Shown piece by piece: positions 1 to 64,000 of a stretch of 64,000 nt of DNA. Position 1 is the first letter of the stretch; each line of letters begins with the position of its first letter. Made by a program: the position numbers and the translations under genes. Source of the DNA: Medakamo hakoo (lineage: Eukaryota; Chlorophyta; Trebouxiophyceae; Coccomyxaceae); the NCBI GenBank assembly GCA_026636295.1, contig CP089450.1:372001-436000 (forward strand). Direction: 5' to 3'. The notes below the pieces were generated by a model. It made no database searches. It was not told where the DNA came from and saw only the letters and a program-made list of their open reading frames with translations.

Positions 1-1
1 A

Positions 2-988
2 CCACCTCCCGGCCTGGGCCTGGGCGGAGAGGACGCACGCAACATCGACTGGGCGGCGACCGTCAGCTTGAACCTCGCCGCCCAAGGCCGCTACCGCCTG
101 GGGCTGGTCGCGTGCCCACGCCCCGCGCTCTCCGGCCTGGGCGTGCCGGCCGTGCTGGCGGGCGAGGCCGCCGCCGTCCCTCCTTCCTTCGCCGACGCGG
201 GCGCCCGCCTGCGGTCCCACGCCGTGCACGCGACGCCCATGCGGGTGGGCGTGGAAGTGGGCGGGCGTGGGAACGGTGGTGGTGGCGGCGGCGGTGGCGG
301 GCGGACGGTCGGCGGCCCGGCCGCGCCCGCCCGCCCCGCCCCTAGCTCTGCCGCGCCCGAGGTCTCCTACCCGGACGTCTGCTTTGAAGTGGCGGCGGCG
401 GCGGGGCATGACGGCGGTCCACCCTCTCCCTCGTCCGCCGGTCACTCTTCTCTGATTCTAGAGAAACCAGGCGACGCGTTTGCGGTGTTTTTGATTTCCC
501 TGGGCGGCCCGGGACCGGGCGCAGGAGAGATGGAGGAACGGACGTCGCCCCCTGCTTCTCCTCCTCCGCCTCCTCCATTCACAGAACTGTTTGCCGGCTA
601 CGTCACGTACGAGCAGTTGGTCGGCGCGCTGGTGGGACGGGGCGGGAGTGGAAAGGGGCGAGGGTTTCTCAACCCCGCCGCCGCGCCTTCGACGGAGCAC
701 GTGCGCATGCGTGGGCCCGGTGGGGCCGGGTGCGCGGACGTGGCCGTGACGGTCCTGCCGCCGGCCGGTGGGGCGGCGAGCGGCCCGGGACCACACCCTC
801 TGCCACCCCCCCCACCACCACCCTCCCCGCCTGCGTCGGGCCTGGGCGCTTTCCTCCACCGCGCGGCCGCGGCTGCCTTGGGCCCGCCGCCGCCGCCTCA
901 CCCGCCCGGCCCGCCCCGTTTTGCCTGCTCCCTGTATCGGCTGTCCCTGCCCGTGGGCGAGCTCACGTTCCGCCTGTGCGCGGAGTGA
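2..988 (+). CDS. KIAA0930-like (DUF2045/UPF0407) protein, 5' truncated by window edge
   Basis: The frame is open from base 2 and ends at TGA 988 (about 328 codons visible); the start lies upstream of the window. Blocks resembling vertebrate KIAA0930 occur in the same order: NIDWAATVSLNLAAQGRYR near the start, VHATPMRV, EVSYPDVCFEV, a segment ending FTELFAGYVTYEQLVGALV, the hallmark EHVRMRGPGGAGCADVAVTV, and a terminal YRLSLPVGELTFRL. Between the blocks lie Gly/Pro/Ala-rich loops not seen in the animal protein. The biochemical role of the family is not established, so none is assigned. The gene ends 74 bp from the stop of PHF5A on the opposite strand (convergent pair). No intron is needed in the visible part. 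The family call rests on remembered sequence, not an alignment. Confidence 0.7.
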   Translation, partial: PPPGLGLGGEDARNIDWAATVSLNLAAQGRYRLGLVACPRPALSGLGVPAVLAGEAAAVPPSFADAGARLRSHAVHATPMRVGVEVGGRGNGGGGGGGGGRTVGGPAAPARPAPSSAAPEVSYPDVCFEVAAAAGHDGGPPSPSSAGHSSLILEKPGDAFAVFLISLGGPGPGAGEMEERTSPPASPPPPPPFTELFAGYVTYEQLVGALVGRGGSGKGRGFLNPAAAPSTEHVRMRGPGGAGCADVAVTVLPPAGGAASGPGPHPLPPPPPPPSPPASGLGAFLHRAAAAALGPPPPPHPPGPPRFACSLYRLSLPVGELTFRLCAE

Positions 989-1062
989 ATGTAGATAAAG
1001 CAGCAAGTAGCAAATTTTTTCTTTCTCCTAACAAAACGTCCGCCCGTCCCGTCTCTCTCTCT

Positions 1063-1631
1063 TCACTTAATCCCGCCTCCCTTCCCGCCGCCGCCCATCT
1101 TCTTGCGGTCGAAGAAGAAATCGGCACGGGCCTGGCCCAGGTTGACGATGCGCGGGCAGCCGTCGCGCTGTGTTGTTGGCGTGTGGATGGATGGATTGGG
1201 ATGGAGGGCATGAGAGGGGGTGTGCGGGGTTGAAAAGGCTCGCCGCCCGCGCCGCCCCCCCTCTCCCTCTCCAAATCAACGCACGTCCTTCTCCAAAATC
1301 GTGCACTCCTGGCAGTAGTACGCGTCCGCGACGCCGGCGCCGCCGCACACGCAACACCGCCCGGCCTGCGACCCGTAGTTGCACTCGTCGCAAATGCGGA
1401 CGACCGTGGCCGGGCGCACAAAGGAATCGCAAACCACGCATTTACCATCGCAGCGCTCACAGACACGGCCGATGGCTATGTGATGTAGGGTGTGAGAATG
1501 GGAGTGGGGTTGGGGGTGGGCGTGCGGGTGTTGTTGGGGCGAGAAGCGTGAGCGCATGCGGGAAAAAAAAACGCACCTATCCCGGGCTGCTTGCGACACA
1601 TCACCAAGTCCGGCTGGTGCTTGGCGGCCAT
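1063..1631 (-). CDS. PHF5A: PHF5A / Rds3, SF3b subunit of U2 snRNP
   Basis: Three exons on the minus strand: 1577-1631, 1285-1475, 1063-1167, giving 116 residues, close to the usual ~110. The protein starts [20 protein letters not shown] and carries the family's closely spaced CxxC pairs (CERC, CVVC, CDEC, CCVC, CQEC) that bind three zinc ions in a knotted fold. It ends with the conserved [14 protein letters not shown] block and a Gly-rich tail. PHF5A is part of the SF3b complex that holds the branch-site region of introns in the nucleus. Both donors are GTGCGT and both junctions restore the family sequence exactly, for example EKD|RDGCP, so the exon model is firm. The start codon faces DDX10 across 325 bp, so the two probably share a promoter region. 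Confidence 0.95.
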
Positions 1632-1956
1632 GGCTGCGCGAGCGCCGTGAGTCTCAGGCGCTCGCCCTGAGTGTGGGTGGGTGTTTGAGTGCGGCGGACT
1701 GCCCCCACCAGGCGAAGAATCGCTGAGTGAAGCGACGGACGAGCGGGCAGCGCCGCCTGTTCGTCTCACAAGCAAAAAACGCCGCCGCCGACAGAGCGCG
1801 GCGCCCTAGCGGCGTGGAACACGCCTTCCCACAGCCTGCCGTCCACCGTGGCGGCAAGCCGCTTGTCACCTTCACCCGCACACGTGCGTGTGTGTCGAGC
1901 GTGAGGGCGGGACCGTGCACGCCGTTTTGTTGCCGTGGCTAGCCGTCGCTTCTCCA
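1632..1956. promoter_or_regulatory. Shared upstream region of PHF5A and DDX10
   Basis: These 325 bp separate two divergent start codons and hold no plausible gene. A bidirectional promoter is inferred from position only; no TATA box was recognised. Confidence 0.4.
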
Positions 1957-4344
1957 ATGCCTCCTGCAAAAAAGAAGCAGCACAACAAAAAGGCCGGCGC
2001 CGGCCGGCCGGACCCAGAAGCCGCGGAAATTGCAGACTTGGAGGCCCGCATCGCGGCGGGCGCGCCACCGCGCGGGTCGGATGCAGGGGTGGCGCCACCG
2101 CCGCCGTCGGCGAGGAGCGGCGCGCCTGGTCAGACCCCGCTCGCGGGCCGCCGCCGGTTCGATGAGCTCCCGCTCTCCCGCCCCACGCTGGCGGGCCTGG
2201 CGGCGGCCGGGTACGACAAGATGACGGCCATTCAGCGGGCCGCCCTACCCCACGCGCTCGCCGGCAGGGACGTGCTTGGCGCCGCCAAGACGGGCTCGGG
2301 CAAGACGCTCGCGTTCCTGGTCCCGCTGCTGGAGGCGCTCTACCGGGCGCGCTGGAGCCGCCTGGACGGGCTGGGCGCCCTGGTCCTCGTCCCGACCCGC
2401 GAGCTCGCCCACCAGGTCTTTGGTGAGCTGTCCAAAGTCGGGGCCCGCCACGCCTTTTCCGCCGGCCTGCTGATCGGCGGCGGGTCGGACGTGGGGGAGG
2501 AGGCGGCGCGCCTGGCGCGGCTCCACATCCTCGTCGCCACGCCCGGCCGCCTGCTGCAGCACGCGGACGAGTCGCCGGGCTGGGAGCCGTCCGGCCTGAA
2601 AATGCTCGTCCTGGACGAGGCGGACCGGCTTCTGGACATGGGCTTCGCGCCAACCATCGACGCCCTGGTGGCCGGCCTGCCCCGCCCGCCCGCGCGCCAG
2701 ACCCTGCTCTTTTCCGCGACCCAGACAAAGAGCGTGCGGGCCCTGGCCCGCCTGGCCCTGTCCGACCCGGAGCGCGCCGACGTCCACGCGGGCGCGGCGT
2801 CCCCCACCCCGCTCCGCCTGCGCCAGGCCTGGGCGCTCGTCCCCGCCCCGTCCAAGGCGGACGTCGTGTGGGGGTTCCTGCGCGCGCACGCGGCGTCCCG
2901 CTCCATCGTCTTTTTCGCGACGTGCAAGCAGGTCCGCTTCTTCCACGCGGCCTTCTGTCGCTTGCGCCCCGGCGTGCCGCTCCGCGCGCTGCACGGCGGC
3001 ATGAAGCAGGGCGCCCGGGCCGCGGCCGTGGCCGCATTTGCGGCGGCACCCGCGGGCGCGGCCCTGCTCGCCACGGACGTCGCGGCCCGCGGCCTGGACT
3101 TCCCGTCCGTCGACTGGGTGCTGCAGGCCGACTGCCCGGATGACGTGGAGACGTACCTGCACCGTGCCGGCCGGACGGCGCGGTACGTCCGGTCCGGGCG
3201 GGCGTTGCTGCTGCTGACGCCCGGGGAGGCGCCGGGCATGAGCGCCGCCCTCGCGGCCGCGGGCGTGCCCATCACGGAAGCCCGGCTGAACCCGGGCAAG
3301 GCGGCGCCCGTGTCGCCGTCCCTGGCGGCCCTGCTGTCCAAGGACGCGGACCTGAAGGCGGGCGCGCAGCGGGCGGTGTCGGCCTACCTGCGCTCGGTCG
3401 CGCTGCAGCCCAACAAGGCGGTCTTCCAGCTGGCGTCCATCCCCGCGTCCGAGTACGCGGCGTCGCTGGGCTTGGCGACCGCGCCCCGGGTGGCGAAGCG
3501 GGCGGACGCGGCGGCACGCAAGGCCAAGCAAGCGGCCGAGGAGGGCGGAGGGGCGGGCCCGTCGTCGTCGTCGTCGTCGGAAGAGGAGGGCGGGGGTGGT
3601 GGTGAGAGCAGCGGCGACAGTGAGGGCGACGAGCCGCCGCCGCCGCCGCCTCTCTCCACCGCGCCCACGCGCCTGGACGTGTCCGACGACGACGACGATG
3701 AGGACGACCTGCTGGTCGTCAAGCGCCGGGACGCGCTCGCCGCGGACGACGGGGCCGCCGAGGCTGCTACCGCCCCCCTCACCCCGGCCGCCGAAGGAAA
3801 GAAGAAGAAGAAGAAGCGCCAGCGCATCGACGCCCGCGGCGGGTCCTCCCTGGCCGCGGGCGGCCGGGTCGTCTTCGACGAGGACGGCGCTGCGCTGCCC
3901 CCACTGGCCCTGCTGGGCCGGGAGGAAGGCGGGATCGGGCGGGGCGGGGAGGGCGGCGGAGACGCCCCGTCCACCACGCGCGGCCTCGACGTCGGCGCCC
4001 ACGCCACGGCCGCCGACCGCCTGTCCGCCGCCCGCGCTGCCTTAGCTGCTCGAGACGCTGCCGATCGGGCGGCGTACGCGGCGGAACGCAAGCGGCGCCG
4101 TCGGGAAAAAGCGGCCCGTGCGCGCGCACGCGAAGGAGAGGCAGAGGGGGACGGAGGGAGCAGCGGGAGCGAGTCGGACGACGGCTCGCCGCCGCCACCC
4201 GCGCCCCGCCCGCTGCCGGAGCCCGCCCACCGGGACATGGCACGCAAGGCGCCTGCGCCCGCGCCCGCAGCGGACGATGGGTACGTGCCATCTACGCTGG
4301 CAGAAACGGAGGCGCTGGCGCTGAGCCTTCTGCGCGGGCGGTGA
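1957..4344 (+). CDS. DBP4: DEAD-box RNA helicase, DDX10/Dbp4 type
   Basis: Single-exon gene of 795 residues starting at the first ATG after a GC-rich leader. RNA helicase motifs appear in order: Q motif near TAIQRAALPHAL, Walker A AKTGSGKT (about residue 110), PTREL, TPGR, DEAD at 220, SAT at 253, and HRAGRTAR at about 402. The second RecA domain is followed by a long acidic/basic tail with poly-Ser, poly-Glu and Lys runs, typical of DDX10/Dbp4 rather than shorter DEAD-box families. Dbp4 acts in the nucleolus, freeing U14 snoRNA during early 18S rRNA processing. Assignment to Dbp4 rather than another nucleolar helicase rests on overall length, the C-terminal layout and core wording. Its 3' end faces the cyclin-like gene across about 600 bp. 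Confidence 0.85.
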   Translation: MPPAKKKQHNKKAGAGRPDPEAAEIADLEARIAAGAPPRGSDAGVAPPPPSARSGAPGQTPLAGRRRFDELPLSRPTLAGLAAAGYDKMTAIQRAALPHALAGRDVLGAAKTGSGKTLAFLVPLLEALYRARWSRLDGLGALVLVPTRELAHQVFGELSKVGARHAFSAGLLIGGGSDVGEEAARLARLHILVATPGRLLQHADESPGWEPSGLKMLVLDEADRLLDMGFAPTIDALVAGLPRPPARQTLLFSATQTKSVRALARLALSDPERADVHAGAASPTPLRLRQAWALVPAPSKADVVWGFLRAHAASRSIVFFATCKQVRFFHAAFCRLRPGVPLRALHGGMKQGARAAAVAAFAAAPAGAALLATDVAARGLDFPSVDWVLQADCPDDVETYLHRAGRTARYVRSGRALLLLTPGEAPGMSAALAAAGVPITEARLNPGKAAPVSPSLAALLSKDADLKAGAQRAVSAYLRSVALQPNKAVFQLASIPASEYAASLGLATAPRVAKRADAAARKAKQAAEEGGGAGPSSSSSSEEEGGGGGESSGDSEGDEPPPPPPLSTAPTRLDVSDDDDDEDDLLVVKRRDALAADDGAAEAATAPLTPAAEGKKKKKKRQRIDARGGSSLAAGGRVVFDEDGAALPPLALLGREEGGIGRGGEGGGDAPSTTRGLDVGAHATAADRLSAARAALAARDAADRAAYAAERKRRRREKAARARAREGEAEGDGGSSGSESDDGSPPPPAPRPLPEPAHRDMARKAPAPAPAADDGYVPSTLAETEALALSLLRGR

Positions 4345-4945
4345 GCGGGAGTGGGGCGTGGGGGGGGGGGGGGGGGGGTGCGCTGAGTTTTTTTTTTGCA
4401 AGGGCGGAAACAGAAAGACTTACACGCACGCGGAAAAAAAAATCTGGCCACACCTAACTGGCGCACACATACAAAAAACTTCTGCTCACTTCCGATAGAA
4501 GAGAAAAAAAAGAATTGCTGCGGGGAAGATGGGATGGGATGGAATGGAACAAAAAAGCAAAAAAAAAGAGGATGGGAGGGGGCGCGGGGATGCGGTGTGC
4601 CCGCCCCGCCCCCCTCCCCGCCCCTTGCCTGGTGGGATGGGAAGGCAACCCTTGCAGCGCAGCGTACTTAGCACGGGATTGTTCGGGAGAAAAAAATTGG
4701 GGACGCGCGCGCGTGGGGGAAAAAATGCGAGGCCGCCCCACACCACCAGGTCACAGGGGGGAAAAAATGAATGGATTGGGGGAAGAATATGGGGTGCAGG
4801 GGAACGGGAAACACAGCAGTCGACACAAAAAACGGGGGAAGAAAAACAAAGCACGCGGGGGACGGTGAGGGGCGACAGTCCTCCTGCGGCGGCCCGTCGT
4901 TTCGTTTTGTGTTGTTCTACGCACACGGGGTGTTCCCCTGCGCTT
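4345..4945. other. Convergent intergenic region with a 19-G run
   Basis: No gene is seen in these 601 bp between two convergent stop codons. It holds an uninterrupted run of 19 G at 4360-4378, several A and T homopolymers of 7-9, and a GGGAT-like stretch near 4529. The lower GC and homopolymers are typical of 3' untranslated DNA in this window. Confidence 0.6.
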
Positions 4946-5707
4946 CTAGGCGGCCACGGCCGCTGAGGCCGCGGGCGGCTGTCTGGCCCACCCGGCCAGC
5001 GGGGACCAGCCCAGCGCGCCCAGGACCGCCACTTCCGCTGCCGCCAGGGCGGCCGCGTCCGCGTCCACCAGGGCCGCGACCGCGCGCCCGCCAGGGACGG
5101 CCGTGCGGGACTCTTCGTGTTTGGCGGCCACCCACAGGCACGCCGCGAGCGCGACGGTCGACCGCAGGCGGAGCGGTGCGTCCGTGCCGGCCTGGGACGC
5201 CGCCAGGGCGGCCAGGCCCGGGCGGGCGCGGCGCCACAGGTGGAGGGCCAGCGCGGCCGTCGACGGCTGGGCCAGGCCCAGGCACGCCGCCCAGCCCCAG
5301 ACCAAGACGTGCGCGGGCGGGTGGGTCGCGGGGGTGGTGGTCGCGTCCGCGGCCGCGCCCGCGGCCGCAGCAGCCGCGCGCCGGCGCTGGGACGGCACCG
5401 ACGGCGGGTAGCGCGGCGGCAGCCGCGCGACGACGGCGGGTTCACCTCCGTCGTCCTCGACGGGACTGAGCGACGCTGGGCGTGAAGGCGGGTCGGCCGC
5501 GGCCGTGGCCGCGGGCGCGGCGCCGCCCTCGTCTGAGGGGGCGGGCGTGGCCAGAGCGAGCGACCGGGCGCGGGCTTCGGGCGGCGCCGCCTTCTTCTTG
5601 GTCGGTTGGACGGGCGATGTCGACGCACGACGTTTAATGGACGACGATATGACGGCGGTGTGTCCGCCGCCGTCGGGCGTGGGGATGGCGTCGGAGGCGC
5701 CCGACAT
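4946..5707 (-). CDS. Cyclin-like protein with one recognisable cyclin box
   Basis: 253 residues without introns. The chosen ATG (5707) has A at -3 and begins MSGASDAIPTPDGGG. Residues up to about 125 are Ala/Pro/Lys-rich and look disordered. The C-terminal half resembles the first cyclin fold: helix LVWGWAACLGLAQ, then VALAACLWVAAKHEESR with the CDK-contacting Lys, then AAEVAVLGALGWSPLAG with the partner Glu. The protein ends soon after, so a second cyclin fold is missing; this is shorter than typical A/B/D cyclins. If functional it would bind a cyclin-dependent kinase, but the subtype cannot be assigned. A downstream exon was considered, but the frame closes cleanly at TAG/TGA without a splice signal. 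Treat as a cyclin candidate. Confidence 0.55.
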   Translation of the reverse strand: MSGASDAIPTPDGGGHTAVISSSIKRRASTSPVQPTKKKAAPPEARARSLALATPAPSDEGGAAPAATAAADPPSRPASLSPVEDDGGEPAVVARLPPRYPPSVPSQRRRAAAAAAGAAADATTTPATHPPAHVLVWGWAACLGLAQPSTAALALHLWRRARPGLAALAASQAGTDAPLRLRSTVALAACLWVAAKHEESRTAVPGGRAVAALVDADAAALAAAEVAVLGALGWSPLAGWARQPPAASAAVAA

Positions 5708-6400
5708 CGTGGGATGGACGGGACGGACTCTGATGAGAGGGGGAGGGCCGGCGAGGCACGGGTCGGAGGCGCGCGCGCGCGCGCACGAGCGCCGAAGCCC
5801 GGAAAGATGAAAAAGCGTCCCTGGAGCCGGGACGGAGCCTGTGATCTGTCTGTCGATCGCGGTGGTGATGTTGAGTGTCCCACAGCTGTGAGGGGTGGGA
5901 GGGGATGGCGGCGAGCGGTGTGGAGTTGGCTGGCGGCGGGCCATGCCTTGCTCCCCCTTCGCGCGGCCAGGCATCGGCGCGAGCGCGCCATGCCTCATGC
6001 CCGCGCGCCGCCCAGGCCGCCGCGTCGACCCCATCACAGCCTCCAACCCTTCCTGCAGTAGCGCGCAACGGACCTAGCTACTGCTGGAAGCGGCACCGCC
6101 CTGCGTGCCCTCGCCACGCCAGAGCACCCGCCGCTCGAAACAAGAAGCGAAAGCCGCGCCGCGAAACACGCCAGTGGGCTCGCGACCTTCCCACCCCTCT
6201 CTCCTTGCTCTCCCGCGCTGGGTGGTCACGTTCTGCCTCCCATCCTCTCCGGGGTCACTCTCACTCTCTCTCTCGGTTTCACGCCCTCCACGCCCCGCCC
6301 TGCTCACACGCCCTCAGTGCGAACGCGGCACTCAGGAATCAAGAAGGGACGCGGCTTCACACGGTTCATTCCACCGCCCGCCCATCCCATCCCTCGCCGC
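5708..6400. other. Intergenic region upstream of the cyclin-like gene
   Basis: About 690 bp with no supported gene. It should hold the 5' leader and promoter of the cyclin-like gene and the 3' end of the small plastid gene, both on the minus strand. Confidence 0.5.
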
Positions 6401-6919
6401 TCACTTCTTCTTCTTAGGCGCGGCTTTGCGCGCGGGCGCGGCGCGCGCCGGCACGCCGCCCTCACCCTTCAGCGCGGGCTCGTAGCCCGCGTAGTCGTTG
6501 CAATCGCGCAGCGTCGCCTTGTCGATGAAGCTCGCGAACTTGGCGTCGGCCGAGGAGGCAAAGGCCGCCGCGCCGGCGATGCCCAGGATGGCACCGGGCA
6601 GCGCCAGGACGCCCGCGGACGGGCCGATGGACGGCGTGGTGAAGCCGCCGCCGCCACCGGATTTCTTGGCGGCCTTGGGCGCCGCCGCCGCACGCTCGCG
6701 CGGCGCGGACGGCTCGCCCTGGAACACCTTCTTCGGCGGCTGCTTGGCCAAGACAACCTTGGCGTCGGCGGGGGACGCGGACGAGGCCAGGAGGACGGCG
6801 GCGGCGGCCAGGGCGCCCAGGGCGGGCGGGGCTGGTGTGGGGAGGGTGGGGAGTGTGTGGGTGGTGCGTCGTTCCGTGCGTGCGGGGTGGGATGGAGGGT
6901 GGGGGGTGGTCGCAGCCAT
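6401..6919 (-). CDS. Small plastid-targeted, possibly thylakoid, protein of unknown function
   Basis: 172 residues from an ATG with ideal context (A at -3, G at +4). A basic Pro/Thr/Arg-rich leader is followed by the hydrophobic segment ALGALAAAAVLLASSAS ending in ADA, a typical cleavage site for thylakoid-lumen or membrane signals. Further on there is one clear membrane segment (SAGVLALPGAILGIAGAAAF), then FASFIDKATLRDCNDYAGYE and a Lys-rich tail ending KKKK. I do not recognise the family. The leader looks like a CA-rich intron end (CACACCAG just before the hydrophobic part), so the true first exon may lie further upstream; however there is no GT donor between this ATG and that AG. A CCAAT element lies at 6941-6945 (minus strand). 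Confidence 0.55.
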   Translation of the reverse strand: MAATTPHPPSHPARTERRTTHTLPTLPTPAPPALGALAAAAVLLASSASPADAKVVLAKQPPKKVFQGEPSAPRERAAAAPKAAKKSGGGGGFTTPSIGPSAGVLALPGAILGIAGAAAFASSADAKFASFIDKATLRDCNDYAGYEPALKGEGGVPARAAPARKAAPKKKK

Positions 6920-7593
6920 GGTTGGTGGAGAGCGCGCCCGATTGGTCGGGGCAAGAGGCGCGCCCCACGGCGCCCTGCCCAACCCATCGCACGGGCCTTC
7001 CCACCACTACGGCCCAGCCTTGAGCGCGGCCTCTACTCAGGCGACGCGAGCGAGTGGAATGGGGCAGCAGCGGATGGCCTGCGCGGCGGCGGCAAGCCCA
7101 CTCCGCGCACGCGTGGCCCCGGGCCGCGGCCGTGCTCGTCCGCGAGTGGTGTGGGGGGCGCCCAGGCGGTGCTCAACGGCCACGTCTCAAACATGGTGCG
7201 ATGCACAAGAGCCTGCACATCGTTGGCGTGCATTGCCGAGGCGGGGAGTGCCGCTGGGCTGGGCCCGCCGCACGCCGCAAACTACGGCTTGTGCGGCGGC
7301 CAAAGGCTCGACCCTCTCGACGCACGCACGGCGCCCCCCGCATGCAAAGAGAGTGCCTCCACCAGTCCTCCCCCTCTCCCCACACAAACGCACCAGCCTT
7401 GGTGGCGGGCGCAACGGGGCGCATGGACGCGCGGACAGTGACCGTCATCGTAGGTGGACTTTTTTTGGTGCTTGGGGAAAGAGCGCAACGAAAAAGTTGA
7501 GGGCTGTGGGTGAAGGGCCGCGGCCGTGAGCGGTCCGCCGGCGCCACTCCTCTTTTCTCTCTCTGCGGCCACACAAAACGACCGCGCCCAACC
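6920..7593. promoter_or_regulatory. Divergent upstream region of small plastid gene and pyruvate kinase
   Basis: 674 bp between divergent starts, longer than other head-to-head spacers here. It may hide an upstream exon of the minus-strand gene. A CCAAT box on the minus strand (6941-6945) is the only element I recognise. Confidence 0.35.
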
Positions 7594-10014
7594 ATGACGC
7601 GCCGCTACCGTTCCAAGCTGCACATCCTGGCCAATGATGACCTGAGCTCCATCCTGACCCCAGCGGAGCCGTGCCTGTCCCGGCGGGGGTCCAAAGGTGC
7701 GTTTCCTTTCGTGTGTTGCGGTCTGCGGGCCGAGGCGCCGCTCGCTCCCCCCCCACGCTGTTGTTTCGACCGCCGTGGAGGCTTGGCACCCCCGTGTCGC
7801 CGACCCCGTTTCTGTCTCTCTGGGTGACAAGGATCCGTGGGTTTTCTATGGGGGTCGTGGACCGGCTGTCCGCGCTGCGACAGGTTCAGCATTCCGCGCT
7901 CCTTGCCGAGGGCCGCCGGGCGCGCTTTTTTTTTGCTAGACCGACCGCTCTCTGCGCGCCGCGAGCAAAGCAAAAACGGCGCGTGCCACGCTCACCCTGC
8001 CCCTCCCCACCATCCCAAACCCCTCAGTCATTGCCACCCTGGGTCCCGCCTGTCGCGACGTGGAGACGTTGAAGGAAATGTTGCTCGCCGGCATGGCGTG
8101 CGCCCGCGTCGACTTGACGGTGCGTCGATTTCGCACCGCCGGAGGGAGGAGCCGCGCCGCTCGCTTCCTGGCCACCCACTGCCCCTCCCCCACACTCACA
8201 CACCCACCCACCCACCCCCACCCCACCGCACACAGTACGGCCCGTCCACGTACCACAAGCGCTCGCTGGACAACCTGGCGGCCGCCGTCGCCGCGACGGG
8301 CCGCGACTGCGCCATCATCGTCGACACGCGCGGCCGGGAAATGTCCCTGGCCCGGCCCGCCACGCTCAACCCGGACGGCTGGCCCGTCTTGTCGGGTGAG
8401 GTCAAGGTCGCGTCGGGGTCGACCATCACGGTCGTCCCCGCCGCGTCCGGCGCGGCGTTCTCCGAGGCCGTCTTCCCCCTGTCGTACGCCGGCCTGGCCG
8501 CCGCCGCCAAGCCGGGCGACCAGCTCTTCGTCGGCCGGTACCTGGTCAACGGCGCGGAGGAGTCGTCGCTCTACCTGGAAGTGGCGTCCGTGGACGGCGA
8601 CGCCGTCGTCTGCACCGCGCTCAACGACGCGACGCTGTCGGGCATGCTCACCGTCATCCACTCCGACTCGTCCTCGTCGGGCGGCATGTCCTCCTTCCAG
8701 GCGGGCCTGCCCCTGTTCGACGACGTCGACTTGCCGGCCCTCAAAGAAATCGGGGCGTCCCACCCCATCGACTTCCTGGCGCTGACGTACACCTGCTCCG
8801 CGTCCGACGTGGCGGCCGCGCGGGCGGCCCTGGACGCGGCGGGCCTGGCCTCCACCAAGATCATCGCCAAGATCGAAAACCGGCACGGCCTGGAGGCGTT
8901 CGCCGACATCGCGGAAGCCGCGGACGCGGTCATGCTGTCTCGCGGCAACCTGGGCCTGGACGTGCCGCCGTCCAAGGTCGCGGCCGTCCAAAAAGCGGCG
9001 GTGACGACGTGCAACCTGCTGGGCAAGCCCGTCATCATCACCCGCCTGGTCGACACCATGGTGTCCGCGCCCCGGTGCACGCGGGCGGAAGCGACGGACG
9101 TGGCCAATGCGGTCCTGGACGGCGTGGACGGCCTGATGCTCGGCGCGGAGACGCTGCGCGGCGCGTCGCCGGCCGCGACGGTGGCGACGGTCCAGAGTAT
9201 CGCGCACCAGGCCGAGCTGGCCTTCGACCACGCCGCCCACTTTGACGCGCTCATGGTCGCCCAGATGCAGGCGGAGGTGGAGGCCGTGGAAGCGGCGGCC
9301 GCCGAAGCCGCGGCGGGCGGCGGCGACGACGGCGAGGACGGCACGCTGGCCGCGGCCGCCGACGGCCGCGCGCTGAAAAAAGTGTCGTCGTTCGGCTCGC
9401 TGCCCCTGGGCCTGGCGCCGGGCGCCGACATCCCGGCCCGCCTGCACTCCGGCCATTCGTCCGGCGCCGGCCACTCCGGGCTGGCCCAGCCCAAGGTGGA
9501 GGCCATGGCCTCGACCGCCGTGCGTGTGGCGGAGAAGGCGGGCGCCGCCCTCCTGATTGTGTTCGCCTACACCGGGCGCACGACGTCCCTGGTCGCCAAG
9601 TACCGGCCGGCCGTCCCCGTCCTGACGGTCGTCGTCCCGCACACGCGGCCGGGGGATGAGGCGGTGCGGGCCAAGGCGGCGCCCGGCGCGCCGTCCGACG
9701 CGGACGCCGCGGCCGCCCAGCTCGCGCGCCAGTTTCTGATCATGCGCGGCATCCTGCCCGCCCATCAAATGGCGGCGGGGCCGGCGGAGGCCATGCTGGC
9801 CGCCGCCGTGGCGGAGGCCGGCAAGCGCGGCCTGGCCAAGGCGGGCGACCAGGTCGTGGCCGTCATGCAGCACCAGGGCGACCTGGTCCTGAAGATTGTC
9901 GCGGTCGAGGGCGCGGCCGGCGGGGGCGCCGACGGCGGCCGGCCCGGCATCTCCCTGTCGCCCGCGCCCGTCGCGGCCAGCAGCGCCGACCTGCCGGCCA
10001 TGGCCATGGCGTGA
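7594..10014 (+). CDS. PK: Pyruvate kinase, plant cytosolic type
   Basis: Exons 7594-7696, 8028-8119 and 8236-10014 give 657 residues. The joined sequence reads KVIATLGPACRDVETLKEML, then ARVDLTYGPSTYHKRSLDNL, matching the start of the A domain. Further on are AKIENRHGLEAF with the catalytic Lys, MLSRGNLGLDVPPSKV, and TRAEATDVANAVLDG followed by LGAETLRG; the last two wordings are diagnostic of the divergent plant cytosolic clade. It makes pyruvate and ATP from phosphoenolpyruvate and ADP. The C domain carries an extra acidic/Ala-rich insert of about 90 residues (around 415-500). Oddities: the usual RFNFS is RVDLT, changing two K+-site positions (plants have RFDFS), and DTxGPE is DTRGRE, although the Glu linked to K+ dependence is kept. 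No transit peptide is seen. Confidence 0.93.
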
Positions 10015-10678
10015 GGAGGAGAGGGTGTCGAGGCGGGAGGGTGGAGGGGGAAGCGAGGCGTGCGCGGGTGAGGGCGGCCGAAAAAAACAAGTGACGGTGG
10101 TTGAGGGCGGGGTGGAGTGGTTGAGAGCGAAACAAAAAACAAGGGGCAAAGAGAGCAGCGGCGAGGCCACTCCCTCCCTCCCTCCCATGCCGGGGAGGCG
10201 CGGGCGTGTGTTGTGTGTGGTTGTGATGGGGGGGGGCGACATTTGTTTTCCTTCTGCTGCGGGTGCGGGAGAGAGAAAGAGAGAGAGAGTGCAAAAGAGA
10301 GAGAGCGGGTTATCTTTCCGAAAAAAGAAGAGCGGAGCGTGCGCTTTTACACACAACGCCCCGGCCAAAGGGCGGAAAACGCACGCGCGCGCGCGCACAC
10401 ACACACATACAAAGCAGCAGCAAGCAGCATAGGAGATTTAAAAATCTCAACGCGTGGGAGGGAGAGAGGGCCGTGACGGCCCCGCAGGGCGCGCGCGCGC
10501 CTCTCCACCACCCCCCACAACCACACTGCCTGGAAGAGAGAGAAAAAACGACCTCTCCGTCTTTCCCCGCCGCTCGCTTCTCCCCGCCGCACACACCACC
10601 ACCCGCCGTCCCCTCACCACACCCCCAGCTGCACACTGAAAACACCCCGACTCACCTCAACGCCTGAAATCCCGGCCA
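10015..10678. other. Convergent intergenic region with simple repeats
   Basis: No gene is supported in 664 bp between the pyruvate kinase and G3BP stops. It contains a GA-rich tract (about 10265-10311), a CG/CA alternating run (about 10384-10408) and several A runs. Confidence 0.6.
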
Positions 10679-12634
10679 TCACGCGGCCGCACCCCGGCCC
10701 GACCCGCCCCGGCCGCTGTCGGAGCCGGACCCACCGCCCTCCCGGCCGCGGCCACGGCCACGGCCGCCGCCCGGGATGAACTCGCCCCGCCCGCGCCCGC
10801 CCAACCCACCAGCCCCATCACCGCGTCCACGCCCGCGGAACGCCCCGGACCGGCCGCCCCGGTCGGCGCCGCCCATGCCACGGCCGCCCGGGCCGCCGCG
10901 GCCGCCGGGCCCACCCGTGCGCAGGAAGAGCGGCTTCCGCTCGACCGCGGACGTCTGCATGCCGCCCACGACCGGCGGCGAAGCCATGGCCGCCGCCGCG
11001 GCGGCGGGCGTCTCGTAATCGACGTACGCGTGCGCGGACGGCGGGCGGCCGGCCGCCGCGGCGGCGGCGAGGTGGTGCGGGGCCGGCGCCTTCAGCGCGA
11101 CGCGCGCCAGCGGGCCAAACGGCGCGAACGCGGCGCGGACGGCGTCGGCGGACGTGTCGGCCGGCAGGTCGCGGACCAGGAGCGTGGTGCCGGGCATGGA
11201 GTCGCCGGCGTCGCCGCCCGACGGCGCGGGCGCGGCGGCGGGCGCGGCGGGTGTGGGCGCGGGCGCGGGCGCCTCCGCCGGCCGGGCCGCCGCGGCCGCG
11301 CCGTCGGCCTTGGCGGCAGGCGCGGCGGCCGGCGCGGCAGCAGGCGCGGCGGCAGCGGCCGCGCCCTGCTTCAGGCGTTCCGCGTACGTCAGCGGGGCCT
11401 TGGGTTCGGCGGGCGTGGCCGGAGCTGCGGGCGCGGCGGGCGTGGGCGCGGCAGGCGCCGCCGACGCCGCCGGGGCCGCCGCGGCCGCCTGCTCAGCCCG
11501 TTTCGCAGCCGGCGCGGGCACGCCGTTGGCCGGCGCGGTCGCGGCAGGCGCGGCAGGCGCCGCAGCCGCGGGCGCGGCAGCCGGCGCGGCCGGCTTGGCC
11601 GCAGGCGCCGCACCACCACCACCGCTCCCCGCCCCGACCACGCCGCTCACCCCACCACCACCCGCTGCCGCCGCCGGCGGCGCCGCACCGCCCGTCGTCG
11701 GCAGGTACCGGAAGATGTCGTTCAGGACGAAAAAGCCTTTTTCCTGCGGGGCCAGGAAAAAGGTCTGGGCGAAGCGGCGCGCGGGCGTGCCCGCGCCGCC
11801 GGGCGCGAGCGACCCGGCCACCAAGACCAGGACGCCGCCGCCGGCCGACCACTGCGCGTCGACGGCCGCGATCTCCGTGACGGCGTTGCGGAAGCCCAGG
11901 CCCACGACGCGCTCGTGGATTTCCTGCGAGTGTGTGTCAAGGGCGCGGGGCGGTGAGGGTGTGGTGTGTGAGGGGGTTGCCACGAAAAACATTGATCGGC
12001 CGCGCAGAGCAACGGCGCCGGCGGCCAGAGATCTGGGTGGCGCCTGGTCATGGCACGCACACCGCCGCGTAGAGGAAGAGCTCGCGCACACACTGGGCGT
12101 GTTAGTACGCCAATCACGGCCCCGCCCCATGCGCAGGGCGCCGTTCCTGTCTGTCCCATCATTTCACCTTTTGACCGGACGCCGTGAAGCCGGCCGTGCC
12201 AGACTCCTCCTGATGTGTCAGAGTCGATTCGGCGGCGTAGAAACGGAACAGCATCTCAGGCGTGCTGTGGTGGTGGGATGGGGAGGAGGAGGGGGCGTGA
12301 GCCGCAGTGTGTGCGCGGACGATTAAGGGGAAGCGGCGTTCGGCCGCCGCAACAAAAGTTGCGGCCGTCACGCGCTCGTCCCGCCTTCTCCTCCTCCAAA
12401 AATGCCCGCGTGATGATGACACACCTGTGCAGCACCGTATAGAACTGAGAGAGGAATTGGTTTCCGACCTGTGGTGGGTTGAGGGTTGAGGCGCAGCCGT
12501 GAGCTTTTGCGTCGTGGGAGGAACGCTGCCCGGAACTCCATTCCTGCCGCACAAAAACTACGCACCGTCAGCGCCGACGCCGCTGTGCGCGCCGGCGTCG
12601 CAGCAGCCGGCGTGGGCGCGGCTGTCGTGGTCAT
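10679..12634 (-). CDS. G3BP-like stress-granule protein (NTF2 domain + RRM + RGG tail)
   Basis: Four exons (12566-12634, 12425-12468, 12168-12264, 10679-11923) encode 484 residues. The NTF2-like domain spans about residues 24-145 and is rebuilt correctly across three junctions: VGNQFLSQFYTVLH, PEMLFRFYAAEST, EIHERVVGLGF and FVLNDIFRYLP, as in animal and plant G3BP. A long Ala/Pro linker follows, then an RRM (about 315-397, TTLLVRDLPADTSADAVRAA) and a Gly/Arg tail rich in RGG and GRGRG. Family members bind RNA and nucleate cytoplasmic stress granules; the NTF2 part dimerises. The gene starts 125 bp downstream of the histidyl-tRNA synthetase stop on the same strand, a short gap that leaves little room for an independent promoter. 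Confidence 0.9.
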
Positions 12635-12759
12635 TTTTGTGGGGAAAGGGGGTGTAGGTCCGAGGGCGGAGAGGAAAGAGAGACGAGTGGGACGTCGGTC
12701 TGTTGCACGGGCGGGGCCCGCCTCTCCCAGGCACAAACCTTTCCCTTCCCTTTTTTTTT

Positions 12760-15700
12760 TCACTTGCCGCCGCCGCCGCCACCGTCCCCACTCACCCCGC
12801 CCCGCGCCTCCGCCCGCCCAGCGACCAATCCTCTGGGCCCTGCCGCCGCCAGGGCAGCCGCAATCTTTGCCGGCGCCTCCTCCAGCGGCACCTCTTCCTC
12901 CGTCCCCGCGGCCATGTCCCGCACCCGCACCACGCCCTTCTCCACCTCCGCCGGGCCCAGGACGCACACGAACGGCAGGCCCGCCGCGTCGGCGGTGCGC
13001 AGGCTGTCGCCCAGGTTGGGGTTGGCCTTGTATCCGAACTCGGCGGGGACGCCAGACGCCCACAGGGCCGCCGCGAGCGCCATGCGAGCGGGTTGGAGCC
13101 CCTTCCCCGCAGACGTCACCAGGACGGCCGTCTCGGCTTCGCGCACCCTGCCGCCGCCGCCCGGGAGCGCGGCCGCCGCGGCGCGGGTGCGGGCTTCGAC
13201 CAGGGCAAAGACGCGCTCGATGCCGATGGAGACGCCGACGGCGGGGACGTCGACGCCGGAGAACATGCCGACCAGGCCGTCGTACCGCCCGCCCGCGGCG
13301 ATCGACCCGACGGCCGCGCCCTCCAGCACGGCCTCGAAGATGACGCCGGTGTAGTAGTCCAGCCCGCGGGCGAGGGACATGTCCAGGGAGACGGCGCCGG
13401 CGGGGACGGCCAGGACGTCGAGGTGGGACGCCAGGGTGGCGAGGTCGGCCAGCGCGGCCGCCGCGCCCGGGTCGGAGCCGAGCGGCGAGGCTTGCAGCCG
13501 CGCGACCAGCTCGGCCGGCGCGCCCGCCTGGGCCACGAAGGCGCCCACCGCGTCCGCCACGCCCGGCGCGATGCCCTTGCGGTCGACCAGCTCCGCCCGC
13601 ACAGCGGCCCACGGCTCCTTGTCCAGCTTGTCCACGGAGGAGCAGGCGGTCCGGAATTTGGCGGGCGGGACGCCGGCCGACCGCAGCCCGGCGTCCAGCA
13701 GGCCGCGGTGGTTGAGCTTGATGGTGACGGGCCCCAGGTCCAGGGCGGCCAGCACCTCGACCAGGACGGCGATGACTTCGGCGTCCGGGACCATGGGCGG
13801 GTACGCGCCCGCGATGTCGAAGTCGCACTGGAAAAACTCGCGGAAGCGGCCGCGCGCCGCGGCCGGCTGGTCCCGTCGGTACACCTTGCCCACGTGATAG
13901 CGTTTGATGGCGGACACGCCGTGCAGGGCCGCGTACCGCGCAAAGGGGACGGTGAGGTCGTACCGCAGGGACAGGGCTTCGCCGCCCTGGTCGGCCAGGT
14001 CGTAGATCAGCTTCGAGTCCTCGCCGTACTTCCCCGTCAGCGTCTCGCGCAGCTCGAAGACGGGCGTGTCGATGGCGACGGCGCCGTGGCGTTCGAAGAC
14101 GGCGGTGATCGCGCTGAACGCCCACTTGCGAATAGCCATTTGGTCGGGGCCGAAGTCGCGCGTGCCCTTGGGGAGTTTGGGGCGGCGGCGCAGGGCGTTG
14201 GCTTCGGCCGCGCCCCGCAGGGCGGCCACAGCACCGGGCAGGGCCGGGTGGGCCGGGTGCAGCAGGGCCGCCGCAGCGGACGCGGACACGGGCGCGGCCT
14301 GCCCGCGCCCGCCGTCCCTCTCTTCCCCGCCCGCATCCAGGCGCCCTTCCAGGTACAGGGCGAGGAGGGACGTGCCCCGGCCCAGGGCGAAGGGCGGCGG
14401 GCCCCTGGGCTTGCCGCCGCCGCCTTTACCACCTTTGCCGCCGTTGGCCGCGTCACCTTCCGCGGGCGGCGCCGCCGCCGGCGCGGCCGCCTCGGCCTCT
14501 AGGCGCCGGACCGTCGCCAGCGCCGCCGCCGCTTCCGCGCCCAGGGCGGCGGTGAGGGCGGCCGCGGCCGCCACCGCCGCGCGCGCGGCGGGGAGCGCCG
14601 GCGCGGCCGCGGGGTCCGCGTCCAGCCCGTCCGCCGCGGCCGCAACGGCCGCTTTCGCCGCGGCCAGGGCTGGCCCAGCTTCGGCCTGGTCGTCCGCACC
14701 GAGCACCGCCGCCCGGGCGCACGACAGGGCCGCGGCGGCGGCCAGGGCGCGGCCGAGCGCCAGCTGGGTGGCCGCCAGCTCCAGCGCGGGCGCCTCGGCT
14801 TTGCCGGACCCAGCGGGCACGGCCAGCTCCGCCCGTGCCGCCGCGCGGGCGGGGGCCAGGACGGCGGCCAGGGCGCCGTGGGCGGACGGCACGGCGGCCA
14901 GGGCGGGGGGCGGGCGGCCGCCCGGGCCGCGCGGCGCGCCCGCCGCCGCCTTGGACCCCGTGGTCAGCCCCGCCATCTCGCCCCGCACCGCGGCCGCCGC
15001 CGGGTGGCCGTCGGCCGCGTCGCCGCCCGCCCCGCCGCCCAGGGCCTTGCCCACGTCCAGGCGCAGGGCTTCGCACGTCAGGGCCGCGACCGCGGTGGCC
15101 AGCGGCGCGAGGCGGAGCGCCGAGCCGACGGCCAGGGACGCGACGCCCGCGGCCGCGGCCTTGCCAGACGCCAGGGCGTCGCGTTCGGCCGCGGACAGGC
15201 CGGTTGGGGACGGCGCGTCGGGGGCGGAGGCGGCCAGCGCCCGGCCCACGGTCGTGGCCGCGGCTTGGCCGTCCACCAGGCCCGCGCCGGACGAGACGGC
15301 GGCGGCCAGGGCGGCCAGCGGGGCGCCGTCGCCCGGCCCGGCCGGCAGCACGGGCGTCACCTTTCCACTCAGCAGGCCTTCACCCAACAGGCGCAGGACG
15401 TCTGCACGCACGCGCGTCGACCCGTTGGCCAGGGAGAGGAGGCGGGCCAGCACCACGGCCCGGGCTTCGGGAGGCGTCAGGCACGGGCCGGCCGCCTCCG
15501 CGCCCTCCAGGCGCGCGTGGTCGCCGCCCGCCACGCCTTCCAGCGCAGCAGCGTCCGCGGCCCGCGCCGTCGCCTCGTCTTCCGGCGTGAACTTGTCCGG
15601 CGTGGGCGACTCCTTTTTGATGCGGGCCAGGGCGGCCGCGTCCAGGGTAATGGGAGCGTGGGCTGTGGATGGGATGGGGGAGGGGTGGTGGGGGGGTGGT

Positions 15701-15844
15701 TGAGGCGGCCGCGTCGATCGATGGAACACAAAGCACTCGCCACGCCCCTCCCTCCCCACCCAGCGACATACCTGCCGCCACGTCCACCACGTCCAATGGG
15801 CTCAAGGACGCGCCCACGCCGCCGACGTTGAGGGCGGAAGACAT
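12760..15844 (-). CDS. HARS: Histidyl-tRNA synthetase with long N-terminal extension
   Basis: Two exons (15772-15844 and 12760-15662) give 991 residues. The class II catalytic core starts at about residue 518 with LPKGTRDFGPDQMAIRKWAF. It includes TPVFELRETLTGKYG, motif 2 LSLRYDLTVPFARY, YRRDQPAAARGRFREFFQCD, the histidine-specific GLDYYTGVIFE, and motif 3 around VGVSIGIERVF. The anticodon-binding domain follows (about 868-965). The enzyme charges tRNA-His with histidine. The first ~500 residues are Ala-rich and probably helical; land-plant cytosolic HisRS also has a long N-terminal region, whereas bacterial and animal enzymes do not. No clear organelle signal is seen at the start (MSSALNVGGVGASLSPLDVV), so the product is most likely cytosolic. 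Confidence 0.93.
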
Positions 15845-16215
15845 GGTTTGGAGTGGAGTTGATGGATTGAAAAAAAGCGCGGCGAGTGCTCTTTTTTTCG
15901 CGCGCAGCGTTTGGGGATGAACGGGCGGAGACGCGAGCAGTGTGAGAGGGCGCTCTGACGTCACGCGCGTGGAGTAAAGAGAGGGCGTGTGCGCTCTGTG
16001 AGGAGTCAATTCAGAGCGAGGCGCAGGCGCACAAGGAGTCGAGGGGGCGTGGCGTGTCTGCGCGCAGTCCGCGTCTCTTTCGCGGCGAAAGCAGAGTGTT
16101 GCGCGCGCCCACCCTCGCGCCTCACAACCTCGACCCCTTCTAACCGCCCCTTCTTGCGTGCAGTCGCACGGACGCACAGCCTTTCGCCACGCATCCGCAC
16201 CCCTCGGCCCGAGCC
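15845..16215. promoter_or_regulatory. Shared upstream region of HARS and the GT92 gene
   Basis: 371 bp between divergent start codons with no supported gene. GC drops relative to the flanking exons, as in other head-to-head spacers of the window. Promoter role is inferred from position. Confidence 0.4.
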
Positions 16216-17607
16216 ATGCCGGGCCTGGCCTCGCCACGGCCGTCGGCAGTGCGGCCGCCGAGGTGCGTGGAGCGTGTGAGGCAAGCTGTCGAAAAAGAAA
16301 GCGGCGCACGCCGCGCCTCTCGCTCACCCTGCGCTCCCCTCCCCCTCCCCCCCCCCCCCCCCCCCCTCCTCAGCCCGCGCCGCCCCGCCCTCGTCGCCGC
16401 GGCCCTGGCCCTCACCGCCCTCCTCGCCTGGGCGGCCACGCCTCGGCCTGTGACGACCCCCACCCCCACCCCCACCACAACGAGGGCCCGCCCGACAGGG
16501 CACAGGCCCGGCCCGGTCCTGCTCCGCCTGCCGCCCGCCGCGCTCGCGGCCCTGCCCCACCTCCCCACGTCCGCCCCGCGCCCGCCCACCCCGCGCCCAC
16601 CCACCCTCCCGCCCGTCGCCATCTGCGCCATTGTCCGCGACCAGAATGCCGACTTGCCGGAATGGGTGGCCTGGCACCTGGCGGTGGGCGTGGCGCACGT
16701 GTTTTTGTACGACCACGCGTCCGAGCCGCCGGCCGCGGCCGTCCTGCGCCCTTTCATCCGGTCGGGCGCGCTCACCCTCATCCGGGCGCCTCGGCATGCG
16801 AGCGCTGCGCACCCATCGGGCCGGGCTCAACTGTGGGCGTACGACGATTGCCTGGCCGTGTACGGCAAGGGCGTGCCGCGGGCGGACGCGCCGCCGGGCG
16901 TGGACGAGGGCGCGTGGGCGGACGTGGTCGGCGCGCTGGACACGAGTCCGGCGCCGCCCGCCCCGCCGCCGCCGCCGCTGTTTCCCTGGCTGGCCTTCAT
17001 CGACGTGGACGAGTTCATCATGCCGTCGCCGGGGAATGCGAGCGCCGCCGCGAGCGCCGGCGACGACGGCGACCCGCGCCGCGACGCGGTCCCAGCCGCG
17101 CTCGCGGCCTTTGGCGCCGCCCACCCGTCCGCCGGCGGCCTCGCGCTCAACTGGGTCATCTTCGGCTCGTCCGGCCATGCCACCCACCCAGCTGGAGGCA
17201 CGCTCGCCTCCTACACGGCCTGCCTCCCCGCCTCTGACAGGGAGAACGCGCACGTCAAGTCCATCGTGCGGCCCGACCGCGCGCTGCGGGTCGGGTCCGA
17301 CCCGCACCACTTTCTGTACACGGCGGGGCACCCGGCGGCCAACGGTCGCGGCCAGGCCATTCCTGGGCCGATTGCGCCGCCGGCCCTGGGCCTGCCGTCG
17401 TACGAGGGCCTGGCCCTGTTCCATTACGCGACCAAGTCCGCCGACGAGTACGAAAAAAAAATGGCGCGCGGCAGCGGCATGGGCAACGCCAAGAAGGCGG
17501 CGTGGTTGGCGAGCGTGGATGGGCGGGCGGTGGATGAGTGTGTGTGGGGGAAGGAGATGGGTGAGCGCGTGCGTCAGCGGGGCGGGTTTGAGGGCGTGGT
17601 GCTGTGA
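16216..17607 (+). CDS. Glycosyltransferase family 92 (DUF23-like), type II membrane protein
   Basis: Exons 16216-16262 and 16374-17607 give 426 residues. The intron (111 bp, GTGCGT donor, a run of 20 C before CTCCTCAG) is a multiple of three and stop-free, so the unspliced frame stays open. After splicing the N terminus is short and basic, followed by a membrane anchor PALVAAALALTALLAWAA and a Thr/Pro stalk, the layout of a Golgi type II enzyme. The catalytic part has VAICAIVRDQNADLPEWVAW, HLAVGVAHVFLYDHAS, the metal-binding FIDVDEFI (Asp226-x-Asp228), LNWVIFGSSGH and the late LFHYATKSADEYEKKMARG, all GT92 hallmarks. Known GT92 enzymes add galactose to glycans; the acceptor here cannot be told. 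It starts head to head with HARS. Confidence 0.82.
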   Translation: MPGLASPRPSAVRPPRCVERVRQAVEKESGARRASRSPCAPLPLPPPPPPLLSPRRPALVAAALALTALLAWAATPRPVTTPTPTPTTTRARPTGHRPGPVLLRLPPAALAALPHLPTSAPRPPTPRPPTLPPVAICAIVRDQNADLPEWVAWHLAVGVAHVFLYDHASEPPAAAVLRPFIRSGALTLIRAPRHASAAHPSGRAQLWAYDDCLAVYGKGVPRADAPPGVDEGAWADVVGALDTSPAPPAPPPPPLFPWLAFIDVDEFIMPSPGNASAAASAGDDGDPRRDAVPAALAAFGAAHPSAGGLALNWVIFGSSGHATHPAGGTLASYTACLPASDRENAHVKSIVRPDRALRVGSDPHHFLYTAGHPAANGRGQAIPGPIAPPALGLPSYEGLALFHYATKSADEYEKKMARGSGMGNAKKAAWLASVDGRAVDECVWGKEMGERVRQRGGFEGVVL

Positions 17608-17790
17608 CACACACGCCGACGGGAAGAAATCGTGTAGGCAGTGGCGCGGGGTGTGGAAGGAGGTGTGATAGGCGGGTCAGAGCCTTTTTTTTTCTTTCCG
17701 ACGGTGCATGCCTTCAACAAACGGCGGCCGCGTGCACGCAATCCATCCCCTCCCAGTCAAGTGCGCACATCCGCTGGGTCTCTGCACGTC

Positions 17791-18756
17791 ATGACAGTTC
17801 TTGGTCTGCAGCAGCAGGTCAAGAAAAAGAAACGGCCCCGTCCCGACGCGGGTGCGGGCGGAAAGAAGGAGAAGAGCGGCGGCGGCTTGCCCCGACCTGT
17901 GCCCCCGCCTCCATCCGGCGTGGCCGACGCCGAGGGCGACGACTTTGGCGACCTGCCCCTCCCACCCTCTGACGACGAGGCAGACGCGCTTGACAGCGAC
18001 GGTGCCTTGGCCCGCCCCCCGCCCCCGCCGCCTCCACCACCGCCTGCCAACAAAAAGCAAAAGCCGGGTAAGGCAGCCTGGGCCGCCACGGCCGCAGCGC
18101 TCGCTGGCCTGGCGTCCGCCCCGCCCGCGGACCAAGCGTCCTTCCTCTGGACGGCGTACGCGTCTGCCCTGAACCTGGATGAAGCCGACGGTGAATTGGG
18201 CCGCCTGCGGTCGGTGGGCGGGGCGGCGATCCTGCCACTGCCGCCTCCAGGCGATTTCGCGGCCCGCCTGGCCCGGGCGGACGCGCGCCTGGCGTCGTCG
18301 TCCACGGCCAGCCCGTCTGTCACACCGTCGCCGATCGCGTCCCCCGTCATCCTGGCCCTGTCCGCGTCCGCCAACCACTGCCTGGACATGCGCAGGGCGG
18401 GCGTGGGCGGCGGCCGCGCCCTGAAATTGTTCGCGCGGCACATCAAAATCGCCGAACAGGTAGCCCTGTTGCGCTCGCCGGCGGGGCGGGCGGGCGCGGT
18501 CGCTGCTGTGGGCACGCCAGCCCGTGTGCTGGCGCTCGTGGACGCGGGCGCCCTGTCGCTGGCGTCGCTGCGCCTGCTGGTGCTGGACATGCGGCGCGAC
18601 GCCAAACAGCGCACCGTCCTGGACTTGCCAGAGACGCGTGGAGAGGTGTGGGCCCTGTTTGGGCGTGGAGGTGTCGGGGAGCGTGTGGCGAGCGGGGAGG
18701 CGAGGGTGGGGCTGTTTGATAGTGGCGGCGGCGGCGGCGGCGGGCCGGGCTTGTGA
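17791..18756 (+). CDS. CMSS1: CMSS1/Cms1-like 90S pre-ribosome protein
   Basis: 321 residues without introns from ATG 17791. The first 110 residues are Lys- and Pro-rich and acidic, typical of nucleolar proteins. The C-terminal half matches the helicase-like core of Cms1/CMSS1: ILALSASANHCLDMRRA, LKLFARHIKIAEQVALL, the VGTPARVLALVDAGALSL strand (a relic of a TPGR motif), LRLLVLDMRRDAKQ, the LPETRGEVWALF segment and a final RVGLFDS. Cms1 is found in early 90S pre-ribosomal particles; it lacks a Walker A and DEAD box here and so should not be an active helicase. In-frame ATG alternatives exist upstream, but the leader has T runs unlike coding DNA. It is followed after only 65 bp by another Lys-rich protein gene on the same strand. 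Confidence 0.8.
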   Translation: MTVLGLQQQVKKKKRPRPDAGAGGKKEKSGGGLPRPVPPPPSGVADAEGDDFGDLPLPPSDDEADALDSDGALARPPPPPPPPPPANKKQKPGKAAWAATAAALAGLASAPPADQASFLWTAYASALNLDEADGELGRLRSVGGAAILPLPPPGDFAARLARADARLASSSTASPSVTPSPIASPVILALSASANHCLDMRRAGVGGGRALKLFARHIKIAEQVALLRSPAGRAGAVAAVGTPARVLALVDAGALSLASLRLLVLDMRRDAKQRTVLDLPETRGEVWALFGRGGVGERVASGEARVGLFDSGGGGGGGPGL

Positions 18757-18821
18757 ATGAAGGTTTGATGAGCCATACGCAGGTTTGACGAAAAAAAAAA
18801 GCACGCAACAAACACAGAGCC

Positions 18822-19783
18822 ATGCTCAAGCGCCGGGATTGGCTGCACCTGCACGGCGAGGACGGGTCGGGCAGCTCATCCTCCTCCGGACGGTCATCGC
18901 CGTCGTTGACGAGCGAGGAAGGTGTGTGTGTGTGTGCGCGCGGAAGCGGCGAGTGGCATGCATTTCTTTCGTGCGGCTAGACGGCACGACCGGCGGCTCG
19001 ACTCAATGTGCCTCCCTCCCACAACCCACAGACACAGCGACCTCCTCCGACGGTGGGGACAGCGAGCTAGCCGCCACACGGGGCCGCCTGCAAGATCTGT
19101 CGGAAAGCGATTTCGAGGGCAGCGGCAGCGGGAGCGAGGGAGAGGAGAGCGGCGGCGGCGACGGGCGCCGTCGACCTGCCCCACCGCCGCCTGCCCAACC
19201 CCGCCGCCCGCCGCCGCCGCCGGCCGACCCGGCCGCCCTGGCCGCCCAGCTGACGGCGTGGCTGGCAAGTCCGCCCAGGCCCCACGACAACGCCCGACCC
19301 CTGCGGTGTAAAGCCTGCCCGGGCGTCCTGCTGGCGGGACCCGCGGCGGCAGCGCAGCACCTGGCGTCGGGGCACCACGCCAAAAAGTGTAAGGCGGCCG
19401 GGATTGGTGCGAGTGGAGACCCGTCGGCGGTGTTTGTGTATGCGACCGGCAAGCCCGGTGGCGGTGGCGGTGAGGAGGTGGAAGAAGTGGAGACGCACGC
19501 CGAACGGGCGGCGCGCGTGGCAGCGGCCGCGGCGGCGGTGCGGGCAAAAGCCGCTGCTGCGGGAGGAGGAGGGGAGCCGGTGGGGCCGCCCACGCCCGGC
19601 GGTGGCAAAAAACAGAAGCAGAAGAAGAAGCGTCCCGGCTCGCGGCCGGGCAAGCGCCAGCGGGCGGCGTGGAAGGAGGGCGGTGGTGGCGGCAGTGCGA
19701 AGGGAGGCAAGGCGGCGGCCGCTGCTCCACCCCTGCCGGGCGCGGACGGCACAAAGAAGAAAAGAACACGCGCGGCCACGTGA
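18822..19783 (+). CDS. Lys-rich C2H2-type zinc-finger protein, probably nucleolar
   Basis: Exons 18822-18921 and 19032-19783 encode 283 residues. The protein begins MLKRRDWLHLHGEDG, has Ser/Glu/Gly acidic stretches, then one U1-type C2H2 finger near the middle: RPLRCKACPGVLL, then AAQHLASGHHAKKCK, giving Cys-x2-Cys and His-x4-5-His. After it come Ala-rich helices and a basic tail with KKQKQKKKRPGSRPGKRQR and a final KKKRTR, the look of a nucleolar RNA-binding protein. I do not recognise a named family. The ATG lies 65 bp after the CMSS1 stop, with a run of A between, so the two may share a transcript or a function in ribosome assembly. The intron has a GT-repeat start and CACAG end. Confidence 0.65.
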
Positions 19784-19956
19784 GACCCCATGCCGCGCCT
19801 TTCCCTTCTCGCCCTGCGTGCGTGTAACAACAGATTGGACGCCTGTGGACGCAAAAAAAGACTGCCACGGCTGATAACACACGGCCTCCTCTGTCTCTCT
19901 CCTTTCCATTTCTCCTCCGCCCCCGCGACGCCCCCCCTTTTTTGCCCCCCACACGC

Positions 19957-21949
19957 TCACGCCAGCTTGGGTGCCGCCGGTTTCGCCCGCTGGACGGCTT
20001 CCGTGTACAGGTACGTGCCCAGAATGGCGATGGCAGTGCCTGTTGGAATGGAGGGAGAGGGGGAAAGGAGGTTAAGGGGGGTGTGAGGTCGGCCGGCAGG
20101 TTTCGCGACGTGCCCCCCCGCCACCTCCCCGCCTCCGCTGCCGCGGCCGCCGCCCCGCCTCCTCCGCCAAGTGAAACCCAGGCCCACTGGCACTGCGCGT
20201 GACCACCCCCCACCCTAGCCCACCACCCCACCCTCACAAACACACCGAGCTTGGCGTTCGTCGTCATCTTGGTCCCGAAAAACACGACGGACGTGGCGAT
20301 GATCACAATGCGCTTGACGACGTTGCACACGCCGTGCGAGACGGGCGAGACGCGGGACAGCGTGTTGAACGCAAACTGGTTGTACAAGTGGTACAGGAGG
20401 CCTGTGTGTGTGTTTTTGTTTGGGGGGGGGGGCGGGCAGGGTGGGGGGTGAGTGGATGGAGTGGGGTGGAGTGGGCATGGAGGTGGGATGGAAAACGAGA
20501 AAAGAAAAAGCCCGTCCCCCCCGTCGTTCCCACGCACCGACGCCGCCCAGGGCCCACCAGAAGTTGGGGTTGGCAGCCAGCGCCTTCTCCACGCCGGCCT
20601 TCAGGGCCGGGCCCTCGAACACGAGCGCGGCCGGCACGCAGATGAGCACGGAGATGAGCGTCGTCCACGCGTAGATCGCCGTCGAGTCCAGGTTCTTGAT
20701 GGAGCCCATGGCCTTCTTGGACCAGACGGCCCGGAAGCCAAACGTCAGGTTGGAGACCATGGCGCCGATGAAGCCCGTCCAGTTGAAGGACAGGTCGGAC
20801 GCGGACGCCAGGGCGACGCCGCCCATGATGGGCAGCAGCGTCGCGACGACCGCGGGCGGCGTCGACGTCCCCAGGATGGCCTTGGACAGCAGCACGTTGA
20901 ACGCCGGCTCCAGCGTCTTGATCGTGTGCGTCAGCGAGATGGCGACGGCCGCGAACGACAGGTTGGCGGCGATGTGGCCGACCGCGTGCATGGACGCCGG
21001 GCCCAGGAGCGTCTTGAACTCGTCCTTGGTGATGGGGCGGCCGAACGAGGCTTTCTTGGCGCCCAGGGCGTACGCGGCCGCGCAGTAGGCCAGGCCGACG
21101 ACGACGTGGACGGCCGACACGGTCCAGGGGAAGGGGAAGTAGCCGAAGATCGTCTTGTTGAGCAGGTTGAAGCCGACGTTGAGCGCGTACCAGAGCGCGA
21201 CGAACGTCAGCGTGACGACCTTGGGCGCGGCGGCCGGGCCGACGACCTTGGCGACGGCGCTGTTTTTGTGTGTGTGTGGTTCGGGGGGAGGTCTCGAGGC
21301 GGTGAGGGGGCGGCGTGGGTGCGGGGGGGGGGGGCGCCGGCGCCCGCGGCGCCCCATCCAGGCAAGCGCGCTTGGTTGGTGGTGAGAGAGGCGAGGGCGG
21401 CCGACCCCCCTCTCGTCGGCCGCCGCGCACGCCGACGGCATGCGCCCCGGAATTTAGGCGGCGGCAGGCAGTGGTGAGCCTTCCACCTCCCTTGTCAGGT
21501 CGTGCGCTCAGTCCGCGTGCCTGGGGGTCACGTGGTCTGAGCGCAGAGCAGCGCTGGTGGCAGGCCGGCCATCGAAAAGTTGTTTTCGCGGGGGCCGGCC
21601 GGGAGAAATGCTCCGGCTACCCTCAGCAAAAATTCGCGGCCCTCCGCGCGCCCACGCCGCGGACCCCTTATTGGCTCGTCGCCACCCAGGCGCAAGCCTG
21701 GGGATGCATGTCACACGCCCACATACAAATCCGGCCCGCTCCTTCTCACCTCTCGAGCGGGTCGGACGCGGCAGAGGCGATGATAGCCTGGCGAGCTGGG
21801 GCGAGCAGCATAGGCTGGCGAGGGGCAGGCGCCGGCGCGAGCGCCGCCCGGCGGGCGACCGGGACGGCAGCACGGGCGGTGGCCACGGGCGCGGCCGCCC
21901 GGGCGGTCGGCGCGCGGGCCGTCGCGGGCGCGGCGCGGAGGGAAATCAT
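19957..21949 (-). CDS. TPT: Chloroplast triose-phosphate/phosphate translocator
   Basis: Four exons (21750-21949, 20538-21259, 20246-20401, 19957-20039) give 386 residues. Exon 1 is a textbook chloroplast transit peptide, MISLRAAPATARAPTARAAA onward, rich in Ala/Arg/Pro and lacking acids. The mature part has about ten membrane helices and TPT-family blocks: NVGFNLLNKTIFGYFPFPW, SFAAVAISLTHTIKTLEPAF with the conserved Lys, SDLSFNWTGFIGAMVSNLTF, AVWSKKAM, and YHLYNQFAFNTLSRVSPVSH followed by VCNVVKR with the phosphate-binding Lys/Arg. The YHLYNQ wording favours TPT over the PEP or glucose-6-phosphate exchangers. It would swap triose phosphate for inorganic phosphate across the inner envelope. 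Exon junctions restore the family sequence. It starts head to head with HMA1. Confidence 0.93.
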
Positions 21950-22358
21950 GCCTTGTTTTTTGTTTTTGTTTGGCTAGGCGAACAAGGGGAGAAACAACGA
22001 CGCAGTGAGAGGGTTTGGTGGGGGGCCGAAAGGCCCGCTTGCTCTCTCGCACACGCTGTTTTTGCTCGTCGAGCGAGCGCAAGCAAAAAACTCGGTGCGT
22101 GGAGTGCCGGCGCGCCGCCGCACGGCAGCACCGCTTGCGGCGCTTAGAGCACACAGTCCTGCCCCTGCCTGAACGCGCACCGGCGTGTGCACCGTTGTTT
22201 GCGTTGTCGGTGCTTGTGCACACGGACGAATCGGCCGCTCGAGACACCCGACCGCCCGCGCCGCCCGCCGGCTCAACGACACAACACACAAAAAAGAGGG
22301 CCGACGCAAGGGGCCACAGTCGAGCGTTCGCCACAGGCGCAGGACCACGTGCAAACGC
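21950..22358. promoter_or_regulatory. Shared upstream region of TPT and HMA1
   Basis: 409 bp between the divergent starts of two chloroplast-envelope transporter genes, holding no supported gene. Short T and A runs occur near both ends. Promoter role is inferred from position. Confidence 0.45.
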
Positions 22359-24992
22359 ATGCTCAGGTCGAGCTGCACCCACGCGCTGGGCGGGCGTGCC
22401 CCGGCCCCGGCGCGGCCGCCGCTGCCGCGTGCGCGCGTGCGCCTCGCCCGCGGCCTTCCGGGTGCGCGCCGCGCCGCCACCGCCGCCGCGCCGCCCGCCA
22501 TTCCGCCGCGGCCGCCCGCCCGGTCGCCCGTCCGGGCAGGCGCGGGTGGCTGCGGCTGCGAGGGCGACCACTCGCACGACCACTCGCACGGCCACAGCCA
22601 CGGCCACGGCCACGGCCACGGCCACGCGCACCACCCGCCCTCCCCGCTCGAGCGGCACTTTGACGCCCTCGCCTCCGCGCTCGGCCTCGCGTCCCTCTCT
22701 TCCGCCCTGGACCACAACCCGCGCGCGCTGGCCGCCTCAGCCGCCGCCCTGGCGGTCGCGGCGGCGGCGGGAACGGACGCCGCCCGGTCCGCCGCCGCGT
22801 CGCTGTCGGTCGGCCAGCCCGCGCTCGGCGCGCTCGCGGCCGCCGCGGCCGCGGCCTCCCTCCTCGCCGCCGGCCTGCCCGACTTCTTGGACCTGGTGAG
22901 GACGGCCTTGGCGGCGCTGCCCCGGGCCCTGGGCGGCGCCGGCCTCGCCGCCGCGGCCGCCCGCCTGGACACGCACGCCCTGATGGCGGCGGCCGCGCTG
23001 GCGGCGGCGTGCTCGGGCGCCCCGCTCGAGGGCGGCCTCCTTATGGTGCTGTTCGGCGGCGCCCACGCCCTGGAGGCGTCGCTGACCCGGGTGGCGGCGG
23101 GCGACCTGCGAGCCCTGCTGGCGTCGGCGCCGCCCACGGCCGTGCTCGTGCCGATGGGCGGCGGCGGCGACGGCGGCGACGGGCCGGCGCCAGACCTGGC
23201 GGCTGCCGCGACCGTCCCCGCCTCGGCCGTCCGGCCGGGCGACACCATGCTGGTCCGCCCGGGCGAGGCCGCCGCCGTGGACGGGGTCGTCATCTGGGGC
23301 CGGGCCCTCGTGTCCGCCGAACACATCACGGGCGAGGCGCTGCCCCGGTCGGCGGGGCCGGGGTGCGCCCTGCCCGCCGGCGCGGTCGCCCACGACGGCG
23401 CGCTCGTCCTGCGAGCGACCGCGCCCGCGGCGGCCTCCGCGCCCGCCCGCATCGCCGCCCTGGCCGCGTCTGCCCAGGCCACGAAACCGCGGCTCACGGC
23501 CTGGCTGGACGGGTTCGGCGCGGCGTACGCGCGCGCCGTCGCGGCGGGGACGGCGGCCGCGTTTGTGTGCCTGCTGCTCGCGGGCGTGCCCCTGTCCTCC
23601 ACGCCCGGCCTGGCGGGGCCCGCCGGCCGGGGCGCCGCGTCCCGGGCCATGGCCCTGCTCACCGCCGCCTCGCCCTGCGCCCTCGCCGTCGCGCCGCTGG
23701 CGTACGTGTCCGCCATCGCGGCCGCGTCCCGGCGGGGGGCGCTGCTCCTGCGCGGCGGCGCGGTGCTGGACGCCCTCCTCCGCGTCCGCACGGTGGCCCT
23801 GGACAAGACGGGCACGCTGACGACGGGCCGGCTGGCGTGCGCGGGCGCGGTGGACGTGGGGAGGGGCGGCGGCGGCGGCGGCGACGGCGCCCTGGCGCCG
23901 CCGCGCCCGCCCACGCTCGCGCTCGCCGCCGCGCTCGCGGCCCGGTCGACCCACCCGGTGTCGGCCGCGCTGACGGCCGCGGCGTCCGGCGCGGGCGTGG
24001 CGCCCGCGCCGGCGGCCACCATCGTCGACTTTGAGGCCGTTCCCGGCTGCGGCGTGCGCGCCCGGCTGGTCGGCGGCGAGCCGGCGGCGGTGCTGCTGGG
24101 GTCGCCCGAGTGGGTGGCGGGGGCCCTGCCGCCCGGCGCCGCCGCGGGCGCCGCGCTCGCGGCCACGGGCGCGGCCCTGGAATCCCGGGCGCTGACCGTG
24201 TCCGCCCTGGCGATTGTGCCGGACGGCCCCGCCGCCGGGCCGCCGTCCGTGACGGCCTTTGCCTTTGCGGACGGCGTGCGGTCGCGCGCGGCGGCCGCCG
24301 TCCGCGCGCTGCGCGCCGGCGGCCGGGCGACGGGCGGCTCCCCGCCGCTGTCCGTCCTCATGCTGACGGGCGACAACGCGACGTCCGCGTCCCGCATTGC
24401 GCGCGAACTGGGCGGGCTGGACGGCGTGCGGTCGGCCCTGGCGCCGGCGGACAAGGTGGCGGCCATCCAGGGCGCGAGGGCCGGCAGCGGCGGCGGCGGC
24501 GTCTTGATGGTGGGCGACGGCGTCAACGACGCGCCCGCCCTGGCCGCCGCGGACGTGGGCGCTGCCCTCGCCGGCGCACCGGGCGAGGGCGCGGCCGCCG
24601 CCGCGGCGGACGTCCTGCTGCTGGGCGGCGCGGGCGTCGAAGTCTTGCCGCCCCTCTTCCGCCTCGCGGCCGGCACGCGCGCCGTCCTGGCCCAGAACCT
24701 AGCCATCGCCGCCGCGTCTGTGGCGGCCCTGGCGCCCGCGGCGGTCCTGGGGGTCCTCCCCCTGTGGGCGGCGGTCGCCCTGCACGAGGGCGGGACCGTG
24801 CTCGTCGCCCTCAACTCGCTGCGCCCGCTGCTGATGGCGCGGGCGGACCGGGGGGAGGAGGCGGCGGCGCGCGCCGGGGGCGGCGCCCCGGCGGCGCTGC
24901 CCTGGCCCGCTGCTGACGCTGCTGAAGTGCGTGTCAGCGGCAAGCCCGCGCCCGCGCAGGTGGTGGCCGGCTCGGCCGCGGCCGCGGCATGA
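22359..24992 (+). CDS. HMA1: HMA1-like P1B-type metal-transporting ATPase, chloroplast envelope
   Basis: 877 residues, no intron. It starts MLRSSCTHALGGRAPAPARP, an Arg/Ala-rich transit peptide, followed by a His-rich stretch (about residues 70-95; HSHD then repeated HSHG/HGHG) expected to bind metal. Core motifs: actuator AEHITGEALP, intramembrane SPC (438-440, with the HMA1 wording SPCALAVAPLAY), phosphorylation site DKTGTLT at 482-488, MLTGDNATSA, and hinge GDGVNDAP at 719-726. No classical N-terminal CxxC metal domain is present, as in plant HMA1. Arabidopsis HMA1 sits in the chloroplast envelope and moves copper, zinc or calcium; the substrate here is inferred only. The gene shares a 409-bp upstream region with TPT. 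Confidence 0.88.
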   Translation: MLRSSCTHALGGRAPAPARPPLPRARVRLARGLPGARRAATAAAPPAIPPRPPARSPVRAGAGGCGCEGDHSHDHSHGHSHGHGHGHGHAHHPPSPLERHFDALASALGLASLSSALDHNPRALAASAAALAVAAAAGTDAARSAAASLSVGQPALGALAAAAAAASLLAAGLPDFLDLVRTALAALPRALGGAGLAAAAARLDTHALMAAAALAAACSGAPLEGGLLMVLFGGAHALEASLTRVAAGDLRALLASAPPTAVLVPMGGGGDGGDGPAPDLAAAATVPASAVRPGDTMLVRPGEAAAVDGVVIWGRALVSAEHITGEALPRSAGPGCALPAGAVAHDGALVLRATAPAAASAPARIAALAASAQATKPRLTAWLDGFGAAYARAVAAGTAAAFVCLLLAGVPLSSTPGLAGPAGRGAASRAMALLTAASPCALAVAPLAYVSAIAAASRRGALLLRGGAVLDALLRVRTVALDKTGTLTTGRLACAGAVDVGRGGGGGGDGALAPPRPPTLALAAALAARSTHPVSAALTAAASGAGVAPAPAATIVDFEAVPGCGVRARLVGGEPAAVLLGSPEWVAGALPPGAAAGAALAATGAALESRALTVSALAIVPDGPAAGPPSVTAFAFADGVRSRAAAAVRALRAGGRATGGSPPLSVLMLTGDNATSASRIARELGGLDGVRSALAPADKVAAIQGARAGSGGGGVLMVGDGVNDAPALAAADVGAALAGAPGEGAAAAAADVLLLGGAGVEVLPPLFRLAAGTRAVLAQNLAIAAASVAALAPAAVLGVLPLWAAVALHEGGTVLVALNSLRPLLMARADRGEEAAARAGGGAPAALPWPAADAAEVRVSGKPAPAQVVAGSAAAAA

Positions 24993-25155
24993 GGAGGGAG
25001 GGTGGTGGTGTGTTGTTGCGACATGTTCTGTGTTCCCCCGCCCATCCACACGCGTTGCACAAAAACTCCTCCCTCCCGACGACGCCGCGCACACGTCCCC
25101 CCTCCCTTCTACTCTACAAAGCTCGCCACACGCACACACCCACTCCCCACCGCTC

Positions 25156-25772
25156 TCACACCTTGGCCGCTGCCAACCCCGCCGCGTCCGGGCGGGCCAG
25201 GGCATCCAGCGCCGCGTCCACCCGCCCGCCCACTTCGCGCAGGGCCCGCTCCGCGACGGGGCGGGTCAAGTCGGCGGACTCCATGACGAGGGAGACGTCG
25301 GCGTCGGCCAGCTTGATGGAGGCGAGGGCGACCTCACTGTGGGGGGTGTGCGTGGATTGTGGGGAGTGGTGGGCGTGCGTGCGTGAGAAAAAAACGGGTG
25401 AGAAGGTCGTGGCCAGGTCTGATGTCGGGCGCAAGGGGGAAAAAACGCACCGCTTCTTTGCCAGCTCGCGCGAGGCTTTGGCCTGGGCTTGCAGAGAACT
25501 GAACGCGGCCTGGACTTTGGCAGCGTCCACCTCCGGGCCGTCGCGCTGTTGTTTGTGTGAGTTGAAGGGGGAGGGGCGTGAGTGCCGGGCGGCCGTGAAA
25601 ACATGCGGCGAAACTCGCCGGCCCTCCCCACCCTCCGTCCCAAGCGCACGTTGTCATTCAGCGCGTCCATGGCCTTCCGTTCTTCCTTGCGAGTGGCGTC
25701 GACTTCTTCAACATCTTCCGCCGGGCCTTCCTCATCGTCCTGAGAAGCGGTGGGCGGGTTGGGCGGCGGCAT
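25156..25772 (-). CDS. HYPK: HYPK-like NatA-associated protein with C-terminal UBA-like domain
   Basis: Exons 25650-25772, about 25451-25545 and 25156-25336 give 132 residues, close to human HYPK. The N terminus is acidic and disordered (DDEEGPAEDVEEVDATRKEE). A helix follows (VQAAFSSLQAQAKASRELAK), then the hallmark region REVALASIKLADADVSLVM, ESADLTRPVAERALREVGGR and VDAALDALA, which aligns with the HYPK C-terminal UBA-like bundle (KVTIKKEDLELIMTEMEISR in human). HYPK binds the ribosome-associated N-terminal acetyltransferase NatA and tunes it. All junctions restore the family order. The start faces TMA7 across 120 bp, so two small translation-linked proteins probably share a promoter. Confidence 0.82.
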
Positions 25773-25892
25773 TTTGCGTGGGGTTCTTTGCTTTTTTTTG
25801 TTAAAAGAGTGAGTGTGGCCGCACACAGCGTTTATCGGCGAGGGCGAGTCTCCTTTTTCTCTCTCTATCGTCGCCCTCCCGCACAACCTACC
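25773..25892. promoter_or_regulatory. Compact bidirectional promoter region of HYPK and TMA7
   Basis: Only 120 bp separate the two start codons. The HYPK side carries an A/T-run leader and the TMA7 side a pyrimidine-rich leader. Shared control is inferred from spacing. Confidence 0.45.
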
Positions 25893-26327
25893 ATGCCCGG
25901 CAAGGAAGGCGGCAAGGCCAAGGTGCGGCGCCTGCACTCATCGCGCGACGGAGTTGGGCAGCGATAGGAGAGGCGTGGGAGCGCGGCGAGACGCTCTCCC
26001 GTGTCCGCGCGCCATCAGAGTCTCTCTCAACCTGATTTCTCGTGCCTGGCATCCGGCCGCGCTCTCTCTCACACAACGGGCGCCCGCCCCGCCCCACGCC
26101 CCCCCGCTCCCCACACCACTCACGCGCGCACTGCGTGCCCACCCACCCACCCATTCACCCCCCCCACACAACAGCCCCTCAAGAAACCCAAATCCAACAA
26201 GGGCGAGCTGGACGAGACGGACCTGGCGTTCCTCCAAAAGAAAAAGGAGGAGGCGGCGGCCCTGAAAGCCCTGAAAGAAAAAGCCGCGGGCAAGGGCGGC
26301 TTCGCCAAGGCCAAGGGGTCGAAATGA
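25893..26327 (+). CDS. TMA7: TMA7, translation machinery-associated protein 7
   Basis: Two exons (25893-25922 and 26175-26327) give a 60-residue protein: MPGKEGGKAK, then PLKKPKSNKGELDETDLAFL, a Lys/Glu coiled coil (QKKKEEAAALKALKEKAAGK) and a GGFAKAKGSK end. This matches the full length and layout of TMA7/CCDC72 (MSGREGGKKKPLK..., DEEDKAF, KAAGKG). The yeast protein co-purifies with ribosomes. Exon 1 is just 30 bp and the 252-bp intron is several times longer. The stop codon TGA (26325-26327) overlaps the ATG of the next frame, discussed as a possible two-gene message. Confidence 0.9.
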
Positions 26328-26509
26328 GCGGCGGAAACGAACAAGGCGGCGACTGCACGGCGTGCCGGGTGGTCGGCGCGGGCGCGTGCTTTGGCGCGGC
26401 GGCCTGGGTGGCTGCGCCGCTGCCGCCGGGAGTGGGCGCGCCGCGGCCGGTGAGGCTGGCGGCGGCGGCGGTGGCGGTGGGGCTAGGAGTGGCCCGCCTG
26501 CTCGTGTAA
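26324..26509 (+). CDS. DMAC1/DUF4536-like small membrane protein overlapping the TMA7 stop
   Basis: 61 residues starting MSGGNEQGGDCTACRVVGAG. The pattern Asp-Cys-x2-Cys-Arg just before a first membrane helix (VVGAGACFGAAAWVAAPL), a short Gly/Pro turn and a second helix (VRLAAAAVAVGLGVARLLV) is the plan of DUF4536 proteins such as DMAC1/TMEM261, which help assemble the distal membrane arm of mitochondrial complex I. Its ATG (26324-26326) overlaps the TMA7 TGA as ATGA, with G at -3. No intron or separate promoter is evident, so translation may depend on re-initiation or leaky scanning on the TMA7 transcript. The family match is short and remembered, not aligned; the alternative is a chance open frame in GC-rich 3' UTR. 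Confidence 0.55.
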   Translation: MSGGNEQGGDCTACRVVGAGACFGAAAWVAAPLPPGVGAPRPVRLAAAAVAVGLGVARLLV

Positions 26510-26739
26510 ATGAGAGGGGTGAGAGAGAACGAACGTCGGGCGTCCTTCCGCCACACCCCCAAGCCGAAAGAGAGGGGGGTGGTGACGACGGGGGCTGGGT
26601 CGACTCGAGAGTCGCGGCGGGGGAGGGCCCTGGCCAGAGAGCGCGTCCGTCGTCACACCCGATTTTCGGCCCTCACAGCGAACCGCGCGCTCCCTCCCTG
26701 CGCACACGCCCCACACGCGTCTCACCTGAGAGAGAGAGC

Positions 26740-28643
26740 ATGCAGGCCGCCACCCTGCGCGGTCGGGCCGGCCCCGTCCTTCCCGCGGCGCCCACTCGCC
26801 GCCCGGTCGTTCGTGCGGCCGCCGCTCGGGCCGCGCTCGCCGAACCCCCTTCCACGCCGTTTGCCAAGGATGCCTCTCACTTGGAGGCATGGGCGCCCGA
26901 TTCGTGGCGCCAGCGCACTGCTCACCAGCAGCCCGCGTGGCGGGACAAGGGCGAGCTGGAGGAGGCCACCAAAGAGATTGCCCGCATGCCGCCCCTCGTG
27001 TTTGCCGGCGAGTGCCGCAACTTGCAGGACCGCCTGGCCGCCTGTGCGACGGGCGAGGCGTTCATGCTACAGGGTACGTGGACAGAAAGAGGGTGTGGAG
27101 GGCGGCGACGCCGTGCGGCGCGCTGGCGGGCGCCGTCGGCCCGTCATTTTGCCCCGACCGCGCGTTTTTTCGCTTCTCCATCTCCTCCGACGCGGCGCCG
27201 GCCGCGTGCGAAAAACGGCGCGCCACGGGTGGATGGGCCCGCCTCCCACGCCTTTCCATCGCTGCCATGACTGCCTGAGACGCGTGTTCTCTCGTCTGAG
27301 GGAGTGGAACGGCCAGGAAATAGCGCCGATTGAGCGGGCTCGCCCCCGAGAGAGCGCCCGCGGCTCGTGGCCCGGCGGCTCCCCTCCCTCCTCATCCCCA
27401 TCCCAACCCTCTCACCGCCCGCCCCACGCACTCCCCTCCACTCAATCGCCCCTCAGGCGGCGACTGCGCCGAATCCTTCTCCGACTTTTCCGCCAACCGC
27501 ATCCGGGACACGTTCCGCGTCATCCTGCAGATGGCGGTCGTCATGATGTTTGGCGGCGGCGTGCCCGTCGTCAAAATCGGGCGCATGGCGGGCCAGTTTG
27601 CCAAGCCGCGCAGCGCCGACAACGAGACCGGCCCGGACGGCACGTCCCTGCCCTCCTACCGCGGCGACATCATCAACGGCCCCGAGTTCACGTCCGAGGC
27701 GCGCGTCCCCGACCCCTGGCGCCTGGTCAAGGCCTACAACCAGTCGGCCGCGACGCTCAACCTGCTGCGCGGGTTTGCGACCGGCGGGTACGCGGGCCTG
27801 CAGCGTGTCATGCAGTGGAACCTGGACTTCATGGCCAAGTCCGACGAGGGGCGGCACTACGCCGACCTGGCCGCCCGCGTGGACGAGGCCATCGCCTTCA
27901 TGCTGGCGTGCGGCATGGACCACTCGGCCGCCATCATGCGGGAGACCGAGTTTTACGTCAGCCACGAGTGCCTGTTGCTGGACTATGAGCAAGCCCTGAC
28001 CCGGGAGGACAGCACGACGGGGCTGTGGTACGACTGCTCCGGCCACTTCCTGTGGTGCGGGGAGCGGACCCGCCAGCTGGACGCGGCGCACATCGAGTTC
28101 CTGCGCGGCGTCGGCAACCCGCTCGGCGTCAAGGTGTCGGACAAGATGGACCCGGGCCAGCTCGTCGCCCTGATCGCCGCCCTGAACCCGTCCAACACGC
28201 CCGGGCGGCTGGCCGTCATCACCCGCATGGGCGCGGCCGGCGTCCGCAAGGCGCTGCCGGGCCTGGTGCGGGCGGTGAGCGCGGCGGGCCAGGTCGTCAC
28301 CTGGGTGTGCGACCCGATGCACGGCAACACGGAGACGGTGGCCGGCTTCAAGACCCGGCGGTACGAGAACGTGCGGGCGGAGGTGGAGGCCTTCTTCGAC
28401 GTGCACGACGAGCTGGGCACCGTGCCCGGCGGCGTCCACCTGGAAATGACGGGCGACGACGTGACGGAATGCCTGGGCGGCGGGTCGGACGTCGGCGCGG
28501 GCGACTTGGACAGCGCCTACCGCACGCAGTGCGACCCGCGCCTGAACGCGGCCCAAGCCCTGGAACTGGCGTTCTACGTGGCGTCGCGGCTGCGGGCGCG
28601 GAAGGACCGCATGCGGGCGGCGGGCGGGATTCCGGTGGCGTAA
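26740..28643 (+). CDS. Class II DAHP synthase (3-deoxy-D-arabino-heptulosonate-7-phosphate synthase), plastid
   Basis: Exons 26740-27073 and 27457-28643 give 506 residues, the size of plant enzymes. The first ~40 residues are a transit peptide ([20 protein letters not shown]). The mature enzyme has [10 protein letters not shown]-type entry, [35 protein letters not shown] right at the exon junction, [12 protein letters not shown] with the substrate-binding Arg/Lys, [68 protein letters not shown], and [15 protein letters not shown]. It joins phosphoenolpyruvate and erythrose 4-phosphate as the first step of the shikimate pathway. The 383-bp intron is one of the longest here. The start lies 230 bp after the DMAC1-like frame. 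Confidence 0.95.
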
Positions 28644-28965
28644 GGAAAGGGTGGTGGGGTGGAAAAAAAAATGGAGGGTGAAAAATGCGGGGGGGAGGAG
28701 AGTCTTTTTTTTGAGGGAGCTTTTTTTTTTCGGTCGCGTGTCGGAGGGCGGGCAAAACAGGCGTGCTCCCCTCCCGCGCGTAAGTTTTCGGGCGTGTGTC
28801 GTGTGTGTGTTACAAGCGCGAGGTTGCCTTTTCGTCGAGAAAGAGAGAGGGTTGGCTGGTTTTTGTCTGTTTCTGCCCCGTCGGAAAACTAAAGACGCAC
28901 ACACACACACAAAGCTAACACAGTGAAAAATACAGCGCCCCGCCCTCTCTCTCTCTCCCTCTCCC
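28644..28965. other. Convergent intergenic region, A/T homopolymer-rich
   Basis: 322 bp between convergent DAHP synthase and GID8 stops. It holds several A and T runs of 7-10 and a CA repeat near 28900; no gene seen. Confidence 0.6.
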
Positions 28966-29992
28966 TCAACTCGGTTCCTCCCCGACGCCCGCGCCCCCCG
29001 CCCCGGGGTCCGCCAGCTGCGGGAATTTCACCCCGCGCGCGGACAGCCGCCCCTGCGCCCAGGCCAGGAGGCGGACCAACCCCGGCAGCCGCGCCTCGCC
29101 CGCCTGGCCCTGGGCGTCCAGGATCGCGGCGTTGAGGGCCGCCGCCGTCGCGGCCCGCTGGGCGGGGGACAGCAGGTCGGCCAGCGGGGACGCGCCCGGG
29201 TCGGGGAACGCGAGCAGGGCGACCGCCCGCTCCAGGTCGTCCAGCAGGCCCGGGTCGTCCTCGCCGCGCGGGGCCAGGTACTCGCGCGCGTACGCCAGGG
29301 CGTCGTCCGCGCGGCCCGCCCGGGCCAGCTCGATGAGGGCCTGGCGCTGCAGGGCGAACGCCAGGCCCGGCCGTTCTTCCAGGATGGCGGGGTCGAGGTC
29401 GTTGGTGCGTTCGACGGCGGACGCGACGTCGCCCGCCGCCAGGGCGGACCGGACGGCCACCCGGTCGGCGATGGCGGACAGGTCGGCTCCCGGTGGGGTG
29501 CCGGTCTCTTCAGCGAACGCGCGGGCGGCGTCGACGTAGCCCTGTGTGTGTGTTTGAGTTTTTTTTTGGATGGAGGGGGGGGGTCGGGGTCGGGGATGAT
29601 GAGAGGCCCAGGGAGAGAGAGTTTTTTGTGTGTGCTTCGCCGCGACGCCGTGCACCCTCCTCAGCCATCACACACCTCCGTCACCAGGAAGTCCATGACC
29701 AGGCGGTTCATGTCTTCCTTGCGCACGTCTACCGCAGCGCACCGGGCCGCCCAGTCGGCCCGGGAGATGCGGCGGTCGTCAGATGCCTGTTTTTTTTGGT
29801 ACGGGGGTGGCGGGGAATGAGATGATGGACGCGCATGCGTGTACCGCGGGTGCGTGACCATCTTGCGCGCTCGGCGATGGCGACACGGAGAGCGGTATGG
29901 GCTTGAACTGCGGGCGGACGGACAAGGCGACGAGCGCTGGCGAGACTCAATGCTCTCGCCGCAAAAACAAAACGCACCGCGCCCTTGCCCAT
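28966..29992 (-). CDS. GID8: GID8 homologue, LisH-CTLH-CRA subunit of GID/CTLH ubiquitin ligase
   Basis: Exons 29978-29992 (five codons), 29676-29786 and 28966-29541 give 233 residues, nearly the length of human GID8 (228). It starts MGKGAASDDRRISRADW. The LisH motif covers DMNRLVMDFLVTEGYVDAAR. The CTLH part holds ADRVAVRSALAAGDVASAVE and the CRA region ALQRQALIELARAGRADDAL through LLDDLERAVALLAFPDP to LPGLVRLLAWAQGRLSARGV. Each junction restores the family sequence. GID8 is a scaffold linking the RING subunits to the substrate receptors of this E3 ligase. The very short first exon is supported by GTGCGT and by the GCA TCT acceptor side, but the first five residues are not conserved enough to prove it. 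Confidence 0.92.
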
Positions 29993-30197
29993 GGCTGCGT
30001 CGTCGTCGTCTTCAGAGTACTCTGAGTGGAGGCGTGGAGGCGTGAGCCGAGGGCCTCTGCGCGCTGGCGGATCACCTGCGCTGCTCGGGCGCGTCCGTCT
30101 TCCGTGTGGCGGGCGAAAAAGCGAAGTAAGAAGAAAAAGCAACACAGCCCTCCCGCTCTCTCTCTCCCTCCCATCCACGCCACTCTCCCTCCGTCTC

Positions 30198-32322
30198 TCA
30201 ATACCGCTGCCGCTTCGCGTACGGGTCGTCGCCGTACGCGTCGTGCTGCTGTTGCGGCGGGTAGCCACCCCACTGCTGCTGTTGCGGCGGCTGCTGGGGA
30301 GGCCAACCGCCGCCGCCCCCCCCGCCGCCGCCGCCGCCCCACCACCCGCCTTGTTGCGGCGGCGGCGGCGGGCCGCCATACCCGCCGTGCCAGTCACCGC
30401 CGCCACCACGGTGGGGTGGGGGCGGCGGCGGGCCCCACCCACGCCGGTCGTCGCGGTAGGGCGGTGGCGGCGGGCCCCACCCCCCGCCGCGCCGGTCGTC
30501 GTCGCGCCACCCGCCGCGGTCGCCGCGGTCGCCCCACCGCCCGCGGTCGCGGTCGTCCCGCCACCGGGGCGGGGGCCCGCGCCGGTCGCCACGGTCCCGG
30601 TAGTCGCGGCGGTCGCCACGGTCGCGGTCGCCGCGGTCGCGGTCCCGGCCGCGTTTGCGGTCTCCACCGCCGCCGCCGCCGCGCGCTTTGTCGGCCTTGT
30701 CGCCGGGCCGCTTCCCGCCGCCCAGCGGCGCGTCGCGCGACTTGGCTGGGTTACTAAAGGACGCGCGCACGCCCGGACCCAGCGGCGTCTCGGGGCCCGA
30801 CCCGTCCGCGGCCGCCGCCACAGCCCGGTACGCGGCGTCGGCCGAGGCGCTGTGCTTGAACTCCACAAAGGCAAAGCCGCGCGCGGCGCCGCCCTTGCCT
30901 CGCGGCGCGGACGCCGTGTCGACGGGCCCGTACCCGCGCACCGCCGCCAGCAGGGTGGGCGGCTCTTCGGACGCCTCGCCCGCGGGCGTCAGCGCGGCCG
31001 GCAAGTTTTGGACGTACAGGACGCGCGACCACTGGGCGGCGGCGCAGGACGGGAACGCCCACTCCCCGCGCGGGAGGCGGGGCGGCGGTGGCGCTGCGGC
31101 CGCCGCCTCCCTACCACCACCACCACCACCACCACCGCCCTCCTTCCCGTCCGCCGCCTTCTTCTTGGCTTCTTCCCGCGCGGCCTTGTCCGCCGCGTCC
31201 AGGGCGGCTTTGGCCCGCCCCGCCGCCGCGGGCGTCGCAAACTCCAGGAAGATGTAACCCTTGGCGTCGCCGGCCGCGTTGACGGGCGCGCCCGCGCGGA
31301 CGAGCGGTCCGTGCGGCGCCATCGCCTCCGCCGCGGCGGCCGCGTCGGCCAGCCAGGCGGGAGGGGCGTTGTCCACAAAGAGCGTGACTTCCAGGGGCGA
31401 GGGCGACGGAGTGGAGGAGCCGCCGCCCCCACCGCCACCGCCGTTGTTTTGGCCGCCGCCGCCGCCGCCGGCTTTGGAGGCGGGCGTCACGGTGCAGGCG
31501 GCCGCGTGCGGCGTGCCCGTCCCGACCGTCACGACGCGGTCGCCGCCGGAGGGAGCTTTGGGCAAGGTAGCGATCGCCGCTTCGGCGGCCGCGTACACGT
31601 CGGCGGCCGGGTCGGACGGGGGCGCCAGACGCACGTAGACCGTGCGCGGGCGGGGCGGGCGGGCGGGCTGCTTGGCGCCGCCCTCGCCGCCGCCTTCGCC
31701 TTCACCGCCGCCGCCGCCGGCGCCGCCGTCGTCTCCCTCCCTGGGCTCCCGCCCGGAATCGGCGCGGGACACGGCTAGACCAGCCGCTTTCAAGGCCTCG
31801 CCCACCTCGGCGGAACTGATGGCGCCGGGCACGCGAGCCACGGCCAGCAGCGGGGACGGGCGCAGGTGCGCCGGCCAGGCGTCGGCCGAGTCGCCCAGCG
31901 CTTGCGCCCACTCGGCCGGCGGCGCGGGTTCTTCCTCTTCACCCTTGGCCACGTCGGCGACAGGAGCGTCCGCTTCTTCCTCGACCGCCGCCGCCAGAGG
32001 CTCGGCCGCGGCCGGCGTGTCCGCGGCGACTGCCGGCTCGTCGGCAGGCGGCGCGTCTTCGGCGGCGGCCTGTGTGAGTTTTTTTTTTTTTTGGTGGAGG
32101 TGTGTGAGGCTCTTGCGTTTGTTTCATGCGCGCGAGTGGGCACAGGCATCCTCTCATCCGTGGCCGGGCGAGGGAGGCGGCGTGGATGGGTTCAGCGCTG
32201 GGTGCGGCCGTGCATGCGCCGCAGCATTTCGGCGGCGACTTTTCTTCTCACGGCCGCGCCGCACGCAACGCCAACAGCCCATTCGCACACACCTTGCCGC
32301 GCGAGGACCGGCGACCGGCCAT
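30198..32322 (-). CDS. RNA-binding protein with two RRM-like domains and an Arg/Asp/Gly-rich tail
   Basis: Exons 32293-32322 and 30198-32069 encode 633 residues. The ten-codon first exon (MAGRRSSRGK, donor AAG|GTGTGT) joins in phase to an acidic Ala-rich region. RRM-like blocks: EVTLFVDNAPPAWLADAAA to GYIFLEFATPAAAGRAK (about 236-290), and RVLYVQNLPAAL, GYGPVDTASAPR, GFAFVEFKHSASADAAYR (about 357-444). After about residue 455 comes a run of RD, DRGDR and RGG repeats, then Pro/Gly-rich low complexity, Gln-rich PQQPPQQQQWGGY and a final KRQRY, which can act as a nuclear signal. It probably binds RNA in the nucleus and may phase-separate. I cannot name a specific orthologue. The start lies 108 bp from a 50-bp palindrome. 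Confidence 0.75.
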
Positions 32323-32698
32323 CGGATTCGTCGGGCTGGTTTGAAAAGGAAAGGGAGAAAGAGAGGCGGTGGAAAAGCAAAGGGACGAGAAAAGGACTTG
32401 CGTGTGCGGGCGATGCACTGAGGGCGGCGGGTGGTAGATCCATCCATCCATCCATGGATGGATGGATGGATCTACCACCATCACAAACGAACGCGCTCCG
32501 TTCCGTGTCCGTCCATCAAAGCCACACAGCGCACACACCGCTCTTTCCGCCTCTCTCTCTCTCTCCCCAGTGAGACACAAAAAGAAAAACGCAGGCTCCC
32601 CTTTCCCTCTCCCCGCCCCCGCCCCTCAGCCACCCTCCACCCCATCCCCTCCCGCTCCATGCGGGGGGGCAGGGCGACGGCCGGTGGGGGGCGGCGGC
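32323..32698. other. Intergenic region with a perfect palindrome
   Basis: 376 bp between RAD23 (upstream, same strand) and the RRM gene start. It carries the palindrome at 32430-32479 plus a CT-rich run near 32548-32568; no gene is seen. Confidence 0.6.
32430..32479. repeat. 50-bp perfect palindrome built of CCAT/ATGG repeats
   Basis: The left arm reads ggtggtagatc followed by four catc/ccat units; the right arm is its exact reverse complement, meeting at the central AT (32454-32455) with no spacer. It can form a cruciform in DNA or a 25-bp hairpin in RNA. It lies 220 bp beyond the RAD23 stop and 108 bp upstream of the RRM gene start codon, on their shared transcription axis. Confidence 0.95.
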
Positions 32699-34301
32699 CT
32701 ACCCGCCCTGCGCGCCGTCCTCATCCTCGCCCGGCGGGTTTTCAAACAGGAAATTGGCCGCCAGGTTTTCGTCCTTGCCGCACGCCAGGTACGCCTCCAG
32801 CGCCGCGTGCCGGTCAAAGCCCAGGGCTTCCAGCCGGCCCAGAGCGTCGGCCTCCTCGGGCGTCAGGCTGATTTGGACGGCGCCGGGCGGGGCGCCGCCG
32901 GCGCCACCGCCGCCCATGGCGGCCAGCGCCGCCGCCGCGGCGGACGCGTCTTCGGGGGCGGCCGGCTCGTTGACCAGGCGCAGGAACTCGGCCTGGTGCG
33001 CGTTGATCAGCGCCAGCAGCTCAGGGTTCTGGCGCCCCAGCTCGGCGAGCATGGGCTGGAGCACGCCCGGGTTGGCTTGGACGACGCCGCGCAGGGCGCG
33101 GAACTGGGGGTGGGAGCGCAGGAAGTCCAGGGGGCCGCCGCCGCCGCCGGCAGCAGCGGCGGCGGGGGCAGCGCCGGGCGGCGGGGCGGGCGCAAACATG
33201 TCAAGGGGTTGGGCGTTGGGCCCTGCGGGCGCAGCGGGCGCGGCGGGCGCAGCGGGCGCGGCCGGCGCGGCACCGGCCGGCGCCGCCGCCGCCGCCTCGC
33301 CACCCCCACCCCCCAACCCTTCCGGAATGCCCGTCATCAAGTACTCCACCGCCCGCTCCGGGTTGTTGAAGGCCGCCCGCATGGCGCGCATGACGTCCGC
33401 CCGGTCAAAGCCCATCTCGCAGATGGAGGCGACGGACGCCTCCAGCGCGGAGCCGGTCACCAGGGCGGACGCGCCCGCTTCGAAACCGCCGGCGGCGGCG
33501 GCGGCGGGAGCGGGAACAGCGGCGGCGGTCGTGGGTTCGGCGGCCGCGGGCGCGGACGCGGACGGCGCGCCGGCTTCCTCTCCAGGCGGCGGCGCGGCCG
33601 CCTTGGTCGGCGCGGCGGGCGTGGGGACGGGCGCGGCCGCCGCGGCTTTCGGCTGGGGTTTGGCCATGACGACCATGAAGCCGGTTTCGGCGTATCCGGC
33701 CGCGGCCAAGGTCGTGTCGTCGGCCAGGACCTTGGTTGTTGGATGCGCGTGTGTCGAGTGAGGGGGCCGGCGGGGTGGGATGGACAGCGCGCGCCGCGGG
33801 CGGGCCGGCGAGAACGCCGCGAGCGCGCGCCCCCCCCTCCCTCCCTCCGCACTCACCTTGCCCTGGTAAATCAACACCAGCGCCTTGTCTTTCAGGTCCT
33901 CCTTCGCGGCCGCGATCAGGGCCTTGACGTCGGAGATCTGGGAGCGTGTACGCGTGGGTGAGGAGGGCGGGGGCGTTGAGTTTTTTGTTTCCTTTTCGTT
34001 TTCGCGACGCGCGAATGGGTTTTGTTCTTTTGGTGTGACGGCCGCTCAGGAGAGGCGTTCGGGTCCGGTCACAGTCCACAGGCAAGCAACGGGCGCGTTT
34101 GCACGCGTGAGTGGCACTGCGAGGCGGCGAGGTCATCGCATCAGGCCCGGCCGGGTGTGCGTTTGTCTACCTCTCATCGGCGCGCTCGACCCCGCCTCTC
34201 CCATCCATCCACTCGCCGTCCACCGTACAAACCTTGGCCTCTGCGTCCGGCACCGCCACGTCAAAGGTGGCGCCGCTGACGGTCTTGCAAGTGAGCTTCA
34301 T
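32699..34301 (-). CDS. RAD23: RAD23, ubiquitin receptor and nucleotide-excision-repair factor
   Basis: Exons 34233-34301, 33857-33937 and 32699-33730 give 393 residues, usual for plant RAD23. The ubiquitin-like domain (about 1-77) reads MKLTCKTVSGATFDVAVPDA, ISDVKALIAAAKEDLKDKAL, VLIYQGK, VLADDTTLAAAGYAETGFMV. UBA1 lies at about 142-185 (VASICEMGFDRADVMRAMRA), the XPC-binding domain at about 250-300 (FRALRGVVQANPGVLQPMLA), and UBA2 at the C terminus (EEADALGRLEALGFDRHAAL). RAD23 brings ubiquitinated proteins to the proteasome and stabilises XPC in DNA repair. The last intron ends in the unusual acceptor AACCAAG. The proteasome lid gene RPN8 lies 11 kb away. The start faces EFR3 across 181 bp. 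Confidence 0.95.
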
Positions 34302-34482
34302 GGGGCTGGAGTGGTGTGGGCGTGCAGGAGTGTGTTTGGACGGAGGAGGGAGGGACGGCTCTCTCTCCAGCCAGGTTGAAGGAGTGGTGAGGCGCCCGCC
34401 CGCGCTCGTCGCACACACGCGAAAACTAAAAACGCTCGTGTGCGAGCGGGGGGGTGCCGCGCGACCCCACTCCCAGCCTACC
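34302..34482. promoter_or_regulatory. Shared upstream region of RAD23 and EFR3
   Basis: 181 bp between divergent start codons, with no gene. Promoter role is inferred from position. Confidence 0.4.
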
Positions 34483-38088
<3,606 letters not shown>

Positions 38089-38781
38089 GTGTGTGGTTTC
38101 GGGTGTGTGCGTGTGGTAGGATGTAATGGACACCCCCCCCCGTGGGGGGAGGAAGCGTGCCCCGAAGTTTTTGACCATCGTGCATGTGCAAATGAGGGCT
38201 GCTGCAACGCTTGCAAAGCACTAATTGCAAGGGTGTTCCCGTTGTCTGCTGCTTCCCTCACCCCGCGGGGTGCCGTCCCCTCCCTCCCCTCCTCCCCACG
38301 CCATGGCAGGCTGACGGTGCGTGTTTCGGCTTGCTGCTTTGAGGGGGGCGTGCGGCCTCCTGCGGGGCGTGGGCGCGCCGTCGAAAAAAAGAAAAAAACA
38401 AAAAAAGGCGCCCTCCCCGCTGACGCCCGGCCACGCCACACCCGGCCGCGGCCGCTCCTTTGCCGGACTGCTGGGGGGCGTCAGGCTGGCGTGGGAGGGT
38501 GTGGGAGCGAGGCCGAGGCCTGCCCGTGGCCCGGGCGAGGGGGGCGGGCGTGATGACAGTCCGCTGTGCTCGCTCGCTTTCGGCGCTTGAGCTCTGTGCG
38601 TGTGCCCGCCCCTCTCTCTCTCTCTCACCGTCCCGTCGCCCACACCCCTCACACACACACAGCACCCAAGGCAGCAGGCCCACTTGTGTGCCCACCGCGC
38701 GCGCCCTTGGTTTTGAGCAACGCCAGGGCGGGCGCGGTTTCTTTTCTTTTTTTTTTCGTCCGTGCGCACGGCCGAGGGGCG
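38089..38781. other. Region between EFR3 and the MRL1-like gene; possible alternative first exon
   Basis: 693 bp. It contains a TGTAA element shortly after the EFR3 stop (about 38123-38127), the usual polyadenylation signal of chlorophyte algae. An intron-like segment at 38596-38662 (GTGCGTG to CACACACAG) follows a short frame starting ATG 38553 (MTVRCARSLSALEL). If spliced, it reads in phase through 38663-38781 into the MRL1-like gene, adding 54 residues that look like a transit peptide. Confidence 0.4.
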
Positions 38782-41700
38782 ATGACGGACTCGCCGCCCC
38801 CAGACACAACCGCAACAGCCGCAGAGGTGAGGACGGAGAAAAAAAGGGCACGGCGGGGGTGTCGCGCCCTCCACCTCGCCCGCCCCAGATGCAGTGCGGT
38901 TGGCACGCGTGGACGCTCAAGGCCCGGCCCGGGCGCGCAGCGGGCCAGGACGCCCGCGCCACGCCCTCCACGCCGGCCGGCGGAAGGCACGCGTCCGGCC
39001 GCACCGCTTTTGTCGCCGTCCGCCCCTCACCGCGCCGCTCCCAAACAACCAACACACGCAGGCCACCCCACCGCCGCCCGCCGCCCGTGCTTCCATGCAT
39101 GAGCAGGCTGGGAGCGGGCCGCCCGCCGGCGGCACGGTCGTGGATGCAGAGGTGCGTGGGTCCCACGTGTGGGAGAGTTGGTGCGAGTTTTCGGGGGCCC
39201 GCCCCCATGCATGCGTTTTGTCTCCCTCCGCGCGCGCACAGCGAGCGCCTGCAGCCGCCCTCCGCCACGGCTGCGGGGACCGGCCGACGCTGTGCAGCCC
39301 TGCATCACAACCTGCACAACACGCTCACGCCGCGTAAAACGCAAAAACCCCGCCCCCACCACCCCAGGCCCTGTCCGCGTCCCTGCGTTCGCTGGCCGCG
39401 CTGTCGGCGTCGGGCGACAAAGGCGACGTGAGCACTGCCGCGGCCGTCTCTGGCGCGCTCGCCTCCCTGGGCGACGCGGCGCTGCGCTTGCTGTCTTCCC
39501 CTTCCGGCAGCACGGGGCTGACGCCAGCCCAAGTCAGCGGCATGGCGTTAGGGTGAGTTCGGGGCTTCTAGCGCATGTTCGGGCCGGCGGCGGGCCGAGT
39601 GTTGTGTGGGCGCGCGCGCGGTGGTACGGACGCACCCCCGAAGGATATGGGGGGCTCACCCCCCCCCCCCCCCCTCCACCACCACCACCACTCACCAGCC
39701 TGGCCGCCCGCGCCGACAGCGGCCTGCCCACCGCGCCGGACACCGCCGCCGTCGTGGCCACCGCCGCCGTCCCGCTCCTGCCCGGCTTCTCTTCGCAGGA
39801 CCTGGCGGAGCTGGCGGGCGCGGTGGAGGCGCTGTGCGGTGGTGCGGGTCCCGCCACGCCGGCCGCGGCGCCGCCGCCGGCCACGGCCACGGCCGCCCTC
39901 CACCCGGCCGTCGAGGCCGTCCTGGCCGCCGCCAAGTCGAGTGGTGGTGGTGCGCCAGACCAGCCCGTCCGCCCCAGCCTGTTCGCCATGCGGGCGGGCG
40001 GCCTGGGCGAGAGCACGGGCAGTTCGGCGGGCGACCAGCGGGGCGGCCGCCTGGCGACCATTCAGTCCGCGCCCGTCGCCCCGGCGACGTCCGTGGCCAC
40101 CGTGTCCGGCGCGGAGGGCGCCCGCCGCGCCGCGTCCGATTTCACCATGTACGACTCCTCCCGTCTGTCCACGGCGCTGTCGCTGATGGACGACGGCGGG
40201 TGGGCGGCGACGACGGCCGACGGCGGCGGCGGCGGCGCGCCCGCCGTGCCCGGCGGCGCGCCGCCCGCCCCGGCCGCCGCGCCCGTCCCCGTCCCGGCGC
40301 CCGCACCCGCCCACCCGCCTCCTCCGGCCCCGACCTCCGCCCTCTCCACCTCCCCGGGCGCCGGCGCGGGCGCCCTGGCCGACCGCTTGGCGTCCCTGGA
40401 CGCGTTTGGGACGGACGTGCGGTCGCACCTGGCGGGCGGCGGCCACGCCCAGCTGGTCGCGGGAGCGTCCCCGCCGCCCTTCCCGCCGCCGCCGCACCTG
40501 CCGCACCCGTCCGCGGCGCCGCGGCCGGTGCTGTACGCCGGCGGCGGCGGCAGCGCGGGCGCGGGGGTGGGCGGCCCGCGCGCCGCGCCGCTGCCGCCCC
40601 GGTCTGCGCCGCGCGGCCTGTCCACGTCCGCGGGGTCGGCGGGCGGCGTCTCCCTCCTGGCCGCGTCGGCCGACCCGGCCAGCGCGCCGCCTGATGGGCC
40701 GCTGTCCCTTGCTGCTGCCCTGGACGCTGTCGGCCGCCAGACCTCCCTGGGCGGCATGTCCGTGGCGAGTGGCGGGTCCGCGCCCAGCCTGTGGGAGCCG
40801 CCCCTGGCGGGCGGTGGCGGCGGCGGCGCGATCGACGCCGCGCTCGACGCCGCGCTCGCGTCTTTCCGCCTGCACTCGGCGGCGGACGGCGGCGGGAGCG
40901 GCGCGAAGGCGGCGGGCTACGGCCGGCCGCCGCCGCCGCCCGTGCCACCGCCGCCGCCCCCCCCACCTCCGGCCGCCCCCGTCCTCGTGCCCACGCCCGG
41001 CAGCGCGTCCGGCCGCCCGCTCGTCTCCGACCTCGTGGCGTGCGTCGACCGCCTGCCGCTGGAGGCCAACGCCGGCGCGGCGTTGGGCGCCCTCCTGCCC
41101 GGCTCCGCCCTGGCCGCCCTCGACCCCGCGGCGCTGGCCGACCTGCTGGGCCGCCTGGCCCGGGGCGGCCAGGCCGTGCGCGCGTGGCAAGTCTTTGAGT
41201 GGGCGCGCGCCCTGCCGCCCGACGCGCCGGGCGGCCACCTGGCCTCCACCTCGCCCGCGCCCTTTGTCGCCATGGTGGACGCGTGCGCGGAGTGGGGGCA
41301 GGTCGGCCAGGCCGTGGACCTGGTGGCGTCCGCGGACGCCGCTTTTTCCGGGCGGGCCGAGCGCGCGGCCGCGCGCGCCGCGACGCCTGGCGCGCCAGCC
41401 GACGCGGGCGCGGAAGCGGCCGCCGCCCGCGCCGCGGCCTTGGCCGGCGGCATGGCCGTCGTCTCTGCCCTCCTGGCCGCCGCCATCCGCGCTGGTGACG
41501 CCCAGCTGGCGTGCGACGCGTACCGCGGCCTGCAACAGCGGGCGCGCGGCAAGAAACAGGATGGCGGCGGCGACGGCGCGCCCGCCGGCCCGACCCCGCC
41601 GCCCTCCTCCTCCTCCACCGCCCTCCCGCCCGTCCCGCCGCCGCACCCCAACCCTCTGGTCAACCGGGCCACGGCCCGCGCCCTCATCGACCTGGCCGCC

Positions 41701-44595
41701 TCGCCCGCGGCGGGAGGCCAGGGCCTGGACGTGGCGCTGGCGGCGCTGGACGACTTGCGCGGCGCGGCCGCGGCCGAACGCGCGGCCGCGGCGGCGGCCG
41801 CCACCGCCGACCGCAGCAACTCGTCGTCCGGCTCCGAATCCACGGCCGCGGCTTTGACCGCCATCGCCCGCGGCGGCTTCACGTCCGACGGGTCGATGTC
41901 GGACGCGGCCTTGCTGGCGGCGGTGGGCGGCGGCGGCGGCGGCGGAGGCAACAGGTCCGATCGCCCGGGCCGCCCGCCGCGCGGCGGGTCGGGCAAAGCG
42001 TCCAAAGCCGCGTCCGCGCCCGCCGGCGCGGGCGGAGCGTCGGCCGCCGCCGGGCTGGGCCAGGCTGACGCGCCCGCGTACAACGCCGCCCTCGTGGCGG
42101 CGTCCCGGGCGGGCGACCCGGGCGCCGCGCTGGCCGTCTACCGCCGCATGGCGGCCGACGGCGTCCACCCCAACACCCGCACGTTTGCGGCGCTCGTCTC
42201 CGCCGTCGGCCGGGACGCGGGCGGCCTGGCCCGCCTCGTCGCCTCCCTGCCCAAGCCCGGCCCCACCAAGCACGCGGGCGACCCGGACGCCGACGGCCCG
42301 GCGCGCGGCGACGGCTCGCAGGGCGGGTGGCAGGCCGGGCGGCGGTGGGTCGACGTCCCGCCGTCGGACGACTGGGTGGACCCCGCCGCCGCCGCCGTGG
42401 CGGCGCCCTCGTCCCCGCCGCACACGCTGTCCGCCGCCGACCGCCGCCGGCGCGGCTCCCCCACCCGCCAAGCGCTGGCCGCCCTGATGAACGCGTGCGA
42501 GAAGGCCGGGCAGTGGGACGTCGCGCACGCGCTCGCCGACGCGGCCGCGGACGCGGGCATCGCGCCCGACGTCGGGATCCTCAACTCCGTCATCGCCGCC
42601 TGCGCCCACGGCGGCGACGCCGACAGGGCGGCGGCCGCCTTCGCGGGCATGGCCGCCCGCGGCGTCGCGCCCGACGCCGTGTCGTACGCCAACCTCATCC
42701 GCGCGTACAAGAAAGCGGGCCGCCCGGGCGACGCGCTCGCGACGTACGAGGCCATGGTGTCCGCCGGCGCCCGCGCCCACACGGCCGTCGTGTCGTCCAT
42801 GGTCGACATGCTGTGGAGCGCCGCGTCCGGGTGGGCCCAGGCCCAGGCGGTCGCGGTGTACGACGGCGCGGTGGCCGCGGGCTCGGTCCCGCCGCCGGCC
42901 GAGTGCGTGCGCAAGGGCACGCTGAAAGTGGATCTGGGCGCCCTCACCGCCGGCGCCGCCCTGGTGGCCACGGGCGCCTGGCTGGCCCGCGCCCGGGCGG
43001 CGGCCGACGCGCCGCCGGGCTCGCCCGCCGCGGCGGCGTTCGAGGCCGTGCGCAAGGTCGCGATTGTCAACGGCGCGGGCGACCCGGCCCGCCCGCCGGC
43101 CCCAGCCCCGTCCCCCGCCTCCGCCGCCGGGGCCGGGCCCGCGGGCGGCGGGGGCGGCGGCCATTCCGCGTCCGTCAAAGACGCCGTCCTGGCGGTGCTG
43201 ACGGCGTGCGGGTCGCCCTTCCGCGCCGCGACGGCGGCCGAGCTCGGCGCGGCTGCGGGCGCGGCGGTCAGCACCGGCAGCGGAGGCGGCGGCTCGTCTT
43301 CCGCGGCCGCCGCCGCCGCCGCCGCGGCCGCCGCCGTCGCCGCGGCCAAGGCGGGGCGCCTGGAAGCGCCCACGCCCGCCCTGCGCAAGTGGCTGCTGTC
43401 CCCGGGCGCCGACGCGGCGGTCGCCCTGCTGCGTGCCGTGCCGGGCGTGCCGCGCGACCCGGCCAGCGGCGCACCGCTGCCGCCGCCGGCCGCCCACTTC
43501 GCGGCCGAGGCCGCGGCCGCCTCGGCCGTCGCGGCCGCGTACGCCGCCCTGGCGGGCGACGAAGCCCGCCACGCGCCCGCGGCCCGGTCGCTGGCGTCCG
43601 CCGCGCCGCTGTACCTGCAGCAGCGGGAGCAGGTCGCCGCGCTCGCCCGCCACCGCGCGTCGCTCCTCGGGTGCGACGCGGCCCAGCTGCACGCGGCCGT
43701 CGCCCTGTTGGACCGCGTCATGGCGCACGGCATCCGCGCCGGCACCGGCGCGTTCCTGGAGCTGGCCGTCGCGTGCTGCCTGCGCCTGGCGGCGGCCGTG
43801 TCGCGGGGCGCGTACGACGCGGCGGCCGGCGACGGGGGCGGCGCGCCGCCGCCTGCCTCGGCCGCGGCCGGGGCGCCGCCGGCGCTGCCGCGCCCGTCGT
43901 CGCCGCCGCCGGGGCCGCCGCCCGCCGAAGACGCGGCCGCGTCCGCGGGCGCGCCCGTCGACGCCCTGCTCCGCATGGAAGCCAACGTCGCCGCCTTGCT
44001 GGGCGGCGACCTGGCGGCCCCCACGCCGCGCGCTTTCCTGTGCCTGCTCATCGGCCGGCTGGGCGCCGACCCGGCCGACGCGGTCGCGACGCGCCACGTC
44101 GCCGGCGCCGCGCTCCCGCTCGCCGACGCCGCGCTGCGCGACGTCGCCCTCGCCACCCAGTTCCCGCCGTCCGTCGTGGGCGCGGCCATCCTGGTCGCCG
44201 CCCGCCGGGCCCAGGGCTCCGTCCCGGCCTGGCCGCCCTGCCTGGCGGCGCTGACGGGGCTGGCGCTGGAGGGCGGCGGCGGCGGGGGTGGGGGCGGCAG
44301 CGGCGGCAGTGCGCCCGCCGCCGGCCCGCCGCTGCCCTCCCTGTCCGCGGCGGAGGCGATCGTCTCCCGCCTGGCGGGCCGGCTGGGCGGCCTGCCCGTG
44401 CCGTCGCCCGTCGCGGCGGCGCCGGCGGCGGCGCCGGCGCCTGGCGAGTATGGTGGCGCGGCCTCTGCCGGCGCCGTGGCGGCGGCGCAGTGGGCCGCCG
44501 GCGCGGCTGCCGCCGCGGACGCGCGCCGTGCGGCACGCGCGGCGGCTGTTGCGGCGGCCGTCGTGGGCGCGACCGCCGGCCTGCCACCGCTCTAG
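38782..44595 (+). CDS. Large PPR protein, MRL1-like (rbcL mRNA maturation) candidate
   Basis: Exons 38782-38826, 39062-39151, 39368-39552 and 39699-44595 give 1738 residues. PPR-like repeats cover about residues 900-1170: PAYNAALVAASRAGDPGAAL, GVHPNTRTFAALVSAV, ALMNACEKAGQWDVAHALAD, GIAPDVGILNSVIAACAHGG, GVAPDAVSYANLIRAYKKAG. Then comes LKVDLGALTAGAALVATGAW, an SMR-like segment, and C-terminal blocks including PALRKWLLSPGADAAVALL, CDAAQLHAAVALLDRVMAHG, and FLCLLIGRLGADPADAVAT. The order of PPRs, this segment and the last blocks recalls MRL1, which stabilises chloroplast rbcL mRNA in Chlamydomonas and Arabidopsis. Long Ala/Gly/Pro inserts interrupt it. The modelled N terminus (MTDSPPPDTTATAAE) does not look like a transit peptide; an upstream exon from 38553 would supply one. 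MRL1 identity is a recollection, PPR membership is firm. Confidence 0.65.
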
Positions 44596-45476
44596 TGCGG
44601 CGGGGCCGTCGTCGCACGTTTCCTTCCAGCACACAGCCGAAAGCAAACGACAGACCCCGCCGAATCGACTTTTCCCTCTTGTTTTGAAACACTGGCTTTT
44701 AGCGACGCACCCCCCTCCTGCACCACCCCGCCACACCAATAGAAAGAAGCGTGGGAGAGACACACCTTGCACCAGCCCCCCTCCCACCCTTCTTTTTTTG
44801 TCCTTCGAATTTTCTTCTTTCCTGGCAGAACGCGGGGCGTGCGCCCGCCCCCCACCCCCGTTCCCCTTCTTCTCCCCTCCACACGCCGCCTGGCCCCACC
44901 CCACCTCCCTCCCACACCGGCTGCGCGGTGTGGGAGGAAGCCGGGCGTGTGTGTGTGTGCGTGGCCCTGCATCGCGCCCCCCACCTTTCCCCAGTGTCGT
45001 TCTACCTTCCCCCCCCCCCATCCTCTTTGGATCTCCGAAAACGTTTTTACTAACGAATTTCCATGGCGCGCGCGCGCGGCGGCAACGGCGCCGCGGCGGC
45101 TGCGCGGGTCGAACGTTGACCCGCTTGGTACGAAGGCTTGAGATATCTAAAGACGCTCTTAATACGGGAATTCTATTGACGCCGACCGAAGTTAAACAAA
45201 AAACAACACTAATCATGCGCTGGGGCTGCTGCCTTCCCTTCCCATTCTGTGCTGTTTTCCCCCCTTTTTTGCCTCATTTTGCTTGGACGTGTGGGGGTGT
45301 TTCGAAGGCGTGCGCGCGTGCTGCTCCTGAACGCGCGAGTGTTATTAGAGTTTCTGCCGCGTTGACGCGCGAAACGTAAAACGGAAAAAGAAACAAGCAG
45401 GGGGGCGTTGGGTCTCATCTTTCCCTCTCGTCTCTCACACATGCTCTCTTATCCGCCGCTCCTCGCTCCCCTCATC
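44596..45476. other. Convergent intergenic region with an AT-rich island
   Basis: 881 bp between the MRL1-like and RPN8 stops. The first 450 bp look like ordinary pyrimidine-rich 3' DNA. From about 45040 to 45390 base composition shifts to much lower GC, with a 7-bp stem hairpin at 45104-45124 and no recognisable gene or RNA. The low-GC part was compared by eye with tRNA, 5S, U1-U6 patterns without a convincing match. Confidence 0.5.
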
Positions 45477-47048
45477 TCACTTGCCGCCTGTGGCCTCCTC
45501 GCCCGCCTTGGCGTCGCCGCCGCCCTTGGCCGCAGCCTCCGCATTCTCCTTGCCCCCTCCACCACCACCGCCACCGCCGGCGGGCTTGGCGCCCGCGGCC
45601 GCCACGGCCGCTTTCGCGCCCGCCTCGCGCTCCCGCGCCGCCGCCGCCTCCCGGTTGTCCACCAGCGCGTGCAGGGCCAGGACCGCGCGCACGGCCGCGC
45701 CGGCGTACACGGCCAGCATCATGTCCGTGGACCGGGAGGACAGGGCGGCGGGTAGGGACGCCGTGGGCGGCGGCAGGGACGCGGCGCCGCCAGAGGGCGT
45801 CGCCTCGCCTCCAGCGCCGCCGCCGCTGGCGCCTTCCAACCCGGCCAGCGACGGCAGCAGGCTGAGCGCGGACTGGATGTCCGCCAGCAGCTCGTGGTTG
45901 GGCGGGAGGCGGCCTTCCGCCACGGCGGCGGCGTAGGCCGCCACCGCGCGCAGGCGGCCGGCCAGCCCCCGCACGCCGGCTGCCGCGCCCGCGAGGTCGG
46001 CGCCCAGCCGCGACGCGGCCGCGTCTTTCACGTCCCGCAACAGGTGCTCCACGCCCACCTCCTCCGCCTCGGTCGCGCCCACCTCCGTCGGCACGTTGAC
46101 AAAGACGCGGCGGGGCGGGCCGGAGGCGGCCGCGCCGCCGCCGGCGGGCGCCTCGTCGACCGCGGCGTACGCGCAGACAGGCAGCCCCTGCTCTTTTGGC
46201 GTCACCTCACAGATCAGAGCGACCGCCTCGCCCGCCCCGCCCACGTAGCCGGACACCAGGTCGTGGATGTCCGCGTCAGCCGGGCGCAGGCGCGGGCCCG
46301 TGGAGTACCAGCCGACGATGCGTTCCCGGGCTGGGAGTGTTTTGATGGGGCGGGGAGGTGGATGGAGGTTGGGCGTGAGGGGCGCGCCCTGCGCTCGGGG
46401 GGCGATGGAAAAAAAGGCGTGCACAGGCGGGCTTCTGCCTGCCGCTCCCTGCCGCCAGGCGTGGCATCCGGGTGCTGGTGCTCTCGGCGCGTGTCGCAGC
46501 GCGGCGAGTAGAAACCCCAGCCCTCCGCACCGGCCGCCTCCAACCGCCCAACGCTTGGAGCGCGCATCGGTGTCCGCTGCGAGACGAAAAAAAAAAGCAC
46601 ACGCGCACCGTTGACTTTCTTGAACATGGCGTACATGGCTTCCAGGTACGAGTGGTCCAGGAACCAGATCTTGGCGTCCTTGTCGTCTTCCTCAAAGGGG
46701 ACTGGGTGGGAGGTGGGGCGAGTGTGCGTGCGTGAGCGTCCCACTCTGACCGATCGTTTCGCCCCCATTCGTTTTGCGCTCGCGCGACAAAAAAACTCCG
46801 CGCCCGCGTCCATCCTCACCTGCAAAGCTGTTGGTCACCTCCACCCGCCCACGGGACACTTCGCCCAGCAGGCAGCCCACCACGCGTTTGCGCGTGTCCC
46901 GGGCGACGCGGTGGTAGTGGTCGACGACGGACAACAAGACGAGCGGGTGGACGACGACCGCTTCAGGCAGGCGCGGCGGAGCTGGCACGTTGGAGGGCGC
47001 GGCCGTGGAGGCGGGGCCGTCCGTGTCCATGGCGTCTGTCGTCGTCAT
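45477..47048 (-). CDS. RPN8: 26S proteasome regulatory subunit RPN8 (MPN domain)
   Basis: Exons 46820-47048, 46609-46701 and 45477-46330 give 391 residues. The MPN domain reads [90 protein letters not shown], nearly word for word the PSMD7/Rpn8 family, followed by [20 protein letters not shown]. The metal-binding JAMM residues are absent, as expected: RPN8 is the inactive partner of RPN11 in the proteasome lid. The C-terminal tail is Gly/Ala/Lys-rich and longer than in animals. Both exon junctions restore conserved sequence (SFA|VPF and KVN|ARE). The start faces the CBP60-like gene across 168 bp. Confidence 0.96.
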
Positions 47049-47216
47049 GGCTGGTCGTGGGATGCGAGCGGCGGAGCGCGTGGCCGGCCCGCTTCAGAGA
47101 GACAATGATCGAGGAGTGAAGAGGTCGTCCCCCCACGCACTGGCCTCACTCCTTTGTTTTGGCGAGAGTGGGGGCCGCGGAAAAAAAAAAACCAACCCCT
47201 GCACCACCCACCCGCC
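47049..47216. promoter_or_regulatory. Shared upstream region of RPN8 and the CBP60-like gene
   Basis: 168 bp between divergent starts, with a run of 10 A near the plus-strand start. No gene; promoter role inferred. Confidence 0.4.
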
Positions 47217-49076
47217 ATGACTGGCGGCGTCAGAATTCCAGAGGAGCTGACCAGCGTCCCGCCGCGGGCCCTGGAGGTGCGTCTTGGGTGGGGCCGTGCG
47301 TGCTGATTTTCCGCGGCCGAGCGCCATGCGGCTTCGCGGGCGTGCGTGAACTCCATCCGCGCGGCCCACCCACTCCCGCCCACTCCCACACACCACAACT
47401 CCTAGGACTATGTCCGCGCCCGCCTCGTCCAGTTCGCGGGCGCGTTCGCGGCCCGGGCCGCGCCCAACTTGGGCCCTGCCGACGTGCGCGCCGCGGCCGC
47501 AGCAGCCATCGCCGGCCTGCCCCCACCCGAACGCGGCGGCGGGTCGGCCGCCCGCGAGCTCCAGCTCGTCTTCCGCCACGACTGCCTGTGAGTTTGGTGT
47601 GCGGGGGTGGAGGGTGTACGAAGCGTGCGGGCGACTGCTGCATTCGTTGTTTTTTCTCGCTCGGTGGCGCGCGGCGCGCGGCGCGGCGCGCGCGCGCGCC
47701 GCCTCTCGCGCAACCCACGCCACACTCCACACGACGCCTGGACACACACACACGCACCCCCCTCCAAACAAAACACACAAAACAGTTCCCTCGGCTGCCT
47801 GGACCCGCAGTGCGCCCTGTGCGAGCACAACCCGGCCCGGCGGTGCGCCGTCAACTTCGCGCCCAAGTACCTCGTCGGCGACATCCTGCGCGCCAAGTGC
47901 GACGCGCCGATCCGCGTGGAAGCGATCGACCGGGCGACCGGCCTGCCCGTCGGGTCCGACCTGCCGGGCGTCCACCTGGAGGTGTGCATCCTGGACGGCA
48001 ACGCGTACGACGCCCGGTGCCTGGAGGCGGGGGCGGAGCGGGGCGCGGACCTGGCGGCGTGCGGCCTGCTGCTGAACAACAAGGGCGGCCCCCTCCTGGG
48101 CGCGGGGCCCGGCGGGTCGCACGCGGCCGACGGCCGGGTGGTCGTCCAGCTGGTGCGGGGCGCGGCCGCCCTGCCCGACCTGCACGTCACGGACTCGTCG
48201 GAGGCCATGCTGTCGGGCCGCAAGCCGCCCTTCCGCCTGCTGGTCCGGGCCGTCCGCTCGGACGGCGGCGGGGACGGCGGCGGCGCCGCCCCGCCCGCCC
48301 GCCACGCCGTCTCGGAAGGCTTTGTTGTCGCCACCCGGCGCACCCGCACCGCCGGCAAGGTCGAAATCCCGTCCGTGGACGACCACATCTCCAAGCTGGA
48401 GCATATGGGCAAGGAGACGGTGAAAAAGCTGTCGGACATTGCCGGGTCGGCCGCCGCGGCGGGCACGCCCATCCCGCCCGGCTCCGTCCCGGACAACTGC
48501 GTCGACCGCGTCGGCCAGTTCCGCCGCCTGGCCCTCGTCGCCGAGGCGGACGGCCACCTGCGCCAAAAGCTGCAGGCCGTGCTCAAGCTGTCCAAGGAAA
48601 AGTGGGACGACGCGCGCGACCACGCGCTGCGCGCGGTCGTCGCCGACGGGCGCATGCGCATTTGGTACGCGGACCCGGCGCCGGCCGGGTCCGTGGGCGC
48701 CCCGCCGCCCGCCCCGGACGTCGGCCTGCTCTTCACCTGCCGCCTGGGGCACGTGGACTTGGAGCGGCCGGCCGGCCTGCTGACGCGCGTCGTCCCAAAG
48801 GAGGGCGGCGGGAGCACGAGCAGTGGGCCGACGTACGAGGCGACGCTCATGGCCCAGCAGACGCCGGCCCAGCGGGACGTGGTGCGCGCCCTGGCCCCGC
48901 GCGCCGCCGCCGCCTGGTGGGCGCCCGGCCACCCGGGCTGGGCCATCTACCCCGCGGATTCCGAGGCGTTCCTGGCGACGGGCGCCCTGGGGCCGGCCGC
49001 CGGAGGGAGCGGCGGCGGCGGGCGGCCCGGCTCCAGTTCTGGCCGCCCGACGCGCGCGGGCACGGCCGCGGCCGCG

Positions 49077-49108
<32 letters not shown>

Positions 49109-49868
49109 GCCTCCAGCCCCGCTGCCCTTCTTGCCAGGCCCGCCGCCGGCGCGCGTGCCGGCCCCGCCGGCGCCGGCCGTGCCCGTCGCGCCGCTGACGG
49201 CCGGCGTGTCTCCCTTTGCGACCGCCGTCGCGCGGCCGGGCGGCGGCGGCGGCGGCGGCGGCGAGCCCGCCCCTACCCCGGCCCCCCCGCCCGGCGCGGC
49301 GGGCGCGTACGCCCCGGGTGGCGCCCTGTCCGGCGTCTTTTCCGGGGCGCTCGCCGGCGACATCGCCCGCATGTATTCAGCGGGCGGCCTGGCCATGGCG
49401 CCCTTTCCGTCCGTCCCCGTCCCGTCGGACGTCGCCGGCGGCGCCGCCGGCCGCCCCCTCCCGTCCGGCGGCCTGCCGTCCGTCGGCGTGGGCGGCGGCC
49501 TGCTCTCGTCCGCCGACCTGGACGCCCTGCTGCCCGTCGGGCCGGAGGCGGGGGGTGGGCCCGGCCGCCCGTCCGCGGCCGGGCCCGCGTCCGCGTCCGC
49601 GCCGCGCGCCATGAGCCTGGGCCTGGGCAAGCTCGACTCGCTGGAGCTGCTGCCGTCCGACGGCGGTCGGCCCAGCGGCGGCGGCGCCGGCGGCGGGCCG
49701 GCCCCTCGCGCCGGTCCACCCGCCGCCGCCAGCGGCCCGGGCGGCGCGCCGCTGGCTGGGCGCGCCAACTCGGGGCTGGAGTCGATGCAGTCGATTGAGG
49801 CGGCGCTGGGTGGAGTTAGCCAGGCGGCGCTGGACAGGGCGGCGGCCGACTTTGCGCGCGGCGAGTGA
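47217..49868 (+). CDS. Conserved protein, weakly CBP60-like (calmodulin-binding protein 60)
   Basis: Exons 47217-47276, 47406-47587 and 47786-49868 give 774 residues. It starts MTGGVRIPEELTSVPPRALE. A Cys-rich patch (LGCLDPQCALCEHNPARRC) is followed by a beta-rich region and by FVVATRRTRTAGKVEIPSVD, DHISKLEHMGKETVKKLSDI, FRRLALVAEADGHLRQKLQA and SKEKWDDARDHALRAVVADG with RMRIWYADP. That order resembles the central region of plant CBP60/SARD1 regulators (a WRLEKIGKDG-like helix, then a segment ending in a short YYY-like strand). The Cys patch is not part of CBP60, so this may be a different algal family. The last 300 residues are low-complexity Ala/Gly/Pro. If CBP60-like it would be a nuclear DNA-binding regulator; I hold this loosely. 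Confidence 0.5.
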
Positions 49869-49999
49869 GGAAACATGGGGGGGGCGGGGGCGGGGTTTAG
49901 GGACAGGGGGAGCGTGTGAGACTGGCGGCGGTGTGATCACACACAGGAGAGGCGCGTGCCCTTTTTTTGTTGTTGCAACTCAGACAGACCCCTCCCCGT

Positions 50000-50697
50000 T
50001 CACGCGCTCGCTCCTGCCCTCTCCAATGCTTTGCGCCGCGCATCCAGGGCCAGGTACGCTTCCATGCGCGTGCGCAGGGCTTCAAACGCCTGGCGCGTCG
50101 CGGCGAGCAGCGCGGCGACCGCGGCGCCGTCGCCCGCGGCGCACGCCTCGCGCGTGCGCACACAGCCAGCGACGACCGCCGCCGCTCCAAAGGACGCGGA
50201 CGCGCCTTTGAACTGGTGCACCGCCGCGTCCACTTCAGACCAGGGTGGGGGCGGGGCCGACGTGTCGGCCAGGCGGGCTTGGAGGCGGTCGAGTTTCTGT
50301 TTTGATGGGATGGGATGGGATGGGATGGGGTGGATGGATGGGGGCACGGAAGAGGGTGGAGGAGGCACGCCTGCCGCCCTGCCCTCCTCTCGTCTCACCT
50401 CTGCCGAGTCGGTGAAGTAAAGCGTGGCGACTTCGGCCACAAAATCCGGGTTGGACTCGTCCTGCGTTTTGGGGGTCGAACGGAGCGTGAGCGCGCGCGC
50501 GTGCGTTTTGGCTATGAGAGATCGAGGTGGGTGGGCTGGCGTCGTCGTGCGCCGTGCGTGTCGGCGCTTCTCCGTCCCTCCCTCACCTGCAGCGACAGCA
50601 GCTGACCAAACTGTTCGTCCAGCTGGCCCTCACCCGCTGCCGCGGCCAGGATGGCGTCCATCTCCCTGCGCACGGACGCCAGCTCCTCGGACGTCAT
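50000..50697 (-). CDS. AHP: Histidine-containing phosphotransfer protein (HPt/AHP)
   Basis: Exons 50587-50697, 50399-50461 and 50000-50296 give 156 residues, the size of plant AHPs. The sequence reads LDEQFGQLLSLQ|DESNPDFVAEVATLYFTDS, then KLDRLQARLA and EVDAAVHQFKGASASFGAAA with phosphorylated His85, then VRTREACAAGDGAAVAALLA. Plant AHPs have LDGQFLQLQQLQDESNPDFV and VHQLKGSSSSIGA, so the match is direct. HPt proteins carry phosphate from hybrid sensor kinases to response regulators, moving between cytoplasm and nucleus. All three junctions restore the conserved text. The second intron contains a GATGG pentamer repeat (50304-50328). Its presence implies a multistep phosphorelay in this alga; the sensor is not in the window. 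Confidence 0.93.
50304..50328. repeat. (GATGG)5 pentanucleotide repeat in the HPt intron
   Basis: Five tandem GATGG units close to the acceptor side of intron 2, followed by imperfect GGAT units up to about 50345. Confidence 0.85.
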
Positions 50698-50983
50698 TTT
50701 TTGGGTTTGGGCGGGGCGGAGGAGGGAAGGGACGCGTCGACTAGCCAGCCGCGCATGCGCCGAGGAAAAAAGACCGCGCGGGCACGCAAAGTCCGCGTGT
50801 GATGGATGCCTGTCAGCCCACTCTGCCAGCGTAGGTGGGGCGAAAAAGGGGGCCGGTGGCCGCCCGCCGTGGTGATGAAGGGAGGGGCCGGCGTTTGGTC
50901 TTGTGTTTCCTTTGGTTTTCCACTCGTCGGCCCCCCTCCACCCACCCATGTCTGACCCGCTCTGTTGTTCAACTGTGCGCGCC

Positions 50984-53228
50984 TCAACCTGGCCCGAGCA
51001 GCCGCTCCACCTCATCCGCGGCCGCCGCCCGCGCCCTCCACGCTTCACCCAAGCTCGCCAGCTCGGCGTCCAGGGCGTCGCCCGCCGCGCCCAGCGCGCC
51101 CGCCTCGCCCGCGGGCACGCCCGCCTCCAGCTCCACCTCAATCTCCACCCGGCCGGCCAGGCGGGCGTACCCTGCCAGGAGGCGGACCGCGTCGCCCAGC
51201 CGCGCTTCCAAGTCAGCCGCGGCGGAGGCCAGCCGCGCAGAGCGAGTTTCGTACTCGCCTGCCGTCGACGACGACGGCGACGACGACGACGGGCCGCCGC
51301 CGCCGCCGCCGCCTCCTTCCTCCGCACCGACCGCGCCCATCTTGCCACGCAACGCCCACAGCCGGGCCAGGGCGCGCACGTCCGCCGCGGCGGCAGCCCG
51401 CAGCGCGGCCGTCCGGGCCGTCAGGCGGACGTGCTGGGTGAGCAGCGCTTGGCGGGAGGCCTCCACTTCGACGGCGGCGGGGGGGAGGCGGCGCAGGGCG
51501 GGGACGCCCCAGCGGGCGAGCGCGGCGCCGCCGCCCGCCGCGGCGGCCGTGCCCGCGGCCAGCGCCAGGGGCAGGCCCGGGTCTGCGATGCCAGCCACCA
51601 CGTCCGCGGCGACCAGCGTCAGCATGAGCGGACCGATCCAGGGCGGCGGGAAGGCAGGGGACGAACCGCCGGGGCCGCCCGCGCCCGGGGCCGGGGCGGG
51701 CAGCGCGGCCGCCTCCGTCCCCGCGCCGTGGTTGGACACCAACAGCGGTTGGCCGGGCGCCGTGCCTGGGAGGAGCGGCGCCAGGAGCCCGCGCCGGGCC
51801 CGGGTGAAGGCCGGCCGGGCGGCGGAGGCGGGCGACGACGGCGGCGGTGACCCGTCCCCGCCGCCGGCGCCCAGCCCAAACGCCGCAAGGTCCAGCAGCG
51901 CGTCCGCCTCGTCTCCCGACGACGCCAGGGGTGCTGCGGCTGCCTGCTGCTGCGCCGCGGGCGCGGTCGTTCCGCCTGCCGGCGACAGCGGCGTGCACAC
52001 GACGGTCACCCGGTCGCCCAGCGACGCGGGCGCCGCCGCGTCGGCCGTCGCAAACCTGAACGGGCGCACGCGCCCGCCCCCCCTGTCGCCCGGGCCCGGC
52101 GGGGCGCGGACGTCGAGCTCGTGGACGGCGGACGGCGGTGGCGGGCGGCCTGCCGCGGCGGCGATGGTCCGGCCGAGCGAGGCCAGGCCACGGCCGAGCG
52201 CGCCTCCGGCCACGCCGCCGGCCGCGCCGCCCAGGGGCGCGGACGACGCGCGGACGACCGTCCCGGACCACGTCTCGAATTCGTACCTGCACGCTGCGCA
52301 GGCGACGACCTTGCCGCCCTCGTGCGGCTGGATGACGGTGAGCGGGACGCCGGGCGCGCCGGGGGAGGACACCACGACGCCGAAGCCGACGGGGGAGGCC
52401 GACACGGGCCAGGCGCCGGGGACGGGCGAGGGCGGGCCGAGCGCGGCGTCCGGGCCGCCGCCGCCCGGCCGCAACGCCGCCGGCAGCGCGCCCTCCCCCC
52501 TGCTTCGCACGACGTCCAGGACGGCTTCTGCCTCTGCCGGCCTGAGCGCCCGGGCCAGGCCGCACACCAGGGCCGCCGCCGCCGCCGGGCCCGCGCGCGG
52601 CCAGGGCGCGGCTGGAGCGGAGGCGCTGCCGGCGCTGCGCGCCGCGGCAGCGGGCGCGGTCGCCATGGCGCCGTACGCCAGCTTGGCCAGGTCAATGCAC
52701 CCGGCATCTAAGGCGGCGGTGATGAGGGCGGTGCCGGCGGCTTCGGTCGTCGGGGCGGCGCCTGGTGGTGTGTGTGTTTGAAAGGAGGGTGGAGAGAGGC
52801 CCCGGGGTGAGAGGCGCGCGTCACGCGCGGCGAGGGGGCGGCAAAAACGACTGGAGTGGTGGCGCTCGCGAAGGCGCATTCCCACTCGTACCTGCCTCGG
52901 CCAGGACTTCCCACGCGCCCGCAGGCGTACCCGCGGCCGCCGCGCGCTGGAGCAGGGCGGGCGTCAGAGACGGCTCTGTCTCTGAAGAGGGCGGCGTGTT
53001 GGCGGGCGTCGGCGTCGCGGCTGTGCCGGCGTCTGGCGGGGGAGCGGCCACACCGCCGCCATCAGTCTCTTTACCAGGCCCGCGCCTTGACTCGCCCTTG
53101 CTGGCGGCGGGAGAAGGAGGGGTGCGAGCGCGGTGGGAGGGTGCGGGGCGTGCCGGAGTGCGCGGCGCAGCGGCGAATTGCCGCGCCCGGTGCGGCGCGG
53201 CCGGGCCGGCCGGCACCAGCGGCCTCAT
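50984..53228 (-). CDS. Plastid membrane protein of a conserved plant/algal family, function unknown
   Basis: Exons 52892-53228 and 50984-52761 give 704 residues. The start MRPLVPAGPAAPHRARQFAA looks like a chloroplast transit peptide. A helical repeat-like stretch follows (GTALITAALDAGCIDLAKLA). Then come a CxxC site (VVACAACRYEFETWSG), a beta-rich region with FRFATADAAAPASLGDRV, GQPLLVSNHGAG, two membrane segments (GPLMLTLVAADVVAGIADPG and LALAAGTAAAAGGGAALARW), and a coiled-coil C terminus (RRLPPAAVEVEASRQALLTQ, ADVRALARLWALRGKMGAVG, RVEIEVELEAG). I recall land-plant plastid proteins with the same CRYEYE, IDPSLP and IEIEVEM wording but no established role. Pairing of a CxxC domain with two membrane helices suggests an envelope or thylakoid scaffold; this is inference. 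Confidence 0.6.
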
Positions 53229-53452
53229 TGTTATGCAGTGCACGACGTGCGGCTGACCAGAGCGTGCGTACGGGCCTGTGTTGTGAGGCCTGCGCACAGT
53301 GGGCAGGGCCGGCGCCCCGATTGGGGCGCGTCACGGTAAAAACAGAACAGGCGAGGTGTGCGTGTGGTCGGGGCGCCCGCTCTCACCATGCTGTCCACCC
53401 CCTCGCCCATCCGTTTTTTCATTCGTTCTTGTGTTCACACACACACGCCCTC

Positions 53453-56400
53453 TCACTGCAACGCCCGCTGCACCTGGCGGTGCACCCAGCACAGGTGTTC
53501 CACGTACGAAGGCCCGCCGGGTCCACGGTCTTCCAACAGCCCCGCGTAAAAGGCGGCGTCCCCGGCCGGGCCCCTTTTGAACGAAGCCAGGCGCAGCGGG
53601 GGTTCCCCACGCGCCGCGCCCAGCCGGGCTGCCAGGGCGCGCAGGCCCGCCGCCGTCGGCGTGTCGGGCGTGCCGGGCGGCGGGCACGGGCCCCCACCCC
53701 CGCCGCCCGTGCCGTCTCCCAGCAGGGCGCCCGCCCAGGACGCGTGCGCCCGCGGCCCGACCCACACGCTCCCCGCGGCGTCGCCCGCCAGCAGATACAC
53801 TCCGTCCGCGTCCAGCGCTTCGGCCGACAGCGGCAGCGGGCAGGGCGGGCCGGACCCGTCGGGCGCGGGCCAGCCGCGTGGCGGCGCGCCCGTGGCCGGG
53901 TCGGGCAGGAGGAGGTGGAGCGGCAGCAGGCGCGGCGCCAGAGCCCGCGCCAGGCGGGACGGCGGGAGGCACCGCGCCAGCGCGCCGGCCGCGGCCGACC
54001 GCGCGTCGGGCGGCGTGCGCGGCGCCCAGGCCGCCGACTTGGACAGCGCCAGGCCGGCCAGCGGGGCCAGCTTCAGGGCTTCCGGCAGGATGAGCTGGCC
54101 CGCGCCCGCGGACGCCGCGCACCGCGCCCGGTACGCCGCCAGGGCGGGGACGGGCGACGCCCGCACGGCCTCCCGCCCGGACACGAGGTCGCCGGCGCGG
54201 ATGAGGGCGGCCGCCCCGTCCCGGGCCCAGAGCACGCCCAGGGCGTCGGCGTCGGCGCCCCGGAACAGCGCGCCCAGGCCGTCCGCGACCGGCAGGCGGA
54301 CCGTGTGCACGCGCACGCGGCGCGCGCCCGCGCCGGTCGTGTACGCGAGCGCCCACTGCACGGCCGCTTCCGGCGGGGGCGGGGCGGCGTGCAGGGAGTG
54401 GTGCGCATCGGCGTCGGGGCGCCGCGCGTGCGCGCCGAGCGGGCCCGCCCCGCCGTCGTGGGCCAGGCGCACGACCACGGTCGTGTCCGGGCCCAGGCCC
54501 GGGAAGTCGACGTCGCCCGGCACGCGGCGGTGGACGGGGCCGTCGACGCGCGTGACGACCAGGCCGGACGACGCGCGGCACACGCCGACGCCCTCCCAGC
54601 CCTGGTGCGGGGTCGAGACCGCGGCGCGCACGTCGTCCGCCAGGGCGGGCCCGTCGGACGCGGGGCTGAACGCCGGGTAGTGCCGGAAGTCGCCGCCCGT
54701 GCCGTCGCACGCGCACCGCAGCGCGGCGACGTCCGCAGCGGCTGACGGGCCCGCCGCGGCCGCCGCGGCGCACGACCCGCCCGGCGGCGCGAGGGAGACG
54801 TCGACCGCCACCTGTCGCTCCGCCGCGGCCGCGCCAAAGCCGGCCCACCCGCACTCGGCTGGCGGGCCCAGGGGCCCCACGACCGCGGGCCCGACGCCCG
54901 TGTCGCCGCCGGCGCCCCTGTGGAAGGACGGCGGCGGTGGGGGGTGCTGCTGGTGTTCGGGCGCGGCGTCCACGCCCGCGCCGCCGACGGGCCGGCCGCC
55001 GGCGAGGGCCAGAAAGCCCGAGCGGGGCGGGCCGCCCAGGAAGGCGTGGACGCGCCCGCCGCCCGCAGACGCGACCGCGTCGACGGCGGCGGCCAGGGCG
55101 GCTCCACCGGCCGTGGAGACGACGCGCGTGTCGGCCAGGCGGGCCGGGAGGGCGGACAGGAGGTCGGCCAGGGCGGGGCCGGCCGCGCGCGCCGGCGCAA
55201 ACAGCCGGGCGGGCGGGCCCGGCGCGAACGGCACGGTCGCGTCGCCGACGACCAGCAGGGCCGGCTCTTGCGCGGCTGTGGCGGCCTTGCCGCCTGCACC
55301 CACCGCATAGAAATGGACGGCCGCGTCAAATGTGGCCAAGCCGACGAGGGCGTCGGGCGGGAGGGCGGGCAACGCCGCCGCCACGGCGGCCGCGGCCGCC
55401 GCAAACAGCCCGGACGCCACGGCTGCGAAGCTGGCGTCCAGGACGAACAAGCGCGCGGGCGGGCGCGGTGGGCGCGCGCAGAACGACGGCGGCGCCTCGT
55501 ATTCCACGCTGCCGCAGGCCAGCTCGGGGCGGGACGCCGCGTCGGCGCGCGCGCCCGTCGCAGGGTCGGCCCCGGGCGCGCCCCACCCGGGCGGCGCCTC
55601 CCCATCCCTGCCGCACAGGTTGCACGTGAACGTCCGCCCCGCCGTGCCAGCATGCCAGGCCCAGCCCGGGTTGGCGTACGCCCGGCAGTGGCCGCAGCGC
55701 GGGAGGGGCGCCGCCCCCCCCTCGGTCAGCGGGATGAGGGGGAGGGGCGAATCGCCCGGGGCGGGCGGGGCGAGCGGCGTGACCACGACCGCCAGCGGCA
55801 GGCGGGAGGCCTTGAGGACGTCGGCGCTGGATGGCAGGGCGTGGAGCGTGGGCCGCACCGCGCGCGGCGTGGCGTCGCCGGTGTCGAGCACAGCCCACTC
55901 CCCTGCCGCGGGCGGTGGGAGGGCGTGGCGCCCGTCCGACGCGCCGCGCGTGGTGAAGGGCGGTGCGGCCGCCTGGCCAGCACCAGAGGACGAGGGTGCG
56001 CTCCCTCCCGCCGCGCCGCCGCCACTCAGCCCCCCGGGCGCGCGCGGGATCTGGGCCGGGTCGATGCGGGATGGCGTGGAAGTGGCCGGCGTGGCGCCTG
56101 GCCCCGCCGTGGCTGGGCGGGCGAACGGCGGCGGCGGCGGCGGGCCAAAGGCCGGCGGTGCGAGTGGGGCTGCCAGCGGCCGTGCCGCCTGCGGCGGGAG
56201 CGCGGCTGGAGGCGCCAGCGGCGGGGGGGCGGCGCCCAGGCCTGGGGGGAGCGTGCCCGCAGGGCGTTGGAGGGGCGAGGGTGGTGGTGGTGGCGGCCGC
56301 TGCTGGGGCGGGGCGGCGAACGGCGGGGGTGGCGGCGGCACGCCGACCGGCCAACCACCAGCCAGCGGCGGCCGGCTCAGCGGCGGGCCGGCCAGCGGCG

Positions 56401-56725
56401 CGCCCAGGGATGGGAGCGTCGGGCCGGATGGAGGTGGAGGTGGTGGTGCAGCCGCGTGCGTCGGCGCGCTGCCGCTGTTGGTCGTCGTCCACCCGTCGCT
56501 GCCGCCGCCGCCATTCGCCTGCCCGCCCGGCGGCTTGGAGCCAAAGGTCGGCATCGGTCCGCCTGTTCCCCGAGGGCGTTGGAAGGGCGGCGCGCCGCCG
56601 GCCGGCGGCGGCGGGCCGGGAGCATTCGTTTGCGTCGTCGGTGCGCCGCCGCTGGCGCTGGGCCAGCGCTGTTGCTGCTGCCCGCCCGGGCCTGCGGGCG
56701 GCCAGGGAGGTGGGGGCGGCTGCAT
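53453..56725 (-). CDS. SEC24: SEC24-like COPII coat cargo receptor
   Basis: 1090 residues in one open frame, usual for SEC24. The first ~300 residues are Pro/Gly/Gln-rich (MQPPPPPWPPAGPGGQQQQR). The zinc finger (about 340-380) is PLPRCGHCRAYANPGWAW and FTCNLCGRDGEAP, giving Cys-x2-Cys pairs. The trunk begins PPARLFVLDASFAAVASGLF and holds LVGLATFDAAVHFYAVG. The beta-sandwich region has DFPGLGPDTTVVVRLAHD and the helical region VQWALAYTTGAGARRVRVHT. The gelsolin-like end includes DGVYLLAGDAAGSVWVG, then PSYVEHLCWVHRQVQRAL at the C terminus, as in SEC24. SEC24 selects cargo at endoplasmic-reticulum exit sites with SEC23. The absence of introns over 3.3 kb is notable here. It starts head to head with the KH gene. 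Confidence 0.93.
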   Translation of the reverse strand: MQPPPPPWPPAGPGGQQQQRWPSASGGAPTTQTNAPGPPPPAGGAPPFQRPRGTGGPMPTFGSKPPGGQANGGGGSDGWTTTNSGSAPTHAAAPPPPPPSGPTLPSLGAPLAGPPLSRPPLAGGWPVGVPPPPPPFAAPPQQRPPPPPPSPLQRPAGTLPPGLGAAPPPLAPPAALPPQAARPLAAPLAPPAFGPPPPPPFARPATAGPGATPATSTPSRIDPAQIPRAPGGLSGGGAAGGSAPSSSGAGQAAAPPFTTRGASDGRHALPPPAAGEWAVLDTGDATPRAVRPTLHALPSSADVLKASRLPLAVVVTPLAPPAPGDSPLPLIPLTEGGAAPLPRCGHCRAYANPGWAWHAGTAGRTFTCNLCGRDGEAPPGWGAPGADPATGARADAASRPELACGSVEYEAPPSFCARPPRPPARLFVLDASFAAVASGLFAAAAAAVAAALPALPPDALVGLATFDAAVHFYAVGAGGKAATAAQEPALLVVGDATVPFAPGPPARLFAPARAAGPALADLLSALPARLADTRVVSTAGGAALAAAVDAVASAGGGRVHAFLGGPPRSGFLALAGGRPVGGAGVDAAPEHQQHPPPPPSFHRGAGGDTGVGPAVVGPLGPPAECGWAGFGAAAAERQVAVDVSLAPPGGSCAAAAAAGPSAAADVAALRCACDGTGGDFRHYPAFSPASDGPALADDVRAAVSTPHQGWEGVGVCRASSGLVVTRVDGPVHRRVPGDVDFPGLGPDTTVVVRLAHDGGAGPLGAHARRPDADAHHSLHAAPPPPEAAVQWALAYTTGAGARRVRVHTVRLPVADGLGALFRGADADALGVLWARDGAAALIRAGDLVSGREAVRASPVPALAAYRARCAASAGAGQLILPEALKLAPLAGLALSKSAAWAPRTPPDARSAAAGALARCLPPSRLARALAPRLLPLHLLLPDPATGAPPRGWPAPDGSGPPCPLPLSAEALDADGVYLLAGDAAGSVWVGPRAHASWAGALLGDGTGGGGGGPCPPPGTPDTPTAAGLRALAARLGAARGEPPLRLASFKRGPAGDAAFYAGLLEDRGPGGPSYVEHLCWVHRQVQRALQ

Positions 56726-57050
56726 GTGGCAGCCGTGGAGGAGGCAGGTGCGCGACGGGCTTGGCCCCCCCCACCCGGCGGCCTTTCTCTCTTTTTTTTG
56801 CCCGCAGGCTCCCGCGCGACGACGTTTCGTTGGCCTGTGAGCCGAAGCGCGCGCGCTCCCCCGCGCGCCCCCACAAACACGACTTGAGACGGGGGCCTTG
56901 CAACGGGCGGCCTCCGGCGGCCCGCGCCCGAAAAGCGGTCCTTTTCCCCCACCCGGCCCTGAGGGCCTGACCAGCCTCTCCAGCGACGGCCATTGGCCGT
57001 GCCCTGAAACCGGTCAATTGAGGACAGGGGGACGGCCCCCCCGCACCGAG
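56726..57050. promoter_or_regulatory. Shared upstream region of SEC24 and the KH-domain gene
   Basis: 325 bp between divergent starts; an 8-T run near 56793; no gene. Promoter role inferred from position. Confidence 0.4.
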
Positions 57051-59399
57051 ATGGAGAGCGCGGGCGGCCAGAGTGGCGCTGGCGGACCTCCCAACCCCTC
57101 CTCTCCCACGACGCCGGACGGGGAGCCGGGGCCTGCACACCTGGAAATGACCTCGTCTGAAGACCATCCGTCCCCTGAACCGGGGGAGGGCGATGCTGGC
57201 GCCGCCGAGGGCGGCGACGCCGGCGACGCACGGCAGGCGGATGCCAGCGCATGCGGGGGTGCGGCGAACGACCAAGACGCGGACGACGACGACGGCGCTC
57301 GCCCGCCGCCGCGGATCATCGCCAAATTCCTCCTTTCCAACGCAGCCGCAGGCTCGGTGATTGGACGCAATGGCGCGACCATCAACGAGTTGCAGGCGGC
57401 GTCGGGCGCGCGTTTGCAGCTCTCAAGGTCCGACGGGAGAGAGGTGTTTTTGCCAACAGCGATGAAACTCGCCAAAAAAAGGCGCGCCGCTCGTGTCGCG
57501 AGTTGGGTGCCGCGCGGCCCCCGACTCCGCCCTCCACCAGCCCAGGACCAAACCTAAAGGCCGCCAGTCTTGAAAGGGCTGGGTGGGAGTGGAGAAAGCC
57601 CGGCGGATCGGGGGCTGGGGAGTCCCCGAAAAAAAAGCGCGCGCGCGCCAGGGTGGCGGCCGCGAAGCTCTCGCCTCCCTCTCCAACCCCCTCCCCCCCT
57701 CATACGTGCCGCCTCAACACACACACAACAACAGGGCCGGCGAATTCTTCCCCGGCACGACCGACCGCGTCTTGCTCGTCGCGGGCCCGCTCGACGCGTC
57801 CCTCGCCGCCCTGCACCTCATCCTCACCAAACTGCAGGCGGAGCAGGTGCGTGGGCGGCGCGCCTGGGACACGGGACAGAAAAACCCCCGGACCCCACAT
57901 GCTTTTTTCCCTCACGTCCGTCCCGCCGCCACCACCACCCCCACCCCCCACCACAGTCCGTCGCCGAATCCCTCCTCGCCCGGGACGGGTCCTCCCTCCA
58001 CCTGCGCATGCTCGTCCCCGCCTCGCTGTGCGGCGCGATCATCGGCAAGGGCGGGTCGACCATCCGGTCCTTTGCCGAGGACGCGCGCGCGTCCATCGCC
58101 GTCTCCCCGCCCGACGCGGCGCCGCCTGGCGTCGCGGACCGCATCGTCCGCGTGGTGGGCGCGCCAGGGCCGTGCCTGCGGGCCGTCGCCCTGCTGCTGG
58201 CCCGCCTGGCGGAAGCGCCGCACTACGCGCGGTTCACGTCCTCGTCCGTGTCGTACGCGGCGGGCGTGCACCAGGCCGCGGCCGCCGCGTCGGCCGCGGC
58301 GGCCGCCGCCGCGGCCGCCGCCAGCATGGGCCACCCGCACGCCCACCCCCACCACATGCAGCACCCGGGCATGGTGGGCCACCACCTGCACCCGGCGGCG
58401 GCGGCGGCGGCGCACCACCACGCGGCAGCTGCCGCAGCAGCGGCGGCGGCGCACCACCACGCCGGCTTTGGCCACCCGCACGCCCACCACCACGCCCACC
58501 ACCACGCCCACCACCACCCGGCGGCTGCTGCTGCTGCCGCGGCAGCGGCGGCTGCAGCAGCAGCCGGCCACCACCCGTATGGCGGCATGGGCCGGGCAAG
58601 TGGCGGGCCGCGCGGCGGCGGTGCTGGCGGGGGCGGGCCCTTCCCTCCAGGCGGCCCGCCGTACCCAGCGCCGCCTGCCGGCTTTTACGGCGGCGGCGGG
58701 CCCGGGCATGCGCCGGCGCCCCCGGTCCCTGCTGCGGCGCCTGTTGTTGCGGTGCCCGTGGCGCCCCCGCCGCCCCCGCCGCCGCCGCCTCCCGCGGCGT
58801 CCGGTGCCGCAGACGAGGACAAGGGCGAGGGTGGAGCGGCGGCGGCCGACGACGCGGCTGCCCCGACCGCCGAGCTGGCCGCCGTCTCGCTGGACGGTCC
58901 GGCGGAACCGCCGCCCGCCACGCCGGCCGCCAAGCCGCCGCCCGCACCCGCACCGGGCTCGGCACTCACGCCCGCCGCCCCGCAGCCCGACTCCCCACCC
59001 CAGCGCCCGGGCGACGAGCCGAGGGGCGTCGCGGCCGCTCGCATGGCATCGGCCAGCTCGGCCGGCCTGGGTTCCGCGTCCAGCACCTCCACGGACGGCG
59101 TGCCGGCCGTCGTGGAGGCGTCGTCCACATCCATGACGGCCGTCATGTCCGTCCCCGACGCGCACGTGGGCGCCATCATTGGGAAAGGCGGCGGCGTGGT
59201 CGCCCAGCTGAAGAGCTTGGTGGGTGTGAGGGTCGTGATTTCCGAGCGCGGCGGCGGCGGCGGGGACGAGGGCGAGGCGCCCGGCGACCGGACCGTGACG
59301 ATCAGCGGTGCGCCGGAAGCGGTGGCAATCGCGCAGGCGCTCGTCGCGCAAAAGGTCAGCGCGGCGGCCGCGGGCAAAGGCGGCGGAGGTGGACCGTAG
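57051..59399 (+). CDS. Three-KH-domain RNA-binding protein, BTR1/NOVA-like
   Basis: Exons 57051-57427, 57735-57846 and 57957-59399 give 643 residues. KH1 (about 83-155) is [61 protein letters not shown]; the exon junction falls inside it and restores the [15 protein letters not shown] block of plant BTR1 and animal NOVA. KH2 (about 177-245) has [20 protein letters not shown], and KH3 (about 553-630) has [20 protein letters not shown]. Each KH keeps its GxxG loop. Between KH2 and KH3 lies a 300-residue Ala/His/Pro low-complexity spacer with repeated HH and HAHHH groups. The family binds single-stranded RNA to steer splicing, translation or localisation. The first donor, AAG|GTCCGA, is unusual but is the only one that keeps the KH1 frame. 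Confidence 0.88.
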
Positions 59400-59764
59400 G
59401 ACTGGAATGAGCGAGCTGTTTTTTTTTCAGAATGGTTTTGGCAAAGCGGCCGGAGGGCTAGCCACAACGGCCCGCGCGTGTGTTGTGCGTTTTTTCTGGT
59501 GTGTTTGGTGGTCGTGGCGGTGTCTTCTGGCGCTGGAGAGGCGTCCTTCTGCAAGCGCGCCCCAGCCGGCGTGAGGGAGAGAGAGGGGGAGGGAGCAGGA
59601 AGGAGGGTTGAAAAAAAAATGTGTCTTTCTCTGCTGTCTGACTCTCCTTTTGTGTTCACAAGTCCTAAACAAGCAACGGCGCGGATGTTTCTTCTTCTGC
59701 TCTCGTGTTTGGGTGTGCGTGTTCTGTGTCTTTGGTCTCTCCGGCCCCCCCTGCGCGCCGTCTC
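59400..59764. other. Convergent intergenic region
   Basis: 365 bp between convergent stops of the KH and OPR-like genes; T and A runs but no gene seen. Confidence 0.55.
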
Positions 59765-62700
59765 TCAGCCCTCAAGCATCGCCGCTGCTTTGTCCAAGAC
59801 GTCTCGCGCGTCCGCGGCCTGGACGGCCGCCCGCCGCGGGTCTGGGCGCGCCGCCCCTCCCACGGGCGGGCCCGCCGCCCACAGCCCGACCGTGTGGACG
59901 GGGAGCACGCCCACACAGGCAGCGGGACCACCCGCCAGCAAGGCCGCCCGCGCAGCCGCGGCGCCCAGCGGGAGGGGGAGCGCGGCGCCGGCGCCACCGC
60001 CCGGCCCACGCCGGTTGCGGGCCAGGTCGCGCGGCGTCCAGAGGTCGACCGCGACGGCCGGGCCCCCGCTCGCCCGGCTGACCAGCGCAGCCGGCAAGCG
60101 GGCGGGTGCGGAGCCGGCGGGCGCGGCGGGCGCGGCGGGCGCGCCACCGACGACGCCGGCGCTGTACAGGCCTGGCGGCGGCGGCGACACGACCAGCCGC
60201 GCGGTCCCGCCGCCGCGCCGCCCGTCCGCCGCCGCACGTTCCAGCGCCGCCAGCAGCGCGGCTCCCGACCGGGCCACCGCGCCGGCCGACGCGGGCGAGG
60301 GCGGCGGGCGGGCCGCCCACGCCCGCGCCGCCGCGCACCGCAGGCCGGGTGGCAGGAGGTCGCCCAGGCGCGGCCGCCACGGCCGGCCGGGGGGGGCGGC
60401 GCCGCGTCCGCCCAACTCCCCCGCCGCCTCGTCCAAGCGGGCCGCGACGTGCAGCCTGCACAGGTCGGCCGGGCTGATGATGGCGACGGTGCCGGCGGCT
60501 AAGGCGGCGCCCGCGGCCACCATGGCGGGCGCGAGCGGGGAGGCGGCGGCGGCGGCGACGGAGCCACGGCCGCCTTCGACCAGCGCGGCCGCGGCGCTGC
60601 CCGCCTCGAGCAGCGCGCCCGCCCACAACACCGCGGACGCGAGGCCGCCGTCCAGCGTGGGGTCGTCACGCGAGCCGGCGGCGATGAAGGCGGTCAGGGC
60701 GTCGACCGCCGCTTCCAGGGCGCCCGGCGTCGACTCGGCTCCGCCGTCCCGGCTGAGGACGACCGCGGGGCCGAGCGCGCCCGCGCCCGCAACCAAACCC
60801 GCCCACTCCGCCGCGGTGTAGGGCCGGGGACCCGCCGCGCACGCCGCCGCGTGCGTCCAGGCCGCGTCCAGGGCAGCGGGACCCGGGTCGTGGCGCAGGG
60901 CCGCGCACGCGCGGACGAGGGCGGCGCCCGCCGCGGGCGGGGAGGCCGGCACGGGCGCCGACGGCTCGAGTAGCGCGCGGGCCGCCGCGGTCGCGAGCGC
61001 GTCCGTCGCCGCGGGCCCGGGGTAGACGCCCAGGGAGCCGAGCGACGCGAGCACGCCCGCCGCCGCTTCAGGCGGGACGCCGGGCGCGGTGGCGGCGGCG
61101 GCGGTGGCCAGGGCGTCGGCCTGCTCGCGGGTCAGGGGTGGTGGTTGCGGGGCGGCGACCGCGCCCCGGCCACCCCGGCGCCACGGACCGCCGCCGCCCG
61201 CGCTGCTGCCGGACCCGCCACCGCTGAGGGCGGCCAGGGAACGGAGCAGCGATGCCACGTCCCGGGCTGAACCCACGCGCGCGGGCCGGGCCAGAGTGGA
61301 AGACGGCGCGGCCGCCGTGGGCGGCGGCGGCGGCGGCGGCGCCGGCGGCGCGGGCTGCAGGCTGGTCGGCGCGGGCAGGCGCACCGCTGCGGCCGCGCCG
61401 ACGGCCGCGGCGGCGGCGGCCGCGGCACGGGACCGGCCACCGCCCAGCTCAGCCAGCGCCCACGCGGTCGCGGCCGCGTCGCGGGGCGACCACCGCTCGG
61501 ACGCCGCCGTGGCGGACGGCGTGGCCGCGGCGGCGGCGCCCGATGTCGCGGCCTGGGTGCGGCGGGCGAGCGCACGCACGGCCGCCGGGAGAGGCGCAGG
61601 GACAACCGCTGACCGCCGGGACGGCGCGCCCGGCGCACCTTGCCCGTCCGCCCGGCCTGCCTTGGCCAGCGCCCACAGCACGTCCGCCACGTCCCGCGGC
61701 GCGAACGCGCGCGGGGCCGCGGCAGCCGCGGCCGCGGCCGCGGCCAGCAAGGCACCCGTGCCCGGGCCGGACGCGCCCGCCGCCACGGCCGCACGAGCCG
61801 CCTGGGCCAGCGTGCGCGCGGCGGAAGGGGCGATCCACCGGTTTGGCTGGGGCGGCGGCGTCGAAGAGGGCGCGTCGGCGCCCGCCGGAGGCAGCGCGCG
61901 GGCGGGGGGTGCGGGGGGCGCGGCGCCGGCCGCGCCGCCCGCCAGGGCGTCGAGGTCGCACACGCCCGCCCCGCCCACGGCCGCCGCGCCTTGCAGGACG
62001 AGCGCCGCGTCGCGTGGGGTGAGGCGCGCCGTCGCCGGGTTGGGCTTGCGCCGCGGGCGGCGGCGCCTGGTGGTGGCGGCGGCCTCGTCAGCGGTGGCCG
62101 GTGGCGGCGGCGCCGCGGCTGCGCGCGCGGCCGCGACCGCGACCGCCGCGTCCGTCTCGCCGCACCGGGCCCGGGCCAAGCGACACGCGCCCCACACGCC
62201 CAGCGACAGGGCACGGGGTGACAGAGTGGAGCCACCGCGGGCGGCGAGGGCCGCGGCCGCCGCCCGGCCCGCGGCTGCCGCCGCCTCGGCTTCTTCGTCG
62301 CCCGCGCACCCGCCGCCGCCCGCGCCCAGGCGGGCGAGGGCCCACGCCAGGGACGCGACGACGCCGGGCGCCAGGGCCGCGCCCGCGTCGGAGCCCAGCA
62401 GGTCCACAGCCGCGTCCATCAGCGGTTCGGCCGCGGCTGTCAGCGCGCCGGAACCGGCGCCTTTCTCGCCCGCGGCCGCGCGGGCGAGGGCCGAGAGCGC
62501 GCCCGCCGCCTCGGCGGGTGCGAGCGCCGGCGCGGCTGCCGCCGCTGACGCCAGGCCGACGGCCAACGACGGCGGCAACGGCAAGCCTTCCACTTCCGCC
62601 AGGGCGGCCAGCGTGCGGGCGGCACGGACGGGTGCGAGGCGGGGACGTGGAGCGCGGGCGACCAGGGCGGCGGCGAGGCGCGCTGCCGCGCCGCGCGCGG

Positions 62701-63643
62701 TCGCGGCGCCGGGGCCGCGCTCGCGTGCCAGCGCCGCCGCCGCGACCAGTGCGTCCGTCAGGGCGGTGGTTGGGAGGCCTTCAACATCGCCTGCTGCTGC
62801 GGCCGCGCACAGAGACGCGGCGGCGGAGCGGGCGGCGGGCAGGGACGCGGCGGCCGCCGCCGCGGAGGCCGCGGCCGCGGCGGGGAGCGGGCCGGCCGCC
62901 GCAGCCTCTGCCGCGGCGGGGCCCGCGCCTGGCGCGGCTGCACGCAGGGCGGCCGAGCCGGCTGCAACCCGCAACAACGCAGCCGCACAGGTGGGTGTCA
63001 AAGAGCTGCAGTCGTCGACCGCCGCCTCCAGAGCGGCCTGCAGCGCCCCAGCCGGCCCGCGGCCGGTCGGCTCGGCCGCGGCCGCGTCGGCCGCGGCCGC
63101 GGCCGCCTCCACCGCCCGCACCAAAGCCCGACCGTCGCCGCCGGCAGACCGCGCGGCTTGGAGAGCGGGGCCCGCCGCCGCAGCCGCTAGATCTAGGGCG
63201 TCCAGGCGGGCAGCAGACCGTGGGGCGGCGCGCAAGGCCGCGGCGGTGAAGGTGCGGAGCGGGCGGAGGGCGGGCTGGGGAAGGGGGGGAGAGGGTCGGG
63301 TCGGGGTGCAGGAGAGGGAGACGCGTGAGCGTGAGAGAAATGCGACGGGGGGGACTGCGACAGCCGCCGCCACTGGCCTCCCTCCCACGTCCACACACTC
63401 CGTCCAATCACTCACCTCATCCGCGACTAGAGGGGCGGCCGACGCGGGCCCTCCCCTGTTGGCCGCCGTCGCCGTCGTGGTTGTTGTCGGAGCGGCGGCG
63501 CCGTCGGCGCCGTCGGCCGCGTTCACCGCCGGCCGTCGCCTCGACCCTGCCGCCGGACCAGGCCCAGCTCGCCTGGGCGGGGCCAGGCCGCCTGCCGGCC
63601 TCCAGGGCGGGGCGAGGCGGTGGGTGGGCATTGGGGGAAACAA
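59765..63643 (-). CDS. OPR-like (octotricopeptide-type) helical-repeat protein, probably organellar
   Basis: Exons 63416-63643 and 59765-63274 give 1245 residues. The 141-bp intron (GTGAGT, CCCCAG) is a multiple of three and stop-free. The N terminus MFPPMPTHRLAPPWRPAGG, rich in Arg/Pro/Ala, fits organelle targeting. The body is a series of ~38-residue helical repeats with a recurring core: PGVVASLAWALARLG, SPRALSLGVWGACRLARA, TPRDAALVLQGAAAVGG, APRDVADVLWALAKAG, SPRDAAATAWALAELGG, SARDVASLLRSLAAL. That core resembles the algal OPR repeat and FASTK-like repeats that bind organelle RNA. A C-terminal block VAVDLWTPRDLARN could be the start of a RAP-like region, but is not complete enough to call. 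No named orthologue is offered; most algal OPR proteins act on one chloroplast transcript. Confidence 0.62.
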   Translation of the reverse strand: MFPPMPTHRLAPPWRPAGGLAPPRRAGPGPAAGSRRRPAVNAADGADGAAAPTTTTTATAANRGGPASAAPLVADEVSDWTECVDVGGRPVAAAVAVPPVAFLSRSRVSLSCTPTRPSPPLPQPALRPLRTFTAAALRAAPRSAARLDALDLAAAAAGPALQAARSAGGDGRALVRAVEAAAAAADAAAAEPTGRGPAGALQAALEAAVDDCSSLTPTCAAALLRVAAGSAALRAAAPGAGPAAAEAAAAGPLPAAAAASAAAAAASLPAARSAAASLCAAAAAGDVEGLPTTALTDALVAAAALARERGPGAATARGAAARLAAALVARAPRPRLAPVRAARTLAALAEVEGLPLPPSLAVGLASAAAAAPALAPAEAAGALSALARAAAGEKGAGSGALTAAAEPLMDAAVDLLGSDAGAALAPGVVASLAWALARLGAGGGGCAGDEEAEAAAAAGRAAAAALAARGGSTLSPRALSLGVWGACRLARARCGETDAAVAVAAARAAAAPPPPATADEAAATTRRRRPRRKPNPATARLTPRDAALVLQGAAAVGGAGVCDLDALAGGAAGAAPPAPPARALPPAGADAPSSTPPPQPNRWIAPSAARTLAQAARAAVAAGASGPGTGALLAAAAAAAAAAPRAFAPRDVADVLWALAKAGRADGQGAPGAPSRRSAVVPAPLPAAVRALARRTQAATSGAAAAATPSATAASERWSPRDAAATAWALAELGGGRSRAAAAAAAAVGAAAAVRLPAPTSLQPAPPAPPPPPPPTAAAPSSTLARPARVGSARDVASLLRSLAALSGGGSGSSAGGGGPWRRGGRGAVAAPQPPPLTREQADALATAAAATAPGVPPEAAAGVLASLGSLGVYPGPAATDALATAAARALLEPSAPVPASPPAAGAALVRACAALRHDPGPAALDAAWTHAAACAAGPRPYTAAEWAGLVAGAGALGPAVVLSRDGGAESTPGALEAAVDALTAFIAAGSRDDPTLDGGLASAVLWAGALLEAGSAAAALVEGGRGSVAAAAASPLAPAMVAAGAALAAGTVAIISPADLCRLHVAARLDEAAGELGGRGAAPPGRPWRPRLGDLLPPGLRCAAARAWAARPPPSPASAGAVARSGAALLAALERAAADGRRGGGTARLVVSPPPPGLYSAGVVGGAPAAPAAPAGSAPARLPAALVSRASGGPAVAVDLWTPRDLARNRRGPGGGAGAALPLPLGAAAARAALLAGGPAACVGVLPVHTVGLWAAGPPVGGAARPDPRRAAVQAADARDVLDKAAAMLEG

Positions 63644-63834
63644 TGCCCGCCCGCGGCTCGCTGCTCTTCGTCGGTGCGAGCTTTTTTTTTTCAGTGATCG
63701 CCCGACCTGCCCGCCCGCTCACACTCTATCCTCCCGTGTCGGGAAAAAGAAACGCGCGCGCCACAACACGCCTTTGGCCGCGCGCGCCATTCCTGCCTTG
63801 GCAGTGCGACACGCCTGTTTTGCCGCCTGACCAA
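63644..63834. promoter_or_regulatory. Upstream region of the OPR-like gene, possibly bidirectional
   Basis: 191 bp from the OPR-like start codon to a candidate plus-strand start. Contains a 9-T run and a 5-A run; otherwise featureless. Confidence 0.3.
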
Positions 63835-64000
63835 ATGCCGGCATCCGTCGCGGCCCCCTCCGGCCGTGGGCTGTGTGCCAGGCCTCCTCGCCCCGCCCGC
63901 GCGCCCGCCTCGCATCGGCGCTTGGCCGCACCGCCACGCCCTGGTCAGGTGCCCACTCCACACCGCACGACGCGATTGAATCGCCTGGCCGCCGAACCTC
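63835..64000 (+). CDS. Possible start of a plastid-targeted gene, cut by the window end
   Basis: An open frame from ATG 63835 to the window end reads MPASVAAPSGRGLCARPPRP followed by Arg/Ala/Pro/Ser/Thr-rich sequence without acids, the composition of a chloroplast transit peptide. It sits head to head with the OPR-like gene at a spacing typical for this window. A GTGCCC donor-like site occurs at about 63949. Composition alone can mimic this in GC-rich DNA, so the call is weak. Confidence 0.2.
   Translation, partial: MPASVAAPSGRGLCARPPRPARAPASHRRLAAPPRPGQVPTPHRTTRLNRLAAEP

What the first reader, a model, noticed from the sequence alone, without database searches (positions are those of the whole stretch)
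25893..26509. Overlapping stop/start (ATGA) between TMA7 and a DMAC1-like frame: candidate eukaryotic dicistron
The TMA7 TGA shares two bases with the ATG of a 61-codon frame encoding a Cys-x2-Cys, two-helix protein like DUF4536/DMAC1. TMA7 is complete and well conserved, so the second frame cannot be a C-terminal extension. Polycistronic nuclear transcripts are reported in green algae, but a direct stop-start overlap, the arrangement used for coupled re-initiation, would be unusual. It would link a ribosome-associated protein with a complex I assembly protein.
Basis: partly seen in the sequence, partly recalled or inferred. Interest (0 to 1): 0.78.

Follow-up and report, generated by a model that had tools for sequence, protein, structure and literature searches.

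The report
TMA7–DMAC1-like overlapping algal gene pair
In the tiny green alga Medakamo hakoo, the gene for a small ribosome-associated protein runs straight into a second small gene for a probable mitochondrial membrane protein, most likely making two proteins from one messenger RNA in a way already described for green algae.

Summary
TMA7 (25893-25922 + 26175-26327) ends in a TGA sharing two bases with the ATG of a 61-codon frame (26324-26509). That frame is very probably a gene: five unnamed homologues were found, and it resembles DMAC1/Dbi1 (CxxC, two predicted helices), though its PF15055 score stays below Pfam's cut-off. The genome is Medakamo hakoo. No ATG lies between the two starts, in exons or intron, so a ribosome that skips the TMA7 start next meets the second ATG. 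Both pairs used as in vivo models of bicistrons in Auxenochlorella (TOM22_SDHAF3, OST4_FAM32A) are also adjacent here. I reached no DNA from a relative to test conservation of the overlap; predicted starts of three of five homologues suggest it is not deeply kept. No RNA data were available. Verdict: probably a genuine bicistron, a new member of a known kind; coupled re-initiation is unsupported, not excluded.

The parts
25893..25922 (+). TMA7 exon 1 (ORF1 start)
   Evidence: spliced translation MPGKEGGKAK...; PF09072 64 bits, cut-off 27
25923..26174 (+). intron of TMA7, GT..AG, 252 nt, contains no ATG
   Evidence: splice sites inferred from homology, no RNA data
26175..26327 (+). TMA7 exon 2 with TGA stop at 26325-26327
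   Evidence: only PF09072 match found in the genome, C3:398169-398324
26324..26327 (+). ATGA: ORF2 start overlapping ORF1 stop
26324..26509 (+). ORF2, 61 codons plus TAA, DMAC1/Dbi1-like CxxC two-helix protein
   Evidence: 5 homologues; PF15055 19.7 bits, below cut-off; only match found in the genome; helices 11-29 and 41-60 in a low-confidence model

Best explanation
A bicistronic nuclear locus of Medakamo hakoo. One capped mRNA carries a short ORF1 (TMA7, 60 aa) and, with its ATG overlapping the TMA7 stop, ORF2 (61 aa), a DMAC1/Dbi1-like mitochondrial inner-membrane protein with an N-terminal CxxC that probably helps oxidise or assemble inner-membrane proteins. Most ribosomes start at the first AUG and make TMA7; some scan past it, meet no other AUG in 176 nt of mature mRNA, and start at the ORF2 AUG (leaky scanning). 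Shown here: anatomy, homology of both products, absence of intervening ATGs, and presence in this genome of two adjacent pairs matching published bicistrons. Inferred: the single transcript, the leaky-scanning step, mitochondrial location and redox function.
For: Exact anatomy. TMA7 64 bits. ORF2 homologues P0001-P0005 with a conserved domain and variable N-terminus; 5 of 6 aligned members hit PF15055 at E<=1; the family profile reaches a tick DMAC1 (E=0.058 in 5.8 billion sequences), hhalign probability 96% over 28 columns. GC by codon position in ORF2 is 0.82/0.66/0.85, lowest at position 2 as in TMA7 (0.59/0.41/0.82). ATGs on the + strand between 25780 and 26520 are only 25893, 26324 and 26510. 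OST4 followed after 53 nt by FAM32A and TOM22 followed after 116 nt by an SDHAF3-type LYR protein with no ATG between the starts are present: 2 of 2 A. protothecoides model pairs sought. Published mechanism, short ORF1, short inter-ORF and reported stop/start overlaps. One Trebouxia TMA7 gene model, of 32 TMA7 proteins read, carries a fused tail that weakly resembles this ORF2 family.
Against: No transcript, ribosome-profiling or proteome data. The TMA7 start has A at -3 (CAACCTACC ATG C), not an obviously weak context, and ORF2 has G at -3. Absence of ATG in 176 nt has probability 0.40 by chance (0.10 over 428 nt with the intron). Synteny in relatives not shown: scans of viral and bacterial/archaeal contigs confirmed none; the Trebouxia tail is marginal (shuffle p 0.04-0.07 for the six members together, 0.40 against the window protein alone; hhalign probability 1.7%). 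PF15055 score under the curated cut-off. The CDC26_TTM3 bicistron was sought and CDC26 not found.
Confidence: 0.62

Rival explanations
1. Same bicistronic mRNA, but ORF2 is translated by termination-coupled re-initiation: ribosomes ending TMA7 at TGA step back and restart at the overlapping AUG.
For: ATGA geometry; precedents in viruses (influenza B UAAUG overlap; PMC3035654, passages) and in bacteria and archaea (PMC6728339, start of abstract in listing). Authors of PMC11892635 do not completely discount some re-initiation.
Against: No TGGGA core of the calicivirus-type tethering motif in 26201-26330; in vivo work on two A. protothecoides bicistrons shows the inverse ORF1/ORF2 relation expected of leaky scanning (PMC11892635, passages); overlap apparently not kept in three of five homologues by their predicted start residues.
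Confidence: 0.13
2. ORF2 has its own monocistronic mRNA from a promoter inside the TMA7 intron or exon 2; the overlap is only genome compaction.
For: Compact surroundings: 120 nt between the HYPK and TMA7 starts, 230 nt from the ORF2 stop to the inferred start of the next gene.
Against: Two other close pairs in this genome match loci that are exclusively bicistronic in A. protothecoides. Promoter signals inside TMA7 were not examined.
Confidence: 0.12
3. Splice-switched use: mRNA that keeps the intron turns TMA7 into a 24-codon upstream frame (stop ending at 25967), after which the next ATG is that of ORF2, so intron retention selects ORF2.
For: Intron has no ATG; in-frame stop at 25965-25967.
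Against: Purely sequence-based; no RNA data; such mRNA may be prone to decay (general knowledge).
Confidence: 0.05
4. ORF2 is a chance frame in GC-rich DNA and is not translated.
For: 84 of 150 ATGA sites in the window open a frame of 61 codons or more; Pfam score below cut-off.
Against: Five homologues conserved over the domain with a variable N-terminus, and independent resemblance to DMAC1.
Confidence: 0.05

Closest known systems
Green-algal bicistronic loci (Duenas et al., PMC11291117 / PMC11892635; earlier Gallaher 2021, recalled), e.g. TOM22_SDHAF3 and OST4_FAM32A of Auxenochlorella
   Same: Short ORF1, very short or overlapping junction, no ATG between the starts, products of unrelated function; two published pairs are also adjacent in this genome.
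   Different: TMA7 and DMAC1 are not named in the two main texts; one-transcript status untested; ORF2 (61 codons) far below the published ORF2 medians; ORF1 start context not clearly weak.
DMAC1 / yeast Dbi1 (YDL157c), Pfam PF15055
   Same: CxxC before the first of two predicted transmembrane helices; DC..CR..G motif shared with a tick DMAC1.
   Different: Very short (61 aa against 118 in yeast Dbi1), Pfam match covers only the first 21 of 47 positions, score under the cut-off.
Termination-reinitiation with overlapping stop/start (influenza B M1/BM2, caliciviruses)
   Same: Stop and start codons overlap.
   Different: No UGGGA core upstream, cellular nuclear gene, overlap AUGA rather than UAAUG.

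Membership tests
Green-algal bicistronic locus | Two ORFs, each with own start and stop and with homologues | tested here: met
Green-algal bicistronic locus | Short ORF1 and short inter-ORF distance | tested here: met
   ORF1 183 nt, stop and start overlap in ATGA; published medians: ORF1 291 and 357 nt, inter-ORF 40 and 183 nt
Green-algal bicistronic locus | ATG depletion before ORF2 | tested here: inconclusive
   none in 176 nt of mature sequence or 252 nt of intron, but chance alone gives this with 0.40 (mature) and 0.10 (428 nt); 5' UTR not mapped
Green-algal bicistronic locus | ORF1 start context weaker than ORF2 | tested here: inconclusive
   -3 A for ORF1, -3 G for ORF2, neither has G at +4; no genome consensus built
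Green-algal bicistronic locus | Both ORFs exclusively on one transcript; translation of both | not testable with these tools
   no RNA or proteome data
Green-algal bicistronic locus | Colinear pair in other algae | tested here: inconclusive
   no relative DNA reached; Trebouxia fused gene model marginal
TMA7 (PF09072) | Curated Pfam score | tested here: met
   64 bits, cut-off 27
DMAC1/Dbi1 (PF15055) | Curated Pfam score (27 bits) | tested here: not met
   19.7 bits, E=0.001; hence called DMAC1-like, not filed as a member
DMAC1/Dbi1 (PF15055) | CxxC before the first of two TM helices | tested here: met
   C11, C14 invariant in 6 of 6; helices 11-29 and 41-60 in a low-confidence model, where the first helix begins at the CxxC
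DMAC1/Dbi1 (PF15055) | Mitochondrial inner-membrane location, disulfide activity | not tested
   known for yeast Dbi1 (passages)
Termination-reinitiation (TURBS type) | UGGGA-type motif upstream of the overlap | tested here: not met
   none in 26201-26330; pairing with the algal 18S rRNA not examined

The most novel reading that the evidence does not exclude
A cellular nuclear gene pair in which the AUGA overlap itself is used: ribosomes finishing TMA7, a ribosome-associated protein, restart on the DMAC1-like ORF, coupling a translation factor to a mitochondrial assembly factor.
Probability: 0.1. Interest if true: 0.65.

Novelty: new member of a known kind. Interest (0 to 1): 0.33.

Why it matters
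It adds a probable pair to the green-algal bicistrons and indicates that one of the smallest green-plant genomes shares the system. A stop/start overlap with no ATG in between is a clean natural test case: leaky scanning and coupled re-initiation predict opposite effects of removing the TMA7 start codon. It also proposes a coding place for a very short DMAC1-like protein that gene finders expecting one ORF per mRNA could miss.

Tried and rejected
TGTAA as the poly(A) signal: one copy lies over the ORF2 stop (26505), but only 9 occur in the 64-kb window on both strands, so it does not look like a general signal here and I do not use it.

Scans for related DNA: viral contigs with the DMAC1-like profile (28 pattern matches, none confirmed) and the TMA7 profile (600, none confirmed), bacterial/archaeal genome contigs with the TMA7 profile (589, none confirmed). 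These collections hardly hold algae. PDB search with the ORF2 profile gave nothing at E<=1. Searching the genome with PF15055 itself gave no hit at E<=0.001, although the protein search found the one copy. CDC26 (PF10471) was not found (its controls rang in none), and a motif look in the loci of two CYTH genes gave nothing clear, so the CDC26_TTM3 bicistron is not shown here. The Trebouxia tail was tested by hhalign (probability 1.7%, E=0.029) and 3000 shuffles (maximum over six members p 0.05 local and 0.07 semi-global; sum 0.04 in both; against the window protein alone 0.40 and 0.42): suggestive only. The 2021 PNAS paper on algal polycistrons is not held, and supplementary data sets could not be opened, so I cannot say whether TMA7/DMAC1 is in the published lists.

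Full report
What is there. The window is contig C3:372001-436000 of a 15,638,232-base, 16-contig assembly. Contig C1 is 1,473,234 bases, the maximum contig length in Table 1 of the Medakamo hakoo genome paper, which also gives 16 non-organellar contigs and 72.7% GC (PMC9871001, passages); the window is 70-82% GC in 4-kb steps. The organism is therefore Medakamo hakoo, a trebouxiophyte green alga. TMA7 lies at 25893-25922 and 26175-26327, with a 252-nt GT..AG intron. Its TGA (26325-26327) overlaps an ATG (26324-26326) that opens 61 codons ending in TAA at 26509.

Is the second frame a gene? Length and overlap prove nothing at this GC: 84 of 150 ATGA sites in the window start a frame of 61 codons or more. 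Homology does better. A search of 5.8 billion proteins found P0001, P0002 and P0003; the profile of these with the window protein also found P0004, P0005 and P0006 (7991 candidates scored, the list being cut there). In the alignment of the window protein with P0001-P0005 the Cys-x2-Cys, the following Arg-x-Val-Gly and much of the second helix are invariant while the N-terminus varies. All four members of the first alignment and five of six of the second hit PF15055 (DMAC1/Dmo2-like) at E up to 1; P0005 reaches it only at E=8.3. The window protein has E=0.001 and 19.7 bits, below the cut-off of 27. P0006, a tick protein labelled distal membrane-arm assembly, has 46.1 bits to PF15055; hhalign pairs the family with it at 96% over 28 columns. 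The structure model has two helices, 11-29 and 41-60, at mean pLDDT 66 and pTM 0.33. The protein is DMAC1-like; formal membership fails on the curated score. One match was found in the genome for it and for TMA7.

What it does. Yeast Dbi1 (YDL157c), whose human homologue is DMAC1, is an inner-membrane protein that through its CxxC takes part in disulfide formation in Tim17, with Tim22 and Cox20 as further substrates; DMAC1 was found with complex I assembly intermediates (PMC11850723, passages). By inference the algal protein is a minimal version of that oxidoreductase/chaperone.

How it is expressed. On the plus strand between 25780 and 26520 there are three ATGs: TMA7, ORF2 and one just after the ORF2 stop. 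Scanning ribosomes that pass the first AUG meet the second next, whether or not the intron is removed. Under a first-order model this absence has probability 0.40 for the 176 nt of mature sequence and 0.10 for 428 nt with the intron, so it permits leaky scanning but does not prove selection for it. The start contexts (A at -3 for TMA7, G at -3 for ORF2) do not show the weak-then-strong pattern reported as a trend.

Known background. Duenas and colleagues (preprint PMC11291117, parts 1 and 2 of 11 and passages; PNAS version PMC11892635, part 2 of 8 and passages) curated 36 bicistronic loci in Chlamydomonas and 43 in Auxenochlorella protothecoides (PNAS figures), with short ORF1, short inter-ORF and depleted ATGs, and showed at two loci in vivo that ORF2 output falls as the ORF1 start is strengthened; they do not wholly discount some re-initiation. 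The preprint says that some A. protothecoides loci contain overlapping ORF1 stop and ORF2 start codons; the PNAS main text has no 'overlap'.

Does this genome share the system? I sought the two pairs used as models in A. protothecoides. FAM32A lies 53 nt after an OST4 frame with one inferred intron (PF10215 31.7 bits). A LYR protein matching PF13233, which I recall as the SDHAF3-type family, starts, at an inferred first exon, 116 nt after a TOM22 stop with no ATG between the two starts (PF04281 34.2 bits). So 2 of 2 are adjacent; that they share one mRNA here is inferred. A third published pair, CDC26_TTM3, was not shown: CDC26 was not found.

Conservation of the overlap. No relative DNA could be reached. 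By second residue, P0001 and P0002 (Met-Ser) could keep ATGA, while P0003 (Met-Gly), P0004 (Met-Val) and P0005 (predicted to start Val-Ile-Met-Gly) could not if those starts are right; P0003 has a later Met-Ser at residues 14-15. The exact overlap is therefore probably a local state, as expected if spacing hardly matters, which favours leaky scanning over coupled re-initiation. Among 32 of the 48 listed TMA7 proteins whose letters I read, one, a Trebouxia model (P0033), runs past the usual end into a 39-residue tail ending MGVARAVT, like the GMGVARAVV end of P0005; shuffles give p 0.04-0.07 for the six members together but 0.40 against the window protein, and hhalign gives 1.7%. This is a lead for conserved adjacency, no more.

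In print? One search listed all 13 held papers with at least two of DMAC1, TMA7, TMEM261 and alga; none holds TMA7, so no held main text names both proteins by these words. (TMA7 or DMAC1 with bicistronic, polycistronic and the like; 20 of 981 and 15 of 644 papers listed) showed none with TMA7. The supplementary lists could not be opened, so the pair may already be catalogued.

Verdict. Real, most likely bicistronic, most likely leaky scanning; a new member of a known kind, interesting mainly as a clean test case.

Noticed in passing
25156-25772 (-): HYPK-like gene (UBA_HYPK 39.9 bits on a hand-spliced product) starts 120 nt from TMA7 in the opposite direction, suggesting a shared promoter of two ribosome-associated proteins (HYPK role recalled).
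   Followed up: partly
26740 onward (+): Class II DAHP synthase (PF01474, 576 bits for the stretch 27459-28640); its inferred start lies 230 nt after the ORF2 stop.
   Followed up: partly
L006 minus strand, 1354-1980 (contig C3:601866-604976): A CHCH-like frame (21 bits to PF06747, below cut-off, hand-spliced) ends 9 nt before the ATG of a LYR protein (PF05347 32.5 bits): another candidate bicistron with a very short junction.
   Followed up: partly
L008 952-1332 (+) and L004 minus strand 1749-2091: TOM22_SDHAF3-type (116-nt gap, no ATG between starts) and OST4_FAM32A (53-nt gap) pairs are adjacent in this genome.
   Followed up: yes
protein P0033 (Trebouxia sp. C0005): TMA7 gene model fused to a tail weakly resembling the end of the ORF2 family; possibly an annotation merge of a bicistron.
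   Followed up: partly
window, whole: TGTAA, the usual green-algal poly(A) signal (recalled), occurs only 9 times on both strands of the window, so this genome may not rely on it.
   Followed up: no
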